Translations under genes and position numbers: made by a program
Origin: an uncultured bacterium
GTDB taxonomy: Bacteria; Hydrogenedentota; Hydrogenedentia; Hydrogenedentales; CAILVY01
Assembly (NCBI GenBank): GCA_937951485.1
Contig: CALEDJ010000038.1
Span: 1-64,000, forward strand
Reading direction: 5' to 3'
DNA length: 64,000 bases
Part shown: in pieces, positions 1 to 64,000 of the stretch
How positions within the stretch are numbered: the stretch's first letter is position 1
How the letters are laid out: every line of letters starts with the position of its first letter
The notes under the pieces: generated by a model
Seen by the model: the letters and a program-made list of their open reading frames with translations, nothing else
What the model was told of the DNA's origin: nothing
The model's database searches: none

Positions 1-147
1 GAAGGCGAGGGCGAGGGTGAGGGCGAGGGCGAGGGCGAGGGCGAGGGTGAGGGCGAGGGCGAGGGAGAAGGCGAAGGAGAAGGTGAAGGCGAAGGCGAGG
101 GTGAAGGCGAGGGTGAAGGCGAGGGCGAAGGCGAGGGCGAAATTGAA
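1..147 (+). repeat. Hexanucleotide GAGGGC-type tandem repeat encoding poly(Glu-Gly)
   Basis: About 24 in-frame copies of a 6-base unit (GAG/GAA followed by GGC/GGT/GGA). The copies are almost pure GAGGGC at the 5' end and more diverged from base 61 on. The unit length keeps frame whatever the copy number, so slippage would change linker length without breaking the gene. The array may extend upstream of the window. Confidence 0.9.
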
Positions 148-468
148 TTTCACAGCGCCGATCAGAACGACGACAATAGAATCAGTCTGTCCGAACTACT
201 TCGCGTGATCCAGTTCTTCAACTCCGGCGGCTACCACTGCGCCGACCCGCCCGATGGCACCGAGGATGGATATGTGCCCGGCGCAAATCCCGCGCAACAT
301 GGCTGCGCGCCGCACGCCTCGGACTACAATCCGCAGGACTGGCAGGTTGACTTGTCCGAGTTGCTCCGCCTGATCCAATTCTACAACGCCGGCGGCTACC
401 ATGCGTGCCCCGACGCCGACCCGCCGACAGAGGACGGGTTCTGCGTCGGACTTCCACCGGTGAAATAG
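1..468 (+). CDS. C-terminal part of an (EG)n-linker surface protein with twin EF-hand-like C-terminal module (5' end outside window)
   Basis: The reading frame is open from base 1 and ends in TAG at 466-468, so only the last 155 residues are seen. The first 46 residues are at least 23 Glu-Gly dipeptides, a highly acidic flexible linker. A module of about 105 residues follows, made of two related halves. Each half has an Asp/Asn-rich EF-hand or dockerin-like loop (DQNDDNR in the first, a degenerate DYNPQDW in the second), then LSELLRxIQF, then NxGGY and Cys. Almost the same module ends the large protein at 1159-6213, so it is a mobile C-terminal unit. A calcium-binding sorting or anchoring role outside the cell is my inference; no such role is proven here. 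The protein is probably secreted, but its signal peptide lies outside the window. A strong terminator follows. Confidence 0.85.
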   Translation, partial: EGEGEGEGEGEGEGEGEGEGEGEGEGEGEGEGEGEGEGEGEGEGEGEIEFHSADQNDDNRISLSELLRVIQFFNSGGYHCADPPDGTEDGYVPGANPAQHGCAPHASDYNPQDWQVDLSELLRLIQFYNAGGYHACPDADPPTEDGFCVGLPPVK

Positions 469-491
469 GGCCTCTATTCTATCCCGATTCC

Positions 492-545
492 GGGACCGGC
501 CCCGCCGTCAGGCGGCGCGCCGGTCCCTTCTCTTTGCTTTTCTTG
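492..545 (+). terminator. Rho-independent terminator of the (EG)n protein gene
   Basis: The perfect arms GGGACCGGC (492-500) and GCCGGTCCC (519-527) enclose a second small stem (CGCC/GGCG) and are followed by a T-rich tract to about 545. It lies 24 bases after the stop codon at 468. Confidence 0.8.
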
Positions 546-647
546 CCGTGGAGACCTTCGCATATACCGGCGCCGACTGGGTGCGAAAGGATATTTATGT
601 GAAAATATAGATGTGGGGAAGGCCAAAACAATAGATATAGAAAAGGG

Positions 648-676
648 TTGACAAATTATGAATCTTGCTGTACAGT
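648..676 (+). promoter_or_regulatory. Sigma70-type promoter upstream of the CSLREA fragment
   Basis: A perfect -35 TTGACA at 648-653, a 17-base spacer and a -10 TACAGT at 671-676 (4 of 6). It faces the fragment at 779 and, further on, the gene starting at 1159. Transcription has not been shown. Confidence 0.55.
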
Positions 677-778
677 ACCGGTGGACGCGGGGGTAATCCT
701 GAGCGGAAATTCTGGCAGCGCTTCCCGCCTGGTGTCGAAAATGTCCCTTTCATTCAACCCACAGAAAGGCTGAGTTGA

Positions 779-1147
779 ATGTTGTGTTCTAGAAATATGG
801 AACAGATAGACATTTCTGTTGCCATGATTTTTTCGAATCTGTTTTCCCCTGGGATGGCGTCGAGTGTGGGCATTTACATCACCACCGAAGCGGATTCCGC
901 CCCGGGGTCGCTTCGGGAGGCTATGAATGAAGCGAATGCTGGGGGAACGCCGGCAATAATTCATTTTGAAATGCCGCCGGGGCAGACGGCCATGGCCATC
1001 AGGCCCGCCACCCCGCTGCCGGCCATTACGCAAAACGGCATCATCATCGAGGGCGAGGGGACGGGGGCCGTTGGAAATATCAGAGGACGGTTGTTGCCCT
1101 GGGCTGCCGTAGCAGACACAGGTGGATCACATAGGCATGGCCGATAA
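779..1147 (+). pseudogene. Truncated CSLREA-type (parallel beta-helix) protein remnant
   Basis: The 122-residue frame contains APGSLREAMNEANAG, then IIHFEMPP and LPAITQNGIIIEGEGTG. This is the pattern of the CSLREA region (SLREAI..AN, then I.F, then LP.I...I.I.G) that starts many secreted parallel beta-helix proteins. Family members normally continue for hundreds of residues. Here the similarity stops near base 1070 and the frame ends at 1147, just before the ribosome-binding site of the next gene. The N-terminus is not a convincing signal peptide. I read it as the stump of a gene lost by deletion or recombination, with its promoter still present at 648-676. A short functional protein cannot be excluded. 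Confidence 0.5.
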
Positions 1148-1158
1148 GGAGCGGACAT

Positions 1159-4100
1159 ATGTGTTTTTTGCATGATTCTCGGATGCGGCGGTCCTGGGCG
1201 TTGATGGCGCTCCTGGGATGTCTGATTGGGGTTTCGGCGGTCGCCCAACGCCCGCAGTTGAGCGAGTTGCGGACGTTCGATGCGGAACCCGGCGCATTCT
1301 TTGTTGACGAAGGCATATTGTACTTCGCAGGGGCTAAGGACGGCGCAAACAATGTCGAACCGTGGACAAGCGACGGAACACCCACTAGGACGATGCGGCG
1401 GGGCGATATCTGGGAAGGTCCTGGAGGGTCGCACCCTCATCAGTATGTATATGTGGGCTCGGATAGTTTTTATCAGGTGCGCATAGACCGGGTTTTTTTC
1501 GTCGCCGAAAACGTGTGGCAAAATGGGGCGGGCGGCGAAGGTCTCTACTGGCTCTATGCCATGCCCCGTGGCGGCGGGGCCCCCTATCGCTACTACACGC
1601 CGGATCATGATGTGGACCCACACTACTACAGCCGAGTGGCGTTTGGCGATGTCTCCGACCTGTACAGCCAATCTAATTCTGGTCTACTGGCCTTTGGCAC
1701 CTTTAAGGATTTCGCTCTGTTGGTGCCCATGATGGTCCTTCCTCCTTTCGGAGTCTATCCCTTCAAGGTACTTGTTACGACCATCAACGCAAGCGGCGCC
1801 GCACACGTCAGGGATATCACGCGCAGGCCGGTGGGCCGGTATGCCTTCTCTGCGAACGACGGGTCCCACGGACACGAATATGTCACCACCATGATTGTGA
1901 CAGATGAATATGGTAATGAATCATTGGGCCACACCGTTCATGATCTGCGGCCGGGCGCCGCGGGGTCGTCGCCGGAGTCGCTCATGTTTGTCCAGTTGGG
2001 AAGCGATGGCATGACGTTTTTCACGGCGAACGACGGGACGCATGGCCGGGAATTGTGGGTGGACCGTGGCGGGTCCAATATTCAGATGGTCAAGGACATC
2101 AACGCCGGCCTCTCGGGTTCGAACATCAGAGACATGAGCGGCCCATTGTACGGGTCCATCGTCTTTGCCGCGATGTCGGCGGAGTACGGATGGGAATTGT
2201 GGAAGAGCGACGGCACAGCGTCCGGCACGGTCCTGGTCAAGGACATCCGCCCCGGTAACCTGGGGTCTGCTCCCTATGGGATGTGCCTGGCCAAGTACGG
2301 GAGTTTTGACGCCGTATACTTCGCCGCGGACAACGGCAGCAACGGCACGGAGTTGTGGCGCAGCGACGGCACCCCGGGGGGGACGTGGCTCGTTAAGGAT
2401 ATCCGCCCCGGCGCGGCCGGGGCGGATCCGTCGGACTTCGTGGCCATGGGGGGCAAGTGCTATTTCACCGCGGACGCCGAGGGGGATGGGCGGCGGGAAC
2501 TGTGGGTCACCAACGGCTCCGACAGCGGCACCTACGTGGTTGCGGACTGGCTTCATGTGGGCGCGAGTCCACGCCAGTTGATCGCCGACGATCAGCGCAT
2601 GTACTTCACGGAAGGGAATACGCTGTACGCGTTCGACCCGGCCGGCACGCCCCCGCCCGCGGCGCCGTCGGGATTGTGGGGACGCGCTTTAACAACCAGA
2701 ACGATTCAGGTGGGCTGGAACGACAATTCCTCTGATGAATCTGCCTTCGTGTGCTACATCGGCAACGACGGACAGCCTCCCTCCAAAAAGGCCCAGACGC
2801 TGGATGCGGATGATACCTTTACGGTGATTTCCGGGCCATACGCGCCAAACACCAGGATAACGTTCAGCGTCCGTTCCGTGGCAGGCGAATTCGCCGATAT
2901 TCGCATGTGGAGTTACAGCCTGTGGCCTCCCGATCGCTATATCTCGGTGTGCACCCACGCGGAACTGCCCATTCCCGGTGTCAACGTGGTCAGCATTTAT
3001 CCACTCGAGGTGAACACGTATCACGCCGACGACACCTATGCATTCACCAATCCGCTGGGCTTCGACGACCAGCAATTGGTGAGCGGCTTTGCTTACGCAT
3101 GGAATATGATGCCTTCCTATACGTTCTCCGGCTCGGAACCGGTCTGGAACACGGAATACCTCTATGTCAGCCCGAACCGGGGTTCCGGAAGTTACTATCT
3201 CCATCTGCGGTCCGTGAACCGGTGTGGGGAGGCCCGGCCCGATACGGTCAGATTGGGACCCTATCACTTCGATTTTCAGGCGCCCACGGCGCCGGGCGCG
3301 CCGCTCGTCAGGCAAAACAGCGGCCTCGAAATGTACTTCGAGTGGACCGAGGCGACGGACAGTGGTTCGGGGATCGCGTCCTACGATTGCCAAATCGGCA
3401 CGACGCCGGGCGGCAACGACGTTTTCGACGGCAATGTGGGCAACACGCGCTATCACGAATTCACGGCGGTGGAAGGCGGTTCCTATCATGCCCGGGTCAG
3501 GGCGATTGACCACGCGGGCAACATCGGGCCGTGGTCCCCTCCCAGCCAGCCGTTCACCCTGTCGGAATTCGGTTCGCTACAGGTTACCATCAATCCGGTT
3601 CAGGTCAGGTTTCTGGGCGCCCAGTGGCGGCGCAAGGGCGCCTTCGAATGGCGCAACAGCGGCCATATTGAAACCCAGGTATGGGCCGGCAATCGTGTTA
3701 TCGAGTTCAAAGCGGTTCCCGGGTGGCTTAGCGCGGCGGACCAGACCGTGACCATATTGCCGGACACGCTGGCCACCGCGACCGGCTGGTATGCCGAAAA
3801 CGGCTATCTGACCGTGACCATCGAGCCGCCGGCCGCCGTTGCCGCGGGCGCGAAGTGGCGGTTGTGGCGGGACCCCCTCCTGCCGCAGGATTCCTGGAAG
3901 GACAGCGGCTACACGGACAGCCTTCCCCTGGGAAGTTACCTGATCGAGTTCAAGCCCGTGGCGGGCTGGAATACGCCCGATTCCATCGGCGTGACCATCT
4001 CCGGACCGGGCACGGTCGAGAGAACCGGCGTGTACACCGTGTCGAACACGGGATCGCTGCGCGTGGACATCTTTCCGACCGAGGCCGTCGGGGCGGGGGC

Positions 4101-6213
4101 CTATTGGCGGCGTAAAGGCACGGAGGACTGGCTGGGAGCGAGCCAGACCGAGAGCCTCGTGGCGGTCGGCGACCACATCATCGAGTTCAAGCCCATCGCG
4201 GGCTGGACGCGGCCGTCCGAGCAGAGTGTCACGGTCGCGCTGGGCCAAACCACCGTGGCGCAGGGTTACTACGAATTGAAGAGCGGGGCGTTGCAGGTCA
4301 CGCTGCTGCCGGCGGGCGCGGTGGCGGCTGGGGCGCAGTGGCGGCGCGCGGAACGGCTGCCGGACCCGGAAGAACTGGACTGCGTGAACATCGCCAGCAG
4401 CGACGTGCCCCAGACGTGCAACGGTTCCACCGCCATTTCGGTGCTGGAAATCACAGATCCGGGATTGATCACGGATATCAACCTGCACCTGGACCTCACG
4501 TGCGATGATAACAGTGACCTCGAAATCACCCTCTATGCCGTCACTGCGGGCCGGGAGGCGTTTCCCGTATACTGGGCAAGCGGGGCGAACATGCACGACA
4601 CCATCTTTGACGAACAGGCGGCGATCCCCCTTGCCGATGGTACCGCCCCCTATACGGGAGCCTTCCGTCCGGACTCCTCGTTCTCGGACCTGATCGGCAT
4701 CCCCGCCGCAGGCACATGGCATCTCATCATCACGGACTATACGGCGGCCCCGCCGGAATTTGCGACTGTCCTGAACAGTTGGAGCCTGTGCATCACGACG
4801 GACGAGATGGTGCTTCCGAAAGGCACTCCGGACGGCGCCGGGCCGTGGCGCGACAGCGGCGTCACGGAAACCGACGTCCCCGTGGGCGCCTACCGACTCG
4901 AGTTCAGCCCCGTGGCGGGTTGGACAGCCCCCGAGGATATGATCGTAACCGTCGCCCTCAACGCGACGACCGAGGAGACGGCCGAGTACGCACAGACAGG
5001 CGCGCTGACGGTGACTCTGTTTCCAGTCGGTGCGGTGTCCGCCGGGGCGCAGTGGCGTATCGCGGACGCAGTGACATGGAACAATACCGGTGAAACGATT
5101 TCGAACCTGGAAAACGGCTTCTACGAGGTCGAGTTCAAGACGGTAAGCGGCTGGAACACGCCTCAAAATATCATCGTCGCTGTGCTTGGCGGCGTCAATA
5201 CCCAGGCCGAAGGGGTGTATATCGCCCACACCGGCATGATCCAGGTCAGCATCACGCCTGCTGCCGCGGCGAACGCCGGGGCGAAGTGGCGGCGCACGGA
5301 CGGCGCATCGTGGTTCTCGAGCGGCGATATTGAAGAAGTGCCCTTGGGCGCGTACACCATCGAATTCTCCGATATTGTCGGCTGGACCAAACCGTCGAAC
5401 CAAACCGTCACCATCTCCAGCCAGGGTCAGATTGTCACCCTCAGCGCCGCCTATACCGGCGGCTGTTCGCCCTATTTTGCAGAGGATACACCGCTGCCCC
5501 TTGTCGCGGCGAACACGTTGATCAGCGAACTGACCATTGCCGAGGAGGGCTATGTCCAGGATGTCAATGTGCTGCTCGATATCACTTGCAACAGCACTTC
5601 CGCGCTGGATGTGCGGCTGGAAAGCCCGATGGGGACAGAGGTGATCCTCTTCTCCGAATTGGGCCATGACGGGCAGGACTTCGAGCAAACCGGCTTTGAC
5701 GACAGCGCGGCAATAAGCATCTTCGACGATTTCGCGCCCTACAGCGACATCTATATCCCGCAAGAGCCGCTTGCAGCCTTCAACGGCGAGGCGGTCGCCG
5801 GCGTCTGGATGCTCAAAGTCACCGACCTGTCCGGCGGCATCGTGGGCAGTCTGAACGGCTGGCTGTTGTGCATTGCCGCCGCCGAAGATGTGGAAGCGTT
5901 TCACAACGCCGATCAAGACAGAAACAACCGCATCAGTCTGTCCGAATTGCTGCGGGTGATCCAGTTCTTCAATTCCGGCGGCTACCACTGCGCCGTTCCC
6001 TCCGACAGCACCGAGGACGGTTATGTGCCCGGCGCGAATCCCGCGCAACGGACTTGTATTCCCCATGCGTCGGATTACAATACCCAGAACTGGATAATCA
6101 ACCTGTCCGAATTGCTGCGTTTGATCCAGTTCTACAACGCGGGCGGCTATTACGGCTGCCCCAGCGAAGGCACGGAGGACGGCTTCTGCGTCGGGCTGCC
6201 GCCGGGAGGGTGA
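1159..6213 (+). CDS. Large secreted mosaic protein: ELW repeats, FN3, PEGA-like repeats, two P-domains, EF-hand-like C-terminal module
   Basis: A protein of 1684 residues. The ATG at 1159 has AAGGAG 7 bases upstream. Residues 9-29 form a signal peptide (RR, hydrophobic core, VSAVA). Residues 290-475 hold hyalin/ELWxxDGT-type repeats with phrases such as ELWKSDGT and LVKDIRPG. Two fibronectin-III-like domains lie near 498-580 and 707-800. Six repeats of about 75 residues follow from 805, with the pattern AGAxWRR, then SG, then VPxGxYxIEFKPVxGW, resembling PEGA domains. The fourth is split by a proprotein-convertase P-like domain (about 1075-1215). A second P-like domain covers about 1435-1575. 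The C-terminus is the twin LSELLR module also found at 150-468. It is probably a cell-surface or extracellular adhesive protein; no catalytic domain was recognised. It is transcribed towards the enolase-like gene. Confidence 0.9.
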   Translation: MCFLHDSRMRRSWALMALLGCLIGVSAVAQRPQLSELRTFDAEPGAFFVDEGILYFAGAKDGANNVEPWTSDGTPTRTMRRGDIWEGPGGSHPHQYVYVGSDSFYQVRIDRVFFVAENVWQNGAGGEGLYWLYAMPRGGGAPYRYYTPDHDVDPHYYSRVAFGDVSDLYSQSNSGLLAFGTFKDFALLVPMMVLPPFGVYPFKVLVTTINASGAAHVRDITRRPVGRYAFSANDGSHGHEYVTTMIVTDEYGNESLGHTVHDLRPGAAGSSPESLMFVQLGSDGMTFFTANDGTHGRELWVDRGGSNIQMVKDINAGLSGSNIRDMSGPLYGSIVFAAMSAEYGWELWKSDGTASGTVLVKDIRPGNLGSAPYGMCLAKYGSFDAVYFAADNGSNGTELWRSDGTPGGTWLVKDIRPGAAGADPSDFVAMGGKCYFTADAEGDGRRELWVTNGSDSGTYVVADWLHVGASPRQLIADDQRMYFTEGNTLYAFDPAGTPPPAAPSGLWGRALTTRTIQVGWNDNSSDESAFVCYIGNDGQPPSKKAQTLDADDTFTVISGPYAPNTRITFSVRSVAGEFADIRMWSYSLWPPDRYISVCTHAELPIPGVNVVSIYPLEVNTYHADDTYAFTNPLGFDDQQLVSGFAYAWNMMPSYTFSGSEPVWNTEYLYVSPNRGSGSYYLHLRSVNRCGEARPDTVRLGPYHFDFQAPTAPGAPLVRQNSGLEMYFEWTEATDSGSGIASYDCQIGTTPGGNDVFDGNVGNTRYHEFTAVEGGSYHARVRAIDHAGNIGPWSPPSQPFTLSEFGSLQVTINPVQVRFLGAQWRRKGAFEWRNSGHIETQVWAGNRVIEFKAVPGWLSAADQTVTILPDTLATATGWYAENGYLTVTIEPPAAVAAGAKWRLWRDPLLPQDSWKDSGYTDSLPLGSYLIEFKPVAGWNTPDSIGVTISGPGTVERTGVYTVSNTGSLRVDIFPTEAVGAGAYWRRKGTEDWLGASQTESLVAVGDHIIEFKPIAGWTRPSEQSVTVALGQTTVAQGYYELKSGALQVTLLPAGAVAAGAQWRRAERLPDPEELDCVNIASSDVPQTCNGSTAISVLEITDPGLITDINLHLDLTCDDNSDLEITLYAVTAGREAFPVYWASGANMHDTIFDEQAAIPLADGTAPYTGAFRPDSSFSDLIGIPAAGTWHLIITDYTAAPPEFATVLNSWSLCITTDEMVLPKGTPDGAGPWRDSGVTETDVPVGAYRLEFSPVAGWTAPEDMIVTVALNATTEETAEYAQTGALTVTLFPVGAVSAGAQWRIADAVTWNNTGETISNLENGFYEVEFKTVSGWNTPQNIIVAVLGGVNTQAEGVYIAHTGMIQVSITPAAAANAGAKWRRTDGASWFSSGDIEEVPLGAYTIEFSDIVGWTKPSNQTVTISSQGQIVTLSAAYTGGCSPYFAEDTPLPLVAANTLISELTIAEEGYVQDVNVLLDITCNSTSALDVRLESPMGTEVILFSELGHDGQDFEQTGFDDSAAISIFDDFAPYSDIYIPQEPLAAFNGEAVAGVWMLKVTDLSGGIVGSLNGWLLCIAAAEDVEAFHNADQDRNNRISLSELLRVIQFFNSGGYHCAVPSDSTEDGYVPGANPAQRTCIPHASDYNTQNWIINLSELLRLIQFYNAGGYYGCPSEGTEDGFCVGLPPGG

Positions 6214-6295
6214 TGCGGGGCAGGCGAGCATAGACGACGCGCCGCAGTATTGGCGCAGACGGGTCTCAGGCGGGCGAGGCGCGGTGTTTTTGTGG

Positions 6296-7696
6296 CTATT
6301 CGCAGACAGCGGCGGGTTCCGGCAGGGGACGCGCAATTTCATCAATGCGGCAGCCGAAGCCGGGTCCCTGGAGAGTGGACAAATCCACGCAGCCGTCGCG
6401 GCGTTCGTAGATGCCGGGGTGCACCGCCGCCTCGATGCGGCTCGCTTCGGGATAGAACTGCATCGCGTTCGTTTCCACGCCCATGATCGTGCCCGCGTGC
6501 GCGGCCAGTTGCACGTGGGGGATTTGGGCGAGCATGGGATTGGTGAGGTCCTGCACCATCAGCGTCATGCCGTGGGCCTTCGCCCAGCACAGGCTCAACA
6601 GCGCGCCGGTCTGCGTCTTGCAGGTTTTCAGGGCGACGCCGGTCCAGCCCAGTTCGCGTCCGCGCATGATGACGCGCCAGTCGTGCGCGCTTTCGTCCAT
6701 GAACAGCGGCTTGCGGGCCGAGACGCTGTGCACGTCAATGCTGTATTTTTCCAGTTCATAAGGGAACGGTTGCTCGACGTAGAGGATCATGCCGTAGATG
6801 CGCGGGTGGTCCAGCATCAGCCGGTCGAGAATGTCGTTGACGTATTCCGGGTCGCGCACGGTGCTGTTGAAATCGGTCGTGAGCCAGTCCACCCCTTCTT
6901 CCACCGCAATGTGCCCGACGGCCAGCAGCCGTTCGTAATCCCACGCGGCGTCATCGCCCCGGAGTTTGACCTTGAGGCATTTCAGGCCGTCCCGGCGAAT
7001 CCAGTCGCGCAACAGCACCGGATAGCCGTCGCGGGGATCTGAATCATCGCACTCGGAGGGGTCCAGCCAATCTTTGCCGCCCACCAGGTGCCATGCGGGC
7101 AATCGGTTGCGGCGCGGCATCACCAGATAGTCGCCGGGATGGCGGTCCGCAAATGACAGGGTGGTGTCCGCCGCAGGCACGATGAAATCATCCAGCGCAC
7201 CGTTCATATATTCTGCACTGTAGGTGTCGTAGATGGGCGCGCCGTGCAGCATGCCGTAGGCGTCGTGCAGTGCAATATCGAAAGCCGAACAACACACCAG
7301 CGCCGCCAGCCACGGCATCGGCTCGCCGTCCCGGTCCAGATTGAACGCCGCAAGCAGTTCCGGCAGTCGGTGTTCCAGGAACGCATGGCCGACTTCCATC
7401 GGGTGCCCGCTGGCTTCAAAATGTGCCCACTCCCGCGCCAGGATTCCACAGAACTGTTTCAACGCATGGTGGCGCGTTTCATAGCCCAGCGCGCTTGGCC
7501 AGACCCACTGCACGCTCAGCGGCGTCTCGCCCCAACCCACCGCGGCGCGCCCAGCCGCGTCCTCCACCCGCATCGCCACGCGCGCGCACGTCACATGCGT
7601 CAATGTTTCCGGGCCGAATTTCAAGGGCACCCGCGTCTGCACTGGTAGAAAATAAAGCGTGGCCCCCCGGGGGCGGATATCCGTTGCCTTGGACAC
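6296..7696 (-). CDS. Enolase-superfamily enzyme (mandelate racemase/muconate lactonizing-like)
   Basis: A protein of 466 residues from the GTG at 7696, which has GAAAGGGA just upstream. The frame is open 26 codons further, to 7774, but those residues look non-coding. The C-terminal barrel carries the superfamily landmarks in order: KVKLRG near residue 239 (catalytic Lys), TTDFN near 275, VEQP near 305 and MDES near 332 (the three acidic metal ligands), then KTCKTQTG near 355 (second Lys region). Such enzymes abstract a proton alpha to a carboxylate with Mg2+ and act as racemases, epimerases, dehydratases or cycloisomerases. The substrate cannot be read from sequence. It is longer than the usual 350-400 residues because of an extended N-terminal part. 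It appears monocistronic and converges on the large surface-protein gene. Confidence 0.8.
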   Translation of the reverse strand: MSKATDIRPRGATLYFLPVQTRVPLKFGPETLTHVTCARVAMRVEDAAGRAAVGWGETPLSVQWVWPSALGYETRHHALKQFCGILAREWAHFEASGHPMEVGHAFLEHRLPELLAAFNLDRDGEPMPWLAALVCCSAFDIALHDAYGMLHGAPIYDTYSAEYMNGALDDFIVPAADTTLSFADRHPGDYLVMPRRNRLPAWHLVGGKDWLDPSECDDSDPRDGYPVLLRDWIRRDGLKCLKVKLRGDDAAWDYERLLAVGHIAVEEGVDWLTTDFNSTVRDPEYVNDILDRLMLDHPRIYGMILYVEQPFPYELEKYSIDVHSVSARKPLFMDESAHDWRVIMRGRELGWTGVALKTCKTQTGALLSLCWAKAHGMTLMVQDLTNPMLAQIPHVQLAAHAGTIMGVETNAMQFYPEASRIEAAVHPGIYERRDGCVDLSTLQGPGFGCRIDEIARPLPEPAAVCE

Positions 7697-7840
7697 TGGC
7701 GTCCCTTTCTCACGCGCGCCCTGCCGCGCACAATCAGCAATGTCATTATGGCTCAGCGGGCGGCGCAGAGGCAAGCGACGATGAGTATGGCCTCAGTGTA
7801 GCGGAGTGACCGGTAAGGGATGATGGTGTGTTTTTTCTGC

Positions 7841-7880
7841 ATCCCCCGGCGCTTCGCGCCACCCGCTTCCAAGGGGGAGG
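7841..7880. repeat. REP-like hairpin repeat, copy 1
   Basis: CCCCCGGCGCTTCGCGCC followed by ACCC and then AAGGGGGAGG. The core GGCGC-TTC-GCGCC is a small palindrome, and the outer C5/G5 runs can pair. Related copies lie at 17685-17714 and 34341-34375. Confidence 0.6.
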
Positions 7881-8092
7881 TACGAGGCCATATAGCGCGC
7901 CCCGACAATCTATGGCGTTCCATAAAAGGGTTACAAATATGCAAGTGAAACCAGTCATTCCGACTGTTCCGGTATAAATATCGTGCCCTTCCGGAAAAAG
8001 ATTCGGCATTTTTCCTCATGTGAAAATGTTTTCTCTACATAGAGAGAACGCATGAAAGAAGAACACGGCGAAAACGTGCGATCGGCGTTAAG

Positions 8093-8122
8093 TTGAATGA
8101 CAGGGCGAAGTTATGGTAATAT
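8093..8122 (+). promoter_or_regulatory. Candidate promoter of the ferredoxin gene
   Basis: TTGAAT (8093-8098, 4 of 6), an 18-base spacer and TAATAT (8117-8122, 4 of 6), about 115 bases before the start codon. The boxes are only moderate. Confidence 0.4.
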
Positions 8123-8236
8123 TTTTTACACCGCGCATCGGTAAGTGGAGGGTGGTTTTTTGTCCCATCCGCCACATTGCGCAGCAAACCCATCAATCGA
8201 AGGGCGGTTTTCGCCCCGTAAATGAAAGGCGTATCC

Positions 8237-8413
8237 ATGGCAGCGATAGTAGATGCTGATAAATGCACGGGATGCAAGAGTTGTGTGGAAGTGTGCCCCA
8301 CCGAATGCATAGAGATCAAGAACGAGAAGGCGGTAGTTGACGCGGACGTCTGCGGCGAGTGCGGCGTGTGCGTGGATGAATGCCCGGAAGGCGCCATCAC
8401 CCTGCCCGACTGA
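8237..8413 (+). CDS. Small 2[4Fe-4S] ferredoxin
   Basis: A protein of 58 residues. The ATG at 8237 is preferred over the in-frame ATG at 8222 because GAAAGG lies 7 bases before it and because family members begin shortly before the first cluster motif. Two CxxCxxCxxxCP motifs are present, CTGCKSCVEVCP near residue 11 and CGECGVCVDECP near residue 40, separated by the usual short spacer. Each binds one [4Fe-4S] cluster. It is a cytoplasmic low-potential electron carrier; its partner oxidoreductase is not next to it. The gene is monocistronic with its own candidate promoter and terminator. Confidence 0.93.
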   Translation: MAAIVDADKCTGCKSCVEVCPTECIEIKNEKAVVDADVCGECGVCVDECPEGAITLPD

Positions 8414-8445
8414 TCCGCTCACCGCGTTTCTCCATTACAGTTTAC

Positions 8446-8499
8446 AAGGACGTCTCCCCCGGCTGCGACATGGCTTGGGGCGGGGCGTCCTTGCTTTTT
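8446..8499 (+). terminator. Rho-independent terminator of the ferredoxin gene
   Basis: The arms AAGGACG (8446-8452) and CGTCCTT (8486-8492) are perfectly complementary. An inner CCCC/GGGG pairing and a GCTTTTT tail follow. It starts 33 bases after the ferredoxin stop codon. Confidence 0.7.
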
Positions 8500-8699
8500 G
8501 ATGCGTTTGCGTTGAATGGCGTAACGCGCCGCCTCTTCTCCTGTTTGACTGCATCCGGGCATATTCTGAGAGGCTCCCCAAGAGCATCGGCATGACAACC
8601 GGAAGGGCGTTGGATTACACTCATTCGTGGCGTTGGCTGTCCTGCGGGGGCTGACGCGCGGGGATGCAAACGCAACAAACGGAAGGAGTGTATGCAACG

Positions 8700-11600
8700 A
8701 TGATTCCCCCGAAAACGGCGGAACGGCTTTCCAAGCGGATTGAGAAACTGCGGCAGTGGCGTTATGCGGTGGTGGCGGAGGTTCCGCTGGAGATGGCGGA
8801 GACAATGGACCATTTCCGTATGCCGCCGCAAATGGTGTACAAGGCGGCGCGCGTGGGCTGCACGTGGGGCAGGCATTGGGAGACGACGTGGTTCCGGGGG
8901 GTGGTGGAGGTGCCGCGCGCGTGCCGCGGCCGGCGGGTCTATTACCGGCACCTGAGCGTGGCGGAGAAACTGCTTTTCGTGGACGGCAAGCCCTGGGCCG
9001 GAATGGACCTGCGCCACCCGGAGGCGCTGCTGCTGGCCTATGCGCGCGGCGGCGAGAAGATGCGCCTGGATATTGAGGCGTACGCAGGGCATCCCTTTCC
9101 GGGCGTGGACGGCTATGACCCGCGCATGCGCACGCTGCATTCTGTGGGCAGTGCGCCGGACATGCCGCCGCCGCTCACCCTCGATGCGAGCGACCTCGTC
9201 GTGGAACGCGAAGCGGTGAGCGCTTTTTATTATGACGCGAACATCCTGCTGAAAACGGCGCTGGCGCTCGGCGAGGATTCCCTGCGCCGCGCGACGATTC
9301 TGGACCAACTCAACAAGGCCATTGACCTCATCCCGATGCAATGGGACACGGAGGAGGAACTGGAATCGGCGGCGCGCGCCGCGCAGAAACTGATTGCGCC
9401 GCTGCTCAAGCAACGCAACGCGCCCACCACGCCATCCATCGGCATCGTGGGGCACGCCCACATTGACGTCGGCTGGCTGTGGCCGGTGCGCGAGAGCATC
9501 CGCAAGGCGGCGCGCACCTTCGCCACCGCGCTCCACCTGATGGAGGACTACGGCGAATTCCGTTTCATCCAGTCGCAGCCCGTCCTGCTGGAAATGATTG
9601 AAGAGCATTACCCCGACCTGCTCGCGCGCATCCGGAAACGGGTGCGTGAAGGCCGCTGGGAACCCAACGGCGGCATGTGGGTGGAGGCGGACTGCAATGT
9701 GACGGGCGGCGAGTCGCTGGTGCGCCAGTTTCTCGAAGGCCGCAAAAAAACCACGGCACTCTTCGGCTACAAGAGCGACACGCTGTGGCTGCCGGATGTC
9801 TTCGGCTATTCCGCCGCCCTGCCCCAGATTCTGAAGGGTTGCGACATCCACAATTTCGTCACCAGCAAAATCAACTGGAACGACTCCAACCGCTTCCCGT
9901 GCGACACCTTCTGGTGGCGCGGCATTGACGGCACAGAGATTTTCACGCACTTCATCACAACGCGGACCAACGGCTACAACGCCGAAACCTACCCCGAAAT
10001 CATGTGGGAAGCGTGGCGGCATGTGCAGCATAAAGAGGCGCAGGACGCCACGCTGGTCAGCGTGGGCTGGGGCGACGGCGGCGGCGGCCCGACGCGCGAG
10101 ACCATCGAGCACGCGGCGCGAATGAAAGACCTTGAAGGCTGCCCCAAAACCGATTGGGTCAACGTCTCGCTGTTTCTGAAGCAGATGCGGGAACAGAAAA
10201 TCGAACGGCCGCGCTGGGTGGGCGAGTTATACCTGGAACTGCATCGCGGCACCTACACATCGCAGGCGCGCACCAAGCGCTGGAACCGCAAACTCGAACT
10301 GTTGCTGCGTGAGGTGGAACTGTACAGCGTCATGGCGATGCCTGACGGATTTACGTACCCTGCGGATGCATTGCAGCGGCATTGGCGCACGTTGCTCACC
10401 AACCAGTTCCACGATATCCTGCCCGGCAGTTCCATCCGCCAGGTCTATGAGACCGCCGAGGCGGAATATGCACAGATGGAACAGGGTCTGACGGCGCTGC
10501 GCCGGGCCGCGCTCGCGCGGATCGCCGCGCGCTTCGCGCCGGACACCGAAGGGCAGGCGTGTCTGCTGGCCAACGCGCTGTCCTGGCCACGCGACGACGT
10601 GGTGTGGATTGACGCGCCGGGCTTCAACGCCGCCGTGGACGCCGAGGGCAATCCCCTGCCCTGTCAGCCGGTGGCCGGCGCCCTGGCTGTCCGGGCGAAG
10701 GTGGACAGCCTCGGCGTGGCGCCCATCGCGCTGCGCAAGAAGAACGGCGAGACGGCTTCGCCCTTCCAGTACACGGGAAAAACCCTCGAAACGCCGCATT
10801 ACCGCGTCACCTTCGACAAGGCCGGGAAAATCGTCGGTTTTTACGACAAAGCGGCGGACCGCGAGGTGGTGCAGGAAGGCCGCCGCCTGAATGACCTCTA
10901 TTCCGCGGAAGACCTGCCCGTGTTCTGGGATGCATGGGACATTGACGCCGACTACCGCGGCCGTATCCGCGCCGAAGATACGATGCTCTCGCGCGAAGCC
11001 ACCGCGGACGGCCCGCTCATGTTCGTGCTGCGGTCGCGCTACGCGATCGGCAAGGCGTCCTCGCTCGTGCAGGACATGCTTTTCTACGCGCATTCACGCC
11101 GGATTGATTTCCGGACCGAGGTTGACTGGCATGAGCGGCATACGCTGCTGAAGGCCGGCTTCGCCGTGAATGCGCTCGCGGAGCAATGCCGGTGCGAAAT
11201 TCAGTTCGGCCACGTGGAGCGCCCCATGCACCGCAACACCTCGTGGGACCAGGCACGCTTCGAGATGTGCGCGCACAAATGGGTGGACGTGTCGGAAGGC
11301 GACTACGGCGTCGCCCTGCTCAACGACTGCAAGTATGGGCACGACACGCTGGACGGCATGGTCTCCATCACGCTGCTGCGCTCGGCGACCTGCCCCGATG
11401 AGCGCGCCGAGGAAGGCGGGCATCGTTTCACCTATGCGCTGCTGCCCCATGTGGGCGGGTTCCGCGTGGAGACGGTCGTCCGCGAGGCGTATGCGTTGAA
11501 CGCGCCGCTTACGGCGTTGCGCATCGAAGCGCCCGCCGACGGCGCATGGACCGCTCCGGCCAACGGCGCGCCGCAGAGCGTCGAGTTCTGCAGCGTGTCG

Positions 11601-11843
11601 AGCCCGAATGTCATTGTCGAGACGGTGAAAAAGGCCGAACAGGACGACGCGGCCATCGTGCGCGTGTATGAGGCTGGAAAAACGCGCGGCCCGGTCACGC
11701 TGGCCTTCTCCCGGCCCATCCGCAAGGCCGTCGAATGCAACCTCCTCGAAGAGCACGACCAGAGCGTGTCACTGCGCGACAACGCCGTTCACTTTCGCAT
11801 CCGCCCCTTTGAGATCAAAACATTCAAGGTGTATTTCCGCTAA
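8700..11843 (+). CDS. Alpha-mannosidase, glycoside hydrolase family 38
   Basis: A protein of 1047 residues from the ATG at 8700, which has GGAAGGAG about 11 bases upstream; an in-frame ATG at 8664 is possible. The GH38 N-terminal catalytic barrel is clear. HAHIDVGWLWP near residue 251 supplies the zinc-ligand His and Asp. GRWEPNGGMWVEADCN follows, and WLPDVFGYS near 363 carries the nucleophile Asp. The long beta-rich C-terminal half is normal for the family, as is the total length of about 1000 residues. The enzyme hydrolyses terminal alpha-mannosides with zinc. No signal peptide is visible, so it is probably cytoplasmic and acts on imported oligosaccharides. It stands alone, convergent with the TPR/O-antigen-ligase operon. 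Confidence 0.93.
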   Translation: MIPPKTAERLSKRIEKLRQWRYAVVAEVPLEMAETMDHFRMPPQMVYKAARVGCTWGRHWETTWFRGVVEVPRACRGRRVYYRHLSVAEKLLFVDGKPWAGMDLRHPEALLLAYARGGEKMRLDIEAYAGHPFPGVDGYDPRMRTLHSVGSAPDMPPPLTLDASDLVVEREAVSAFYYDANILLKTALALGEDSLRRATILDQLNKAIDLIPMQWDTEEELESAARAAQKLIAPLLKQRNAPTTPSIGIVGHAHIDVGWLWPVRESIRKAARTFATALHLMEDYGEFRFIQSQPVLLEMIEEHYPDLLARIRKRVREGRWEPNGGMWVEADCNVTGGESLVRQFLEGRKKTTALFGYKSDTLWLPDVFGYSAALPQILKGCDIHNFVTSKINWNDSNRFPCDTFWWRGIDGTEIFTHFITTRTNGYNAETYPEIMWEAWRHVQHKEAQDATLVSVGWGDGGGGPTRETIEHAARMKDLEGCPKTDWVNVSLFLKQMREQKIERPRWVGELYLELHRGTYTSQARTKRWNRKLELLLREVELYSVMAMPDGFTYPADALQRHWRTLLTNQFHDILPGSSIRQVYETAEAEYAQMEQGLTALRRAALARIAARFAPDTEGQACLLANALSWPRDDVVWIDAPGFNAAVDAEGNPLPCQPVAGALAVRAKVDSLGVAPIALRKKNGETASPFQYTGKTLETPHYRVTFDKAGKIVGFYDKAADREVVQEGRRLNDLYSAEDLPVFWDAWDIDADYRGRIRAEDTMLSREATADGPLMFVLRSRYAIGKASSLVQDMLFYAHSRRIDFRTEVDWHERHTLLKAGFAVNALAEQCRCEIQFGHVERPMHRNTSWDQARFEMCAHKWVDVSEGDYGVALLNDCKYGHDTLDGMVSITLLRSATCPDERAEEGGHRFTYALLPHVGGFRVETVVREAYALNAPLTALRIEAPADGAWTAPANGAPQSVEFCSVSSPNVIVETVKKAEQDDAAIVRVYEAGKTRGPVTLAFSRPIRKAVECNLLEEHDQSVSLRDNAVHFRIRPFEIKTFKVYFR

Positions 11844-11855
11844 AGTTCCGGAGTA

Positions 11856-11869
11856 CAGGCTTCAGCCTG
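11856..11869. repeat. CAGGCTTCAGCCTG dyad, copy 1
   Basis: CAGGC-TTCA-GCCTG forms a 5-bp stem with a 4-base loop, 13 bases after the mannosidase stop codon. The identical 14-mer lies after the EF-G-like gene at 38734-38747. Confidence 0.6.
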
Positions 11870-11879
11870 CTTCGTTCTG

Positions 11880-11897
11880 TCGGACCACTCGGACCAA
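11880..11897. repeat. TCGGAC nonamer repeat, two units
   Basis: TCGGACCAC followed by TCGGACCAA, a period-9 repeat in the gap between two convergent genes. The same motif recurs near 40781, 40894, 43695, 43755 and 43818. Confidence 0.5.
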
Positions 11898-11945
11898 TAT
11901 GGGGCGCAGGCGGTGTGTTTGCACTACCCCCGCCTCCCGCCTTGC

Positions 11946-12716
11946 TTAGCGGCGCAGGCGCCGCAGGGCGATGGCGCGGATTTGCCGGAGGTAGTCGGCG
12001 CGGGCGCCGGAGACGCCCGCTTGCAGGCATTGATCAACCGCGGCGATGGCCTCTGCATATCGCTTGCTCTCATAGTACAAGACCGCCAGTTCCGACGTGC
12101 CGCGGTCGCCGGGTTGCAGTTCGTGCGCGGCGGCAAAATGCCGCTCTGCGGCGTCCCGGTCGCCCCGGTCGCGGGCGATTTTCCCGAGGTAGTATTCGGC
12201 GGAGGCGCGCGCTTCGCGGTCGGGGTGTGCATCAAGCACTTCGCGCCATTGCCCGATGACCGCCTCGGCTTCCGCGTCGCGTCCCAGTTGCAGCAGGGCG
12301 TCGGCGAGCGGTTCATAGACGGTGATGGGCGCATACGGGCTTTCGGCGGCCTCGCGCAGATATGGAATCGCGCCCGCGGCGTCGCCCTCCGCCCAGAGCA
12401 GGGTTCCCAGTTGTTTGAGCGTGTGGGCGCGGTTCTGCGGCCCGGCGAAGCGCGCCTGCAGCGCGAGCAGGTAGCGTTCCTGGGCGTTCTCCACGGCGCC
12501 AGCCGCTTCGAAGCGCATGCCCTCGCGCATGAGCACCTCGCCGATCTGCACATCGAGCCGCGCCAGCAGCGGTGGGACGAATCTCACATACCCCAGCATG
12601 CTCAGCGTCAGGAGCGCCGTTGCGGCGATGCTGAGCGCGGCGACGGCCCAGACCGTCGCGCGGTCGTCCGGCGGCGCGATGGGCTGCGTCTGGGATGACT
12701 TGGCGCGAGTTCTCAT
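11946..12716 (-). CDS. Membrane-anchored TPR protein
   Basis: A protein of 256 residues. A single transmembrane segment lies at about residues 22-45, preceded by a short cytoplasmic tail. The rest consists of tetratricopeptide-like helical repeats rich in Ala, Leu, Arg and Glu (for example LGTLLWAEGDAAGAIPYLREA and YYLGKIARDRGDRDAAERHF). Its ATG overlaps the TGA of the upstream O-antigen-ligase-like gene in an ATGA, so the two are probably translationally coupled. A scaffolding role in polysaccharide export or assembly is inferred from the operon. No enzymatic motif is present. Confidence 0.75.
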   Translation of the reverse strand: MRTRAKSSQTQPIAPPDDRATVWAVAALSIAATALLTLSMLGYVRFVPPLLARLDVQIGEVLMREGMRFEAAGAVENAQERYLLALQARFAGPQNRAHTLKQLGTLLWAEGDAAGAIPYLREAAESPYAPITVYEPLADALLQLGRDAEAEAVIGQWREVLDAHPDREARASAEYYLGKIARDRGDRDAAERHFAAAHELQPGDRGTSELAVLYYESKRYAEAIAAVDQCLQAGVSGARADYLRQIRAIALRRLRR

Positions 12717-15700
12717 GACGGCGGTCCTCCGCGCGCCGCGGCGATTTCCCGTTCAAGGGCGTCCAATTCCACCTGCACCAAGGCCCCCAGCGGAACGCCC
12801 CGGTGCTGTTCCAAAAGGGCGCGGTACTCAAAACGCGCCTCGGCGGCGCGGCCTGCATCCCGCAGGCGGCGCGCGAGATTCAGGCGGACGGCGGCGTTCG
12901 CCGGAAGCAGGCGCGCGGCCTCTTCCGCCGCTTCCAGCGCCTGGGCGCGCCGTTGCAGCGCGGCCAGCGCCTCGCTGTGAAGCGCCACGGCCACCCCGCG
13001 CTCCGCCCCGGACAACAGCGGAACCGCATCGCGCAGAAGGCGTTCGGCGGCATCCCAGCGGGCGGCGGCCAGATAGGCCCGGCCAAGCGCAACCAGCAAC
13101 GGCCCGCGCGTTTCCTGCGGGGGCGGCGCCTGCGCCACCTGATGCACCAGGATATCCGCGATCCAACTCAGTTCCCTGGCCACGGCGTCCGTATCGCGCT
13201 GCGTTTTGCGCCTCTCGGAGGATTCCGCAAGCAGCCGCGCCGTGTGCAGCAAGGCGTCGGCATCGGCGGGGTTCAGCGCCGCTAAGGCCTGCAGGACAGC
13301 GTCGGGTTCAATTCCGGCCTGACCCCACAGGGAACGGCGGCGTTCGTAAGCCGCCTTGACGGCGGCAAGACGGTCCTCGCGCGGCAGGCCGCGGACTTCC
13401 ACGCCCCAGAGGTCAAGGCGGTGCGGCGCGCGCTCAATCACCTCCTGCACCACGGCCTGCGCCAGTTCCGGGCGGTCTGTCATGTCCAGGTACATTGCCG
13501 CGATGTGGAAGGCGACGTCGGCGGCCTGGTCCGGCGTTGCCTGGGGCACGCGCCGCACGGCGCCCAGCGCCTTGCTCAGCGCGTCAATGCAGGCGTCGGG
13601 CCGTCCATGTTTCCGGGCAAAAATCCGGAAGAAGCGAATGGTCTCTTCGTTGAACGGATCGGATTCCACGGCGCGCTTGAGATAGGTCTCCGCCTCGATG
13701 ATACGGCCCGCCTGCTCCATGCACTGGGCCAGCATCCGCTGAACCGGCGCGCGGTTCGGCGTGCCATAGCGCAGCGCCGCCAGCAGCAGTTCCTCCGCCT
13801 CCGCCCATTCCCCGGCGGCGTCCCACCCGACTTCGCTGAGGGTCACGGCGTGCAGCAGCGCGGCGCGGCCCGCCGCCTCATACGCCTCTGACAGGGTGTC
13901 GCACAGTGCGATGGCGCGGCGTGCGGCGGCTTCCGCTTCCTCAAGATGCTGAAGAAACGGCGCATGATCCCGCGTGTGGGCGGCCCCCTGCGCGCCGGCG
14001 GATTCCAGGGCGCGGTTGATGTGCGCCTGCGCCAGGCTGATGTACATGCCGGGGTGATGGGGGTGCCGCGCAATGGCTTCCCGGAACCGCACAATCGCGG
14101 CGTCGAAACGCCGCTCCCGCAAGTCCAGTTGCCCCTGCAATTCGGGGAGCCGCGCATCCCACGGCAGATAGTCGCGGCTCTCGGACAAAATGGCGTAGGC
14201 TGCGCGCAGCATGCGCCGTTCGCCGTCAACATCGTCTTTCTTCGCAAAATCATTGGCCCAGTAGATGGCGCCCAGTGCGCGCTGGTATTGCCGTTCGCCG
14301 AGGAATCCGCGCACCTCGAAGAACGCGGCGATCAGGGCGACCAGCAACACGGCTGTGTGCACCACCGCCGTTGCACGGCCGATCAATGCGGGGCGACCCG
14401 CACAGGACAGCCCCTGCAACAGCCCCAAAAGGAGAAAGAGAATCCCGGCGGAAACCGGCACGCGCAGATTGAAGCCGAATAGTCCGTCCACGGCGAAGGC
14501 CGCGCAACACGCCGCGATCGTCAGGCCTAGTTTGCGCCGGTCCGCGTTCGCGGCGGGATCCGCCGCGATGCGCAAGCCCGTGAGGACAGCCCAAATCAAC
14601 AGGGCGAGATACAGCGCGATGCCGGGCAGCCCGGCATCGGTCCCGGCCTCCAGCACATCGCAGTGGACATGTAAATTCTTTTTGCCTTCCGTGGCGAACC
14701 AGCGCTTTTCATAGGGCGTCCAGTAGCGGATGTTTTCGAGGGTGTAATTGCCCGGCCCCACCCCCAGCAGGGGATGATGCAGCGCCATCCGCGCCGCGCC
14801 GTAGTAGCCGTTGAGGCGCAGCGTTACGGACCCGTCAATGGGCACCTCGCGATGCGGAGCGAAAGACACGGCGGCGGTGAACGCCACCGCCGCCAGCAAT
14901 CCCGCGCCCAATCCCAAGAGCAGGAGGCTTGCAACGGCGGCCCGCAACGGATTCTGGATGCGGCGGCGCGCCACCGCAAAGACGGCGATCAGCGCAGCGA
15001 CTGCGACCAGCGCGACGCGCACCCCGCGCATCCGGGTCAGGTACAGGTGTCCGCCAATCAACACGGCGAACACCAGGAAGCCCCAATGCGCATGACGTCG
15101 CCAGCCCTTGCCCGCGGGCGCGGCCTCAGCGGCGGATGCGGCGCGCCGGCGCCAGAACGCGCCAAGCGCCATCAGCAATGCCATGACAAGCGTATGCCCC
15201 GCGTAGTTGGGGTTCGCATAGGTCGAAGGCAGGGCATGGTATTCCTCGACATCACGCATGGACCAGGGAAAGGGATCAAATCCGAAGTATTGGCTGAAAC
15301 CGTAGAGACCCGACAGCGCCGCCGCCCCCGCGACGGCGGCCAACAGGCGCCAGGCATGCTCTTCGCGGGTGATAACGTGCGCCGCGTGAAACGCGATCAG
15401 GGCGAAAAGAATCCAGGGACGCACGGCGTTCAGGCTGTTCGCCGGATAATCCGACACCACCGCGGCCAGAAGGTTCACGCCAAGAAACGCGCCAAGCAAC
15501 GGCAGAAGCGGCGCCACAGGCCGCGCCGTTTCCGGTTGTCGTAGCGCCGCCACCGTGCCCAGGGCGGACAGCACGATCGCCGCAATGGCGCTGATCAGGT
15601 ACTTGATGGGACCCCCCGGATCGGATGTATAGGGATAGAGCGCCAGCACGAGCAGAAAGACCCATGCGTAGAACGCGGCGCGCATGGCGCGATGCAGCAG

Positions 15701-15727
15701 GGTGTCTTTTTCCGGAATGGCATTCAT
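12713..15727 (-). CDS. O-antigen ligase/Wzy-like polytopic membrane protein with C-terminal TPR region
   Basis: A protein of 1004 residues from the ATG at 15727, which forms an ATGA overlap with the stop of the heparinase-like gene; the frame stays open further upstream inside that gene. Residues 1-520 hold a dozen hydrophobic segments. A periplasmic loop carries GVGPGNYTLENI, then KNLHVHCDVLEAGTDAGLPG, the Wzy_C/O-antigen-ligase signature. Residues 560-1000 are TPR repeats, presumably extracytoplasmic. Family members polymerise or ligate undecaprenyl-diphosphate-linked glycans. The TPR fusion is common in Planctomycetes-like and exopolysaccharide systems. The neighbouring heparinase-like and TPR proteins fit a surface-polysaccharide pathway. 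Confidence 0.82.
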   Translation of the reverse strand: MNAIPEKDTLLHRAMRAAFYAWVFLLVLALYPYTSDPGGPIKYLISAIAAIVLSALGTVAALRQPETARPVAPLLPLLGAFLGVNLLAAVVSDYPANSLNAVRPWILFALIAFHAAHVITREEHAWRLLAAVAGAAALSGLYGFSQYFGFDPFPWSMRDVEEYHALPSTYANPNYAGHTLVMALLMALGAFWRRRAASAAEAAPAGKGWRRHAHWGFLVFAVLIGGHLYLTRMRGVRVALVAVAALIAVFAVARRRIQNPLRAAVASLLLLGLGAGLLAAVAFTAAVSFAPHREVPIDGSVTLRLNGYYGAARMALHHPLLGVGPGNYTLENIRYWTPYEKRWFATEGKKNLHVHCDVLEAGTDAGLPGIALYLALLIWAVLTGLRIAADPAANADRRKLGLTIAACCAAFAVDGLFGFNLRVPVSAGILFLLLGLLQGLSCAGRPALIGRATAVVHTAVLLVALIAAFFEVRGFLGERQYQRALGAIYWANDFAKKDDVDGERRMLRAAYAILSESRDYLPWDARLPELQGQLDLRERRFDAAIVRFREAIARHPHHPGMYISLAQAHINRALESAGAQGAAHTRDHAPFLQHLEEAEAAARRAIALCDTLSEAYEAAGRAALLHAVTLSEVGWDAAGEWAEAEELLLAALRYGTPNRAPVQRMLAQCMEQAGRIIEAETYLKRAVESDPFNEETIRFFRIFARKHGRPDACIDALSKALGAVRRVPQATPDQAADVAFHIAAMYLDMTDRPELAQAVVQEVIERAPHRLDLWGVEVRGLPREDRLAAVKAAYERRRSLWGQAGIEPDAVLQALAALNPADADALLHTARLLAESSERRKTQRDTDAVARELSWIADILVHQVAQAPPPQETRGPLLVALGRAYLAAARWDAAERLLRDAVPLLSGAERGVAVALHSEALAALQRRAQALEAAEEAARLLPANAAVRLNLARRLRDAGRAAEARFEYRALLEQHRGVPLGALVQVELDALEREIAAARGGPPS

Positions 15728-17568
15728 GAAGCCGCCACAGAATTCTTCAGCCGGTGCAACAATGCTTCCGGCGCGGAGCCCGGAAAGCCGCCGGTCATAT
15801 CCGGCACTATAACATATCCAAAGGCGGCGCGATCGGGGGATTGCGGGATGAAAACGAGGGTCGGCGCGGGAATCGCCAGCCCGAATTCCGGGCAATACCA
15901 GCCCTGACAGGGTTGCGTTTCGCCTTGAATGCGGCGCGTTTCCGCCATGCCAAAACAATAGACGCGGATTTGAGCGTCACCTGCGCGCACCCGCCAGCAA
16001 TCGCCGCATTCTTCAATCACGGCATCGGGATGAAAATGCAGGAAACTGGTCACCGGCCCGCCGTCGCCGGTTACGCGGTCGGCCACGCCCCAGCATCCTT
16101 GCCGGTCATAACGGAAACACCGTTCATGCAGCACGGGCCGGTAACCGTCATGTCGAACCCGCAATACTGCGCCGCTTTCCGACACGCTCCATTCCAGCAC
16201 CTGCGGACGGGCGCGCCGCCCCACGCGAAACACGCCCCATATCTCCATCTGGTCGCGTTCGCCGACACAGACCGTGTTGTGGGCGCGGGTGCTGCGACAG
16301 TATTCGCGCCAGGCACTGCCGGCGTAGCCGTGAACGCCGGAATCCACGATGACGCGCTGTGCACCGACACTGAATTCAAAGGTAAAGAGGTCCGCATGGG
16401 CGTGCGCGGGCTGGTAAGCCGGTCCCGGCGGCCCCGCCTTCACAATCATGCGCGCCGCGCCGTCATCGCGACCCACCACATAATAGCCGGACTCGAAGAA
16501 CGCCGCGCAGCCGCGCGGGAGGCCTCCGGCCGGGACGGCGGCGCGGTCGGGAGAGCGGCCACAACCACCTGGGATCGCGGGCGTCCCGCCCGCACCACCA
16601 CATTTTTCCGCCACGGCGGCCAACAACGCCCCCGAGGGCAGAGCCATCCGCAACGCCGCATCGTTGAACAACGGAATCTCGCCGTCCGGATGCAACATCG
16701 CTTCCAGAAATCCGGCCATGCGCCGCGCCGTTTCCGCCAGCCACGGTGTATCGTACACGGCGTGCGCGATCAGCACATCCTCCAGCACCAGCGCGTGATA
16801 CATCGGACTGCGCTCGTAATGGCCGCCGTCCCCGAGAATCTGCTCTCGTACCTCCGCTTCCAGCAGGGCCATGCCCCGCCGCTGCGCCGCGTCGCCCGGC
16901 GCCGTCCCGCCCAGCGCGGCGCCCGCCGTCGCCAGCGCCACCGCGTTCTTGAATAAATGGTTGGCCCGGTTGTCGTATTCGAGACTGCGCAGCAGATACG
17001 CGGTCTGCTGGTGAATGCTTTGCCGCAGCAGCGGGTCGTTGAATCGGAACACCGATTCCGCCGCCAGCCAGTGCAGCAGGCGCGCGGACAATGGGAAAGC
17101 ATCCCAGGCGACATCCGTTCCCGGCGGATGGCGGCGAATCCAGTCGTGCATCCACGCCAACAACCGTGCGCCATCATCGGGGTCTCCGATACCCGCTGCG
17201 CGCGCCAGCGCGAAATTGCGCACATATTCAAAATAGTGCAGGTGATACAGCCACAAGCGTGCGGCGCCCGGCGCATGCCACGGCGGCGATCCGTCCGCGC
17301 CGCACGCGCGGGCCTCATGCAGGAACGAAAACTGTCCCGCGCGGAGTTCCGCGAGCGTTGCCGGGGCCGGCGGCACATGGCGCGCCAGCGCGCGGACATG
17401 CGATTCCAGGCGGTCAAGAACGGCTGTGTCCAGCGCGGGCGCGTCTGCGGGCAGCGGCGGGCGCGGATGCAATCCCAGGCGACGGCGCAATATATAGCGC
17501 GCGCGCCAGAACATCTGCTCCGGGCGCAGATGACACACCGTGCGGAGGAATCGCCCTGTATCGCTCAT
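15724..17568 (-). CDS. Heparinase II/III-like polysaccharide lyase family protein
   Basis: A protein of 614 residues; the ATG at 17568 has a G-rich stretch just upstream. An alpha-helical toroid-like N-terminal half (motifs WLYHLHYFEYVRNFA, WDAFPLSARLLHWL, NHLFKNAVAL, GDGGHYERSPMYH) is followed by a beta-rich heparinase II/III C-terminal domain with HAHADLFTFEFSVGAQ, VDSGVHGY and RSTRAHNTV. The His-rich patch and Tyr match the usual catalytic area. No signal peptide is evident. Proteins of this architecture are regular members of exopolysaccharide gene clusters, where they may trim the product, although their exact substrates are mostly unknown. It is the first gene of the three-gene operon. 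Confidence 0.85.
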   Translation of the reverse strand: MSDTGRFLRTVCHLRPEQMFWRARYILRRRLGLHPRPPLPADAPALDTAVLDRLESHVRALARHVPPAPATLAELRAGQFSFLHEARACGADGSPPWHAPGAARLWLYHLHYFEYVRNFALARAAGIGDPDDGARLLAWMHDWIRRHPPGTDVAWDAFPLSARLLHWLAAESVFRFNDPLLRQSIHQQTAYLLRSLEYDNRANHLFKNAVALATAGAALGGTAPGDAAQRRGMALLEAEVREQILGDGGHYERSPMYHALVLEDVLIAHAVYDTPWLAETARRMAGFLEAMLHPDGEIPLFNDAALRMALPSGALLAAVAEKCGGAGGTPAIPGGCGRSPDRAAVPAGGLPRGCAAFFESGYYVVGRDDGAARMIVKAGPPGPAYQPAHAHADLFTFEFSVGAQRVIVDSGVHGYAGSAWREYCRSTRAHNTVCVGERDQMEIWGVFRVGRRARPQVLEWSVSESGAVLRVRHDGYRPVLHERCFRYDRQGCWGVADRVTGDGGPVTSFLHFHPDAVIEECGDCWRVRAGDAQIRVYCFGMAETRRIQGETQPCQGWYCPEFGLAIPAPTLVFIPQSPDRAAFGYVIVPDMTGGFPGSAPEALLHRLKNSVAAS

Positions 17569-18003
17569 CCAAGCCCCCCCTTCGGGGTTCCAGCATGTTG
17601 GTCTGTTCGCATTCTGAGCAATTCGATTTCACGCCTTTTCGCAGTCAATGGCCAATATGAAGAAAACGCTGTCATTATGAACGTCCCCCCGCGCTTCGCG
17701 CCACCCCTTTGCGTCACGGCACTGCGCTGATATGTGTCAAGTCCCCTTCCCGGATGCTATAAGGCAGAACATTAAAGCGTTTTCCCGAACAACGAAATAC
17801 GAAGACATACGAAACGCAATTTTGCAGCGGAATAGACGCCGTTCTTGCCGTTATTCCATGCGATGCATGCGTTCCGGTGCTTGAAAACTGGAAACCCGTC
17901 TTTCATATGCAGTCATGGGCGCCCTGTACGATGGCCTGCTTCATTGATCCAGAACAACAAGGCCGGCAACGCGTTCGCCCACCAATCCCGCATAACATAA
18001 CCT
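17569..18003. other. Intergenic region with one hairpin repeat copy
   Basis: Between the heparinase-like operon start and the end of the SGNH/TPR gene. It contains the copy at 17685-17714. No promoter with good boxes and no gene was recognised, though the operon promoter should lie here. Confidence 0.5.
17685..17714. repeat. REP-like hairpin repeat, copy 2
   Basis: CCCCCCGCGCTTCGCGCC followed by ACCCCTTTGCGTC. It shares GCGCTTCGCGCCACCC with copy 1 at 7841-7880 and lies in intergenic DNA. Confidence 0.55.
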
Positions 18004-19596
18004 TTACGGCTGCAACGCTCGCTCAATTCGCTCCTGCAATTCCCGGGGTATCGTCACCCCCTGGCGTTGCGCAATCATGGCTTGCTGCCGTGCGGCGGGG
18101 ATATCCCCGGCGTCGCAGAGGGTCGCAATGAGATCAGCCCAGAGATGCCGCGCCTCAGGGTTGATGCCGAGCGCCGCCTCGAAGGCGGCGGCGGCGGCGC
18201 GGTGGTCGCCCTTGCGGCGCAAGGCCGCGCCGAGGCTGGCGTGCATCGCGGCGTCTCCCGGATCGCGTTCCACGGCCGCGCGGTAGGCGTCGAGCGCCCC
18301 GTCATGGTCGCCGCGCGCCTCGAGCGCCAGCCCCAGCAGAAAGCGCGGACGGCCCTCGTCCGGGTATGCGGCGGCGGCGCGCCGCCATTCCGCGATACGC
18401 GCGTCGGCGTCGTTCTGCGCGACCAGCAGCGCATCGAGTTCCACGTAGGGCTTGTAGCAACTGGGATCGGCCTCGATCCACAGCCGGTAGCGTGCCATTC
18501 TCGCCTCAACGGTTTCGGGTTTCGCGCGCAAAGGCATCCCTTCGGGCCGCCGGTAGGCGTCCGGCAATTCCCGAAAAACCTGCGTCAACGCGTCCGCGAT
18601 GCTTTCGGCGACTACCCGGTACCCCGCTGCATCCAGATGCACATCATCAAGAAAGATGTCGCGCACATGCGCCTCGAGCGTATCTTCCAAAGAAATCACG
18701 GGAATACCGGCAAGGCCGCCCGCTGCCGCAATCATGCCGCCGAGATGCGGCCGGTCGAGGTGTTCGCCCAGAAGTTCCGGCAGCGACGGCCACGCCACGG
18801 GCACGGCGGCGATGCCGCGCGCCTCGCAGAAGCGCGCGATGCGCAGCAGCGAATCCGCGAATTCACCCGGCGTGAGCCGCGTCTCGCGCGGACCTGCCGC
18901 CCGTTCCGTTGCAAGGTCCAGCCCCTGAAATACGCGCTTCAGGAGATAGCGCCACCCGGCGCGGCGGCGCGGGTTTTCCCAGTCCCAATCGCCGAAGCCC
19001 GGCGGCGGCACCGGGGAAGCGTCGTTGTAGCCGAAGCACAGCAGCACCATGTCCGGTTCGAGCGCGACGCCCGAAGTTTCCAGGTACCGCGCGCCGTGGA
19101 AAATGCTGTAGCCCGGCACGCCCGCGTTGATGACATCGTAACGGCCCGGCGCGCGTTCATCGAGGATCGCTTGCAGGCGCGCCGGCCAGGTCTCGTCGTC
19201 TTCCACGCCGAACCCGTACGTGCGCGAATCGCCCAGACACAGGATGCGGTATCGGTCGCCCTTGATCGCGATGGGCGGATGTCGCAGGCCGAGACTGTTC
19301 GTGCTGACGCGCCACGGTTCCATACGTTTGGCGAAAGGATACTGCTGCGCGACGCCATCGAGATTCGGCTTGAGCGCCCACATCAGGTCGGGATCATAAC
19401 GGTGCCATTCCGACCAGTTAAGGTGCGGAGAGACCAGCATGGACTGTTCCGCGTGGCGCGCAAGCAAGCGCCCCGCCGTCTCCATTCCCAGCCCCAGCAG
19501 CGCAACCGCGAGGGCCACTGCAGCGACGACGCCCAGCGTCTGCTTCGTCACGCCCGCAATCGGGCGGGACGCCCGGCCTTCGAGCGCGCTACGCAT
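18004..19596 (-). CDS. Membrane-anchored SGNH/GDSL hydrolase with C-terminal TPR repeats
   Basis: A protein of 530 residues. A transmembrane anchor lies at about 18-40. The SGNH landmarks follow in order: GDSRTYG near residue 122 (nucleophile Ser), NAGVPGYS (Gly), GYNDAS (Asn) and DDVHLDAAGY (Asp and His). Residues 400-530 are TPR repeats (ALEARGDHDGALDAYRAAVE and similar). SGNH proteins in polysaccharide loci are usually O-acetylesterases or acetyl/acyl transferases acting outside the membrane; which of these applies is not decidable here. The ATG overlaps the TAG of the upstream glycosyltransferase by 8 bases, making this the last gene of a four-gene operon. Confidence 0.82.
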   Translation of the reverse strand: MRSALEGRASRPIAGVTKQTLGVVAAVALAVALLGLGMETAGRLLARHAEQSMLVSPHLNWSEWHRYDPDLMWALKPNLDGVAQQYPFAKRMEPWRVSTNSLGLRHPPIAIKGDRYRILCLGDSRTYGFGVEDDETWPARLQAILDERAPGRYDVINAGVPGYSIFHGARYLETSGVALEPDMVLLCFGYNDASPVPPPGFGDWDWENPRRRAGWRYLLKRVFQGLDLATERAAGPRETRLTPGEFADSLLRIARFCEARGIAAVPVAWPSLPELLGEHLDRPHLGGMIAAAGGLAGIPVISLEDTLEAHVRDIFLDDVHLDAAGYRVVAESIADALTQVFRELPDAYRRPEGMPLRAKPETVEARMARYRLWIEADPSCYKPYVELDALLVAQNDADARIAEWRRAAAAYPDEGRPRFLLGLALEARGDHDGALDAYRAAVERDPGDAAMHASLGAALRRKGDHRAAAAAFEAALGINPEARHLWADLIATLCDAGDIPAARQQAMIAQRQGVTIPRELQERIERALQP

Positions 19597-20572
19597 CGCA
19601 GACGGTGTCCCGCGGCGCGGCGTCCACGCGGCTGATCCGTTCCCGCACGATGTAGGCGGGAATCCGGTGCAGCGCCGTGAAACTGCGGATGGTGAATTCG
19701 CCGATCATGGAAAGCACGGCGAGCAGCGCGACAAACACGAGGAACAGCGCGTTCAGCAGCAGACCCGTGGTCACTTCGCCCATGATCGTGAACGGCAGGA
19801 TGAAGCCGGAGAGGATGCGGAGCGCGAAGAGGCCGCTCGCGATCACGCACAGGACCGCGAGTATCTGGAAGGGCCGCTGCGTCAGGCGCACGATATTGTC
19901 CATGTTGTAGGTCCACAGTTTCCGGAAAGTCCATCCCGATTGCCCGTAAGGGCGCGGATAATGCGTGACGGGCACTTCGCATTGCCGCTGCGCGGCGGCG
20001 ATGCAATCCACGTTGCTGAAAATCCGGTGCGGGCCAAAATCGAAGGCGCGGACGAGGTCCGCGTTGTAGATTTTGAAGGTGCAGCCGAAATCCCGGAAAC
20101 GACTTTGCGAGGCGCGGCGCATGATCATGTTGGCGATCCTGGATGGGAGAATCCGCCAGAAGGAGTCCCGCCTGTTCTGCCGGTAGCCGCTCACCACATC
20201 GAAGCCCTTGTCATATTCCGCCACGAGACGGGGCAATTCCGCCGGGTCGAGTTGGAGGTCGCTGTCGAGCAGGATGAGCGCGCGGCCGCGCGCCTCGTTC
20301 AGCGCCGCCGTGATCGCCGCCTGCTGCCCGGAATTCTTGAACAAATCCAGCGCGACCGTGATCTTCGGATCTTTGTCAAACAAATCCTTTATCTTCTGCC
20401 ATGTTTCGTCGGTGCTGCCGTCGTTCACCAGAATGATTTCATAGGACCGGCCAAGTCCCCCCAACGCTTGCGAGAGTTTTTCGTGGAAATGCGCGATGCT
20501 TTCCGCCTCGAAATAGCACGTGATCAGCGCGGAAAATTCCGGCGCTGCGTCATGTTCCGGCGTTCTTGCCAC
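19589..20572 (-). CDS. Polyprenyl-phosphate glycosyltransferase, GT2 (DPM1/GtrB-like)
   Basis: A protein of 327 residues from the GTG at 20572. I chose this start because GAAGGAG lies about 11 bases before it in the 25-base gap after the ATP-grasp gene; the frame stays open to a TTG at 20614. The GT-A fold shows ALITCYFEAESI, then LVNDGSTDETW, then LLDSDLQLDP (DXD-like metal site) and DVVSGYRQNRRDS. Two C-terminal transmembrane helices lie at about 230-290. This is the layout of enzymes that move a sugar from a nucleotide onto undecaprenyl phosphate at the inner membrane face. It is coupled to an SGNH protein downstream and to aminotransferase and ATP-grasp genes upstream. Confidence 0.85.
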   Translation of the reverse strand: MARTPEHDAAPEFSALITCYFEAESIAHFHEKLSQALGGLGRSYEIILVNDGSTDETWQKIKDLFDKDPKITVALDLFKNSGQQAAITAALNEARGRALILLDSDLQLDPAELPRLVAEYDKGFDVVSGYRQNRRDSFWRILPSRIANMIMRRASQSRFRDFGCTFKIYNADLVRAFDFGPHRIFSNVDCIAAAQRQCEVPVTHYPRPYGQSGWTFRKLWTYNMDNIVRLTQRPFQILAVLCVIASGLFALRILSGFILPFTIMGEVTTGLLLNALFLVFVALLAVLSMIGEFTIRSFTALHRIPAYIVRERISRVDAAPRDTVCDA

Positions 20573-20597
20573 CCTGCCCTGTTCTCCTTCGGCTGCG

Positions 20598-21911
20598 CTA
20601 TCTGCGCCAGTCAATCAGCGCGTCCAGTTCGTCCGGCGCAAAGGTCGCAATGCCCGTCTTTTCCCGCACGCGCGCCCGCTCCGAAAAGGAATCGTCAATG
20701 AAAACCGCGTCGCGGTGCGCAATAAAGTCCGCCTTCTCCTCGTTCTCCGCAACACAGAGGATTGTATCAAAAAGCGCTTCCAGCGCGTGTTTGCGCAGCC
20801 TTTCCCGCAAGTCGCCCGCATGTCGGGACAGCAAATGCACCCGCACCCCCCGCTCCCGGCACTGCAACACAAAAAGCACCGCCAAGGGGTTGATTCCGTT
20901 TTCCAGGCAAATCGTGTCATCCCAATCCATATAGACGTGCGCATAGGGCAACGTCATCTCGAAATGCTGGGACAACGCCCGGCTCATTTCCAGCGGCGCG
21001 GGCCGCATATGAATCGAAATATCCATACCCATGCGATCGAACACAGTCAACAGCGGCAGGTTCACCCCCATGTGCCGGAACAGACCAGAACTGCCGCTCA
21101 CGCGCGGCGCGGCCTCCAGCAGCACCGGCTCGCCGTCGGCGGCGCGTTTCGCCTGGAAGAACCACTGTCCGCGAAAGGGCAGCGCCTGATGGATGCGCGC
21201 CGCCATCGCCTCCAGCGCTGCATCCGCGACGGGCCGCGTCTGCGCACTGATGCCGCTCACGATGCGCAGCCGCTCCCGCGCCCCCGCGAAGCGCAGCGCG
21301 CCGTGCCGGTCCGAAAAACAATCCACCGTATATTCCGGCCCCGGCAGATGCTCCAGCGCCAGCAGCGACGGGTCGCGCGCGAGCCACGCCTCCAGTTCGC
21401 GGCGCGAATGCGCCGTGATGACCCCCCTCGACCCCTGACCGACATCGGGTTTCAGGAATACGGGGAAGGGCATCGCCGGGTCACCGGGGCCATACAGGCG
21501 CGGCACGCGCACCGCGCCGGCGAGGCGCGCATAGGTCTTGCGCTTGCTGCGGCAGACTGCGCACGTCTCCAACGGCGACCCCAGCACCTCGAAAGGCAAC
21601 TCGTCGGCGTGCTCCGCCAAGGCCAACACCACGCTGTCATGCGCGGGAAACACATAATCCGCCGCCAGGTCCCGCCCAAGATCGGCCAGCGCAGCGATGA
21701 AATCGGGATGGTCCACAAAGGGCAGACCCGTTACATGGTGCTTATAGACAAAACGCCCGTGGTCCGTCGCCACGCTGGACGCGCCGATCAGTGCCACATG
21801 GCGCGAATAGCACAGTGCGCGATGTATCTCCAGCCCAATCTCCGATCCGCATGGAAACACCAGCACCCGTTTCTTACAGGAAGTTTCTTTATCGTTGTTC
21901 ATCGGTTTCAT
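20598..21911 (-). CDS. ATP-grasp ligase fused to a HAD-like phosphatase domain
   Basis: A protein of 437 residues. Residues 1-310 form an ATP-grasp enzyme of the carbamoyl-phosphate-synthase/PylC-like type, with PVFLKPDVGQGSRGV (ATP-binding Lys), LEHLPGPEYTVD, and PVLLEAAPRVSGSSG (Glu and Arg/Ser metal and phosphate region). Residues 320-437 are a HAD-like domain: MDWDDTICL near 328 (DxD), LLSRHAG, EKADF (Lys) and FIDDSF near 402. ATP-grasp ligases join a carboxylate to an amine through an acyl phosphate. The HAD part may remove a phosphate from substrate or product. The start overlaps the aminotransferase stop by 23 bases. Coupled to an amino-sugar aminotransferase, it could acylate that amino group; this is inference. 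Confidence 0.82.
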   Translation of the reverse strand: MKPMNNDKETSCKKRVLVFPCGSEIGLEIHRALCYSRHVALIGASSVATDHGRFVYKHHVTGLPFVDHPDFIAALADLGRDLAADYVFPAHDSVVLALAEHADELPFEVLGSPLETCAVCRSKRKTYARLAGAVRVPRLYGPGDPAMPFPVFLKPDVGQGSRGVITAHSRRELEAWLARDPSLLALEHLPGPEYTVDCFSDRHGALRFAGARERLRIVSGISAQTRPVADAALEAMAARIHQALPFRGQWFFQAKRAADGEPVLLEAAPRVSGSSGLFRHMGVNLPLLTVFDRMGMDISIHMRPAPLEMSRALSQHFEMTLPYAHVYMDWDDTICLENGINPLAVLFVLQCRERGVRVHLLSRHAGDLRERLRKHALEALFDTILCVAENEEKADFIAHRDAVFIDDSFSERARVREKTGIATFAPDELDALIDWRR

Positions 21912-23064
21912 TCACATCGGGGAATGACGCCACCGCATCCGCGATGGTTGCCGCAATGTCCGGCGACAACGTGCCGTAGATTGGCAGGCACAGCACTTCG
22001 GCGCTCATCCGTTCCGCCACCGGCAGCCGCCTGGGATCCGCCGAAGGCAGATCGGCATAGCACGGAAAATGGGAGCACAACGGAAAGTAATACTTGCGGG
22101 CGATGATGTTGCACTTGCGCAGCGCCACGTTCAGCGCGTCGCGGTCCGCCCCGTATTCCCCGGCAATGATGCGAATCGGGAAATAGGCGTGGTTCATGGT
22201 CGCATCGGCGGGTTCGGGGAAGAGGCGGATGCCGCGCACCCCTGCGAGCCGTTCCCGATAAACCGCCGCCACCGCGCCCCGGCGCGCAATTTCCTCCCCC
22301 ACCTGTTCCAACTGCAACAGGCCGAAGGCCGCCTGCAATTCGCTCATTTTGCCGTTGATGCCGGGGCCAATCACCGTTTCTTCATCTGCAATCCCGAAAT
22401 TCTTCAGAAAGCGGATGCGGCGGTCCCAGTCCGCGTTGCGCGTGGCCACGGCCCCGCCCTCCGCCGTGGTGAACAGTTTCGTCGCATGAAAACTCAACAC
22501 GGACATGTCGCCATACTGCAGAATGGAGCGCCCCTTGCAGCGCACCCCGAATGCCGGGGCCGCATCGTAAAGCAGGCGCAGACCGCGCCGCGCGGCGATG
22601 GCCTCCAGCGCTTCGACATCGCAGGGGAAACCGTAGGTGTGCACGCCGAGAATGGCGCGGGTCCGGGGCGTAATCGCCGCTTCCACGGCCTCGGGGTCCA
22701 AGGCGCAGGTATCCTCCCGGATATCGCAGAAAACCGGCGTCAGCCGGTTCCAGTGGATCACGTGCGCCGTGGCCGGAAACGTGAACGGCGTCGTTATCAC
22801 CTCCCCCTCCGTGATGTCCATCGCCTGGAGCGCCAACAGCATCGCAGTCGTGCCGTTGCAGAACAGGCTGAGATGCGCCACCTCCATATGTTCCGCCAGC
22901 GCGCGCTCCAGGCGCGCGTGCAGCGGGCCCTCGTTGGTCAGCCAGCGCTGCTCCCACACCGGCGCCAGCATCCGCAGATAATCTTCCCGCGACGGCATCG
23001 TCGGCCGCGTCACATACACGCTTTCCGACAGTTTATATCGCGCAATGAATTCTTCCAGCGCCAT
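21889..23064 (-). CDS. DegT/DnrJ/EryC1/StrS-type PLP-dependent sugar aminotransferase
   Basis: A protein of 391 residues; the ATG at 23064 has GAGG 8 bases upstream. The motifs are standard for nucleotide-sugar aminotransferases: NGTTAMLLAL (phosphate-binding), TTPFTFPATAHVI, DAAPAFGV (PLP ring Asp) and SFHATKLFTTAEGGA, with the Schiff-base Lys near 194, then NGKMSELQAAFGLLQL. These enzymes convert a keto-sugar nucleotide to the amino sugar using glutamate. The sequence resembles the perosamine / 4-amino-4,6-dideoxy type, but the exact sugar cannot be assigned. It is the first gene of the operon reading leftward. No dehydratase or epimerase partner is in the window. Confidence 0.88.
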   Translation of the reverse strand: MALEEFIARYKLSESVYVTRPTMPSREDYLRMLAPVWEQRWLTNEGPLHARLERALAEHMEVAHLSLFCNGTTAMLLALQAMDITEGEVITTPFTFPATAHVIHWNRLTPVFCDIREDTCALDPEAVEAAITPRTRAILGVHTYGFPCDVEALEAIAARRGLRLLYDAAPAFGVRCKGRSILQYGDMSVLSFHATKLFTTAEGGAVATRNADWDRRIRFLKNFGIADEETVIGPGINGKMSELQAAFGLLQLEQVGEEIARRGAVAAVYRERLAGVRGIRLFPEPADATMNHAYFPIRIIAGEYGADRDALNVALRKCNIIARKYYFPLCSHFPCYADLPSADPRRLPVAERMSAEVLCLPIYGTLSPDIAATIADAVASFPDVNETDEQR

Positions 23065-23437
23065 TCCATACGCCTCACGCTGCGCCCCGCGGCCCCCCGG
23101 CCCCGGATACTCCAGCGACCAACCGGCAACCGCGCACCGCCGTCATCATATAGACGCGCTACCGGCGATGCAATACTCGTTGACGCACTGTTTCTTCGTG
23201 CGGGAGATGTCACTACACGCGACAAACCCTTGTAAAGAGGAGGCCTTGAATGTCTTTGACTCCATACCCGTATCCCCGTATTATTGGCGCGGGACAGGGT
23301 TTATGGGACATATAGTCCCACGGGCGACGTCAATCACGATATTGGCAAGCGTGTTGCATCCTTCTGCGAAAAGAGCCGAGATGAAAAATGCGACACGGAA
23401 GCGAAGCATAGTCACCAAAAATCAATGAGAGGTCTGC
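23065..23437. other. Divergent intergenic region between the aminotransferase operon and the GT-C/CapA gene
   Basis: It should hold both promoters. The only clear element is a dyad GGGAC-ATATA-GTCCC at 23305-23319 that includes a -10-like TATAGT; no matching -35 box was found. No gene is visible. Confidence 0.4.
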
Positions 23438-26053
23438 ATGTTTGGCATTCAATGGCCGGTGGACGACGTGACCATACGGCATGCGCTGAAGATCGGCATT
23501 GCCGCAGCCGGGATTCTGTCGGCGCTGGGCCTTCCATTCGTCAAGAGGGGGTACATCAAAGGTCTGTGGCGACATCTCTATGATCTCCTGCTGATACTGC
23601 TTGCGGTAGCCGCTGTGGCGGCCTATTTTGAATTCGGCTGGCTGCGCTATGGACGCTACATGAATCCCCACGACGCGTATCACTACTACATGGGGGCCAA
23701 GTATTCGCGGGAACACAACTACTTCAATCTGTATCGTTGTTCCCTCATCGCCGACAAGGAAATGCGCGGAATCTACCGTCAAAGCACCATCCGCGATCTG
23801 GAAACGCATCGTTTTGAAGGCGTAACGCAAGTGATGCAGCGCAAGGACCAGTACAAAGCAGGCTTTTCTGCGGAACGCTGGGAGGAATTCAAGAAAGACA
23901 TCGCTTATTTTCAGTCACTGGTGCCCGCTTCGAAATGGAACCAGATGCTGCGGGACAAGGGGTATAACGCAACGCCGGTGTGGAACTCGCTGGCTCGGTG
24001 GATCTCGGAACGCGCATCCACAGACAGTGTATGGGCCATGCGTCTGCTCACTTGCATTGATTTGACGCTGCTCGTTCTCATGTTTCTTGCCGTGTGGCGG
24101 ACTTTCGGTCTGCGCGTCATGTTGTTCTCAATCATTTTCTACGGCACCAATTATTTCATGTCTTTCGTGCATATCAAAGGCGCATTCATGCGCCTGGATT
24201 GGGTGACATTGCTCGTGATAGCCACCTGTCTGATTCACGCCAAATGGTACAAGACGGCGGGCGCACTGGCGGCATATGCCGGCATGGCGCGGATTTTTCC
24301 CATGATATTTCTCTTTGGCTTGGGGGCCAAGATGGGCTTCAATGTGCTCGGCGTGTTGCACGACCGATTGCGCCGCCGGGAAGCGCCCGCTGCGATCAAC
24401 CGGGACTACCTCAATTTCTTCGCGGCATTTGCCATATCTTCGGTGATTATGGTGCTCCTGTCCGCCTGGTATGACGGCGGGTTCCAACTTTGGCGGAGTT
24501 TCTTTGAAAAGATCGCGGTGCATAATGCCGACATCAGCACCACGCGTGCGGGCTTCAAGTACATCTTTCTGTGGTCGGTGACCGACAAAGCCCAGTATTT
24601 TGCCGATCACCAGATCGCATGGCGCATCTGCACAAGCATTGCCCTGCTGATCGCCGCATTTCTCATGCGCAGAACCGACGATTACGAAACCATCCCCATG
24701 AGTTTTATCCCGGTGTTCTTCCTCTCCGCGCCGACCTTTTATTATTATGTCATGCTGGTGATTCCGCTGTTTCTGTTTCTGCCCAAGGCGGAATATGCGG
24801 CCAGGACGCTCGGCGTCATCGCCATGTTCGGCATCTCCATTGCAGCCTATCGCATCGGGTCCACCATGCCGCATCATTTCCAGTTCTTCTTCATCTGCTC
24901 CTGCATGCTGATGGGGTTGTGCGTCTATATGGCCGTCTGTGTGCTGTTGCCGATGCGCCCAGTAGCGGTGGTTTCAGAAAGCGGTTCTTTGGCCTCCCTG
25001 TCAACACTTCTGTCCAAACTGAAGACGGTGCGCCGCCCCCGTATCCCCCTGGGATTTCTGGGTGGACTTGTGGCGGCATTCCTCCTTTGCGGCATCGGGT
25101 TGGCCGCCGCGCTCTATTTCATGGATCGGCTGCCGGTTCCATTCCGGAGTGCGGCAAAAGCGGAACGCACACTGATTTTTGCAGGCGACGTCATGCTTTC
25201 CCGCAATGTCGCCCGCATGGCTGAAACGCGCGGGGGCGACTTCACTCATCCCTTTAAGGCGGCTGCACCCTATCTGCGCGAAGGCGATATTGTCTTCTGC
25301 AACCTTGAAAGCCCGATCTCCGGGCGCGGCAAACCGATTGATAAACGATACACCTTCAATGCGCCTGCGGAATCAATCGCCGGTCTGGTGTACGCGGGAT
25401 TCAATGTTGTCTCCCTCGCGAACAACCATATCCTTGATTTCGGCGAAATCGCGGCAACCGATACACTGGAAATTCTTGAGAAAAACAATATTCGGGCTAT
25501 CGGACTGTCCGCCGACAACGCTCCTCAGGAACCCGTCATATTTGACATCAGGGGCGTGCGCATTGGTTTTCTCGCTTATTGTGACCCGGAGACCCCTTAT
25601 GCCTGCGCAAAAGAGTTCGATGTTTTTGAATACAAACCGGCACGGGGTGACCGGGAAACCATCGCGCGCGATATCGCCGCCCTTCTTCCCGATGTAGATT
25701 TGGTCGTTGTCTCCATGCACTGGGGGATTGAGTACGTTCTGGAACCCGATGAACACCAAGTCGCCTTGGGACGATTCATCATTGACCAAGGGGCGCATAT
25801 CGTTGCGGGGCATCACCCGCATGTCCAGCATGAACCCGAAGTGTACAAGCACGGAATCATTCTTCACAGCATGGGTAACTTTGTCTTTGATCAGCATTCC
25901 CGTCCCCCCACCCGCGTCAGCAGGCTGTTCCGGATGATCGTCAATCAGGACGGGCTTGTCCGCGCCGAATACCTCCCCATGGAAATCATCAAAGACGAAT
26001 GGCAACCACGCCCCACATCAAAGCAATTCGTGCGCATTCCCCTGTCAATTTAA
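23438..26053 (+). CDS. Fusion of a polytopic GT-C-like membrane protein and a CapA-type (PGA_cap) metallophosphatase-like domain
   Basis: A protein of 871 residues; GAGAGG lies 5 bases before the ATG. Residues 1-530 contain about ten hydrophobic segments and an early luminal motif NPHDAYHYYMGAKYSRE, typical of GT-C/GT87-like polyprenyl-sugar-dependent glycosyltransferases. A last membrane span (about 540-565) leads into a complete CapA-like domain: FAGDVMLSR near 580, NLESPI, SLANNHILDFG, HWGIEY, GHHPHV and SMGNFVFDQ. CapA proteins take part in poly-gamma-glutamate capsule synthesis and resemble calcineurin-type phosphoesterases. The single continuous frame argues for a true fusion. No poly-glutamate synthase genes are nearby, so glycan transfer or phosphate removal outside the membrane is more likely. 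Its partner system is unknown. Confidence 0.82.
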   Translation: MFGIQWPVDDVTIRHALKIGIAAAGILSALGLPFVKRGYIKGLWRHLYDLLLILLAVAAVAAYFEFGWLRYGRYMNPHDAYHYYMGAKYSREHNYFNLYRCSLIADKEMRGIYRQSTIRDLETHRFEGVTQVMQRKDQYKAGFSAERWEEFKKDIAYFQSLVPASKWNQMLRDKGYNATPVWNSLARWISERASTDSVWAMRLLTCIDLTLLVLMFLAVWRTFGLRVMLFSIIFYGTNYFMSFVHIKGAFMRLDWVTLLVIATCLIHAKWYKTAGALAAYAGMARIFPMIFLFGLGAKMGFNVLGVLHDRLRRREAPAAINRDYLNFFAAFAISSVIMVLLSAWYDGGFQLWRSFFEKIAVHNADISTTRAGFKYIFLWSVTDKAQYFADHQIAWRICTSIALLIAAFLMRRTDDYETIPMSFIPVFFLSAPTFYYYVMLVIPLFLFLPKAEYAARTLGVIAMFGISIAAYRIGSTMPHHFQFFFICSCMLMGLCVYMAVCVLLPMRPVAVVSESGSLASLSTLLSKLKTVRRPRIPLGFLGGLVAAFLLCGIGLAAALYFMDRLPVPFRSAAKAERTLIFAGDVMLSRNVARMAETRGGDFTHPFKAAAPYLREGDIVFCNLESPISGRGKPIDKRYTFNAPAESIAGLVYAGFNVVSLANNHILDFGEIAATDTLEILEKNNIRAIGLSADNAPQEPVIFDIRGVRIGFLAYCDPETPYACAKEFDVFEYKPARGDRETIARDIAALLPDVDLVVVSMHWGIEYVLEPDEHQVALGRFIIDQGAHIVAGHHPHVQHEPEVYKHGIILHSMGNFVFDQHSRPPTRVSRLFRMIVNQDGLVRAEYLPMEIIKDEWQPRPTSKQFVRIPLSI

Positions 26054-26242
26054 GGTAACAAGGCAGCATTTCAGGGCAATCCCTGAGCAGATTCAAAAGC
26101 AATGGGGGACCTGATCGCCATGCGCCACGCACCTTTCAATCCCCCATATGCTTCAACAAGCCAGGATTTTGCAGTTCAGGCGCAAAGCAATTATGATGGG
26201 GCACAATGGCATTTTCCACATTAAGATTCAAGGGTTGTTTCC

Positions 26243-27847
26243 GTGAAAGTACGGCATATTGGTCCTGTTCTTGCGCTAACCATCCTGGCCGCGCTGGCGG
26301 CGGGATGCGGGAGCGCCCCCGCGCCGCCGCAGGCTTTTCCTGATTACAATGTGCTGATAATTGTTCTTGATTCGCTGCGCGCGGACCATCTGGGTTGCTA
26401 TGGCTACCATCGTCCGACTTCGCCTGTCATGGACGCGATGGCGGCGGAGGGCGTGCTTTTTGAGCGGGCGCAGTCCAATTCTTCCTACACCAATGAATCC
26501 ATTGCCGCGTTGTTTTCCGGGCGTTTTCCCTCCGCGCATGCGTGGGGCGCGGGATGGCAGGCGCGCCCGGACCCGGATTCGCCGACCCTTGCCGAGCGTT
26601 TCCAAGCGGCAGGCTATGCGACCGGGATGTTCTCGAACACGCCGCAACTCAACTTCCCGGCGTTCTGGCGGGGCTTCGACGAGATGGAATGCTACGCGGA
26701 GTGGGGACACAGCGGCCTGGGGCCGCGCCTGGTGGACCGCGCGCTCCGCTTTTACCGTGATCACCGGAGAGCAAAATCGTTCGTATATCTGCATTTCCTC
26801 GATCCGCATTCCCCCTACGATCCGCCGGATGATTTCTATCGAAAGTTCGCCGATCCCCCGCTGCCCAGAGATCAATGGATTCGCTTGTGGGAGGATGTGC
26901 GGCCGCATGTGCCAGCCTTGGTGGAAACAGGTTTCGGGCCGGGGGACCCGCGTTTCGAGGACCTCGTGGCGCGCTACGACGCGGAAATTGCGTTTGAGGA
27001 TTCGAATCTCGGACGGCTCTTCGAGGGCATGCGCCGTTTCGGGGTACTGGACAAGACGCTGGTGGTCATCACGGCGGACCACGGCGAGGAGTTTCTGGAC
27101 CACGGCTACGTCGAACATGCCTGGCGGGTATATTGGGAGTCGGTGCATGTGCCGCTGATTTTCCACGCGCCGCGCGCACTGCCGCCGGCCCGGATGCCGG
27201 ACCGGGTATCGCTCGTGGACCTGGCCCCGACCCTCCTGACTTTCGCCGGGATTCGCTATGATCCGGAGGGCTTTGACGGCACGGCCCTGTTTCGGAGGGA
27301 TCAAAATCGGTGGGTATTCACGCCGCACGGCAAGCCCATCATCGCGGAAAATCTGATGCAGTCGCGCAACCTGGTTCGCATGGTGCAGGAGGGGGATTAT
27401 GCCTATCTTGCCGCGCAGAAATGGCTGAGTGTCGCGGAATGCTCTGAAGCCGCCGCCATTGAACGTGAGATTCGCAAGGACTTGGCGACAGGGAAACGTC
27501 CCCTCACGGATATCTGGGGACCGATCGTCCATGAAGAACTCTATGACATGGCGGCGGACCCCGGCCAACAGGTCAACATCATCGGGGATGCGCCCGCGGA
27601 AATTCCGGCGCGCATGCGGCGCATTCTGGAGCAATACAGGCGGCGTTGTCCTGCGCCGTTGACCGACCGGGAACGCGTCCTCCATGAATTTGATGCGCTT
27701 TTGCCCGCATATCAGGAGTTGTTCCGATCCCTCGGATATCTGGAGAACATGAATTCTTCTCCGGAAGAATCAGAGACGCCGGAATTGGAATCGCCGATAG
27801 CCCCGGGCATCGAAGAACAAATGCGCACAACGGATTACCTGCCATGA
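26243..27847 (+). CDS. Lipoprotein of the alkaline phosphatase/sulfatase superfamily with Thr nucleophile
   Basis: A protein of 534 residues from a GTG at 26243 with AAGGG about 9 bases upstream. A lipoprotein signal peptide ends in LAALAAGC. Metal-binding motifs are VLDSLRADH near residue 40 and VVITADHGEEF near 275. The residue aligning with the sulfatase Cys/Ser (CxPxR) is Thr in SSYTNES near 82, and the Arg is absent. The enzyme therefore cannot carry formylglycine and looks more like phosphoethanolamine or glycerol-phosphate transferases (EptA/LtaS logic) or phosphodiesterases. It probably acts on surface glycans or lipids at the membrane. Its stop codon overlaps the next gene in ATGA, indicating coupling to the GT-C-like membrane protein. 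Confidence 0.8.
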   Translation: MKVRHIGPVLALTILAALAAGCGSAPAPPQAFPDYNVLIIVLDSLRADHLGCYGYHRPTSPVMDAMAAEGVLFERAQSNSSYTNESIAALFSGRFPSAHAWGAGWQARPDPDSPTLAERFQAAGYATGMFSNTPQLNFPAFWRGFDEMECYAEWGHSGLGPRLVDRALRFYRDHRRAKSFVYLHFLDPHSPYDPPDDFYRKFADPPLPRDQWIRLWEDVRPHVPALVETGFGPGDPRFEDLVARYDAEIAFEDSNLGRLFEGMRRFGVLDKTLVVITADHGEEFLDHGYVEHAWRVYWESVHVPLIFHAPRALPPARMPDRVSLVDLAPTLLTFAGIRYDPEGFDGTALFRRDQNRWVFTPHGKPIIAENLMQSRNLVRMVQEGDYAYLAAQKWLSVAECSEAAAIEREIRKDLATGKRPLTDIWGPIVHEELYDMAADPGQQVNIIGDAPAEIPARMRRILEQYRRRCPAPLTDRERVLHEFDALLPAYQELFRSLGYLENMNSSPEESETPELESPIAPGIEEQMRTTDYLP

Positions 27848-29499
27848 CTGGGACATCATGGCGTGAGTATCTGTTCCCGATGGCGGTGGCGGCCGCCATC
27901 TGCGCGGCGGGCACGCTTCCCTATCTCTACGGTTATCGCCTTGCCGGCGAAGACGAGCGATTCATGGGCGTGGTCGGAAGGGATGTTCCCGGGGCGAGCG
28001 GCTACCTGATGTTCATGCGTCAGGCCCGGGAAGGGCGCTTCTTGCTTGAAAACCAGATGACGCCGGAACCTCTGCCCCGCGCTTACATCAACCTGGAATG
28101 GTGGTTCCTGGGAAGTCTGGCAAGATGGCTCGGCATGTCGCTGGAGACCGTGTTCCACTTGGACCGCATCGCCACGGCATTTGTCTGCGCATGGGTCTTG
28201 TATTACGTCGTGGCGGTCTGCCTTCCTGGCCTTTTTGCGCGGCGCCTCGCGTTTTCCCTCATCATCTTCGGGTCAGGCGTGGGGTGGACGGTCTTTCTTA
28301 TCAATCGCTGGACGTTGCTGGATTTGAAAGTGCCGTTCGATATTCAGGGCGTCTGCGTTTTGGGATACCTGGTCAACAAACCGCATTTTATCCGCGGGCT
28401 GATTTGCGCAGCGCTCACCTGCGCCTTTCTCATTCGCGGGGAGCAGAGCGGCAGGCGCCGCTATTTCGTTTACAGTGGATTGGCCGCAGCGGTTCACGCC
28501 ATTTTCCGGCCCTATCATATCCCGGAAACATACCTGATGTACCTGGCCTTTCCAGCGTTGCTGTGCGCGATTGAAGGCCGCTTCCGGACGGACCGTTTCG
28601 CCAACTATCTGCTTGCGGGACTTGTTTTTCTGCCGGCCGCCGCCTATCTGCTCATCACGGCGCACAGCAATGTGCTTGGGATGGAGGGATGGCGGCGGCA
28701 CAGCCCCTATCTGCTGGAGCATGTGCTGTGGCTGGGGTTGCCCTTTGTCGTGGCATGCATCTGCATTGTGTGTCAGAGCATATTCCGCGCCATCAAGAAA
28801 GATGATCCCGCCGGCGTGCTCATGGCGGCCTGGCTGGTTGTATGCTGGCTCATCGTCGAATCAGCGCCATACATCTTTTTCGGCCACGAATCCTCCTTCG
28901 GCGCACTGATTGTCGCCCCGCCCATCCTGTTTGTTCTGTGTCTGCCCGCCCTGTGGGAATGGACGCGGAACCGCATCCCGAATCCGCTCACAGCGGACCG
29001 CGCCGCGCAGATGCCGCGCCGGCGCGTTTTCGCCGCCGTTGCATTTGTGCTGATTTGCGCGCTGTCCAACGTCATCGTGTGCCGCCAGTTCTTCACCATC
29101 CTGCGAAACCACGAATTAAGATGGTTGTATTATCTTCCTAATCAAGTATATCAGGCCATCGAATGGGTTGATGCGCATGCGCCGCAACCCACCGTGGTGC
29201 TGGCCCTGCCGGAAACCGCCCACTTCATCCCCCGCCTGACCCGTCACAAAGTAGTCTCCGCGCATGACATGCTCACCGCGCGCTTTGAGGAAAAGAACGC
29301 CCAACTCGGGCGCTTCTTTTTTGAACCCGAAGATGAGGCCTTCAAGCAGTGGTTCGTGCGCCATTACGCCATCCAGTACCTCATTTTCGGCCCCAAAGAA
29401 GCATCTTTCGGGCATTTTCGCCCGGAACGCATCGCCTGGTTCCATCCGGTGTTTCAATCGGGGCAAACCGTGGTTTATCGCATGGCATTGGCACCGTAA
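27844..29499 (+). CDS. Polytopic membrane protein, GT-C glycosyltransferase-like
   Basis: A protein of 551 residues. Its ATG overlaps the preceding TGA. About ten to eleven hydrophobic helices span residues 10-430, followed by a soluble C-terminal domain of about 110 residues (TVVLALPETAHFIP, RHYAIQYLIFGPKE). The first loop contains GYLMFMRQAREG and Thr-Pro-Glu-Pro. This arrangement, with a loop after the first helix and a small extracytoplasmic C-terminal domain, is common in GT-C enzymes that use polyprenyl-phosphate sugars, but the usual DxD/ExD pair is not obvious. I assign the class by layout only. Together with the upstream phosphatase/transferase-like lipoprotein it may modify a lipid-linked glycan. 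Confidence 0.65.
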   Translation: MTGTSWREYLFPMAVAAAICAAGTLPYLYGYRLAGEDERFMGVVGRDVPGASGYLMFMRQAREGRFLLENQMTPEPLPRAYINLEWWFLGSLARWLGMSLETVFHLDRIATAFVCAWVLYYVVAVCLPGLFARRLAFSLIIFGSGVGWTVFLINRWTLLDLKVPFDIQGVCVLGYLVNKPHFIRGLICAALTCAFLIRGEQSGRRRYFVYSGLAAAVHAIFRPYHIPETYLMYLAFPALLCAIEGRFRTDRFANYLLAGLVFLPAAAYLLITAHSNVLGMEGWRRHSPYLLEHVLWLGLPFVVACICIVCQSIFRAIKKDDPAGVLMAAWLVVCWLIVESAPYIFFGHESSFGALIVAPPILFVLCLPALWEWTRNRIPNPLTADRAAQMPRRRVFAAVAFVLICALSNVIVCRQFFTILRNHELRWLYYLPNQVYQAIEWVDAHAPQPTVVLALPETAHFIPRLTRHKVVSAHDMLTARFEEKNAQLGRFFFEPEDEAFKQWFVRHYAIQYLIFGPKEASFGHFRPERIAWFHPVFQSGQTVVYRMALAP

Positions 29500-29610
29500 G
29501 TTGTTTTTTATGAATTATTTATGAAAACCTTTGCGATTCTCGACATGGAAACAGCCCGTTTCCCAGTCCTCTATGCGGTGGTGCCACAAGAAAACCCGAA
29601 AAAAAAGTAC

Positions 29611-29639
29611 TTGACTTTCAGACTGGTTTGTGATACAAA
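29611..29639 (+). promoter_or_regulatory. Promoter of the small exported protein gene
   Basis: TTGACT (29611-29616, 5 of 6), a 17-base spacer and TACAAA (29634-29639, 4 of 6), with A-rich DNA just upstream that could act as an UP element. It lies 124 bases before the ATG at 29763. Confidence 0.6.
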
Positions 29640-29762
29640 CTAGTTGTCAGTTGAAGACCAATGGCGGTGGAGAAGAGTGGTCGTTTCCGTCCTCGGATGG
29701 ACGGTGGGGCGCAACGCCCATAGACGATTTTCCTTTAGGTTTTAATGAAGGGAGGTGAAAGA

Positions 29763-30335
29763 ATGAAGAAGTTGAGTATTGTCGGACTGGCGATGGTTGT
29801 GTTGGCGAGCGTCGCGGTGGGAAGTTCTCTGAGCGTCCCATGGTTCGTTGACAACGCACCGGAGGCCAACCGCGTTCCGGGTATCGCCGCTGGTGTGATG
29901 GGTTTGATCACGCTGAAGAGCAATGTCACGACGACGTTGGTCTGCGAGATCACTTATTACGACCCCGATGGCCGCGAACTGGGGCCCTATCCTCCGAACA
30001 ACACGTTCGCGATTGCGCCGCAATCCGCGCTGGCGTTCCGTCCTGTGAAGGCGGACCCGAGCCCGAACGCAACGTATCCGCCGTGGGACCCGCGCGCGGG
30101 TCAGCCGGGCGTGGCGGGTGGCCAGGAAGGCGCCCAAGGTGTCTTGGTGCCGGACCGTCCGGTAGATCTTGATCCTCGGCCGAATGGTTCAGCGACCATC
30201 CGCTGGGTAGGTGATGCGACGGACGTGCAGGGCCAGTACACCGCCATCCAAACGGCGACTGCGCCTCCGGGTTCAGCGCAACCTGGCACGTATGTGGTTG
30301 TTTCCTACGCGCACCTGTTGCCGCCGGGCGTGTAA
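29763..30335 (+). CDS. Small exported protein of unknown function, probably highly expressed
   Basis: A protein of 190 residues. The ATG at 29763 is preceded by GGAGGTGA, an almost perfect anti-16S match at good spacing, so this start is preferred over the in-frame ATG at 29745. A signal peptide runs MKKLSIVGLAMVVLASVAVG. The mature part is beta-prone and rich in Pro, Gly and Ala, with VPWFVDNAPEAN, ITYYDPDGRELGP and a C-terminal VVVSYAHLLPPGV. It has one Cys. No known domain was recognised. It stands alone, framed by a good promoter and a strong terminator, which suggests an abundant single-gene transcript. Envelope or extracellular structural protein is a guess. Confidence 0.8.
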   Translation: MKKLSIVGLAMVVLASVAVGSSLSVPWFVDNAPEANRVPGIAAGVMGLITLKSNVTTTLVCEITYYDPDGRELGPYPPNNTFAIAPQSALAFRPVKADPSPNATYPPWDPRAGQPGVAGGQEGAQGVLVPDRPVDLDPRPNGSATIRWVGDATDVQGQYTAIQTATAPPGSAQPGTYVVVSYAHLLPPGV

Positions 30336-30363
30336 TCCCGGTCTATTATTTACAGGAGACGTG

Positions 30364-30400
30364 AGGCGAGAATGTCGGATGACATGCTCGCCTTTTTCAT
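30364..30400 (+). terminator. Rho-independent terminator of the small exported protein gene
   Basis: The arms 30364-30375 and 30381-30393 pair (AGGCGAG with CTCGCCT, ATGTC with GACAT, one A-G mismatch) around a GGAT loop. A T-rich tail (TTTTTCATTTTT) follows. It begins 29 bases after the stop codon. Confidence 0.88.
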
Positions 30401-30728
30401 TTTTCTTGCGTGCTGTTCAGAGGACTCAGGACGTCTTTCAATAGTTCCTTGCAGATTTTTCTGCAACGAGAAATAGATCCGTGGCTTCCCTCGGCAAGGA
30501 GAGCCATGGGATCAGTCGCATTTTTGCCCTGAGTTCTAACTGTGTTCCGGAAATGTGCGTTTCCTTGTCTGCAATGCCCTGGATTTTCAGGGATAGTGAC
30601 GCGGCTCTTCGCTTCGCAAATGCCTGTGCCGTCCTTTGACGACGGCAGTACCAACCCCCTTTGGCATGAATGCATCACTTGCGGTAAGATGGCAAGGAAG
30701 CATTAACGGAAATGTCAGGAATGATGTT
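30401..30728. other. Intergenic region without a recognisable gene
   Basis: It lies between the terminator at 30364-30400 and the next AP-superfamily gene. I see no convincing promoter boxes, repeat or small gene. The open frame continuing upstream to 30636 lacks coding character. Confidence 0.5.
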
Positions 30729-32921
30729 ATGCCTTATCCGTATCCAAAACTGAATGCCATCGGGTCATGGAAGACACTGGTATCGCGCTCGTGCAGAATC
30801 ACAGCGATAATTACGGTGACTGCTGCAGGGGGAATGATTGCCATCGCCGAGGCAATGCAGGAGCCGATTCCCTATCTCGTCTTCAATGCGCCAGCCAATG
30901 AAAACGGCGGATTTGAGCATCTGGACACGACAGGAACACCAGTGGGTTGGAAGGTTGCGGGGGTGGGTGATTTTCGGTGGCGGCACAACGACACCCTGAC
31001 GCGCAGGGGGGGCGGGGCCATGTATGCCGTGCTGGAGGGGCCGGCCGACGAAGCGAAGGAAGCGCGCCTGACCTCCGCGCCTTTTCCGGCGCAGCCGGGC
31101 GACGCCGTCAAATACAATGCCTGGTTTCGTTGCGAGGGCGCGCCCGAGGCCATGCCGGAAATCCGTATTGAAGCATTCATGGGCGACGAATGGACCGCCT
31201 TGCGTCCCGCGCCCGGTGGGACAACGCTGCCTTCGTCTGACTGGTTTCCGCTCGGCCAGACGGTCATGATGCCGCTCAACGCCCAGCAGGCCCGCCTTGT
31301 CATTTCGTTGCGCAATCGCACGTCATCGAAGGTCACCTGGCATGTTGACGACGCGTTTTGTGAGGTGATTTCCTTTCATCAGTACGTGGCTGAACATGCC
31401 ACGGCGCCCCGTCTCAAGGATATCCTGCTTCTGGGTACCGACACCTTGCGGCAATCGCCGCTGGGCTGCTATGGCGCCGCCAATTCGCACACGCCGAACA
31501 TGGACCTGATAGCACGGGAGGGTATCGTGTTTCGACATGTGCTGGCCACGTCCATGTGGACCCGTCCCTCGTTTGCATCCATTTTCACCTCCCTCTATCC
31601 GTCCCAGCATACCGCCGAACTCCACAACTCGATGCTTCCGGAAAGCGTTGTCACATTAACGGAACTGCTCAAGGAGAAAGGCTATTTCACCGTGGGCTTT
31701 GCCATGACGCGCTTCGATGGCTTCCTGGGGCCGGGCGCGGGATTCGCACAAGGCTTCGATGTGTTGTTTCACGTCGAGAATCCGGAAACCGTCAATCGGC
31801 TGGTGATGGAATATCTGGACGCCAACGGCCCGGCATTGTCCGCCATCAAAGGCGGCGGATTGTTTCTGTTCTGGCATATATGGGACCCCCATGCCCCCTA
31901 TCACAATCACTACCCCGACATGATTGTCAATCGCGGTTTACTGCGGACAGACCCGGCCATTGATGTCACCCGCGTACTGCCCGGAAGCGTATTGTGGGAA
32001 AAAATCTATCCGCAGCGTCCCGGCATCGCCAACGCGCTCGATATTGAATATGCCCGGCAACTGTATTATTCGGAGGCATGGTACATAGATCGCCTGATTG
32101 GCGATGTCTTCACACGCCTGCGTTTCCACGGACTTTATGACAATTTGAACATTGTTCTATGCTCGGACCACGGAGAATCATTCAACGAGCCGAAGGGGAT
32201 CTGGAATCATGGAAATCCTTACAATACCTGCGCTGAAGTTCCGCTCATCATGCGTCTGCCCGGTCTGAGTATCCCTGGCAGCCGCAATGAAACCGACCTC
32301 GTCACCAACCTGGACATCATGCCGACCTTGTTGACGGTGGCCGACATTGACATTCCTCCGTGGCTGGAAGGCCGGTGCCTGGTGTCAACGGACCTTTCCG
32401 GGGAAACACGATGGGGCATCGCCGAAGACCGAAAATGCGGATCACTGATTATTCGCGACCGACGCTACAAGTTGATCGCCATTCCCGCATCGCTGCCGGT
32501 AAGCGAAACGGCAGACCCTTATCACCTCTGGCGCGCCATGCAACCCGGTATCGCCAATCGCGCCTTGACGGATGCGCAATTGGCGACAGACCGTCACTGG
32601 GTATTGGCGGCGCCGGACTCGCCGACCCGTTTCGAATTGTACGATCTGGAAACAGACCCAGGCGAAAACAACAACATCGCCGCGGAGCATCCGGAGAAAC
32701 TGCGCGCGTTGCTGATCCCCCTGCTGGCGCACTGCGTTCGTACCGGCATTACCACGTCGGATGAACTCCGCCAAGCCCGCAAACTCGAACTGTCCGAAGA
32801 CGAAATGAAATTGCTGGACAGGGCGGCGCGGCTCGGTCAGCCACGAGACAGTCATCTTCCCGAATTCCTGGAGATGGATCCGAACACCATCGAAGAATTG
32901 AAGGCGTTGGGCTACTTCTAG
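30729..32921 (+). CDS. Exported alkaline phosphatase/sulfatase-superfamily enzyme with N-terminal beta-sandwich-like region and Thr nucleophile
   Basis: A protein of 730 residues. The ATG at 30729 has AGGA 8 bases before it. A signal anchor lies at about residues 20-45. Residues 50-225 look like a carbohydrate-binding beta-sandwich (NGGFEHLDTTGTPVGWKV, WHVDDAFCEV). The catalytic domain follows: LLGTDTLRQSPLGCYG, WTRPSF with Thr near 277 in the nucleophile position, FWHIWDPHAPYHNH and CSDHGESFNE. The sulfatase CxPSR signature is missing, so formylglycine activation is excluded. A WTxPS motif with Thr points to phospho-group hydrolysis or transfer. The C-terminal tail carries FELYDLETDPGENNN, typical of the family. 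It may act on a surface glycan like its relative at 26243. Confidence 0.82.
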   Translation: MPYPYPKLNAIGSWKTLVSRSCRITAIITVTAAGGMIAIAEAMQEPIPYLVFNAPANENGGFEHLDTTGTPVGWKVAGVGDFRWRHNDTLTRRGGGAMYAVLEGPADEAKEARLTSAPFPAQPGDAVKYNAWFRCEGAPEAMPEIRIEAFMGDEWTALRPAPGGTTLPSSDWFPLGQTVMMPLNAQQARLVISLRNRTSSKVTWHVDDAFCEVISFHQYVAEHATAPRLKDILLLGTDTLRQSPLGCYGAANSHTPNMDLIAREGIVFRHVLATSMWTRPSFASIFTSLYPSQHTAELHNSMLPESVVTLTELLKEKGYFTVGFAMTRFDGFLGPGAGFAQGFDVLFHVENPETVNRLVMEYLDANGPALSAIKGGGLFLFWHIWDPHAPYHNHYPDMIVNRGLLRTDPAIDVTRVLPGSVLWEKIYPQRPGIANALDIEYARQLYYSEAWYIDRLIGDVFTRLRFHGLYDNLNIVLCSDHGESFNEPKGIWNHGNPYNTCAEVPLIMRLPGLSIPGSRNETDLVTNLDIMPTLLTVADIDIPPWLEGRCLVSTDLSGETRWGIAEDRKCGSLIIRDRRYKLIAIPASLPVSETADPYHLWRAMQPGIANRALTDAQLATDRHWVLAAPDSPTRFELYDLETDPGENNNIAAEHPEKLRALLIPLLAHCVRTGITTSDELRQARKLELSEDEMKLLDRAARLGQPRDSHLPEFLEMDPNTIEELKALGYF

Positions 32922-33249
32922 GCCGTCGTGGGCCTGACCGACCATTTTCCGGTAACCGCTCCCGGCAAAAACCAACGCACATGCTCGGAAACAACAGCAA
33001 AGCAGTACGGAAACGTCACCCAGGCGCGTCCGGCGCATACGGACGAGAGGGGGTGGCCGTCGTTTTGACAACATACGCACCACATCATTGAAATACAATC
33101 TATTCGGCCCCGAACAATGGCCATGATTGTTCACGTTTTCTTCGTTTACGAAAACATGAAGCAGGTTTTCCCAGATGACGGAACCCGGGATATCATCAGG
33201 CGGCGGACCCAAGCCCAACACGAATCATGGGACACAAACCCGCGATGCC

Positions 33250-34269
33250 ATGAAAAAGAATATGGCGCTTCTCGCATGCAGCATCACATTCTGTTTTCTG
33301 TTGTTGCTATTGACGGACGCGGCGTTCGGGTATTTGCACGAACGACGCGCAGCCCGCAATGCACCGAGGGCGTTGCACATCTCCGGATATACGCCGGATG
33401 AACTGCTTGGTTACCGTCTGGTGCCGAATCAGCATATTCAGGACAACAAAACAGTCGGCGACACCGTAGTTTTTTCTGCGCGCTATTCCATTGACGAACA
33501 GGGCAGACGCGTCGTGCCTGCGAATCAACAAAAAACGGCCTGCGATAACTTTCTCGTATTTTTTGGCTGTTCTTTTGCGTTTGGTATTGGTATCGGCGAT
33601 GCGGAAACTCTTCCAAACCTGTTGGGAAACTCCTGCACAAGATGCTGTGTATACAACTACGGGACACCGGGTTATGGGACCCAGCACATGCTGGTCCTGC
33701 TGCAGTCAGGCCGGGTGAAAGCGGGCATAGCCGAACAGCGCGGCACGGCCATTTATGTCCTGATTCCCTCCCACATCATCCGGGTCGCCGGCACCATGCG
33801 GGTTGTGACACAATGGGGCAGAGATTTTCCATCGTTCCGCCTTGATTCCCAAGGCGATTTGGTACACGAGGGTTCTTTCGCCGTTGCGCACCCCTGTCGT
33901 CTGTTCTTCATGGACTGCCTGCGCAAAAGTGGTATCGCTCGATATTTTGATGTTGATCTCCCTCCGGTGCAGCCGGCCCATTTACATCTGACCGCCCACG
34001 TGATCCTGGCATCCAGACGTCTCTTTGACGAGCAGTTTGAATCGCAGGGGTTCTATGTCCTGCTTTATCCCACGTTTCTGGACTTGGGAATTGATATGAA
34101 CCCGCTGATTCAGATTCTTCAGGAACACGGCGTCTCTGTTCTCGACTACAGGACGATTCCAATGGAGCGGGACCGGCACATCCTTCATCCCATACACGAT
34201 GAGCATCCTAGCGCGGTCCTTCATGCCATCGTGGCCGAAAAACTGGCGCGGGACATCTGTTTGGAATGA
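33250..34269 (+). CDS. Membrane-anchored SGNH-like hydrolase/acyltransferase
   Basis: A protein of 339 residues from the ATG at 33250 (MKKNMALLACS, start of a signal anchor). An in-frame ATG at 33175 is possible, and neither start has a strong ribosome-binding site. SGNH features are FFGCSFAFGIGIGDAETLP near residue 105 (Ser in GCSF), NYGTPGYGTQHM (Gly block) and a C-terminal DEHPSAVLH supplying Asp and His. The pattern is close to AlgX/AlgJ-like and related acetyltransferase or esterase proteins of polysaccharide loci. It has several Cys (CCVY, MDC). It is the last plus-strand gene of the glycan region and is probably its own unit. Confidence 0.72.
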   Translation: MKKNMALLACSITFCFLLLLLTDAAFGYLHERRAARNAPRALHISGYTPDELLGYRLVPNQHIQDNKTVGDTVVFSARYSIDEQGRRVVPANQQKTACDNFLVFFGCSFAFGIGIGDAETLPNLLGNSCTRCCVYNYGTPGYGTQHMLVLLQSGRVKAGIAEQRGTAIYVLIPSHIIRVAGTMRVVTQWGRDFPSFRLDSQGDLVHEGSFAVAHPCRLFFMDCLRKSGIARYFDVDLPPVQPAHLHLTAHVILASRRLFDEQFESQGFYVLLYPTFLDLGIDMNPLIQILQEHGVSVLDYRTIPMERDRHILHPIHDEHPSAVLHAIVAEKLARDICLE

Positions 34270-34340
34270 CGCGGCGCAGTCGCTGACGCACGCGCTTTGC
34301 ATGACGGAAGGAATCCAATCATGCGGCTTTGCTTTTACTA

Positions 34341-34375
34341 TCCCCCGGCGCCACGCACCGCTTCTTTCAAATGGG
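34341..34375. repeat. REP-like hairpin repeat, diverged copy 3
   Basis: TCCCCCGGCGCCACGCACCGCTTC followed by TTTCAAATGGG. It keeps the CCCCCGGCGC start and the GCTTC...AA..GGG end of copy 1 (7841-7880), but the central palindrome has decayed. Confidence 0.4.
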
Positions 34376-34434
34376 AATGAGCACCATTCCAGACGGTCAG
34401 TGTAACTTTCGAAATTCACCTATATAGGAAGGCA

Positions 34435-34589
34435 GTAACCGTTCACGGGGTCCAGAATGCGAAAACACTCGGAAAACCGCACTTTTCAGATCACAAGCCG
34501 TCGCATTTTGCCGCATTTTCGCGCCGTTCTCCCGCTGCAATTGCGAAAACCCCCATGTTTTTTGGGGGTTCAACCCCGTGAACGGTTAC
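34435..34589. repeat. Inverted-repeat element with 16-bp perfect termini (MITE-like)
   Basis: GTAACCGTTCACGGGG at 34435-34450 is the exact reverse complement of CCCCGTGAACGGTTAC at 34574-34589. The 155-base element has no coding frame and ends with an internal CCCCC/GGGGG hairpin. It could be a non-autonomous mobile element or a long regulatory stem. Confidence 0.6.
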
Positions 34590-35122
34590 AGGAGGCATTT
34601 GCGAGATACGCTTTTTCACTGCACAGAAGCGTGCCCGTCCACCGACTATCCGATGGTATTTCCGTGGTTTTGTGTTCGTTCTGCAAAAATGAGGGGCCGT
34701 CCCGTCTCGTCCGTTTTCGACGGGATGCGCCGGGGGGTGTCCTGGAGGCTTTGGGGTGGGCGCGTGGCGCGGGAAAGATCGTTCACCACGGTGAAACAAA
34801 ACGGGCCTGACACAAGCGGGCGAGTTTCCGGGTGAAAGGCGTCTGTTTGCATGTTGTAAACAAGGAAACAAAAACAGGCCGGTGGCATGTCGCGCGTGGC
34901 CAGCAGAGTCATCACAAAGAGAACGGACGGCAGAGACAGTGCTTGGGTTTTCCGGGCGTGGCCGGCAAAGATCATGGGCAGGGTGGTCACGCCGTTTTTT
35001 CGCAATCAAAGCAAACCCGTTTTGGTTGGGTTGTACTGACGGAACACGACCGCTTCTGAAGGGAATTGCTGGGGGAGGCGGCAGTTGACAGGCCATAACG
35101 CGGGCAAGAGGGATGGCGATAA

Positions 35123-36460
35123 TCATGTAAAAGATGGCGGGTTCGTTTGGGTTTTCGGCGCCTCGGCAGGCTCCCATACGCGGCGGGCGACCGTGAAGAA
35201 GCGCCTGATCACGTCCGTATTGCGAAAGATTTCATGGCCGATGAGGTAGGTCCGCGCGGTGTTTTGAAATGGTTCCCACCAATGCTTGGGAATGCGATCG
35301 GAACCCAGCACCGCGCCCAGGATAGACCCTGCCGTGGCGGCGGTGCAATCGTTGTCCAGCCCCATCGCCACGGTGATGCCGATGGTCCGCGTGAAATCCA
35401 TCTGCCCCAGCGCCAACCCGAAGAGGGTGAGGCACGCGTTGTTGTTGGTGTGCACCGGATGCATGCCGGCGAAGCGATCATCCACGGCGGCGCGCGCTTC
35501 GCGCCAATCCTTCAGCGACGGCGCAAGATCGAGCGCCCAGCGCAGGTCGGCGGACAATCGGCATTCCCCCGGAATTTCTGTCAGCCCGACGCGCAACGCC
35601 TCCACCGGGCAGTCCACCGCGAAGGCCGCGGCGATTGCGGCGGCGAAAAACATTGCGCCATAAACGCCGCCTGCGCGGTGGGAGAGGATGGCGTCGCGAT
35701 AAGCCATTTCCGCGGCCTTTTCGGGCCAGCCGGGCGCGGCATAGCCCCAGGGATCGCTGCGGATATCGGCGCCAATCCACTCCTGGTAGGGATTGTTGCG
35801 TTCCCCCGCCAACATCGGCGGCACGCCGGCGCGCAGGTTCTCCAGAGTTACCGCCTCCGCCGTGCACGCTTCCGGCAGCAGGTGCAACCAGGCCGCCGCG
35901 ACGTCCTCCGTGGTGAACTCCGGCCCATAGGTTTCGAGGATGATCAGGCCAAGCAGCGTGTAGGCGAGGTCGTCGTCCGCCGGCACATGACGGATGTTCC
36001 CCCGCAGATAGTCCCGCATGCGGGAGACGCCATAGCGCCATTCATCGGGCACGGGATGTGCGGGCCAGTAATCTTCCGGTGGAAATGCCGCGCCATGCGC
36101 CGCCGCCAACGCCGCCATTGCGTCCACGCTCCACGATTCCACCGGCGCGCCCAGCGTGCACCCTGCCGCGCGCCCCAGCCAAGCCCCGCGCAGCCGGTGA
36201 TACAAGCCGCGCGCGCGAAACCGCCGCCAAAGCCGCCTCGGCCCGTCCGGGCGCAGGGCGCGGATGGCCTCCAAGTCGTTGGGTTCCCATTCCCGCATCT
36301 TACGGCGCGGACGCGCCTGCTCCAGTTTTCGCAGTGCGCGGGCCAGGTCCTTGCGCAGTCGCTTCAGGATCGGCTTGACAGGCGCATGCTGCTCATGGCG
36401 CATGTCGGCCCAAAGTGAAATCTTCTGGATTTGATGGCACAAATCCTCAAAATAGGGCAT
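35123..36460 (-). CDS. ADP-ribosylglycohydrolase family protein
   Basis: A protein of 445 residues. The ATG at 36460 has GAGGAGG about 8 bases upstream. After an Arg-rich N-terminal extension of about 80 residues, the all-helical DraG/ARH fold begins at RLRGAWLGRAAGCTLGAPVE. Metal-binding Asp clusters are PADDDLAYTLL near 161 and DNDCTAATAGSILGA near 371, the two diagnostic family motifs. Members remove ADP-ribose from proteins or hydrolyse related N-glycosidic bonds, and several act on other nucleoside substrates. The target is unknown here, since no ADP-ribosyltransferase is nearby. It is cytoplasmic and divergent from the EF-G-like gene. Confidence 0.87.
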   Translation of the reverse strand: MPYFEDLCHQIQKISLWADMRHEQHAPVKPILKRLRKDLARALRKLEQARPRRKMREWEPNDLEAIRALRPDGPRRLWRRFRARGLYHRLRGAWLGRAAGCTLGAPVESWSVDAMAALAAAHGAAFPPEDYWPAHPVPDEWRYGVSRMRDYLRGNIRHVPADDDLAYTLLGLIILETYGPEFTTEDVAAAWLHLLPEACTAEAVTLENLRAGVPPMLAGERNNPYQEWIGADIRSDPWGYAAPGWPEKAAEMAYRDAILSHRAGGVYGAMFFAAAIAAAFAVDCPVEALRVGLTEIPGECRLSADLRWALDLAPSLKDWREARAAVDDRFAGMHPVHTNNNACLTLFGLALGQMDFTRTIGITVAMGLDNDCTAATAGSILGAVLGSDRIPKHWWEPFQNTARTYLIGHEIFRNTDVIRRFFTVARRVWEPAEAPKTQTNPPSFT

Positions 36461-36549
36461 GGCGCGTTCCTCCTCTGCGCATGCTGATCCTCCGACGCCA
36501 AGTATAGCACGTCGGCGGAAGCCCCACCGACGCGATGTCCGCAGGCAGG

Positions 36550-36579
36550 TTGAGCAGAGGGCAGTGCAAAAGGTATACT
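36550..36579 (+). promoter_or_regulatory. Promoter of the EF-G-like gene
   Basis: TTGAGC (36550-36555, 4 of 6), an 18-base spacer and TATACT (36574-36579, 5 of 6), about 90 bases before the ATG at 36668. A divergent -10-like TATACT on the minus strand (36506-36501) may serve the ADP-ribosylglycohydrolase gene. Confidence 0.6.
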
Positions 36580-36667
36580 ATGAGTTCCCTGTGCGGTGTT
36601 TTCCAATAGTTTTTTATGGATGCCCTCATGTTTTTTTGGGGATGTCAACGTCAAGCGGAGGTTTTCA

Positions 36668-38701
36668 ATGGCTACGATTGATCCCGGCAAGGTGCGGAAT
36701 GTGGGCCTGTTGGGCCATGGCGGCGTCGGCAAGACGATGCTGGTGGAACGGATATTGCACGAAGCGGGCGTCACCAATCGCCTGGGCTCGATAGAAGACG
36801 GCAACACCGTATCCGATTACCTGGAGGATGAGGTGGAACGCAAACACTCCATCGCCATGAAATTGGTTCACCTGGATTGGAACGGCTACCGCATTCATAT
36901 CGTGGATCATCCCGGCTATGTGGATTTTTTGGGGGAAGTGGCTTCGTCCACGCCGCTGCTTGACGCGGTGGTGATCGTAGTGGACGCCTCAACGGGGGTG
37001 CAGGTGGGCACGGACAATGCGTGGAAATACGCGGAACGCTACCATGTGCCCCGCGCGTTTTTCGTCAACAAACTGGACCGGGACCACACGGATTTCCATG
37101 AGACCGTGAAGGTGTTGCGCGACACCTACGGCAAGCATTGCGTGCCGTTGATGCTGCCGGAAGGCGCCGCGCAAAGCCTGAGCGGGGCCGTCAGCGTGCT
37201 GGACCCGGCCGCGACCTCCGATGAGATCGAGACGGTGCGCATGGAAGTGGTGGAGGTGGTGGCGGAAACCGACGATGCGTTGACGGAGAAATTCCTGGAG
37301 AACGGCGAACTCTCGCCCGAAGAATTCAATCAGGGACTGTATCGCGGCATTATCGAGGGCAAGATTGTGCCGATTCTCGCGGGCAGTGTCTCCAAGGGCG
37401 TGGGCATCAAGGAACTACTCCATGCGATTACGGAGTCCTTCCCCGGTCCGGCGGACCGCCGTATCACCGCGCTGACGGACAAAGGCGAGGAAGTGACCAT
37501 CAAAGTCTCGCCGGATGAACCCTTCCTGGGCCAGGTCTTCCGGTCGGTGGTGGACCCCTATGTGGGGCATCTGACCCTGTTCCGGGTCCTGACCGGCACC
37601 TTGCGATCCGATTCGGAATTCTACAACGTCACCACGAACACCAAAGAACGGACAGGCAAGATTTATCTGCTCTGCGGCAAGGAACAGAAGCCCGTGGCAG
37701 AGGTCGGCCCCGGCGATCTCGCCGCCATGACCAAACTCAAGAACACACATTTCGGCGACACCATCGGCGCGCCGGGAACCTCATTGCAAATGCCCAAAAT
37801 CCAACTGCCGGTATCCATGGTCAAATTGGCCATCGTGCCGAAATCCCGCGCCGATGAAGACAAGATCGGCGAGGCGCTCAACCGACTGGCCGAAGAAGAC
37901 CCCACCTTCAGACACTATCGGGACAATGCCACCAAGGATCATATCATCCAAGGGATGGGCGATCTCCAGATGGAAATCCTGCTGAATCGCCTGAAACGCA
38001 AATTCCGCGTGGAAGCGGACATCATGACGCCGAAGGTGGCGTATCGCGAGACGGTGCGCGGCACCGCCGAAGTGCAGGGCAAACACAAGAAACAGACCGG
38101 CGGCCACGGCCAATACGGCGATGTGCACCTGCGCATCTCCCCCAATGAACGCGGCGCAGGATATGAATTCATTGACAGCATCGTCGGCGGCGTCGTCCCC
38201 AAGCAATATATCCCCCACGTGGACAAAGGCTGCCAGGAGGCGCTCGCCCGCGGCGTCATCTCCGGTCACCCCGTTGTGGATATCAAAGTGGAACTGTTCT
38301 ACGGATCCTTCCACGCCGTGGACTCCTCGGAACTGGCCTTCAAAATCGCCGCGTCACTCGCCATTCAGAAAGGCGTGAAAGAAGCCAATCCCTGCATCCT
38401 GGAGCCGATCATGGAAATCGCTGTCACGGTCCCGGAGGAATACATGGGTGATATCAACGGCGATCTGAACAGCCGCCGCGGTCGCATCCTTGGCATGGAA
38501 TCCGTCGGCGGCGGACGCCAGTGCATCCGGGCGCATGTTCCCGAAGCGGAGATTCTCCGCTATTCCACCGACCTGCGCAGCATGACCGGCGGACGCGGCA
38601 GTTACGAGTTGAAACTCAGCCATTACGATGAAGTCCCCGAGCATGTCGCCCGGGAAATCATCGCCGCATATGAAAAAGCGCGCGCCGAAGGCGAATCCTG
38701 A
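36668..38701 (+). CDS. Elongation factor G-like translational GTPase (EF-G paralogue)
   Basis: A protein of 677 residues; GGAGG lies about 6 bases before the ATG at 36668. The G domain has GHGGVGKT (residues 16-23), DHPGYVDF near 79 and NKLD near 133. Domains II to V follow, with HGQYGDV and SSELAFKIAASLA in domain IV and GRILGME, typical of domain V. The canonical EF-G GHVDHGKT and DTPGHVDF are replaced, which places it in the EF-G-like/EF-G2 branch rather than the main translocase. No tufA, rpsL or rpsG neighbours are present, unlike the housekeeping fusA. The role of such paralogues is not settled (ribosome recycling, stress or ribosome protection have been proposed). Confidence 0.88.
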   Translation: MATIDPGKVRNVGLLGHGGVGKTMLVERILHEAGVTNRLGSIEDGNTVSDYLEDEVERKHSIAMKLVHLDWNGYRIHIVDHPGYVDFLGEVASSTPLLDAVVIVVDASTGVQVGTDNAWKYAERYHVPRAFFVNKLDRDHTDFHETVKVLRDTYGKHCVPLMLPEGAAQSLSGAVSVLDPAATSDEIETVRMEVVEVVAETDDALTEKFLENGELSPEEFNQGLYRGIIEGKIVPILAGSVSKGVGIKELLHAITESFPGPADRRITALTDKGEEVTIKVSPDEPFLGQVFRSVVDPYVGHLTLFRVLTGTLRSDSEFYNVTTNTKERTGKIYLLCGKEQKPVAEVGPGDLAAMTKLKNTHFGDTIGAPGTSLQMPKIQLPVSMVKLAIVPKSRADEDKIGEALNRLAEEDPTFRHYRDNATKDHIIQGMGDLQMEILLNRLKRKFRVEADIMTPKVAYRETVRGTAEVQGKHKKQTGGHGQYGDVHLRISPNERGAGYEFIDSIVGGVVPKQYIPHVDKGCQEALARGVISGHPVVDIKVELFYGSFHAVDSSELAFKIAASLAIQKGVKEANPCILEPIMEIAVTVPEEYMGDINGDLNSRRGRILGMESVGGGRQCIRAHVPEAEILRYSTDLRSMTGGRGSYELKLSHYDEVPEHVAREIIAAYEKARAEGES

Positions 38702-38733
38702 TTGCAGGCGTTGCCCTGTCAGATTGTGGACCG

Positions 38734-38747
38734 CAGGCTTCAGCCTG
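38734..38747. repeat. CAGGCTTCAGCCTG dyad, copy 2
   Basis: Identical to 11856-11869. It lies 32 bases after the EF-G-like stop codon between two convergent genes and could form a short hairpin with an A-rich tail. Confidence 0.6.
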
Positions 38748-38784
38748 TGAAAAATGCAAACGGGACGCCTGCGCCCCACACGCT

Positions 38785-40719
38785 TCAATCCAGGAAAATA
38801 TCGCCGTGCTGTGTTTCGATGCGGACAGCGTAGAGGCCGTCTTTGAGGCGGGCGTGAAATTCCTGGCTTTCACGTGTGATGGTGCCGGTCAGGGGAATGG
38901 CGCTGTGGACGGAACCGTTTGACGCCTTGAGGGACAGGGTGGCATCGGCTTCAGGAGAGAGCAGCATGCTGCAATTGCCCTGATTGGCGATGACGTCGAA
39001 ATCGCCGCCGATGCCCTCCATCGCCAGGATGCGGATATCGCCGCCCGTGCTGCGGGCGAGCACCTCGCCGCCGGCATTCTCGATGATGGTGCGACCCTGC
39101 AGGCTGTGGGCGGTGATTTTCGCGGCAATACGCACAAGCGACAGCGATCCGTAGCGGACGGCGGCCTCGACGGGACCTGTGCAATCGCTGAGGGTGGCGC
39201 CGCCGTTCTGATTGGCGACACTGATGGGCGCCAGGATATTGGTTGCCGTGATCGCACCGGCATTCTGGTGAATGGAGACGGGGGCGTGGATATCGGAAAT
39301 CTGTGCCGCGCCCTCCTGTGCGCGAACTTCGATCGGCAGCGTTCGCGGGCATTGCACATGCAGATGAACACCATAGGCCTCACAGCCCAACATCTTCATG
39401 TCGGCGGTGACGGCGGTGCTGATACGGAGGCGATCGCCGTCGCGCCGGAGATGCGCCTGGAGCGCTTCGAGGGCGGCGGGCGCCTGTGCGGCCGTGGGCG
39501 TCCAGACGATGCGGGTGGCGGTGACGCGGACGGTGTTGTCGTCGCTGCCCTCGATTCGAAGATCGCCGGGAATGGCGTCAATGAGGATGGTAACCCCTTC
39601 AGGCGCGGCTTCCTCAATAGTCACGACATCGTTAAAAGGCTTGGACCCGTCAATGGGGCGGGGCGTTGGGTCGCCCTCCGCGCGGGGCTGTTCGATGAGG
39701 ATGTCGCCGAAGACCGCGCTCAGGCGGATGCGTTGCGCGGCGCTCTCATTGGGCGCCCGCGCGATGCTGCGCGGCCCCCAAATCGTGCGTGAGAGCGGAT
39801 ACTCGGAACTGATGTTGCCGTACACCGCCGTGGCGGTGAGATCCGGCGCGGCATCTGCGGGCAGCACGAGTCGGACACCTCCGCCCTCCGCTGCGGCGTC
39901 AATGATCGCATTCTCCTTGATATCGAAGAGGCTTATCGCACCCCGGAAATTGCTGATGCGCAGTTCCCCGGAGACGCCGCTGAATTCCGCGAGGGCGTTG
40001 TGCATCTGAAACGTACCGCCGCGCGCAAGCCCTTCCGCCTTGACCGGAAATTCGCCGTGCGCGCGCACCGTGATATCGCCTGTAATCGCGGTGAGTTCCA
40101 CCGCGCCGTAGCGCGCCTCGACGATGGTCGGACCGCCCGCACCGCGGATGATGGTGTCGCCGAAGAAATTGTCGGTGATGAGGCCGGCGCTCTTGGGAAT
40201 AGTGACGTCATAGTTGACCTCGATCGCCAGATAGCCCATCTCGCGGCGGATTTCCGGCAACTGGGTTCGAATCTCCACGCGGTCCTCGTTGTGAACCACA
40301 TGAAAGGAGACGCCTTGCGCAACCTCCTCGGCGACATCGTCGTTCTCCGCGCCGACGCGGATGTCCGCGTTGACCTGAACCACCCGGTCCTCCCACGTGT
40401 TGATGCGGATCGCTCCGAATTCGTTGGAGAGCGCGACAGTGGGTGTGGGGCCTACGGGATAGCGTTCGGAGACGGACCGTTCCCTGGTGACGGCCGCCTT
40501 TTTGGTCTCGCCGACACCAAGCCCGGGGCCGATCCACTCCCCGGCCTTCTGGCCTACATAGTCCATCCCCCGCACGACATTGTCCAGACCGGACTGGAGG
40601 CGGTCCATGAACCCCGCCTGCGCTTGCGCAATGCCGCACGCAAGCATCGTCGCCAAAGCGATGCGGTGCGCGGCGCGGCGAAAGCGATGAATAATTTCGC
40701 GTTGAAGAGCAATGTTCAT
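38785..40719 (-). CDS. Exported DUF4097-like beta-repeat protein (putative adhesin fold)
   Basis: A protein of 644 residues from the ATG at 40719. That start gives a clean signal peptide (IALATMLACGIAQAQA), but no Shine-Dalgarno is seen; a further in-frame ATG at 40746 is possible. After a linker, two stretches (about 95-330 and 360-640) are made of short beta-strand repeats with phrases like GDITVRA, GVRLVLPADA, NGGATLSD and GGDIRILAMEG, the pattern of DUF4097/adhesin-like right-handed beta structures. It is probably periplasmic or outer-surface. Proteins with this domain are often encoded near anti-sigma or envelope stress genes, which is not the case here. No enzymatic residues were recognised. 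Confidence 0.72.
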   Translation of the reverse strand: MNIALQREIIHRFRRAAHRIALATMLACGIAQAQAGFMDRLQSGLDNVVRGMDYVGQKAGEWIGPGLGVGETKKAAVTRERSVSERYPVGPTPTVALSNEFGAIRINTWEDRVVQVNADIRVGAENDDVAEEVAQGVSFHVVHNEDRVEIRTQLPEIRREMGYLAIEVNYDVTIPKSAGLITDNFFGDTIIRGAGGPTIVEARYGAVELTAITGDITVRAHGEFPVKAEGLARGGTFQMHNALAEFSGVSGELRISNFRGAISLFDIKENAIIDAAAEGGGVRLVLPADAAPDLTATAVYGNISSEYPLSRTIWGPRSIARAPNESAAQRIRLSAVFGDILIEQPRAEGDPTPRPIDGSKPFNDVVTIEEAAPEGVTILIDAIPGDLRIEGSDDNTVRVTATRIVWTPTAAQAPAALEALQAHLRRDGDRLRISTAVTADMKMLGCEAYGVHLHVQCPRTLPIEVRAQEGAAQISDIHAPVSIHQNAGAITATNILAPISVANQNGGATLSDCTGPVEAAVRYGSLSLVRIAAKITAHSLQGRTIIENAGGEVLARSTGGDIRILAMEGIGGDFDVIANQGNCSMLLSPEADATLSLKASNGSVHSAIPLTGTITRESQEFHARLKDGLYAVRIETQHGDIFLD

Positions 40720-40780
40720 GTTTTTTTGTGATGTTTCGCTGGTCATGCTTTCGGGGCATTTGAACTCAGGGGGTGCGTGG

Positions 40781-40807
40781 TCGGAGCGATCGGACGAATC
40801 GGACCAG
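40781..40807. repeat. TCGGAC nonamer repeat, three units
   Basis: TCGGAGCGA, TCGGACGAA and TCGGACCAG in tandem, period 9, upstream of the DUF4097-like gene. Confidence 0.6.
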
Positions 40808-40893
40808 GTCGCAGAACCGATCACGCCAAGCAGTCCTGGTTCTGACTACGCCGGATGGAATCCTCGCAGCGGGTCGGCGCCATTTCGCATAAT

Positions 40894-40930
40894 CGTCCGA
40901 CTTGTCCGATTTGTCCGACCGGTCCGACAG
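40894..40930. repeat. TCGGAC nonamer repeat in the opposite orientation, four units
   Basis: CGTCCGACTT, GTCCGATTT, GTCCGACCG and GTCCGACAG in tandem. This is the reverse complement of the 40781 family, so the two arrays can pair across about 90 bases. Confidence 0.6.
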
Positions 40931-40990
40931 GCCCAAGGTCTGGCGGGTTCCGCTTCACTGCACCCACCCTGCATCTACATCCTTCATCCT

Positions 40991-42448
40991 TCATCCTTCT
41001 TTGCGCCGATACAGAAATTTATCAACAAACCGCGTCTTAAGTTTCATCAGTGTGAGGATGGGCTTGGGCACCCCGCCGCCGTCTTCGGCGTCAAGGTGGG
41101 GTATTTCGCCGTCGGCGCTGTACATGCGCTCCATGATGGCGAGCACGTTCTTCTCGACCAGCCCGCGCATGGGGGCGTTGGCCATGAGGCCGTAGGCGGG
41201 GGCGCTGCCGGAAAGCGCGGCGTCGGGATTGGCGCGGACATGGGCGACGGCGGCGCGGAGGTCTTCAAGGTACGTGTCCACGATTTTGGCGTGGCCGGGG
41301 TTGACCATGAGGTGAATGGCGGGCGGGCGCTGCTGACGGTCAATGTGCCAGCCGCGCTGTGCCATGAAATCGGCGATGGCGTAGCAGTTGAGACGCTTGT
41401 CCGAGACGCCGTATGCGAAAACGCTTGCGGGTGGATTGCCCAGTACGCGCAGGCCGTCAATCGCATTGATGCCCTCGATGAAGCGGCGCGTGGTGTCCAT
41501 CACCAGCTCGGCGTTGCGCAGGTATCCATCTTCGCCCATGGCCATCAGTCCCGCCCACGCCGCGGCGATGGTGCCGCCCGGACGCGTTCCCGGCATGCTC
41601 GGCGAAGCGAAAATCCCGCCGGGCCAGTCCACGCAGACAAACAACTGATGGCGCAGGTAGTCCATGGACCGATAGAGGATGGTGGAGGCGCCCTTGGCGG
41701 CGTAGCCGTACTTGTGGAGGTCCGCCGACATGGAGGTGACGCCCGGCACGCGGAAGTCGAAGGGGGGGATGGGATGTCCGAGGCGTTCCACCCACGGCAG
41801 AATAAAGCCGCCGACGCAGGCGTCCACATGCAGGGGAAGTCCGTGTTTGATCGCAAGCGCGCCGATGTCTTCCACAGGGTCCACCATGCCGAAGGGGTAC
41901 TCCGGCGCGGATACGGCCAACGCAATGGTATCCGGCGTAATCAGGCGGGCCATGGTCTTGGGATTGAGCCGAAAATCGCGGCCGATCGGCGCGCGCACCA
42001 TGCGCACATCGAAATACTTGCCCGCCTTGTCAAAAGCGACATGCGCGGAGACCGGAATCACCATTTCCGGTTTCTTCACCCACGGCATGATTTTTCGCGC
42101 GCGGTCGCGATAGGTGCGCACCGCCAGCATGATGCTTTCCGTGCCGCCGGAGGTCATCGTGCCGACCGTCTCCCGGTCGCCGTTCAACAGTGTCGCTGTC
42201 ATCCGCACCACCTCGTGCTCAAAGCGGCGCAGGCTGGCAAAGGCCATGGGATTCAGCCCGTTGCCGTCGAAAAAAAGGCCATGCGCCGCTTTCAGAAATT
42301 CCGTGTGTTCGTCGGAATGATGGAAGACGAGGCTGAACGCGCGGTTCTCCTGCCACTTCACATCGTCCTTGCGCCGGGCCGCCATCTCCGACAATATCCG
42401 GTCGCGGTCCAGCCCCTGTTTTGGAATTCTTGGTGCGTCGCCCTGCAT
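40991..42448 (-). CDS. PLP-dependent lyase/decarboxylase, sphingosine-1-phosphate lyase-like
   Basis: A protein of 485 residues; GGGAGG lies about 8 bases before the ATG at 42448. The group II decarboxylase fold shows MTSGGTESIMLAVRTYRDRA, HVDACVGGFILPW, and SADLHKYGYAAKGAS with the Schiff-base Lys near 244. These blocks match sphingosine-1-phosphate lyase more closely than glutamate or aromatic decarboxylases. S1P lyase cleaves phosphorylated long-chain bases to an aldehyde and phosphoethanolamine. No N-terminal membrane anchor is present, unlike the eukaryotic enzyme. Whether this bacterium makes sphingoid bases is unknown, so the substrate is an inference. It is divergent from the D-cysteine desulfhydrase-like gene. 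Confidence 0.8.
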   Translation of the reverse strand: MQGDAPRIPKQGLDRDRILSEMAARRKDDVKWQENRAFSLVFHHSDEHTEFLKAAHGLFFDGNGLNPMAFASLRRFEHEVVRMTATLLNGDRETVGTMTSGGTESIMLAVRTYRDRARKIMPWVKKPEMVIPVSAHVAFDKAGKYFDVRMVRAPIGRDFRLNPKTMARLITPDTIALAVSAPEYPFGMVDPVEDIGALAIKHGLPLHVDACVGGFILPWVERLGHPIPPFDFRVPGVTSMSADLHKYGYAAKGASTILYRSMDYLRHQLFVCVDWPGGIFASPSMPGTRPGGTIAAAWAGLMAMGEDGYLRNAELVMDTTRRFIEGINAIDGLRVLGNPPASVFAYGVSDKRLNCYAIADFMAQRGWHIDRQQRPPAIHLMVNPGHAKIVDTYLEDLRAAVAHVRANPDAALSGSAPAYGLMANAPMRGLVEKNVLAIMERMYSADGEIPHLDAEDGGGVPKPILTLMKLKTRFVDKFLYRRKEG

Positions 42449-42532
42449 CGGCCAATCCTCCCTCGGATTTTCATTTCCCGCCAGGAAAGTTGCATCATCT
42501 TAGCGGTTTGGCCACCGAAAAGGAAATCAGGC

Positions 42533-43621
42533 ATGAGCAATTACGCGCTGTTTCGGTCTTTTCCCGCGATGAGCGACGCCCTGCCCCGCGCCGTGCTGGC
42601 GGAACTGCCAACGCCCGTGGAAAAACTTGACGGATTGGCTGCCGACAACGTGTATGTGAAGCGGGACGACCAGACCGCCCCGTACTACGGCGGCAACAAG
42701 GTGCGGAAGTTGGAACTGCTGCTGGGCCGCGCAGAGGCGGACGGGGTCAAGACGGTGATCACCTTCGGCGCGGCGGGGTCGAATCACGCGCTGGCCACGG
42801 CGATCTGCGCGCGACGGCTCGGCATGGACTGCGTGTCCATGCTGGTCCCGCAGGTAAACGCGCGTTCCGTGCGTCGCAATCTGCTCATGGGAATGAAATC
42901 GGGCGCGGAACTGCATCACTACGGCGGACGGCGCGGCGTGGCGCTTGGGCTGATCCGCGTTCAAATCAAGCGCCGTCTGCGCGACGGGCGCGCGCCGATG
43001 ATCATCCCGCCCGGCGGGTCCTCGGCGTTGGGGGCCGCCGCCTTCGTAAATGCCGCTTTTGAATTGAAGGAACAGGCGGACGCGGGGCTGTTGCCGCAGC
43101 CCGACTGCATCTACGCCGCTTCCGGCACCATGGGCACGGTCGTAGGATTGCTGCTCGGCGTGTGCGCCGCCGGACTCCCCACGCGCATCGTCGCCGTGCG
43201 TGTCACCTCGCCGCCTTATACCAGCCCGGAGAAAGCCCGCAAACTTTTCGCCGAAACCAATGCGCTGCTCTGTGCCGCTGACCCTGCATTCCCGCGCGTC
43301 CCGTTTCCAGAAGACCGCTTCGAACTCCGCGACGATTTCCTGGGTCCCGGCTACGCCGTCTATACCCCGGAATCCGTCGCTGCCGTGCAACGCGCCCGCG
43401 ACTGCGCCGGTCTCCGCCTCGAAGGCACCTATACCGGCAAGGCTTTCGCCGCGCTGCTGGCCGATGCCGCCTCCGGCGCGATCCGCGACCGGACCGCCCT
43501 CTTCTGGAACACGTATAATGGGCGCGACCTGGCCCCCGAAGTGGAAGGGCTGGATTACCGCGCCCTGCCCGGGGCTTTTCACCGTTACTTTGAAGAACCG
43601 GTGCAGCCGCTGGATACATAG
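42533..43621 (+). CDS. D-cysteine desulfhydrase / 1-aminocyclopropane-1-carboxylate deaminase family
   Basis: A protein of 362 residues; AAGGA lies about 9 bases before the ATG at 42533. It is a fold-type II PLP enzyme: VYVKRDDQTAPYYGGNKVRKLE with the catalytic Lys near 56, FGAAGSNHALATAI, PPGGSSALGAAAFVNAA and YAASGTMGTVVGLLLG (phosphate-binding loop). Family members break D-cysteine to pyruvate, sulfide and ammonia, or open the ring of 1-aminocyclopropane-1-carboxylate. The two activities cannot be told apart confidently by eye. It is cytoplasmic and monocistronic, divergent from the S1P-lyase-like gene. Confidence 0.87.
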   Translation: MSNYALFRSFPAMSDALPRAVLAELPTPVEKLDGLAADNVYVKRDDQTAPYYGGNKVRKLELLLGRAEADGVKTVITFGAAGSNHALATAICARRLGMDCVSMLVPQVNARSVRRNLLMGMKSGAELHHYGGRRGVALGLIRVQIKRRLRDGRAPMIIPPGGSSALGAAAFVNAAFELKEQADAGLLPQPDCIYAASGTMGTVVGLLLGVCAAGLPTRIVAVRVTSPPYTSPEKARKLFAETNALLCAADPAFPRVPFPEDRFELRDDFLGPGYAVYTPESVAAVQRARDCAGLRLEGTYTGKAFAALLADAASGAIRDRTALFWNTYNGRDLAPEVEGLDYRALPGAFHRYFEEPVQPLDT

Positions 43622-43694
43622 CAACGGTGTGTGGGCGGGAGGCGCGCGTTGCCGGCGGGCTTCCCAAGCGTGGGAGGGATGATGAAGAATTGGA

Positions 43695-43846
43695 GTCGGA
43701 CAAGTCGGACTGGTCGGACCAATGGCGTCAGTTTTCCACGTCTGCCCCCCGCAACCGATCCGACCGATCCGACCGATCGGACCAATCGGGTCTGGTTGCG
43801 CTGTCAGCCTTCGGCAACCGATCCGATTTGTCCGACTTGTCCGACA
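43695..43846. repeat. Cluster of TCGGAC nonamer repeats in both orientations
   Basis: Three arrays lie at 43695-43722 (GTCGGACAA, GTCGGACTG, GTCGGACCAA), 43755-43790 (CGATCCGAC units then GATCGGACCAATCGG) and 43818-43846 (CCGATCCGATTTGTCCGACTTGTCCGAC, inverted). The opposite arrays can fold into one large stem between the desulfhydrase-like and uridine kinase genes. Confidence 0.65.
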
Positions 43847-43891
43847 CAACATGCGCGTCATGAAAAACAATAGCCGGGAAGGAGAACCACA

Positions 43892-44521
43892 ATGCCAATA
43901 TGCGTGGGAATTGCCGGGGGGACGGGGGCGGGCAAGAGCACCCTGGCGCAGGCGCTTGCGGCGCGGCTGGGGGACGCGGTGGTGGTGGAGCAGGACTGGT
44001 ATTACCGGGATTTGTCGGGCCGGACCCCGGCGGCGCGTGCGCGGGTGAATTTCGACAATCCGCGCGCGGTGGAATTGGGTTTGCTCGCGCGGCAGGTGCG
44101 CGCGCTGCTGGTGGGGCGGGCGGTATCAGCCCCGGTCTATGATTTCACGCGGCACCTGCGCACGGGCGAGACCCGGCTCATCGCACCGGCTCGGGTGGTG
44201 ATTGTGGAGGGGCTGCATGTGCTTGGGCATGCGGGCTTGCGGGCGCTGATGGCGCTCAAAATCTTCGTGGATGCGCCCGCTGATGTGCGTTTCATCCGGC
44301 GCTTGAGGCGCGACATCGCGGAGCGGGGCCGCACGCCGGAGAGCGTCGTGCGGCAATACCTCGCGCAGGTGCGCCCGATGCATGAACGCTGGGTGGAACC
44401 GACAAAAGCGCACGCGGACATGGTGGTGCGCGGAGATGACCGGACGCGATGGAACTTGCGGGGGATCACGGCGATGGTGAAAGCGTGTGCGGAGGTTCAG
44501 CGATCCGAACGCCGCGCGTGA
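43892..44521 (+). CDS. udk: Uridine kinase-like P-loop kinase
   Basis: A protein of 209 residues; AAGGAG lies 7 bases before the ATG. Walker A is GGTGAGKST at residues 9-17. QDWYYRDLSG, VNFDNPRAVE, PVYDF and VIVEGLHVL follow in uridine kinase order, then the lid RFIRRLRRDIAERGRTPESV and the QVRPMHERWVEPTK block. Uridine kinase phosphorylates uridine and cytidine with ATP or GTP in pyrimidine salvage. Length and motif order fit the family. Its last 25 bases overlap the 3' end of the convergent GT2 gene. Confidence 0.88.
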   Translation: MPICVGIAGGTGAGKSTLAQALAARLGDAVVVEQDWYYRDLSGRTPAARARVNFDNPRAVELGLLARQVRALLVGRAVSAPVYDFTRHLRTGETRLIAPARVVIVEGLHVLGHAGLRALMALKIFVDAPADVRFIRRLRRDIAERGRTPESVVRQYLAQVRPMHERWVEPTKAHADMVVRGDDRTRWNLRGITAMVKACAEVQRSERRA

Positions 44522-45462
44522 TCGCGATACTCCATCTCGCGCACCCGCCAGCGGATATCTTCGAGCAGCATGCGGTTGACGCCGATGAGATCAGCCACCA
44601 GGCCGATGACGATGAGCGCCGCGCCCAGTCCCAGAAACAGCACCCCGAAGAGCAGGGATTGGATATGCCCGCTTCCCGCCCCGTTCAAGTAAAAATACAG
44701 AAAGCGGATGCTGGGGATCAGCCCGAAGGCGATGCAGATGATGCCCTGTCCGGCGAAGAAACGAAACGGCCGGTAGGTCATGAAAATGCGCACGATGGTG
44801 AACAGCGACCGCTGGATGTATCTCGGGATGCTGGAGATCAGTCGGGACGGGCGCACGCAGGGGTTGGTGCGCACGGGCACGGAGGTGATGGCCATGTTCT
44901 TGCGCCCGGCCTGGATGATGGTTTCGAGGGTGTAGGTGTAGTCGCCGAAGACGTTCAGGCGCATGGCGGCCTCGCGGGTCATGGCGCGGAAGCCGCTGGG
45001 CGCGTCCGGGATGCTGGTGCCGCTGGCCATGCGGACCACGGCGGAGCCGAGGCGCTGGAGCAGTTTCTTGACCGGGGAGAAGTGCTGAATCTCGGCGATG
45101 GGCCGCGCTCCGACGACGATTTCCGCCTCGCCGCGCAGGATGGGGGCGATCAGGGCGGGGATGTCATCAGCGTTGTACTGGTTGTCCGCATCGGTGTTGA
45201 CGATGATGTCCGCCCCGCACTTGATGCAGTAGTCCAAACCGATGATAAAGGCGCGCGCAAGGCCGCGATTGCGCTGGATGCGAACAACGTGATGCGCGCC
45301 GTGTTCGCGGGCGACATCGGCAGTGCGGTCCGTGGACCCGTCGTCCACGACCAGGATTTCCACGGCATCCATGCCGGGCACTTCGCGCGGCAGCGCGTCA
45401 ATCGTCATGCCGAGCGTCTTTTCCTCGTTATAACAGGGAATTTGAATGATCAATTTCCGCAT
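44497..45462 (-). CDS. GT2 family glycosyltransferase (dolichyl/polyprenyl-phosphate type)
   Basis: A protein of 321 residues. I chose the ATG at 45462 with GGAAG 8 bases upstream over the TTG five codons earlier. The GT-A domain shows IQIPCYNEEKTL, VVDDGSTDRT, NRGLARAFIIGLD and NTDADNQY (DXD) near 90, then VGARPI and PDAPSGFRAM. Two C-terminal membrane helices at about 230-300 precede a basic tail. It resembles enzymes that load a sugar onto a polyprenyl phosphate or glycosylate a membrane lipid. The donor is not known. It stands away from the 12-34 kb glycan region. Confidence 0.85.
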   Translation of the reverse strand: MRKLIIQIPCYNEEKTLGMTIDALPREVPGMDAVEILVVDDGSTDRTADVAREHGAHHVVRIQRNRGLARAFIIGLDYCIKCGADIIVNTDADNQYNADDIPALIAPILRGEAEIVVGARPIAEIQHFSPVKKLLQRLGSAVVRMASGTSIPDAPSGFRAMTREAAMRLNVFGDYTYTLETIIQAGRKNMAITSVPVRTNPCVRPSRLISSIPRYIQRSLFTIVRIFMTYRPFRFFAGQGIICIAFGLIPSIRFLYFYLNGAGSGHIQSLLFGVLFLGLGAALIVIGLVADLIGVNRMLLEDIRWRVREMEYRDHARRSDR

Positions 45463-45832
45463 GACGCGATCTTCCAAACCAGGGGCGCATTATGGATGCA
45501 TCGTAGCGCATCGGGCGCAAATTCGCAACCATGTGGAACCATGAGGCATTTGCGAAATGGACTGTTTCGGCGCATAAGAACACGAAATATCCGGGATTTT
45601 TAGTGGCAAAGAGGTCCGAAACGGCCATTTCGCAAATGCCTCATCATGGTGAAACAACTCCCGATCGCCAATCATGGGACCCACCATTCGCCAATGGTCG
45701 GGCATTTTTTCTATAATGGCGCTTGCCGCCGGGGCAATGGGCCGCGCAGTCGGCAGGCAGGCGCGGCGACTGTCCGGGCAGTCATCGCAGCGGACCGGTA
45801 TGTCCGCAACATCCCTCATAGGAATATCAGAC
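45463..45832. other. Intergenic region with a long inverted repeat and a -10-like box
   Basis: It holds the palindromic element at 45541-45644 and a TATAAT at 45712-45717 (weak -35) that may drive the HAD gene. The frame open upstream of the HAD start to 45674 lacks coding character. Confidence 0.5.
45541..45644. repeat. Inverted-repeat element with 20-bp perfect arms
   Basis: ATGAGGCATTTGCGAAATGG (45541-45560) is the exact reverse complement of 45625-45644. Pairing continues inward through GTTTCGG/CCGAAAC with one bulge, giving about 28 bp. The loop is AT-richer than its surroundings. Part of the arm (AGGCATTTGCGA) recurs at 34594-34605. Confidence 0.7.
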
Positions 45833-46492
45833 ATGATTCGCGCTTTCTTGTTCGATATGGACGGGACCCTGATAGACTCGGAGATTCTCTGGGTCGAAGC
45901 GCTGGAACTGGCGTTGCGCGACAGGGGTGTCCCCATCACCCGTGAGGAATCCCTGGAGATCGTCTATGGCATTTCATGGGATACAATATACGAAATCATC
46001 GCGCGTCGGTATCCCGGTGTCTTTGCGGATATGCAGGCGATGTATGCGGATTTGCAGCCCCGCTTTCTTGCATTGCGGGACAGCCGCGACGTTCTGATTC
46101 CAGGATCCATCGCCCTGCTCAAGCGCCTTTCCAAAGACTATCCCGTCGCGATTGTATCCGGCTCATTCGAGGAAGACGTGGCCCACGGTGTGCGCCTGAT
46201 GGGCGTGGAACCTTATATTCGCTTCTGCCTCAGCGGCAATCATTACGCTCCGGGAAAACCCGATCCCGCATGCTACCGCATGGCCGCGGGGCGGCTGGGC
46301 CTGCCGGCCGATGTCTGCCTCGCCTTCGAGGATTCCGAGGCGGGCATCCGCGCCGCCAAGGACGCCGGCATGCACTGCGTTGCGCTGGCGCGACCTGACC
46401 GTCCCCGGCAGGATGTCTCCCGCGCGGACTGGGTGCTCGAAGACCTCGACGATTTCACACCGGAAGCCTTTGCGCGCCGCCAGGGCCCGTGA
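45833..46492 (+). CDS. HAD-superfamily phosphatase, beta-phosphoglucomutase-like subfamily
   Basis: A protein of 219 residues; AGGA lies about 9 bases before the ATG at 45833. Motif I is FDMDGTLIDSE (nucleophile Asp near residue 8), motif II VSGSFEED, motif III GKPDPACYRMAAGRLG (Lys) and motif IV FEDSEAGIRAAKDAG. A helical cap lies between residues 15 and 85. This group hydrolyses or isomerises small sugar phosphates; the substrate cannot be predicted. Its stop codon is 72 bases before the start of the aminotransferase, so the two may be cotranscribed. Confidence 0.87.
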   Translation: MIRAFLFDMDGTLIDSEILWVEALELALRDRGVPITREESLEIVYGISWDTIYEIIARRYPGVFADMQAMYADLQPRFLALRDSRDVLIPGSIALLKRLSKDYPVAIVSGSFEEDVAHGVRLMGVEPYIRFCLSGNHYAPGKPDPACYRMAAGRLGLPADVCLAFEDSEAGIRAAKDAGMHCVALARPDRPRQDVSRADWVLEDLDDFTPEAFARRQGP

Positions 46493-46564
46493 GTTTATTT
46501 GCCTCTACATACGCGCAGATGCGTGTCATATGCAGCGTCGGACCAGAATCGGAGGAAGTTTTAC

Positions 46565-47932
46565 ATGGCGACCAAGGAATTCCCACTGACCCCGCAACCC
46601 GTGTCCCCCATCGAGACCGCACACCGGCGCATCGCCACGGCGATCCCCGTCCCCGAATCCATTCCGACACTGACACGTTTGCGCGAACTTGAACCGCGCA
46701 GCATGGGCGGTCAGCCGCCGATTCTATGGCACCACGGCGAAGGCGCGACGATATGCGACCCCTATGGCAACCGCTGGATTGATTTTTCCAGCGGCGTGCT
46801 GGTGACCGCCTGCGGCCATGGCCACCCGGAGATCGTCGGCGCGATTCGCGGCATGGCCGGGCAGGGCATGTATCATGCCTATTGCTTCCCCACGCAAATC
46901 CGCCTGAAACTCATCGAGGCCATCCAGGCCGTGCTCCCGCCGCCATTGGCGCGCGTCTTCCTGCTGACCACGGGGTCCGAAGCCGTCGAATGCTGCATCA
47001 AACTGGCGCGCACGCGCGGCATGGCGTTGGGCGGCCCCCGGAAAAGCGTGCTGGTCACCTTCTCCCACGCTTTTCACGGCCGCACGCTCGGCGCGCAGTT
47101 GGCGGGCGGCATCCCGGCGCTGAAGACCTGGATCGGCGACTTGGACCCGCGCTTCGTGCAGGTCCCCTTCCCCGACGGATTCCGTCAAAAGGATGTGTCC
47201 TTTGCCGTCTTTGAGCAACGGCTCACAGAGTTGGGGGTCGCTCCCAAGGACGTATGCGGCGTCATGTCGGAGACGTTCCAGGGCTGCAATGCGACGTTGA
47301 TGCCCGCCGAATACGCGCAGGCGCTGCGCCGCTGGTGTGATGCGCACGGCGCGGTACTCATCTTCGACGAGGTGCAGGCGGCCTTTGGCCGCGCCGGCAA
47401 GTGGTTCGGCTTCCAGCACCTCGGCGTCACCCCCGACCTCGCCGCCTGCGGCAAGGGCATCTCCGGCGGCATGCCGCTCGCCGCCGTCGTCGGCACGGAA
47501 GAACTGATGAACCTCTACGGCCCCGGCGAGATGACCAGCACCCACTCCGCCAATCCCATCTGCGCCGCCGCCGCTCTGGCCAATCTCCAGGTCATCCACA
47601 AGCACGGGCTGGTGGACCATGCCGCCCGGATCGGCCCCCTCCTCGCCGAAGGCGTCGCCGCCGTCGCCCGCGCCGCCAAGGGGCGCATCGGCGCATGGAA
47701 TGCCGTGGGTTTGGTCGCCGCCCTGCAATATACGCGGCCCGGCACCGCGGACCCCGACCCGGAACCCGCGTGGGAATTCGTCCGTCGCGCTTACGAACGC
47801 GGCGTCATGCTCTTCGCGCCGGTCGGCGTTGGCGGATGCGCGGTCAAAATCTGTCCCCCGCTGGTTATTCAGGAAGATATGCTGCGCGAAGGCCTCGGCG
47901 TGCTCGAACAAATCGCCGCCGAAATCATCTGA
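46565..47932 (+). CDS. Class III PLP-dependent aminotransferase (4-aminobutyrate aminotransferase-like)
   Basis: A protein of 455 residues. The ATG at 46565 has GGAGGAAG about 8 bases upstream. Motifs are ATICDPYGNRWIDFSSG, TTGSEAVECCIKLAR, HAFHGRTLGAQLAGG, and LIFDEVQAAFGRAGKWFG (PLP-ring Asp), then AACGKGISGGMPLAAV with the Schiff-base Lys near 298, and TSTHSANPICAAAAL. The family transfers omega-amino groups from substrates such as GABA, ornithine, acetylornithine or diamines. The substrate is not fixed by the motifs seen. No catabolic partner (for example a semialdehyde dehydrogenase) is adjacent. Confidence 0.87.
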   Translation: MATKEFPLTPQPVSPIETAHRRIATAIPVPESIPTLTRLRELEPRSMGGQPPILWHHGEGATICDPYGNRWIDFSSGVLVTACGHGHPEIVGAIRGMAGQGMYHAYCFPTQIRLKLIEAIQAVLPPPLARVFLLTTGSEAVECCIKLARTRGMALGGPRKSVLVTFSHAFHGRTLGAQLAGGIPALKTWIGDLDPRFVQVPFPDGFRQKDVSFAVFEQRLTELGVAPKDVCGVMSETFQGCNATLMPAEYAQALRRWCDAHGAVLIFDEVQAAFGRAGKWFGFQHLGVTPDLAACGKGISGGMPLAAVVGTEELMNLYGPGEMTSTHSANPICAAAALANLQVIHKHGLVDHAARIGPLLAEGVAAVARAAKGRIGAWNAVGLVAALQYTRPGTADPDPEPAWEFVRRAYERGVMLFAPVGVGGCAVKICPPLVIQEDMLREGLGVLEQIAAEII

Positions 47933-48028
47933 ATGCGTCAAAACGCCGCAATGCCGTCAACGGGTCCATTGCGACACGCCATGCCCGGTCGGGTTCGACG
48001 AACGATCGCCGCAGGTCCCGCCCATGCC

Positions 48029-48457
48029 TCACTGCAAGGGATGGCGCCAGCGCAGCCCCGGGAAGCGGGCATAATCCCGGTCCGCGGTGATCCACTCGGC
48101 GCCGCATTCAATGGCCAGCGCGGCGAGAAACGCATCCGGGACCAGGTTGCCCTTTGCATCGGCGTTTCGACAGAGCGCCGCGAAAATTTCCCAGTGCCGG
48201 TTTCCCGGCGTGATATTCACCACCCTCGGCTGCGCCCGGAGGAAATCGCAGAACGCGAGCGCCTGCTGCAGCGTGCTGGGTCTTGAGAACACCCGCGGGT
48301 GCGTCACGACGCGTACCACGCCGCTCAGCACCAAAGGTGAGATGCCGACTGCCGGCTCGCTGGCCAGTGCGGACTCCAACCAGGCCCGATATTCCGCGTG
48401 GCGGGGCGCATCGCGCCGGAAGGCGCAGATGAGCACATTGGCGTCGGGCAGAATCAC
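48029..48457 (-). CDS. PIN-domain toxin, VapC-like ribonuclease
   Basis: A protein of 142 residues starting with GTG at 48457, which overlaps the antitoxin TGA in GTGA. PIN landmarks are LPDANVLICAF (first acidic residue), Glu residues near 20 and 28, VPDAFLAALAIECG (Asp) and WITADRDYARF with the final Asp pair. The acidic cluster would bind Mg2+ for RNA cleavage. In VapBC modules the toxin cuts tRNA or rRNA when freed from the antitoxin. The pairing with a ribbon-helix-type small upstream gene supports that role. Confidence 0.88.
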   Translation of the reverse strand: MILPDANVLICAFRRDAPRHAEYRAWLESALASEPAVGISPLVLSGVVRVVTHPRVFSRPSTLQQALAFCDFLRAQPRVVNITPGNRHWEIFAALCRNADAKGNLVPDAFLAALAIECGAEWITADRDYARFPGLRWRHPLQ

Positions 48458-48696
48458 GATCGCCCTTCCATGTGGTCCAGGAGGGACGCGGTGTCATTCA
48501 AATCCACGCCGGGCAGAAGGCCGCCGCTTCCCGAGGTGGGAATCTTCGGCTTGCGAGATGCCTCCGTTGCGGACTTCTCCTGCAATGCCAACCGCAACGC
48601 ATCCTCGATCACAGCCGTCAGGGTGCGGTTACTCTCCGCGGCGCGCCGCTTGAGCATGGCCAGCAGATTGTCGTTGATATTGATTGTTGTTCTCAT
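48454..48696 (-). CDS. VapB-like antitoxin
   Basis: A protein of 80 residues. The N-terminus, RTTININDNLLAMLKRRAAE then LTAVIEDALRLAL, is a ribbon-helix-helix-type DNA-binding domain. The Pro/Gly/Asp-rich tail (SGSGGLLPGVDLND) is the usual flexible toxin-neutralising part. It is translationally coupled to the PIN toxin. No Shine-Dalgarno is present, and the promoter -10 box ends 7 bases before the ATG, so the mRNA is probably leaderless. A dyad over the promoter suggests autoregulation. Confidence 0.85.
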   Translation of the reverse strand: MRTTININDNLLAMLKRRAAESNRTLTAVIEDALRLALQEKSATEASRKPKIPTSGSGGLLPGVDLNDTASLLDHMEGRS

Positions 48697-48719
48697 GCAT
48701 CAAAACATATCATAAGAAC
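48689..48719 (-). promoter_or_regulatory. Operator dyad of the toxin-antitoxin operon
   Basis: GTTCTCATG (48689-48697) and CATAAGAAC (48711-48719) are inverted repeats matching at 8 of 9 positions with 13 bases between. The dyad covers the -10 box and the antitoxin start codon, a position expected for VapB-VapC autorepression. Confidence 0.5.
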
Positions 48720-48732
48720 ATCTTGATGTCAA
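48704..48732 (-). promoter_or_regulatory. Promoter of the toxin-antitoxin operon
   Basis: Reading the minus strand: a perfect TTGACA at 48732-48727, a 17-base spacer and TATGTT (4 of 6) at 48709-48704. The predicted transcription start falls at or next to the ATG at 48696. Confidence 0.7.
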
Positions 48733-48955
48733 CAATGCGTTACGGAAGGGCCGTTCACAAAGCGCGAAGCATCCCAGCCGTCCATGGCGGATTCCCAAGG
48801 ATACGACCCGTTATTGCAGGGGGGCGGCACAGGTTGCCTCAGCGGGAAGCAAAACATGACGGAAAACGGCGCGCCTGGCGTGTCTGATCGCCAAGTCTTA
48901 CGGCGCTGTGTGCAAGCACGCCCGCAACGACAGAGACCAGCGTGACGCCCCGCCG

Positions 48956-50494
48956 CTACATCCCGCGCAGGGTAATGCCGTTCTCCGCACTTTCGCGGTA
49001 GGCCAGGTATTTGTTGACCGCGTCGAGGTAGGCCGCCACGGACGCCTCGATGATGTCCGTGCTGGCGCCTTTGCCCTTGAAAACCTGTCCGGAAAAATCC
49101 ACGGTCACATAGGCTTCGCCCATGGCTTCCTTGCCGGGCGTGGTGGCGCGAATCTCGAAGGTTTCGAGCCGGCCGGACACGCCCGTGATGCGTTCAATCG
49201 CGACGCACGCGGCATGCACCGGGCCGTCGCCCGTGGCCGAGTCGGTGAAGGTTTCCCCGCCCTTGCCCAACTTGATGAGCGCCTTGGCGGGATTGCGCCC
49301 GAAGGTGTCCACCTCTATCAGATGATAGAGTTCAAAATCTTCGTTGAGCATACGCACGATGAGCATGCGCAGGTCATCATCGAAAACCTCGCGCTTCTTG
49401 TCGGCGAGGTCGATGAATTTTTCGTAGAGGCGGTCCAACTGCGCTTCATCGAAATCATAGCCGAGTTCGCGGCTGCGCTTGGCAAGGCCCGCGCGCCCCG
49501 AATGTTTTCCCAGCACCAGGTCGCTCCGGTTGCGGCCCACGGATTCGGGACTCATGATCTCGTATGTCAGCGCATTGGCGATGACGCCGTGTTGATGGAT
49601 GCCCGATTCATGGGCGAAGGCATTGCGCCCCACGATCGGCTTGTTGTAGGGGATGGCCAGGCCGGTGAGCATGCCCAGGAGCGTGCTGGACGGCACAATC
49701 TCGCGGCTGTTTATCCGGCAGTCGTAGGGATAGATGTTGTTTCGGGTGCGCATGGCCATCACAACCTCTTCGAGCGAAGTATTTCCCGCGCGCTCGCCGA
49801 TGCCGTTGACGGTGCACTCGATCTGCCGGGCGCCCCCTTCCACCGCCGCCAGCGCGTTGGCGACCGCCAGCCCCAGGTCGTTGTGATTGTGGCTGGAGAA
49901 CACTACCTTGTCGGAACCGGGCACATGGGCGATCACATACTTGAACATGTCCCGGATTTCAGTTGGCGTGGTGTAGCCGACCGTATCGGGAAGATTGATG
50001 ACATCCGCCCCCGCCGCAATGGCTACTTTCACCACCTCGACCAGAAATTCCCAATCGGAGCGGGTGGAATCCTCAGCCGAAAACTCGACACGGGGAATGA
50101 GGCGCTTCGCCAGCCGCACCGCTTTGTCCGTAGCGGCAAGCACCTGATCGCGATCCATGCGCAGTTTGTGCTTCATGTGGATATCGGAAGTGGCGATGAA
50201 CGTATGCAGGACGGGCTGCGCGGCGTTCTCCAGCGCCTGAGCGGCGCGCTCGATGTCCGCAGGCAACGCCCGCGCAAGGGCGGCAACGCGGCACTCCCTG
50301 ATGGCTTCCGCCACTTTGCGCACACCCTCGAACTCCTGCTTCGAGGCAATGGGAAATCCTGCTTCAATAATATCCACCCCCAGCCGTTCGAGTTGCCTGG
50401 CCATCTGGAGTTTTTCGTGTTCATTCATGCTCGCGCCGGGCGACTGCTCGCCGTCGCGAAGGGTGGTATCGAAAATCTCAACCATTTCAGCCAT
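48956..50494 (-). CDS. leuA: 2-isopropylmalate synthase
   Basis: A protein of 512 residues from the ATG at 50494, with AGGAG 12 bases upstream. The DRE-TIM barrel shows [16 protein letters not shown] at residues 8-23 (metal Asp and Arg), [18 protein letters not shown] (metal His pair) and [32 protein letters not shown] and GKHSGRAGL follow in the linker. The C-terminal LeuA dimer/leucine-binding domain covers about 370-500. It condenses acetyl-CoA with 2-oxoisovalerate in the first step of leucine synthesis and is normally feedback-inhibited by leucine. The other leu genes are not in the window. Confidence 0.94.
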
Positions 50495-50519
50495 GATGAT
50501 GTTCCGCTCCTATAGCAAT

Positions 50520-50542
50520 GCGGACCCTCCATGAGGATCCGC
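50520..50542 (-). promoter_or_regulatory. Hairpin in the leuA leader
   Basis: GCGGACCC and its imperfect partner GGATCCGC enclose TCCATGA. It lies between the leuA -10 box and the ribosome-binding site. It lacks a U-run, so it is not a terminator, but it could affect leader stability. Confidence 0.35.
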
Positions 50543-50552
50543 GATAATCTTT

Positions 50553-50582
50553 ATTATAATGCCTGTGCATCCGCCTGGGCAA
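50553..50582 (-). promoter_or_regulatory. Promoter of leuA
   Basis: Minus strand: TTGCCC (50582-50577, 4 of 6), an 18-base spacer and a perfect TATAAT (50558-50553), about 60 bases before the start codon. Confidence 0.6.
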
Positions 50583-50686
50583 TACGCCAATGTTTTGGCG
50601 GTGCGCATGGGCGGTCGGATTACAGGCAACAACACAGACAACGGCCTTCGTATTCCGCTGGTTTCCCTTGGCCAAACACAAATGCT

Positions 50687-50692
50687 TATAAT
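50687..50692 (+). promoter_or_regulatory. -10 box of the winged-helix gene (leaderless promoter)
   Basis: A perfect TATAAT ending 6 bases before the ATG at 50699, placing the expected transcription start on the A of the start codon. The -35 is weak. Confidence 0.6.
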
Positions 50693-50698
50693 TTTCTC

Positions 50699-51259
50699 AT
50701 GAAAGTGTCCCATCCGAAGAGCATTCGACGCCGCCTGCTGACGATCCTCTATGAGCGATACCTGCAGGACCCGCTGGACATGCTGACGCCGGAGGATTTC
50801 CTGGAGGACGGCGCGCTGCACCGCGAAGACCTGGCGGCAAACATGCACTACCTGCACGATCGGAATCTGGTCGAATTGATGATGGGCTACAATCCCCCGA
50901 TGTTCGCCGCCGCCCGCATCACGGCTGACGGCATTGACCTGGTTGAGAACCGCTTCGAATTCAACCTCCGTTTCCCGCCGGAACCGGGGGAGGAAGAAGA
51001 GGATATGGCCGACCTGCCGCGTCTGATGGAACAACTGACGGCGGAAGCCGATTTTTCCCCCCTGGACGGCGAAGCGCGCGCGAGCCTGCTTCGGGACGTG
51101 CAGTTCCTGCGGGACGAGGTGGCCCGTCCCGTGCATCGCTGGCGCATGCCGGTCATCGAAACAGTGCTGGGCTGGATTGCGGCGAATTTCGCGCATCCCG
51201 ATGAAACGCTGCCGTCGTTGCCCCGGATTCGTGAGACCATTGCGCGCCGCGATGGCTGA
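50699..51259 (+). CDS. Winged-helix-like protein of unknown function, probably leaderless
   Basis: A protein of 186 residues from the ATG at 50699. Residues 1-85 read as a winged helix: SIRRRLLTILYERYLQD, then LTPEDFLEDGALHREDLAANMHYLHDRNLVEL (recognition helix) and a wing with AARITADGIDLVENRFEF. The acidic middle (EPGEEEEDMADLP) and helical C-terminal part match nothing I recognise. No Shine-Dalgarno is present, and TATAAT lies 6 bases upstream, so translation from a leaderless mRNA is likely. It is divergent from leuA, and a regulatory link to leuA is possible but unproven. Confidence 0.75.
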   Translation: MKVSHPKSIRRRLLTILYERYLQDPLDMLTPEDFLEDGALHREDLAANMHYLHDRNLVELMMGYNPPMFAAARITADGIDLVENRFEFNLRFPPEPGEEEEDMADLPRLMEQLTAEADFSPLDGEARASLLRDVQFLRDEVARPVHRWRMPVIETVLGWIAANFAHPDETLPSLPRIRETIARRDG

Positions 51260-51278
51260 CGGTTTTGCCGCCGGCGGA

Positions 51279-52136
51279 CTATTCCCCCTCTAATGCGCCG
51301 AGAATTTCGTTGACCTTCTCTTCGTATCCGCTGAGTTCCCGGACAAGTTCCTCACAGGCCGCGTCGGTCAATCCCAAACGTTCCGCTGCGGCGCGGGGAA
51401 ACTCCGGGGGGATGGGATTGCTGGATTCGCCAAATCCACAAGGATATACAACGTAATTCGCCAGTGCTGCCACAGCGCAGAGCACAGGGTCCACGGTGGC
51501 GTGCTCCGGCTGATGGTGCAAGCGAATCGCCTCCACCACCGAAGGCGGAAGATTCCAGTGTTCACCGAGAATGCCTCCCGCCTCGGCATGGTCCATGCCG
51601 AAAGTCCGGGCTTCAACTTCGCCAATGGGCACGCCCTGTTCGTGGGCACGGTTTGCGGCCTGGACAAATTTGTCGCCATAGAGCATGTCGAAGGCGACCT
51701 TGCCGATATCGTGGAGCAGGCCGGACTCGAAGCAGCCGGAAATTTTCTTGCCGGCCAGATGCGCGCAACGTTCGGCGGCCATCCCCGCCGCCAGGGAATG
51801 CCGCCAGAGTTGCCGGCGGTCATATGCCGAGTTTCCGGCAGCCAGGGTGCGGAAGGTGGTGGCGGTGAGGGTCAGGTTGCGCACCTCGAAGAAACCCAGG
51901 ACGACAATGGCCTGTGTGACGCTCTCGATTTTGCGGTAGAAGCCGTAATAGGCGGAGTTGACCACCTTCAGCAACGCGGCGGAAAGGCTCTGGTCCGCCG
52001 TGACAACCCGGCCCAGGTCCAGCGCCGAGGCTTCCGGGTCCGCTGCAATGCTCAGCACCCGCCCCAGCACCACAGGAAGCGTCGGCAGTTCCCGGATGCG
52101 CGCCACGGCCTCCCGCGCTGATTTCTCTGCCGCCAT
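51279..52136 (-). CDS. HDOD-domain signalling protein
   Basis: A protein of 285 residues; GAGGAG lies about 10 bases before the ATG. The HDOD domain fills most of the protein: IRELPTLPVVLGRVL at the start, ADQSLSAALLKVVNSAYYGF, QAIVVLGFFEVRNLTL, then GLLHDIGKVAFDM carrying the HD pair, and AGGILGEHWNLPPSVVEAIRLHH. HDOD proteins are generally catalytically quiet relatives of HD-GYP phosphodiesterases and work in regulatory or stress pathways. Here the HD residues of HDIGK are retained. It has no receiver domain. It is convergent with the winged-helix gene. Confidence 0.88.
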   Translation of the reverse strand: MAAEKSAREAVARIRELPTLPVVLGRVLSIAADPEASALDLGRVVTADQSLSAALLKVVNSAYYGFYRKIESVTQAIVVLGFFEVRNLTLTATTFRTLAAGNSAYDRRQLWRHSLAAGMAAERCAHLAGKKISGCFESGLLHDIGKVAFDMLYGDKFVQAANRAHEQGVPIGEVEARTFGMDHAEAGGILGEHWNLPPSVVEAIRLHHQPEHATVDPVLCAVAALANYVVYPCGFGESSNPIPPEFPRAAAERLGLTDAACEELVRELSGYEEKVNEILGALEGE

Positions 52137-52274
52137 CCCTACGTTCTCCTCGCATTGTATTCACGGTTTCGGCTACTATACGAAACGCGAAAATATGAAG
52201 CAACCCGATTCACGGGAGAATGCCCATTACGTTCGCGGGAAGACCGCACAGGATTGCCAGGAGCCGCAGCAAAC

Positions 52275-52754
52275 ATGTCGGAAGAAAACAAAATGCCGAA
52301 CGTCGGCGACAAAGCGCCGTGTTTCACGTTGCCCGACCATGAGGGAAACCGGGTGTCGCTTTCCGGACTGAAGGGAAAAGCGGTGGTATTGTACTTCTAC
52401 CCCAAAGACGATACGCCGGGATGCACACTGGAAGCCAAGGAATTCCGGGACGCCCTGTGCGAGTTTGACGCGTGCGGCGCGGTTGTCCTGGGCGTAAGCC
52501 CTGACGACGCGGAGTCGCACTGCCGCTTCATTGAGAAATTCAAACTGAATTTCCGCCTGCTCTGCGATGCAGACCACGCCGTGGCGGAAAAATATGGGGT
52601 GTGGGTGGAGAAGAACCGTTACGGACGCCGATACATGGGCGTGCAGCGCGCCACTTTTCTCATTGACAAGAAGGGAAAAATCGCCCGGGTATGGCCGAGG
52701 GTGACGCCGCAGGGCCACGCGCAACAGGTGCTGGCGGCGCTGGACGCCAGGTAA
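52275..52754 (+). CDS. Peroxiredoxin, Bcp/PrxQ type
   Basis: A protein of 159 residues from the ATG at 52275 with AGGAG 12 bases upstream. The second in-frame ATG at 52293 (MPNVGDK) with GGAAG 8 bases upstream is an equally good start. The thioredoxin fold carries YFYPKDDTPGCTLEAKEFRD, with the peroxidatic Cys in TPGCT. The Bcp resolving Cys five residues later is replaced by Lys, so recycling must use another Cys (CEFDAC follows) or an external thiol. It reduces hydroperoxides in the cytoplasm. Its 3' end is three bases from the convergent lipoprotein gene. Confidence 0.9.
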   Translation: MSEENKMPNVGDKAPCFTLPDHEGNRVSLSGLKGKAVVLYFYPKDDTPGCTLEAKEFRDALCEFDACGAVVLGVSPDDAESHCRFIEKFKLNFRLLCDADHAVAEKYGVWVEKNRYGRRYMGVQRATFLIDKKGKIARVWPRVTPQGHAQQVLAALDAR

Positions 52755-52757
52755 TCC

Positions 52758-53321
52758 CTATTCCGCGCCCTTCTCCACGATCTCGCCTTCCAGGTTTTCA
52801 TACTTGTGTCCGGGCGACAAGCGTTCGATGCGCGCCTGATAGAAGATTTCCTGCACGGCGGACAGGGCGCGCGGGGGCAGATTGCTTGCCTTGACAATGC
52901 CCTCATACAACGTCCACCGGTCGTTGTTCTCATTCATAATAAGCAGGGCATTGCGGTCGCGCTGCCGGCGCTTGGTGGATTTGCGGTATTCCTTGGAGGG
53001 CAGCAGATACACCAGCCCGTTCCGTTTTTCATAGGCGTGGCCGGTGTCGAGAAACTCGCTCAGAATCCCCCGGCGCGCGGCGCGCGCGCGAATGGCCTGC
53101 CGGATTTCCGGCCTGTTCACGATTACCCCATCCCGGTCGGGGATATCCGGTTCGCGATTGCCTTCCGCCACCGCCTGCTCGATGTCCGCGGCAACCGCGC
53201 GCAGGGCTGTTTCGGGCAGGTTGGAATAATCCGCCTTTATGCGCCAGAAGGGATTGTGAACGGTGCTGCACCCGGCCAAGAGCAGTATGGCCGATAATAT
53301 AACGCAATGGCATTTGGACAT
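52758..53321 (-). CDS. DUF1318-like lipoprotein
   Basis: A protein of 187 residues from the ATG at 53321 with GAGG about 10 bases upstream; the longer frame is not credible. A lipoprotein signal peptide ends in LLLAGC. The mature part has PEIRQAIRARAARRG, then LDTGHAYEKRNGLVYLLPS, NALLIMNENNDRWTLYEG and PGHKYENLEGEIVEKG. This resembles DUF1318 (YdbL-type) proteins of unknown function associated with the cell envelope. It follows the GGDEF gene by 13 bases and is probably cotranscribed with it. Confidence 0.7.
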   Translation of the reverse strand: MSKCHCVILSAILLLAGCSTVHNPFWRIKADYSNLPETALRAVAADIEQAVAEGNREPDIPDRDGVIVNRPEIRQAIRARAARRGILSEFLDTGHAYEKRNGLVYLLPSKEYRKSTKRRQRDRNALLIMNENNDRWTLYEGIVKASNLPPRALSAVQEIFYQARIERLSPGHKYENLEGEIVEKGAE

Positions 53322-53334
53322 ATGGCGACATCCT

Positions 53335-55029
53335 CTATGCGTTCGGTCCGACGACCCTGTTCTTGCCGGCGCGCTTGGCCTGGTACAACGCCTGATCGGC
53401 GGCGCGAAGCAGGTCTTCACTGACAAGCATGGTGTTGAAATCAAGCGTGGTCACCCCGATGCTGACCGTGATGCGCTGGTCCGGCGGAAGGGCTGCGAAA
53501 GGCTTTGAGGCGACCAGTTCCCGGATGCGTTCCGCCTCGACCATCGCGCCCTCCAGGCCGGTCTGCGGCATCAACACGACAAATTCCTCGCCGCCGTAGC
53601 GGGCGCAGACATCGCTGCGCCGCACACAATTCCGGGTGCGCTCGGCGATCTCCCGGAGCACGCTGTCGCCGGCCAGATGGCCGAAGGTGTCGTTGCACTT
53701 CTTGAAATTGTCCACATCAAAAATCATGCAGGAGAGCGGCAACCGGTAACGCAGAGCGCGCTCCAGTTCCTGTTCGAGCCGTTCACGGAAATGGCGGTGA
53801 TTATGGAGGCCGGTGAGGCCGTCGGTGACCGCCAGCCGCTCCAGGCTTTCATTGGCGATCTGGATGCTTTCGAAAAGATGGGCGCGTTCGAGGGCGTTGG
53901 AGGCCGCTTCGGTGACGATTTCGAAGAAACTGATTTCGCGCAGGGAGAAGGCCCCTTTGCGCCGCGCAGCGCGCAGGAACAGCGAGCCGATATCCTCGTC
54001 AAACAGCACAATGGGAATGACGAGAATGGCATTGATGCCAGCAGCCTTGAGGGCGTCGGCGAATCCCGCCGTAAGGGGGTCGGAAGCCACGTCATTAATG
54101 ACGACCTTGTCGCGGATCGTCATGGCCCTTTCCAATTCGGGATACTTGGCAAGATCAATGATGTGGTTGACAATACTGGCGTCTTCGTGCGAGGCCAGCA
54201 CCTGGCCATGCCGATCGCCGCCCCAGACCCGCACCACCGAGCAGCGGTCGGCGGGCACCACCTTGGCGATCTGCTCCACAAAAATGAATAAGATGTCATG
54301 GGCGCGTCGCTTGGTCGAGATCGCCTTGAGAATATTGAGCACGGAGAACAGGTCATGTTTGTCCATCGCCATATGCTGCTGGCGGTCGGCAAGGGCGTTG
54401 GCGTGCAGCGTCATGAGCCGCATGGCGATGGCGGAAACCAGCACGGAGCCTTCTTCCGGATCGCTCATGCGCGCGACCAGGTTTTCGGCCTGGCTGCCCA
54501 ACAGGGCTTCCACCGCATGCGCGACATACGCCCGCTGCATCGTCCATCCGCCGGCGAATGTCGGCTCATCGTCATTCGCCGGCGGCACATAGGACCCAAG
54601 AATGGCGATGCTGATGCGCGAGGACATCAGGACGAAAACGAGGTCGTTTTCGTGAACAACCGTCGAATACGGGCATTCGGAGACATTGCCGTTCAAGGAC
54701 CATGACTGGGGCAACGGCCCCAGCACCCAGACCCGCTGCGCGCGATCGCGCAATTCGGTAAGCGACGACGACTGGGCGGCGGTGTGGCTGTCAACAATCA
54801 GCAACAAATCATCGCCGCCGTGACGCCCCAGCGACATCACCGCTTCATGGGTCAATTTCGGATGGATGGCATGGTCATAGAACGGCACCACGATGCTGCC
54901 CGGCGGACAGGCAACATACGGCGTCTTTTCGATGCGTTCGAGCAGTCCTTTGGAAATGGCCTCATTCACAAGCGCCTGTCCCCGCGTTGGTTGGGGGGGA
55001 TTATCGCTTTCCCCGAGCCTCCAAATCAA
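53335..55029 (-). CDS. Diguanylate cyclase with N-terminal sensory region, GAF and GGDEF domains
   Basis: A protein of 564 residues. The frame begins at a TTG at 55029 without a clear ribosome-binding site; a GTG at 54969 is an alternative. Residues 1-200 are a sensory region, possibly of the DICT type. A GAF domain covers about 225-385 (VEQIAKVVPADRCSVVRVW, AILVIPIVLFDEDIGSLFL). A coiled linker leads to a GGDEF domain from about 405: DGLTGLHNHRHF, FDVDNFKKCNDTFGH and the intact active-site ARYGGEEFVVLMP. It should make cyclic di-GMP. No receptor for the signal is next to it, although a HDOD gene lies nearby. Confidence 0.88.
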   Translation of the reverse strand: MIWRLGESDNPPQPTRGQALVNEAISKGLLERIEKTPYVACPPGSIVVPFYDHAIHPKLTHEAVMSLGRHGGDDLLLIVDSHTAAQSSSLTELRDRAQRVWVLGPLPQSWSLNGNVSECPYSTVVHENDLVFVLMSSRISIAILGSYVPPANDDEPTFAGGWTMQRAYVAHAVEALLGSQAENLVARMSDPEEGSVLVSAIAMRLMTLHANALADRQQHMAMDKHDLFSVLNILKAISTKRRAHDILFIFVEQIAKVVPADRCSVVRVWGGDRHGQVLASHEDASIVNHIIDLAKYPELERAMTIRDKVVINDVASDPLTAGFADALKAAGINAILVIPIVLFDEDIGSLFLRAARRKGAFSLREISFFEIVTEAASNALERAHLFESIQIANESLERLAVTDGLTGLHNHRHFRERLEQELERALRYRLPLSCMIFDVDNFKKCNDTFGHLAGDSVLREIAERTRNCVRRSDVCARYGGEEFVVLMPQTGLEGAMVEAERIRELVASKPFAALPPDQRITVSIGVTTLDFNTMLVSEDLLRAADQALYQAKRAGKNRVVGPNA

Positions 55030-55084
55030 ATGGGGGAGGGAAAAAAGCCACGCGCGAAACCGGCGCTGCCGCAGGCCCCAGTGA

Positions 55085-56317
55085 TCACCCCCTTGGCAAC
55101 GGATCCATCACCTCGACAATTTCCACCGGGGTGCTCCGCACCACGAGGTCATAGAGTTCTTCCACGTCTTCTTTCAACATTCTTGGGCATCCCCGCGACA
55201 TGTACCCGCCGATGGTTTCCGGCGCGATGGTACCGTGGATGCCCAGGTCGGAAGGGAGTCCCTCCTCGGCGGGCACCAGGGGCATCCATCGGGTGCCCAA
55301 TTCGTTTTCCGGATCGCCGGGGGGGATTGGCCCGGCGCCGGGCTTGAACCAGGTGGGGTCTTTCTGCTTGTTGCCGATAACGTAGCGTCCGAGGGCGGTT
55401 TCGTGACCCGGCTTGCCCAGGCCGACCCGGTACCGCTTGAAAAGGCCATCTTTATCGAGCAGAAACAAGCGGCAGGTGGACCGTTCGATGACGATCCGGA
55501 AATCTTTCGGGGTGTACTTGAGGCGTTGTCCCAAACGCAACGGAGTCTCCATCTCGATGCCGTTGGCGCGCGTCAACAGACCCAGCGTCGTGTTGAGTTT
55601 GATGCCGATGTTTGTAAGATTGTCTCCCCGTTCCACGGTGTACGTCTTGCTTTCGGGGGTTTCCATGGGAGAGAAAATCAGCGCCACGTTCACGCGTCCC
55701 AGCGCGTCCAACGCTTCCTCCCAGATCGGACTGTTCCATGCGGCGTCCGCCACGGCCTGTTGATAAAGATCGCGCGCCCGGAGCAAATCGTTTTCGCGTT
55801 CGGCCTGCCGGCCAAGCCCGACCAGGCCGGCGGCGCGGTATTCCGGCGGTGCGGTGTCGCGGACAGCCACGTGGATTTCCATCGCCTCATCGTGGCGGCC
55901 CAACTCCTCCAGCAGACGGGCATAACGCGCCGCAATGAAGGGATGACGCGGGCTTTCGTCGAATGCAGCGGCCCGCTCCAGCAGTTGCAGCGCCGCCTTT
56001 TGATTCCCCGCCGCAATCTCAATCTCGGCCTGCAGCATCAATGCATCCGGGGTAACCGTGGGGTCGTTGACGCGCGCAAGAATGGGCCGCAACAATTCGC
56101 GCGCCCCCTGCAGGTCGCCGGCATCATGGCGCGCCTGCGCTCTTTCCAAGTCTTCCAAGGCCGTGGCAAGGTCAACGCCGCCGAAGGCATTCGCTCCCAG
56201 CCAAAGCGCGCCCTGCACAATGCCGAATCCGACCAGAAGCACGGCGACTATCGCCGCGATGATTTTCAACAGGCCATAATCCCGGTGCCGCGTCATGAAA
56301 TAGTATTTTCTGGTCAT
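55085..56317 (-). CDS. L,D-transpeptidase (YkuD) with LysM and TPR-like region, membrane-anchored
   Basis: A protein of 410 residues from the ATG at 56317, four bases after the kinase stop codon. A transmembrane segment lies at about 16-38. TPR-like helices cover 55-225. A LysM motif (YTVERGDNLTNIGIKL, then LRLGQRLKY) lies at about 228-275. The YkuD domain begins near 285 and ends in GIHGTIAPETIGGYMSRGCPRM, with catalytic His and with Cys near 377. Such enzymes form 3-3 crosslinks in peptidoglycan or attach proteins to it in the periplasm. Coupling to a Ser/Thr kinase suggests that wall crosslinking is tied to phosphorylation signalling. Confidence 0.88.
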   Translation of the reverse strand: MTRKYYFMTRHRDYGLLKIIAAIVAVLLVGFGIVQGALWLGANAFGGVDLATALEDLERAQARHDAGDLQGARELLRPILARVNDPTVTPDALMLQAEIEIAAGNQKAALQLLERAAAFDESPRHPFIAARYARLLEELGRHDEAMEIHVAVRDTAPPEYRAAGLVGLGRQAERENDLLRARDLYQQAVADAAWNSPIWEEALDALGRVNVALIFSPMETPESKTYTVERGDNLTNIGIKLNTTLGLLTRANGIEMETPLRLGQRLKYTPKDFRIVIERSTCRLFLLDKDGLFKRYRVGLGKPGHETALGRYVIGNKQKDPTWFKPGAGPIPPGDPENELGTRWMPLVPAEEGLPSDLGIHGTIAPETIGGYMSRGCPRMLKEDVEELYDLVVRSTPVEIVEVMDPLPRG

Positions 56318-56321
56318 CACA

Positions 56322-57251
56322 TCAAATCCGTGATTCGGCAACGCGGTGAAGGTCCAACAGCATTTCCGTCATTGATTGATACCGTTGATCGATCCTGCGC
56401 CGCAGCGCTTTCAGGATGATCCGGTCCAATTTCGGACTGATTTCCGGATTGTACTTGGACGGCGGCTCGAACTTGTAATTGGGATCAATCAGTTGCCTTT
56501 GGATTTCCCGGGTGTCCGACCCATTGCACGGATGCCGCCCGGTAAACAACTCGTACATGGTAATTCCGAATGAGAAGATGTCGGACCGGGCGTCCAGGGG
56601 CTTCTTGCGCAATTGCTCCGGCGACATATACAGACGGGTGCCCCCGCTTTCGCGCATCCACCTGGTGCGCCAACTGGCATTGGATTTTGAAAGACCAAAG
56701 TCCACGATTTTCACCTGGGTGCCGTCCCGGGAAAACAGGAAATTGCCGGGCTTGATGTCCCGATGGACAATGCCGTGTTGATGCAAAAAATCCAATCCCT
56801 CACAGAGTTTGATGCAGATGTCTATCATCTGCTTCATCGTAAGGTCGCGGTCGGTGATGTGCTTTTTCAGGTTATGTCCGTCAACCAACTCCATCAACAG
56901 ACAACGCCGCTGATTGCCGTAGCGGTCCTCCTCGACGACGATCTCCTTGTGCATCTTGATGATATTGGGGTGATTCAAGGACGCCGCAATCAGGATTTCG
57001 CGCCCCAGGTAGTCCCGTTTGCGGCGTTTCTTGTCCAGATCGTAGCGGCGATCGAGCACTTTGATGGCGATGGTGAGGTCGCGGGACCGATCAATGGCCT
57101 TGTACACCGTCCCCATGCCGCCGCTCCCGATGGGGGCGACGATTTCATAGGGGCCGACTTTTTTCAGCGGGAATTGCGACTCATCGTCGTGGTCCGCGGT
57201 GAAACCGGCTCTGTTGTTTCCGTCTTTCTTCTTGCGCCAGAAAAAAAGCAT
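56322..57251 (-). CDS. Hanks-type Ser/Thr protein kinase, soluble
   Basis: A protein of 309 residues from the ATG at 57251 with GGAA about 8 bases upstream; frames further upstream lack coding character. The complete kinase core is IGSGGMGTVYKA (Gly loop), IAIKVLD (Lys), HRDIKPGNFLF (catalytic loop) near 163, VDFGLSK, SGGTRLYMSPEQLRK (activation segment end), DIFSFGITMYELFTGRHP and QRYQSMTEMLLDL. No membrane helix, PASTA or sensor domain is present. The basic N-terminus (FFWRKKKDG) may contact the membrane. It is followed by the L,D-transpeptidase and preceded by the MoxR gene 96 bases upstream. Confidence 0.9.
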   Translation of the reverse strand: MLFFWRKKKDGNNRAGFTADHDDESQFPLKKVGPYEIVAPIGSGGMGTVYKAIDRSRDLTIAIKVLDRRYDLDKKRRKRDYLGREILIAASLNHPNIIKMHKEIVVEEDRYGNQRRCLLMELVDGHNLKKHITDRDLTMKQMIDICIKLCEGLDFLHQHGIVHRDIKPGNFLFSRDGTQVKIVDFGLSKSNASWRTRWMRESGGTRLYMSPEQLRKKPLDARSDIFSFGITMYELFTGRHPCNGSDTREIQRQLIDPNYKFEPPSKYNPEISPKLDRIILKALRRRIDQRYQSMTEMLLDLHRVAESRI

Positions 57252-57346
57252 TGCTGCATTCCATATCACTGACGATGATAGGACATGATACCGCACATTT
57301 CAATTTAAGGGATTCTGTTCTCGTGCGCTTCAGAGCGCCGCGCATC

Positions 57347-58306
57347 TCAGGCCGACTTCCAGTTGGATACCCCCGCTGGAACGGCGACCTCTTTAAGTAT
57401 ATCACGCATCACCGCCTGAGTAGTAACGCGCCGCAACCGGCTTTCCGGATTCAATATGAGCCGGTGTTCCAGAACAGGGCCTGCCAGAAACTTGATGTCA
57501 TCCGGAATCACATAGCCCCGGCCCTGCACCGCCGCATGACCCTGCGCCGCCCGGAACAGCATCATGGAGGCGCGCGGGCTGGCCCCCAAGGTCAGGTGCG
57601 CGCTGTCGCGCGTGCGCGCCACCAGCCGCAGAATGTAATCGCGCACCTTCTCGTGCACGAAAATATCGCGCACCGACATCTGCATCCGCTGAATGGTCTC
57701 GGCGTCGGTCACCGGTCCTATCTTTTCTATGGGATGTGAAAGACGGGTGCGCTCCAGAATCTCCGCTTCCGCGATGATGCTGGGATAGCCCACCGACAGC
57801 CGCATCATGAACCGGTCCAACTGCGCCTCAGGCAACGGAAACGTACCCTCGTGCTCCACGGGATTCTGCGTCGCGAATACGACAAACGGGGGCTTCAGCG
57901 GATAGGTCCGCCCGTCCACCGAAACCTGCCCTTCCGCCATCGCTTCCAGGAGCGCGGACTGCGTGCGCGGGGTCGCCCGGTTGATTTCGTCCGCCACCAG
58001 CACCTGCGAAAAGATCGGCCCCCGGCGGAACTCAAATTCCTGCGTTTTCTGGTTGTAAACGGATACCCCGGTCACATCGGTCGGGAGCAGGTCCGGCGTG
58101 CATTGAATGCGGGTGAAGGTGCATCCGGTGGATATCGCCAGCGCCCGCGCCAGCATCGTCTTCGCCACCCCCGGAACGTCCTCCAGCAGCACATGCCCCC
58201 CCGCAAGGAACGCCGACAACGCCGCGCGCACCACATGCGGCTTGTCAAGCACCACCATCTCCACATTCCGCAGCAGTTCCTTGACCGTCTGACGAAACTC
58301 GCCCAT
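57347..58306 (-). CDS. MoxR-family AAA+ ATPase
   Basis: A protein of 319 residues; AAGGA lies about 7 bases before the ATG at 58306. Motifs are LLEDVPGVAKTMLARALA (Walker A variant), TPDLLPTDVTGVSVYN, VLVADEINRATPRTQSALLEAMAE (Walker B), FATQNPVEHEGTFPLPEAQLDRFMM (sensor 1) and GASPRASMMLFRAAQ (sensor 2). MoxR ATPases act as chaperones that insert cofactors or mature partner proteins, usually DUF58 or VWA proteins encoded just downstream. Here the next genes are a kinase and an L,D-transpeptidase, and no VWA/DUF58 gene is present. Confidence 0.92.
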   Translation of the reverse strand: MGEFRQTVKELLRNVEMVVLDKPHVVRAALSAFLAGGHVLLEDVPGVAKTMLARALAISTGCTFTRIQCTPDLLPTDVTGVSVYNQKTQEFEFRRGPIFSQVLVADEINRATPRTQSALLEAMAEGQVSVDGRTYPLKPPFVVFATQNPVEHEGTFPLPEAQLDRFMMRLSVGYPSIIAEAEILERTRLSHPIEKIGPVTDAETIQRMQMSVRDIFVHEKVRDYILRLVARTRDSAHLTLGASPRASMMLFRAAQGHAAVQGRGYVIPDDIKFLAGPVLEHRLILNPESRLRRVTTQAVMRDILKEVAVPAGVSNWKSA

Positions 58307-58493
58307 GTCCGTTCCTTTATTGTTTGTTGCGCACGTACGCTGCGTTACAAGATGATATTCCTGATAACACATAAACGCAAGGCATGAGGTCTGCCGCCGG
58401 CCCGCCATGGGTTGCATCAGCGCAGATTTGCGGGTATCGTGTGGGGTGCAGGGTGCGCTTTTTCGGCCCGAATCCCAAGGTTGTTTTGGGCGC

Positions 58494-58522
58494 TTGACAA
58501 TGGGATGGAAATGTGGCAGGAT
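58494..58522 (+). promoter_or_regulatory. recA: Promoter of recA
   Basis: A perfect TTGACA (58494-58499), a 17-base spacer and CAGGAT (58517-58522, 3 of 6) with a TG one base upstream (extended -10). It lies about 50 bases before the ATG. Confidence 0.5.
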
Positions 58523-58530
58523 GCGCCACA
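58512..58530 (+). promoter_or_regulatory. Dyad over the recA promoter, candidate damage-response operator
   Basis: TGTGGC (58512-58517) and GCCACA (58525-58530) are perfect inverted repeats with 7 bases between, overlapping the -10 region. It matches neither the E. coli CTGT-N8-ACAG box nor the Gram-positive GAAC-N4-GTTC box. Confidence 0.4.
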
Positions 58531-58570
58531 GGTGAAATTTTGTTCAGTATCTCATGGAGGGTTAAAACCG

Positions 58571-59635
58571 ATGGCTGCAAACACGCAAGAGGAAAAAGCC
58601 AAAGCGAAGGCATTGGAAATCGCGGTGGCGCAATTGGAGAAGCAATTTGGGCGCGGCACGCTGGTGCGGCTGGGAGATGACTCGTTCGCCCAAGGGGTAC
58701 GCGCCATTTCTACGGGAAGCCTTTCGCTGGACATTGCGACGGGCGTTGGGGGCCTGCCGACCGGTCGCGTGGTGGAGATTTTCGGTCCGGAATCGTCCGG
58801 GAAGACGACGCTGGCGCTGCACGTGGTGGCGAATGCGCAGCGGGAAGGCGGCATTGCCTGCTATATAGACGCGGAGCACGCGCTGGACCCGGCCTTCGCA
58901 AAAAAGATTGGGGTGGATATTGACAATCTGCTGGTGTCGCAGCCCGACACAGCGGAGCAGGCGCTGGAGATATGCGAGAGCCTGGTGCGCAGCAACGCGG
59001 TGGATGTGATCGTGGTGGACTCGGTGGCCGCGCTGGTGCCGAAGGCGGAAGTGGAGGGCGACATGGGGGACGCGCATGTCGGGCTTCAGGCGCGGCTGAT
59101 GTCGCAGGCGCTGCGCAAACTCACCGCCGTCATCAGCCGCTCTAAAACACTCGTTATCTTCATCAATCAGATTCGCGAAAAAATCGGCGTCATGTTCGGC
59201 AATCCGGAAACCACCACCGGGGGGCGCGCCCTGAAGTTCTATGCCAGCCTTCGGCTCGACATCCGCCGCATTTCCGGCGTGAAGGAAAAAGAGGAGAATG
59301 TGGGCAGTCGGGTCCGGGTCAAAGTGGTGAAGAACAAAATCAGCGCCCCGTTCCGCGAAGCGGAGTTCGACATCCTCTTCAATGAGGGCATCTCGAAAGA
59401 GGGTGACATTCTGGACCTCGCCACGGAGATGAAACTGATTCAGAAAAGTGGCGCATGGTTTTCCATGAACGGCGAGAACCTCGGCCAGGGCCGCGAGAAC
59501 ACCCGCCAATACTTGAAAGAGCACCCGGAATTGCTGGAACAACTCCGCAGCCAGATCATTCAGGCGAAGGGGTTGGTGTGGGCGAAACCCGGTGAACCGG
59601 CTGCCGCGCCGCAGGAGACAACCGCCGGAAAATAA
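58571..59635 (+). CDS. recA: Recombinase A
   Basis: A protein of 354 residues; GGAGGG lies about 8 bases before the ATG at 58571. All RecA blocks are present: GPESSGKTT (Walker A, near residue 73), [24 protein letters not shown] (Walker B), [42 protein letters not shown], and the C-terminal KSGAWFS region. It coats single-stranded DNA, promotes strand exchange and triggers LexA self-cleavage. Length and sequence are typical. The gene is monocistronic; recX is not downstream. Confidence 0.97.
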
Positions 59636-59778
59636 CGGGGCGTGTCATTATCACGGCCGCCGGATATCCCGGTGCGTCGGGGACTGTCCAATGGCAAGCC
59701 AGTTCTGAAAATCACATCATTGTTTCGAGACGTAATACAGACCTGAAGAAGTGTCGGCAGCGTCCCTCTTCGGCGGCA

Positions 59779-62700
59779 ATGAACATGACAACAACGGCGT
59801 CAACAGATTCGCACACCCACGGGTTGTCCGGCCGGCGGACGCGCGTGCTGCTGGCGCTTCTTCTTGTCTTCGCGCTGCTGATGGCGGCGGGGACGCTTTT
59901 CATCAAGTACCAACTGGAAACCCTTCGGGAGCGCGTGCAGGCGCGCCTGGCCGCGCGCATGGGCGCGCGACTGGAGATGAGCGGCGTGCAGGTGGATGGC
60001 CTGCAGGGGCTGCGCATCGAGAATTTATCGGCCGTCCTGAACACGCCGATGGGGCCGGAAATCACGGTGCGCGCGCCCGCGGTGCATGTGCATATTGACT
60101 GGATAGACCTGCTGTACGGGCAGGTGAGTATCCCCCGGATTCAGGCCGATGGCGCGCAATTTCTTATCCGCAGGGATGAAAACGGCAACTGGTTTGACGC
60201 CGCCGCGCCTCAAAAGGCGCTGCTCGAGGATTTCGGCGGCGAGGCGGCTTTTCGCATAGTAGGACGGGGCTGCCGGCTGGAAATCCACAATCTCGTCGGG
60301 GATTCCAGTCTGATTCTTGACGATTTGAGCATGGACGTGGGCCGCCTGGCCGATTCCGAGGATATCTCGGCGCGCTTATCGGGCCTGCTGGGCGGCCATC
60401 CGGAAAAGCGTATTGGCGCGCATCTTCGTTTCGCTTCCCTGCAGGACTTCGACATGCGCCTGCAGGCAACAACATTGAGCGCCGACGACGTTAATGTTTT
60501 TCTTCCGGCATCGCAGCATTTTGTCGCGAGCGGCACGGCGATGCCCAGCCTGCGTATCGCCGGGTATCCGAACAATACGCTGACCGTGTCGCTGGAGGCG
60601 ACCTTCGAGAACCTGATGCTGCGCGACCAGCCGGAATTGTTCGTCCCCGCCACCGGCTCCATCACGGCGCTGGCCAGTTACGACATCGAAGCGCATGTGC
60701 TGACCCTGACGACGGCGCGCGCCCGGACCGGCCAGTTGTCGGGCCGTTTGGAGGGGACCGTGTCTCTGGCGGAGGAGCGGCCCGTATTTGATCTTCGCCT
60801 GGAGGCGGACCAGGCGCCCGTGGTGGATGTGCTGGACTATGTGCTCGCGGACCGGAAAGACCAGTACGGCGAATTGCTGCTGGGTATCGGCGATGTTTAT
60901 CAAATCGGCCTGACGCTCCAGGGAACCACGGAGGAACCTGTCCTGAGCGCGCGCGCGTCGGTGAACGACGGTTCGGTCTCGTTTCGGCCCAATGATCCGC
61001 GTCTGCCCGCCGCAGACCTCGAATTCAGCATGCTCAGCGTCGCCTGGGATTCCGGCCAGCCGCTGCCGCACGGCGCCTTGAACATCACCGGCGGCCGCAT
61101 CAGCGACCCGAACAGCGGCCTCGAGGCGCAGGCGGTCACCGGAACCCTGCTGCTCCGGGAAGGCGTCGTCTCCCTCGATCCGGTCAACGCGCACATCAAT
61201 GACAACGCATTCACCGGCCGCGCCCACTATGACATCGCCACGGGAAAAGGGGAATTCAACGTCAGTGGCGTGATCACCGAGGTGGAAAAAACGCCCCTGG
61301 GTTCGCAGATCAAGAATTTCGCCCTGGCCGGAACGATCAACACCCGCTGCTCGGGCACGCTTGCAAGCGACCGGATTCAGGTGTCGGCGGTCCTCGATGC
61401 CACGCAGGCCCAGATTGATTTTGACTGGTGGTTCCGCAAGCCCATCGGTATCGGCGCCACCGTCCACGCGATCAACGTTGATATTGTCCCCGGAGAAACC
61501 ATCACCATCACCGGCAAGGGGGCGGTGGACACCTCGCAACTGGAGGCCTCTTTCTCACTGTTGCATCTCGAGGACAAGTGGACTTTGGACCACATCCATT
61601 TCACCTTGGATCCTGTGGATGCAGGCAGTGCCGGCAAATGCTTTCGCATTCCCTATGCCGCCAGCGGCGGCACGGGCACGGAGGGTTACGTGGACTGGCG
61701 GCGCGTCCCCGAAATCCCCAAAGGCAAGGTGATTCGCATCGGCGGGCGCTTCGACCATGTCGCTTTTCTTCCCCGGGACGGCCAGATCCCCTTGACGGCG
61801 AAAAACGCCGAGGTGGAAGTCGTCATTGACGACTCCACATCCGACCCCAAGGGCGTGGTCACGATCCGTGCAGAGGAAGGCGCTGTGCCCCCGCTCGGCA
61901 CGCGTTGGCTGCTCCCCCTGCGGGAAGAGGCTGATCTCGATCCGGATTCGCTCGAGCGCGATCGGGCATGGACCTTCGTCATCCATGCGGACAGCCTGGA
62001 AATGCCACCATGGAAAGGGAAACAGTTTGTGGGCGAGGCCTTCAGTCACCGGGAGGAATCGGGGCTGCACCGCTTCGCCGCGGTGGTCGGCGAAGGGTCC
62101 ATCGAGGGCAGTTACCATTTTGAGAACGTGGACAACGTGGCGGAATTGCATGCGCAGTGGACGGACATCCCCGCGCGGTATCTCATTCGCCACCTGAATT
62201 TCCCGGAACTGCTCGACGGCCCCATCACCGGCATGATTCGCTATACCATTGATTACGATGATCCGGGCACGCTGGAAGGCGCGGGTTCGTTCAACATCCG
62301 CGACGGACGGTTCAGCGCCGATGTGCTGGCCGAACATTTCCAGGAGCAATTGCAGGAAGATCTCGCCGGGCTTCACGCCGCCCTCGCCTTTTCCCGATTC
62401 TCCGCCGATGTGACGCTCGAAGGCGATATCGTGAAAGCGGAGAACCTGCTGCTGCGGCTCCAGGGCATCACCCTCTCCGGCGAAGGGCAATTTGTCACCG
62501 ACGGCGATATGGATTTCCAACTGCGCGCCAGCATCACGCCGGCCACCGCCCGCCGCATCCCCGCCCTGCTGCGCAGTTTCAACATCGAAGGGCACCGCCT
62601 CACCCAGAGCAACATCGAACTGGCGTTTGACATCAGCGGCCCCACCTTCAAGCCCGTCGGCGAGGTCACCGGCCTGCCTTCCATCGGCGTGACCCTGATC

Positions 62701-62811
62701 AGCGGCGCGGGCGAAATGGCCTCGGAAGCCATCCGGATTATTGACACGCCTAGACAAATCCTCCTCGATCTGTTTAAGATCGTCGGCGGTATCGTTGGTC
62801 CGGGGAAATAG
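59779..62811 (+). CDS. AsmA/TamB-like envelope protein
   Basis: A protein of 1010 residues from the ATG at 59779 (another ATG two codons on), without a clear ribosome-binding site. A single N-terminal transmembrane helix lies at about 22-44. A long beta-rich repeat body follows, typical of AsmA-like proteins: MSGVQVDGLQGLRIENLSAVL, then repeated blocks such as LRLQGITLSGEGQFVTDGD. The C-terminal AsmA-like segment contains FDISGPTFKPVGEVTG. Members form a periplasmic groove thought to carry lipids between membranes, which points to a diderm envelope. It is followed 53 bases later by the zinc-ribbon gene. Confidence 0.78.
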   Translation: MNMTTTASTDSHTHGLSGRRTRVLLALLLVFALLMAAGTLFIKYQLETLRERVQARLAARMGARLEMSGVQVDGLQGLRIENLSAVLNTPMGPEITVRAPAVHVHIDWIDLLYGQVSIPRIQADGAQFLIRRDENGNWFDAAAPQKALLEDFGGEAAFRIVGRGCRLEIHNLVGDSSLILDDLSMDVGRLADSEDISARLSGLLGGHPEKRIGAHLRFASLQDFDMRLQATTLSADDVNVFLPASQHFVASGTAMPSLRIAGYPNNTLTVSLEATFENLMLRDQPELFVPATGSITALASYDIEAHVLTLTTARARTGQLSGRLEGTVSLAEERPVFDLRLEADQAPVVDVLDYVLADRKDQYGELLLGIGDVYQIGLTLQGTTEEPVLSARASVNDGSVSFRPNDPRLPAADLEFSMLSVAWDSGQPLPHGALNITGGRISDPNSGLEAQAVTGTLLLREGVVSLDPVNAHINDNAFTGRAHYDIATGKGEFNVSGVITEVEKTPLGSQIKNFALAGTINTRCSGTLASDRIQVSAVLDATQAQIDFDWWFRKPIGIGATVHAINVDIVPGETITITGKGAVDTSQLEASFSLLHLEDKWTLDHIHFTLDPVDAGSAGKCFRIPYAASGGTGTEGYVDWRRVPEIPKGKVIRIGGRFDHVAFLPRDGQIPLTAKNAEVEVVIDDSTSDPKGVVTIRAEEGAVPPLGTRWLLPLREEADLDPDSLERDRAWTFVIHADSLEMPPWKGKQFVGEAFSHREESGLHRFAAVVGEGSIEGSYHFENVDNVAELHAQWTDIPARYLIRHLNFPELLDGPITGMIRYTIDYDDPGTLEGAGSFNIRDGRFSADVLAEHFQEQLQEDLAGLHAALAFSRFSADVTLEGDIVKAENLLLRLQGITLSGEGQFVTDGDMDFQLRASITPATARRIPALLRSFNIEGHRLTQSNIELAFDISGPTFKPVGEVTGLPSIGVTLISGAGEMASEAIRIIDTPRQILLDLFKIVGGIVGPGK

Positions 62812-62864
62812 GGGACCGCAGCCGGAAATAATCGTGACTGCGGCCCTGCAACATAAGCGACATC

Positions 62865-63407
62865 ATGGAAATCAAGATCGGTAAAAGTTCCCGCGCATGC
62901 GCGGCATGTGGCCATCTTTTCGTGCACGAAGAGGAATTCCACTCCGTGGCCATCGCGGTCGAGGACGGGCTGCAACGCGAAGACTATTGCAGCGCATGCT
63001 GGACCATGGACCGCGCAGCGGACGCCTATTCCGCCTGGTCGCCGAAATTCTACGATCCGCTGGTTGCGGAACAGGAACCCCCGGAAGTATTCTCTCCCCT
63101 GCGGCAGTTGTTTTATGAGACGGTGGAAGCCGAAGACCGGACGGCGCAGGCCATGGCATTTCTGGCGGCCCAATTGCTGCGCCGCCAGAAGGTCTTTCGA
63201 CGCATCAAGGAATCCGACGAAGCGGACGGCGCGTCGCATATTCTGCTCTATGCCGACCGCATCGGCAACCGTTTGATCGAAGTAAGGGACCCCAACTTCA
63301 GTTACGCGGAAATGGAGACGGCGCGCCAGGCCCTGCTGGCCCGGCTCCAGGAATTGGAATTCCCGCAGACAGGCGAAGAACAGGTGGAAAATGCCCCCGT
63401 CGAGTAA
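62865..63407 (+). CDS. Conserved zinc-ribbon-like protein of unknown function
   Basis: A protein of 180 residues. CAACGH (residues 12-17) and CSACW (residues 43-47) form a four-Cys zinc ribbon with about 30 residues between. The remaining 120 residues are helical and acidic or basic (EAEDRTAQAMAFLAAQLLRR, VEVRDPNFSYAEMETAR-like). No catalytic motif is seen and there is no signal peptide, so it is cytoplasmic. No clear Shine-Dalgarno. Its 3' end overlaps the next gene by 17 bases, suggesting a functional pair. Confidence 0.75.
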   Translation: MEIKIGKSSRACAACGHLFVHEEEFHSVAIAVEDGLQREDYCSACWTMDRAADAYSAWSPKFYDPLVAEQEPPEVFSPLRQLFYETVEAEDRTAQAMAFLAAQLLRRQKVFRRIKESDEADGASHILLYADRIGNRLIEVRDPNFSYAEMETARQALLARLQELEFPQTGEEQVENAPVE

Positions 63408-64000
63408 AAACAAATGGCATCTGAACGGCGACCGGCTTACAGCCGAATTCAGTTCCGGCCAGTTGGTCATCGCCATATGTGTCTCGTTGTTCATCGCGCT
63501 GACCTGCTTTCTGCTGGGCGTGCTCGTGGGCCGTTATGACGGAACCGCGCGCATCGCGCGCCAGGAGGAATCCCGCACCATCGCCCCCCTCGCCGAAAGC
63601 GCAGACGCCGGGCGCGGCGTCCAGATCTCCCCGCGCGAAGACCTGATTCAGCCCCCCCCCGAAGACCCGGAGAGAAAAACCCCGGCTCCGGCCCCCCGCG
63701 CAATTCGGACCCTCAGCCCGCTCAAAGACCTGGACCCGCTGCCGCCGCCACCGCAGAGCGCCAGGGAAGCGGAAGCGCCCATTCCCGTAGCAAGACCTGC
63801 CCCCGTGGATGACTCGGCAGTACGGCCGGCCCCGGACCCAGCCGCCGACGCCTCCTCGCCCAAGCCCGTTGATGTGGCCGCTGCAACGTCGCCGCCGACA
63901 AGTCCGCCTGCCCAGGAAACGGCAACACCGCCCATCCCGGCGGAACGCGACATTGCCGTCCCGCCGCCGGACCCGGCCTCCGTACTGACGGTTGACCCGG
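63391..64000 (+). CDS. Membrane-anchored Pro-rich protein, N-terminal part (3' end outside window)
   Basis: The frame opens at the ATG at 63391 (AGGTGG just upstream) and is still open at base 64000, giving at least 203 residues. A short cytoplasmic N-terminus leads to a transmembrane helix at about 26-48 (LVIAICVSLFIALTCFLLGV, then GRYDG). A long Pro/Ala-rich linker follows. This N-terminal architecture is that of DedD/FtsN-type SPOR-domain proteins, whose C-terminal SPOR domain binds denuded peptidoglycan. The C-terminus is not visible, so the family is an inference. It overlaps the zinc-ribbon gene by 17 bases. Confidence 0.75.
   Translation, partial: MPPSSKNKWHLNGDRLTAEFSSGQLVIAICVSLFIALTCFLLGVLVGRYDGTARIARQEESRTIAPLAESADAGRGVQISPREDLIQPPPEDPERKTPAPAPRAIRTLSPLKDLDPLPPPPQSAREAEAPIPVARPAPVDDSAVRPAPDPAADASSPKPVDVAAATSPPTSPPAQETATPPIPAERDIAVPPPDPASVLTVDP

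Follow-up and report, generated by a model that had tools for sequence, protein, structure and literature searches.

A recurrent two-fold symmetric module on secreted proteins of Hydrogenedentota, with a possible dockerin-like role in surface docking

Type I dockerins (PF00404), known from cellulosomal and non-cellulosomal systems, consist of two calcium-type F-hand loops in tandem, each followed by a helix, and the two repeats are related by an internal two-fold symmetry. Their hosts are secreted proteins of several modules, in which they usually occupy the C-terminus. Internally symmetric dockerins bind cohesins in two orientations, this symmetry being usual but not universal (PMC5429695). 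In scaffoldins a cohesin is joined either to a divergent dockerin (adaptor scaffoldins) or to a surface anchor (anchoring scaffoldins). Two further groups are relevant here, namely the EF-hand families (PF13405, PF00036 and PF13202), with their canonical D-x-[ND]-x-[DN]...E loop, and the type IX C-terminal domains (CTDs), which recur on unrelated secreted proteins. A module that shares traits with each of these was found twice in the DNA of an uncultured bacterium of the phylum Hydrogenedentota. In the literature searched, no paper was found that connects Hydrogenedentota with a dockerin or cohesin system.

The window analysed comprises the first 64,000 nucleotides of contig CALEDJ010000038.1, and both copies are encoded near its start, on the forward strand. 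The first open reading frame (1..468) is the 3' part of a gene truncated by the contig start, being open at its first base. Its visible product of 155 residues begins with an (EG)n linker of about 47 residues (bases 1-141) and ends with module copy 1 (about 105 residues; about 145-465). The second host gene (1159..6213) encodes a secreted protein of 1684 residues with a signal peptide, ELWxxDGT repeats, PEGA-like repeats of the form 'GAxWRRxG..W..SG', two P-domain stretches and module copy 2 (C-terminal, about 5896-6210). The NCBIfam profile TIGR04534 matches this protein with an E value of 3.6e-75, its best ELWxxDGT stretch lying at residues 385-430 (2311..2448), and the Pfam profile PF01483 (P_proprotein) matches two stretches (E 5e-15). 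The P-domain that adjoins copy 2 upstream (residues 1467-1571; 5557..5871) agrees with the initial annotation, made from the sequence alone, which had also described nearly the same C-terminus on the two reading frames. Indeed the two copies share 79% identity over 104 residues (E 1e-61), and in the whole-genome search copy 1 is matched to copy 2 at E 5e-54.

The module has about 95 residues in two quasi-symmetrical halves, which when aligned with each other are 52% identical over 50 residues (E 3e-11). Each half contains, as had been described, an Asp/Asn loop, the helix SELLRxIQF(F/Y)N and a GGY motif, and Cys residues are present. Among 194 unique full-length copies, loop 1 carries Asp at position 1 (100%), Asn or Asp at position 3 (89%), Asp or Asn at position 5 (97%) and Glu at position 12 (100%), and loop 2 has 13 residues, one more than loop 1, with its Asp conserved in 100% and its Glu in 99%. 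The helix E-L-L-R-x-I-Q-F-(Y/F)-N is common to both halves, its Arg and Gln being 94-100% conserved, and R19, Q22 and N25 together with R69, Q72 and N75 are 90-100% conserved across the copies collected. Over 20 positions the identity between halves averages 68% within one copy and 61% between copies. The module thus has two tandem F-hand loop and helix units, with the ligand pattern of loop 1 in nearly all copies, and its recognition helices are related to each other by internal symmetry. The cysteines vary in pairs: C31 and C48 are both present in 188 copies, both missing in five and mixed in one, and for C82 and C90 the corresponding numbers are 139, 54 and one. This covariation shows two predicted disulfides, one closing the first hairpin and the other closing the second in most copies.

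The resemblance to type I dockerins therefore extends to the tandem loop-helix repeats and their symmetry, and also to the multimodular secreted hosts and the mostly C-terminal placement. However, the module is longer than a dockerin (about 95 against 60-70 residues), has two covarying, putatively bridged cysteine pairs and a predicted beta-hairpin after each helix, and has Glu where dockerins have Asp at loop position 12, a second loop longer by one residue and a SELLRxIQFYN helix. Neither copy in the window matches Dockerin_1 (PF00404) at E values up to 1, although genuine dockerins from Hydrogenedentota score well with this profile (41.9 bits for a protease of G033), and a comparison of the module profile with the dockerin profile aligned only 21 residues, with a probability of 20%. 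No family in Pfam or NCBIfam covers the module, and the match to a defined dockerin family, which the initial annotation had named as contrary evidence, was sought and did not appear. The first half has the canonical EF-hand loop and the isolated module gives sub-threshold matches to PF00036, PF13405 and PF13202 (the best at 22.5 bits, below the cut-off of 25), but it differs from these families in lacking an E-helix before the loop in the structural model, in its 13-residue second loop and in the added hairpins and probable disulfides. The module was accordingly not assigned to any defined dockerin or EF-hand family. Since both the Dockerin_1 profile and the dockerin size range fail to accommodate it, the module is kept apart from the dockerins and is probably a new one, dockerin-like in its working.

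An AlphaFold2 model of copy 2 (translated from bases 5884-6210) has a pLDDT of 93.2 and a pTM of 0.84, and presents a two-fold fold in which each half is predicted to consist of a loop, a helix (19-30 and 74-86) and a beta-hairpin. The best structural neighbours are dockerins. They are the first six matches given by Foldseek, with E values above 1, and all nine entries listed by VIA-align, with low Z scores of 2.0-3.5; a sequence search against solved structures gave nothing significant. Taken together these comparisons of the model hint at a dockerin-like arrangement, short of proof of a shared fold.

In the source genome (G000; 4.55 Mb in 77 contigs) the whole-genome search found 37 copies, which is far beyond chance, so that the module is not restricted to the two paralogues first seen. 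It is C-terminal in 31 of the 37 and stands immediately after the signal peptide in five, the remaining one being in an apparently decayed reading frame; in other genomes there are distant copies inside the protein, flanked by a domain on each side. The statement that it always ends the protein must therefore be given up. A simple heuristic recognised a signal-peptide-like start in 123 of the 134 hosts whose N-termini are complete, and in 15 of 35 other reading frames of the window, which served as a control. An (EG) run of at least eight E/G residues is found in 67 of the 134, and the (EG)n stretch first noted before the module is consequently a trait of about half of the hosts and not of the remainder. 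Matches to the Pfam family TrAA12 proved to be low-complexity artefacts of these (EG)n runs. The enzymes among the hosts include lactonase, PhoPQ-related proteins, M14 peptidases and trypsin-like or V8-like proteases, and other hosts are CHRD, GLUG, InlB-like repeat, Kelch/PKD, LRR/Ig, P-domain, pectate-lyase-like and cohesin proteins. A C25 (gingipain/PorU-type) peptidase is also among the carriers.

The relatives of the source bacterium belong to Candidatus Hydrogenedentota, and of the 68 genomes of this phylum, all of which were searched, 41 contain the module. Eleven of these 41 are module-rich (at least 18 copies) and belong to families f1, f3, f7 and f8 and to genus g30. The ten module-rich genomes besides the source genome have from 18 to at least 75 copies each, and several genomes have at least 36; the tens of matches per genome on unrelated signal-peptide proteins that had been predicted were thus encountered. 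The module was found in none of 318 genomes outside Hydrogenedentota, and in a wider contig scan the best 80 matches listed were all from Hydrogenedentota or from uncultured MAGs of the same set. It is probably restricted to this phylum. A mobile-element or phage origin was discarded, as the viral contigs of IMG/VR held no relative of the module.

A co-occurring partner had been anticipated, and a cohesin system does accompany the module. Cohesin domains above the Pfam cut-off (24.1 bits for PF00963) occur in 50 of 60 relatives, with 2-8 cohesins per genome against up to at least 75 modules. In one conserved group of genes, three cohesin proteins are encoded together with two dockerin proteins, a small one and a larger one of the dockerin/TSP3 type. 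In families f1, f3 and f7 one cohesin of the group has a C-terminal module and the others have C-terminal transmembrane segments; in the module-less family f5 a similar group without the module is found (L136). Fusions of a cohesin with the module were detected in 26 of the 41 module genomes and in 10 of the 11 module-rich ones, usually as a protein of 241-399 residues in which a signal peptide is followed by the cohesin and, a few residues on, by the module. The fused partner scores 27.7 bits with PF00963 for L089, 25.9 for the G047 fusion and 29.3 for the G001 fusion, and the divergent N-terminal domains of the f10 and f11 fusions were recognised as cohesins by profile comparison with a cohesin alignment (probability 98.8%, E 9e-17). 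Thirteen of the f10 genomes, which have one to six copies each, contain the fusion; a crude null of random secreted proteins with an assumed secretome size predicts 0.4-1.4. The source genome encodes a module-cohesin-PKD protein (27.7 bits) and a cohesin-like protein with a hydrophobic, basic C-terminus that stays below the cut-off (19.3 bits); the fusion was not found in several module genomes, such as G009, G003 and G007. Moreover, nearly all these genomes encode cohesins that continue through a linker into a C-terminal transmembrane helix with a basic tail, and such anchored cohesins are present in module-less genomes too.

In their layout the signal peptide-cohesin-module proteins correspond to an adaptor scaffoldin with a single cohesin, and the cohesins with a linker, transmembrane helix and basic tail recall anchoring scaffoldins. 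They differ from known scaffoldins in having one cohesin per adaptor, in the lack of a glycoside-hydrolase theme and in having the module where a type II or III dockerin would stand. The cohesins need not bind the module, since true dockerin partners adjoin them in most module-rich genomes.

The relation between the module and ordinary dockerins was also considered. The module is missing from eight f5 genomes that have 11-81 dockerins each, and the 11 module-rich genomes have 0-9 dockerins each; in the source genome no dockerin was found with either the Pfam or a phylum-specific model. As a simple count this exclusion is not significant (Fisher p 0.22) and it is confounded by phylogeny, every dockerin-rich genome belonging to family f5, so that it is counted only alongside the evidence from host swaps. 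A V8-like protease of G033 with a C-terminal Dockerin_1 domain (41.9 bits) is 57.6% identical over 283 residues to the module-bearing protease of the source genome, the Kelch hosts likewise have dockerin-bearing counterparts, and the PEGA-like part of the 1684-residue protein has one too (40.8% over 240 residues). In the 24 dockerin reading frames of f5 examined, the dockerin lies at most nine residues from the C-terminus. That homologous hosts carry different plugs is more telling than the exclusion count.

We lean towards the view that the module is a mobile, dockerin-like docking domain which retains secreted proteins on or near the cell surface through a surface receptor. Surface docking appears probable because of the cohesin fusions and of the replacement by ordinary dockerins in related bacteria. 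The module would then be a detachable plug of secreted proteins, the acidic and flexible (EG)n would be a spacer between host and module in about half of the hosts, and a cohesin fused directly to the module would be an adaptor scaffoldin. The membrane-anchored cohesins are candidate receptors; that the receptor is a cohesin, for instance one of those with a linker and transmembrane helix, is a tentative proposal to which we give somewhat less than even weight. Calcium binding, for which the model predicts one or two ions, is inferred, as are docking and a surface location. By analogy with symmetric dockerins, the duplicated helix motif would allow binding in two orientations. More broadly, the module might represent a plug family confined to the phylum and taking the role of dockerins, with a cohesin-based or a new receptor, with cohesin-module proteins as adaptors and with one or the other plug used in each lineage, a picture that we regard as plausible but do not quite expect to hold in full.

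The main competing explanation is that the module is a surface anchor which, like SLH domains, attaches straight to a polymer of the envelope, be it glycan, LPS or S-layer. In a cohesin-module protein, read in this case as an anchoring scaffoldin, the module would hold the protein to the wall and the cohesin would take up the neighbouring dockerin proteins, and this would explain why a module-bearing cohesin adjoins dockerin proteins in the gene cluster. It would equally account for the many clients against few cohesins, for a helix motif that is strongly conserved, as with one invariant ligand, and for a placement that is N- or C-terminal and mostly terminal. Against it, the nearest folds are protein-binding dockerins, hosts swap the module for a dockerin, and the same motif is repeated on both helices as in dual-binding dockerins; we find direct polymer binding rather unlikely. 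Less probable still is that the module simply caps its hosts for stability by binding calcium, or is a pair of EF-hands, with no specific partner and spread by domain shuffling. The calcium-type loops, the sub-threshold EF-hand matches and the very diverse hosts would suit such a cap, but the conservation of R19, Q22, N25, R69, Q72 and N75 exceeds what a passive cap needs, and the recurrent cohesin fusion and the exchange with dockerins also speak against it.

The tag behaviour proposed in the initial annotation, which had named secretion, anchoring and docking together, stands only in part. Docking or anchoring is well supported by the many unrelated hosts, by the cohesin system and by the failure to match any defined dockerin, with dockerins as the nearest folds. 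A sorting signal for a dedicated secretion or attachment machine, such as a type IX-like CTD or a sortase or exosortase substrate, is by contrast very improbable, even though the module is mostly C-terminal on many unrelated secreted hosts and a C25 (gingipain/PorU-type) peptidase carries it. Unlike type IX CTDs it is also N-terminal and internal, and these copies exclude a C-terminal sorting tag; SprA (SprA_N) is above the cut-off in none of the 68 genomes, and no transmembrane helix or basic tail follows the module. C25 peptidases, present in 30 of 60 genomes, do not follow the distribution of the module, and a PorU-like sortase role for them was rejected on that ground.

If the docking reading is true, the module is a second, differently built and swappable counterpart to the cohesin-dockerin plug, outside plant-biomass degradation. 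It would also give a direct handle on the organisation of extracellular proteins in Hydrogenedentota, which are hardly characterised, and protein assembly would gain a new orthogonal tool in such a symmetric, disulfide-braced docking pair of about 95 residues. In the low-copy genomes the main hosts of the module are a V8-like protease of about 850 residues and a cohesin-containing protein.

A cohesin protein of about 380-450 aa is encoded in nearly every Hydrogenedentota genome (L300, L302, L304, L305 and their equivalents), and runs from a signal peptide through the cohesin and a long disordered linker to a C-terminal transmembrane helix and a basic tail. In other cohesin proteins (L145:4105-4809, L133:1869-2729, L135 and L137) the C-terminal end consists of a motif rich in Gly and Cys (GCFGG or CGC), then a hydrophobic segment and a basic tail, an arrangement which resembles CTERM sorting signals. 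The small dockerin proteins of the cohesin gene group (L132-L137, L141, L143 and L144) are about 160-190 aa in size, and their C-terminal ends are conserved, resembling RYLYRLTSNAPP. Also next to cohesin genes are large proteins (L134:3-1784, L301:1727-5398 and L076) in which EF-hand units are repeated, each unit starting with CPLPDDP; the member found in G000, the genome of the window, carries the dockerin-like module.

The module also directly follows the signal peptide in L088:55-3186 (plus strand), a gingipain-type peptidase of family C25 that includes its propeptide. Despite this peptidase, the type IX translocon protein SprA was absent from the 68 Hydrogenedentota genomes searched.

Distant versions of the module (L267-L270 and L282; families f4, f5 and f10) are internal, with an 'IPEPGxxLYGxV' domain on one side and an 'LGLxExLPxGW' domain on the other. 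One copy in G000 (L072, G000:C16:90125-90412) has a degraded motif and lies within a 164-aa ORF lacking a signal peptide; this gene is probably decaying. In this assembly (EG)n coding repeats are frequent contig break points, the breaks falling inside or adjacent to them, as at window 1-141 and at many contig ends of G000, and many module genes are therefore truncated at contig edges.
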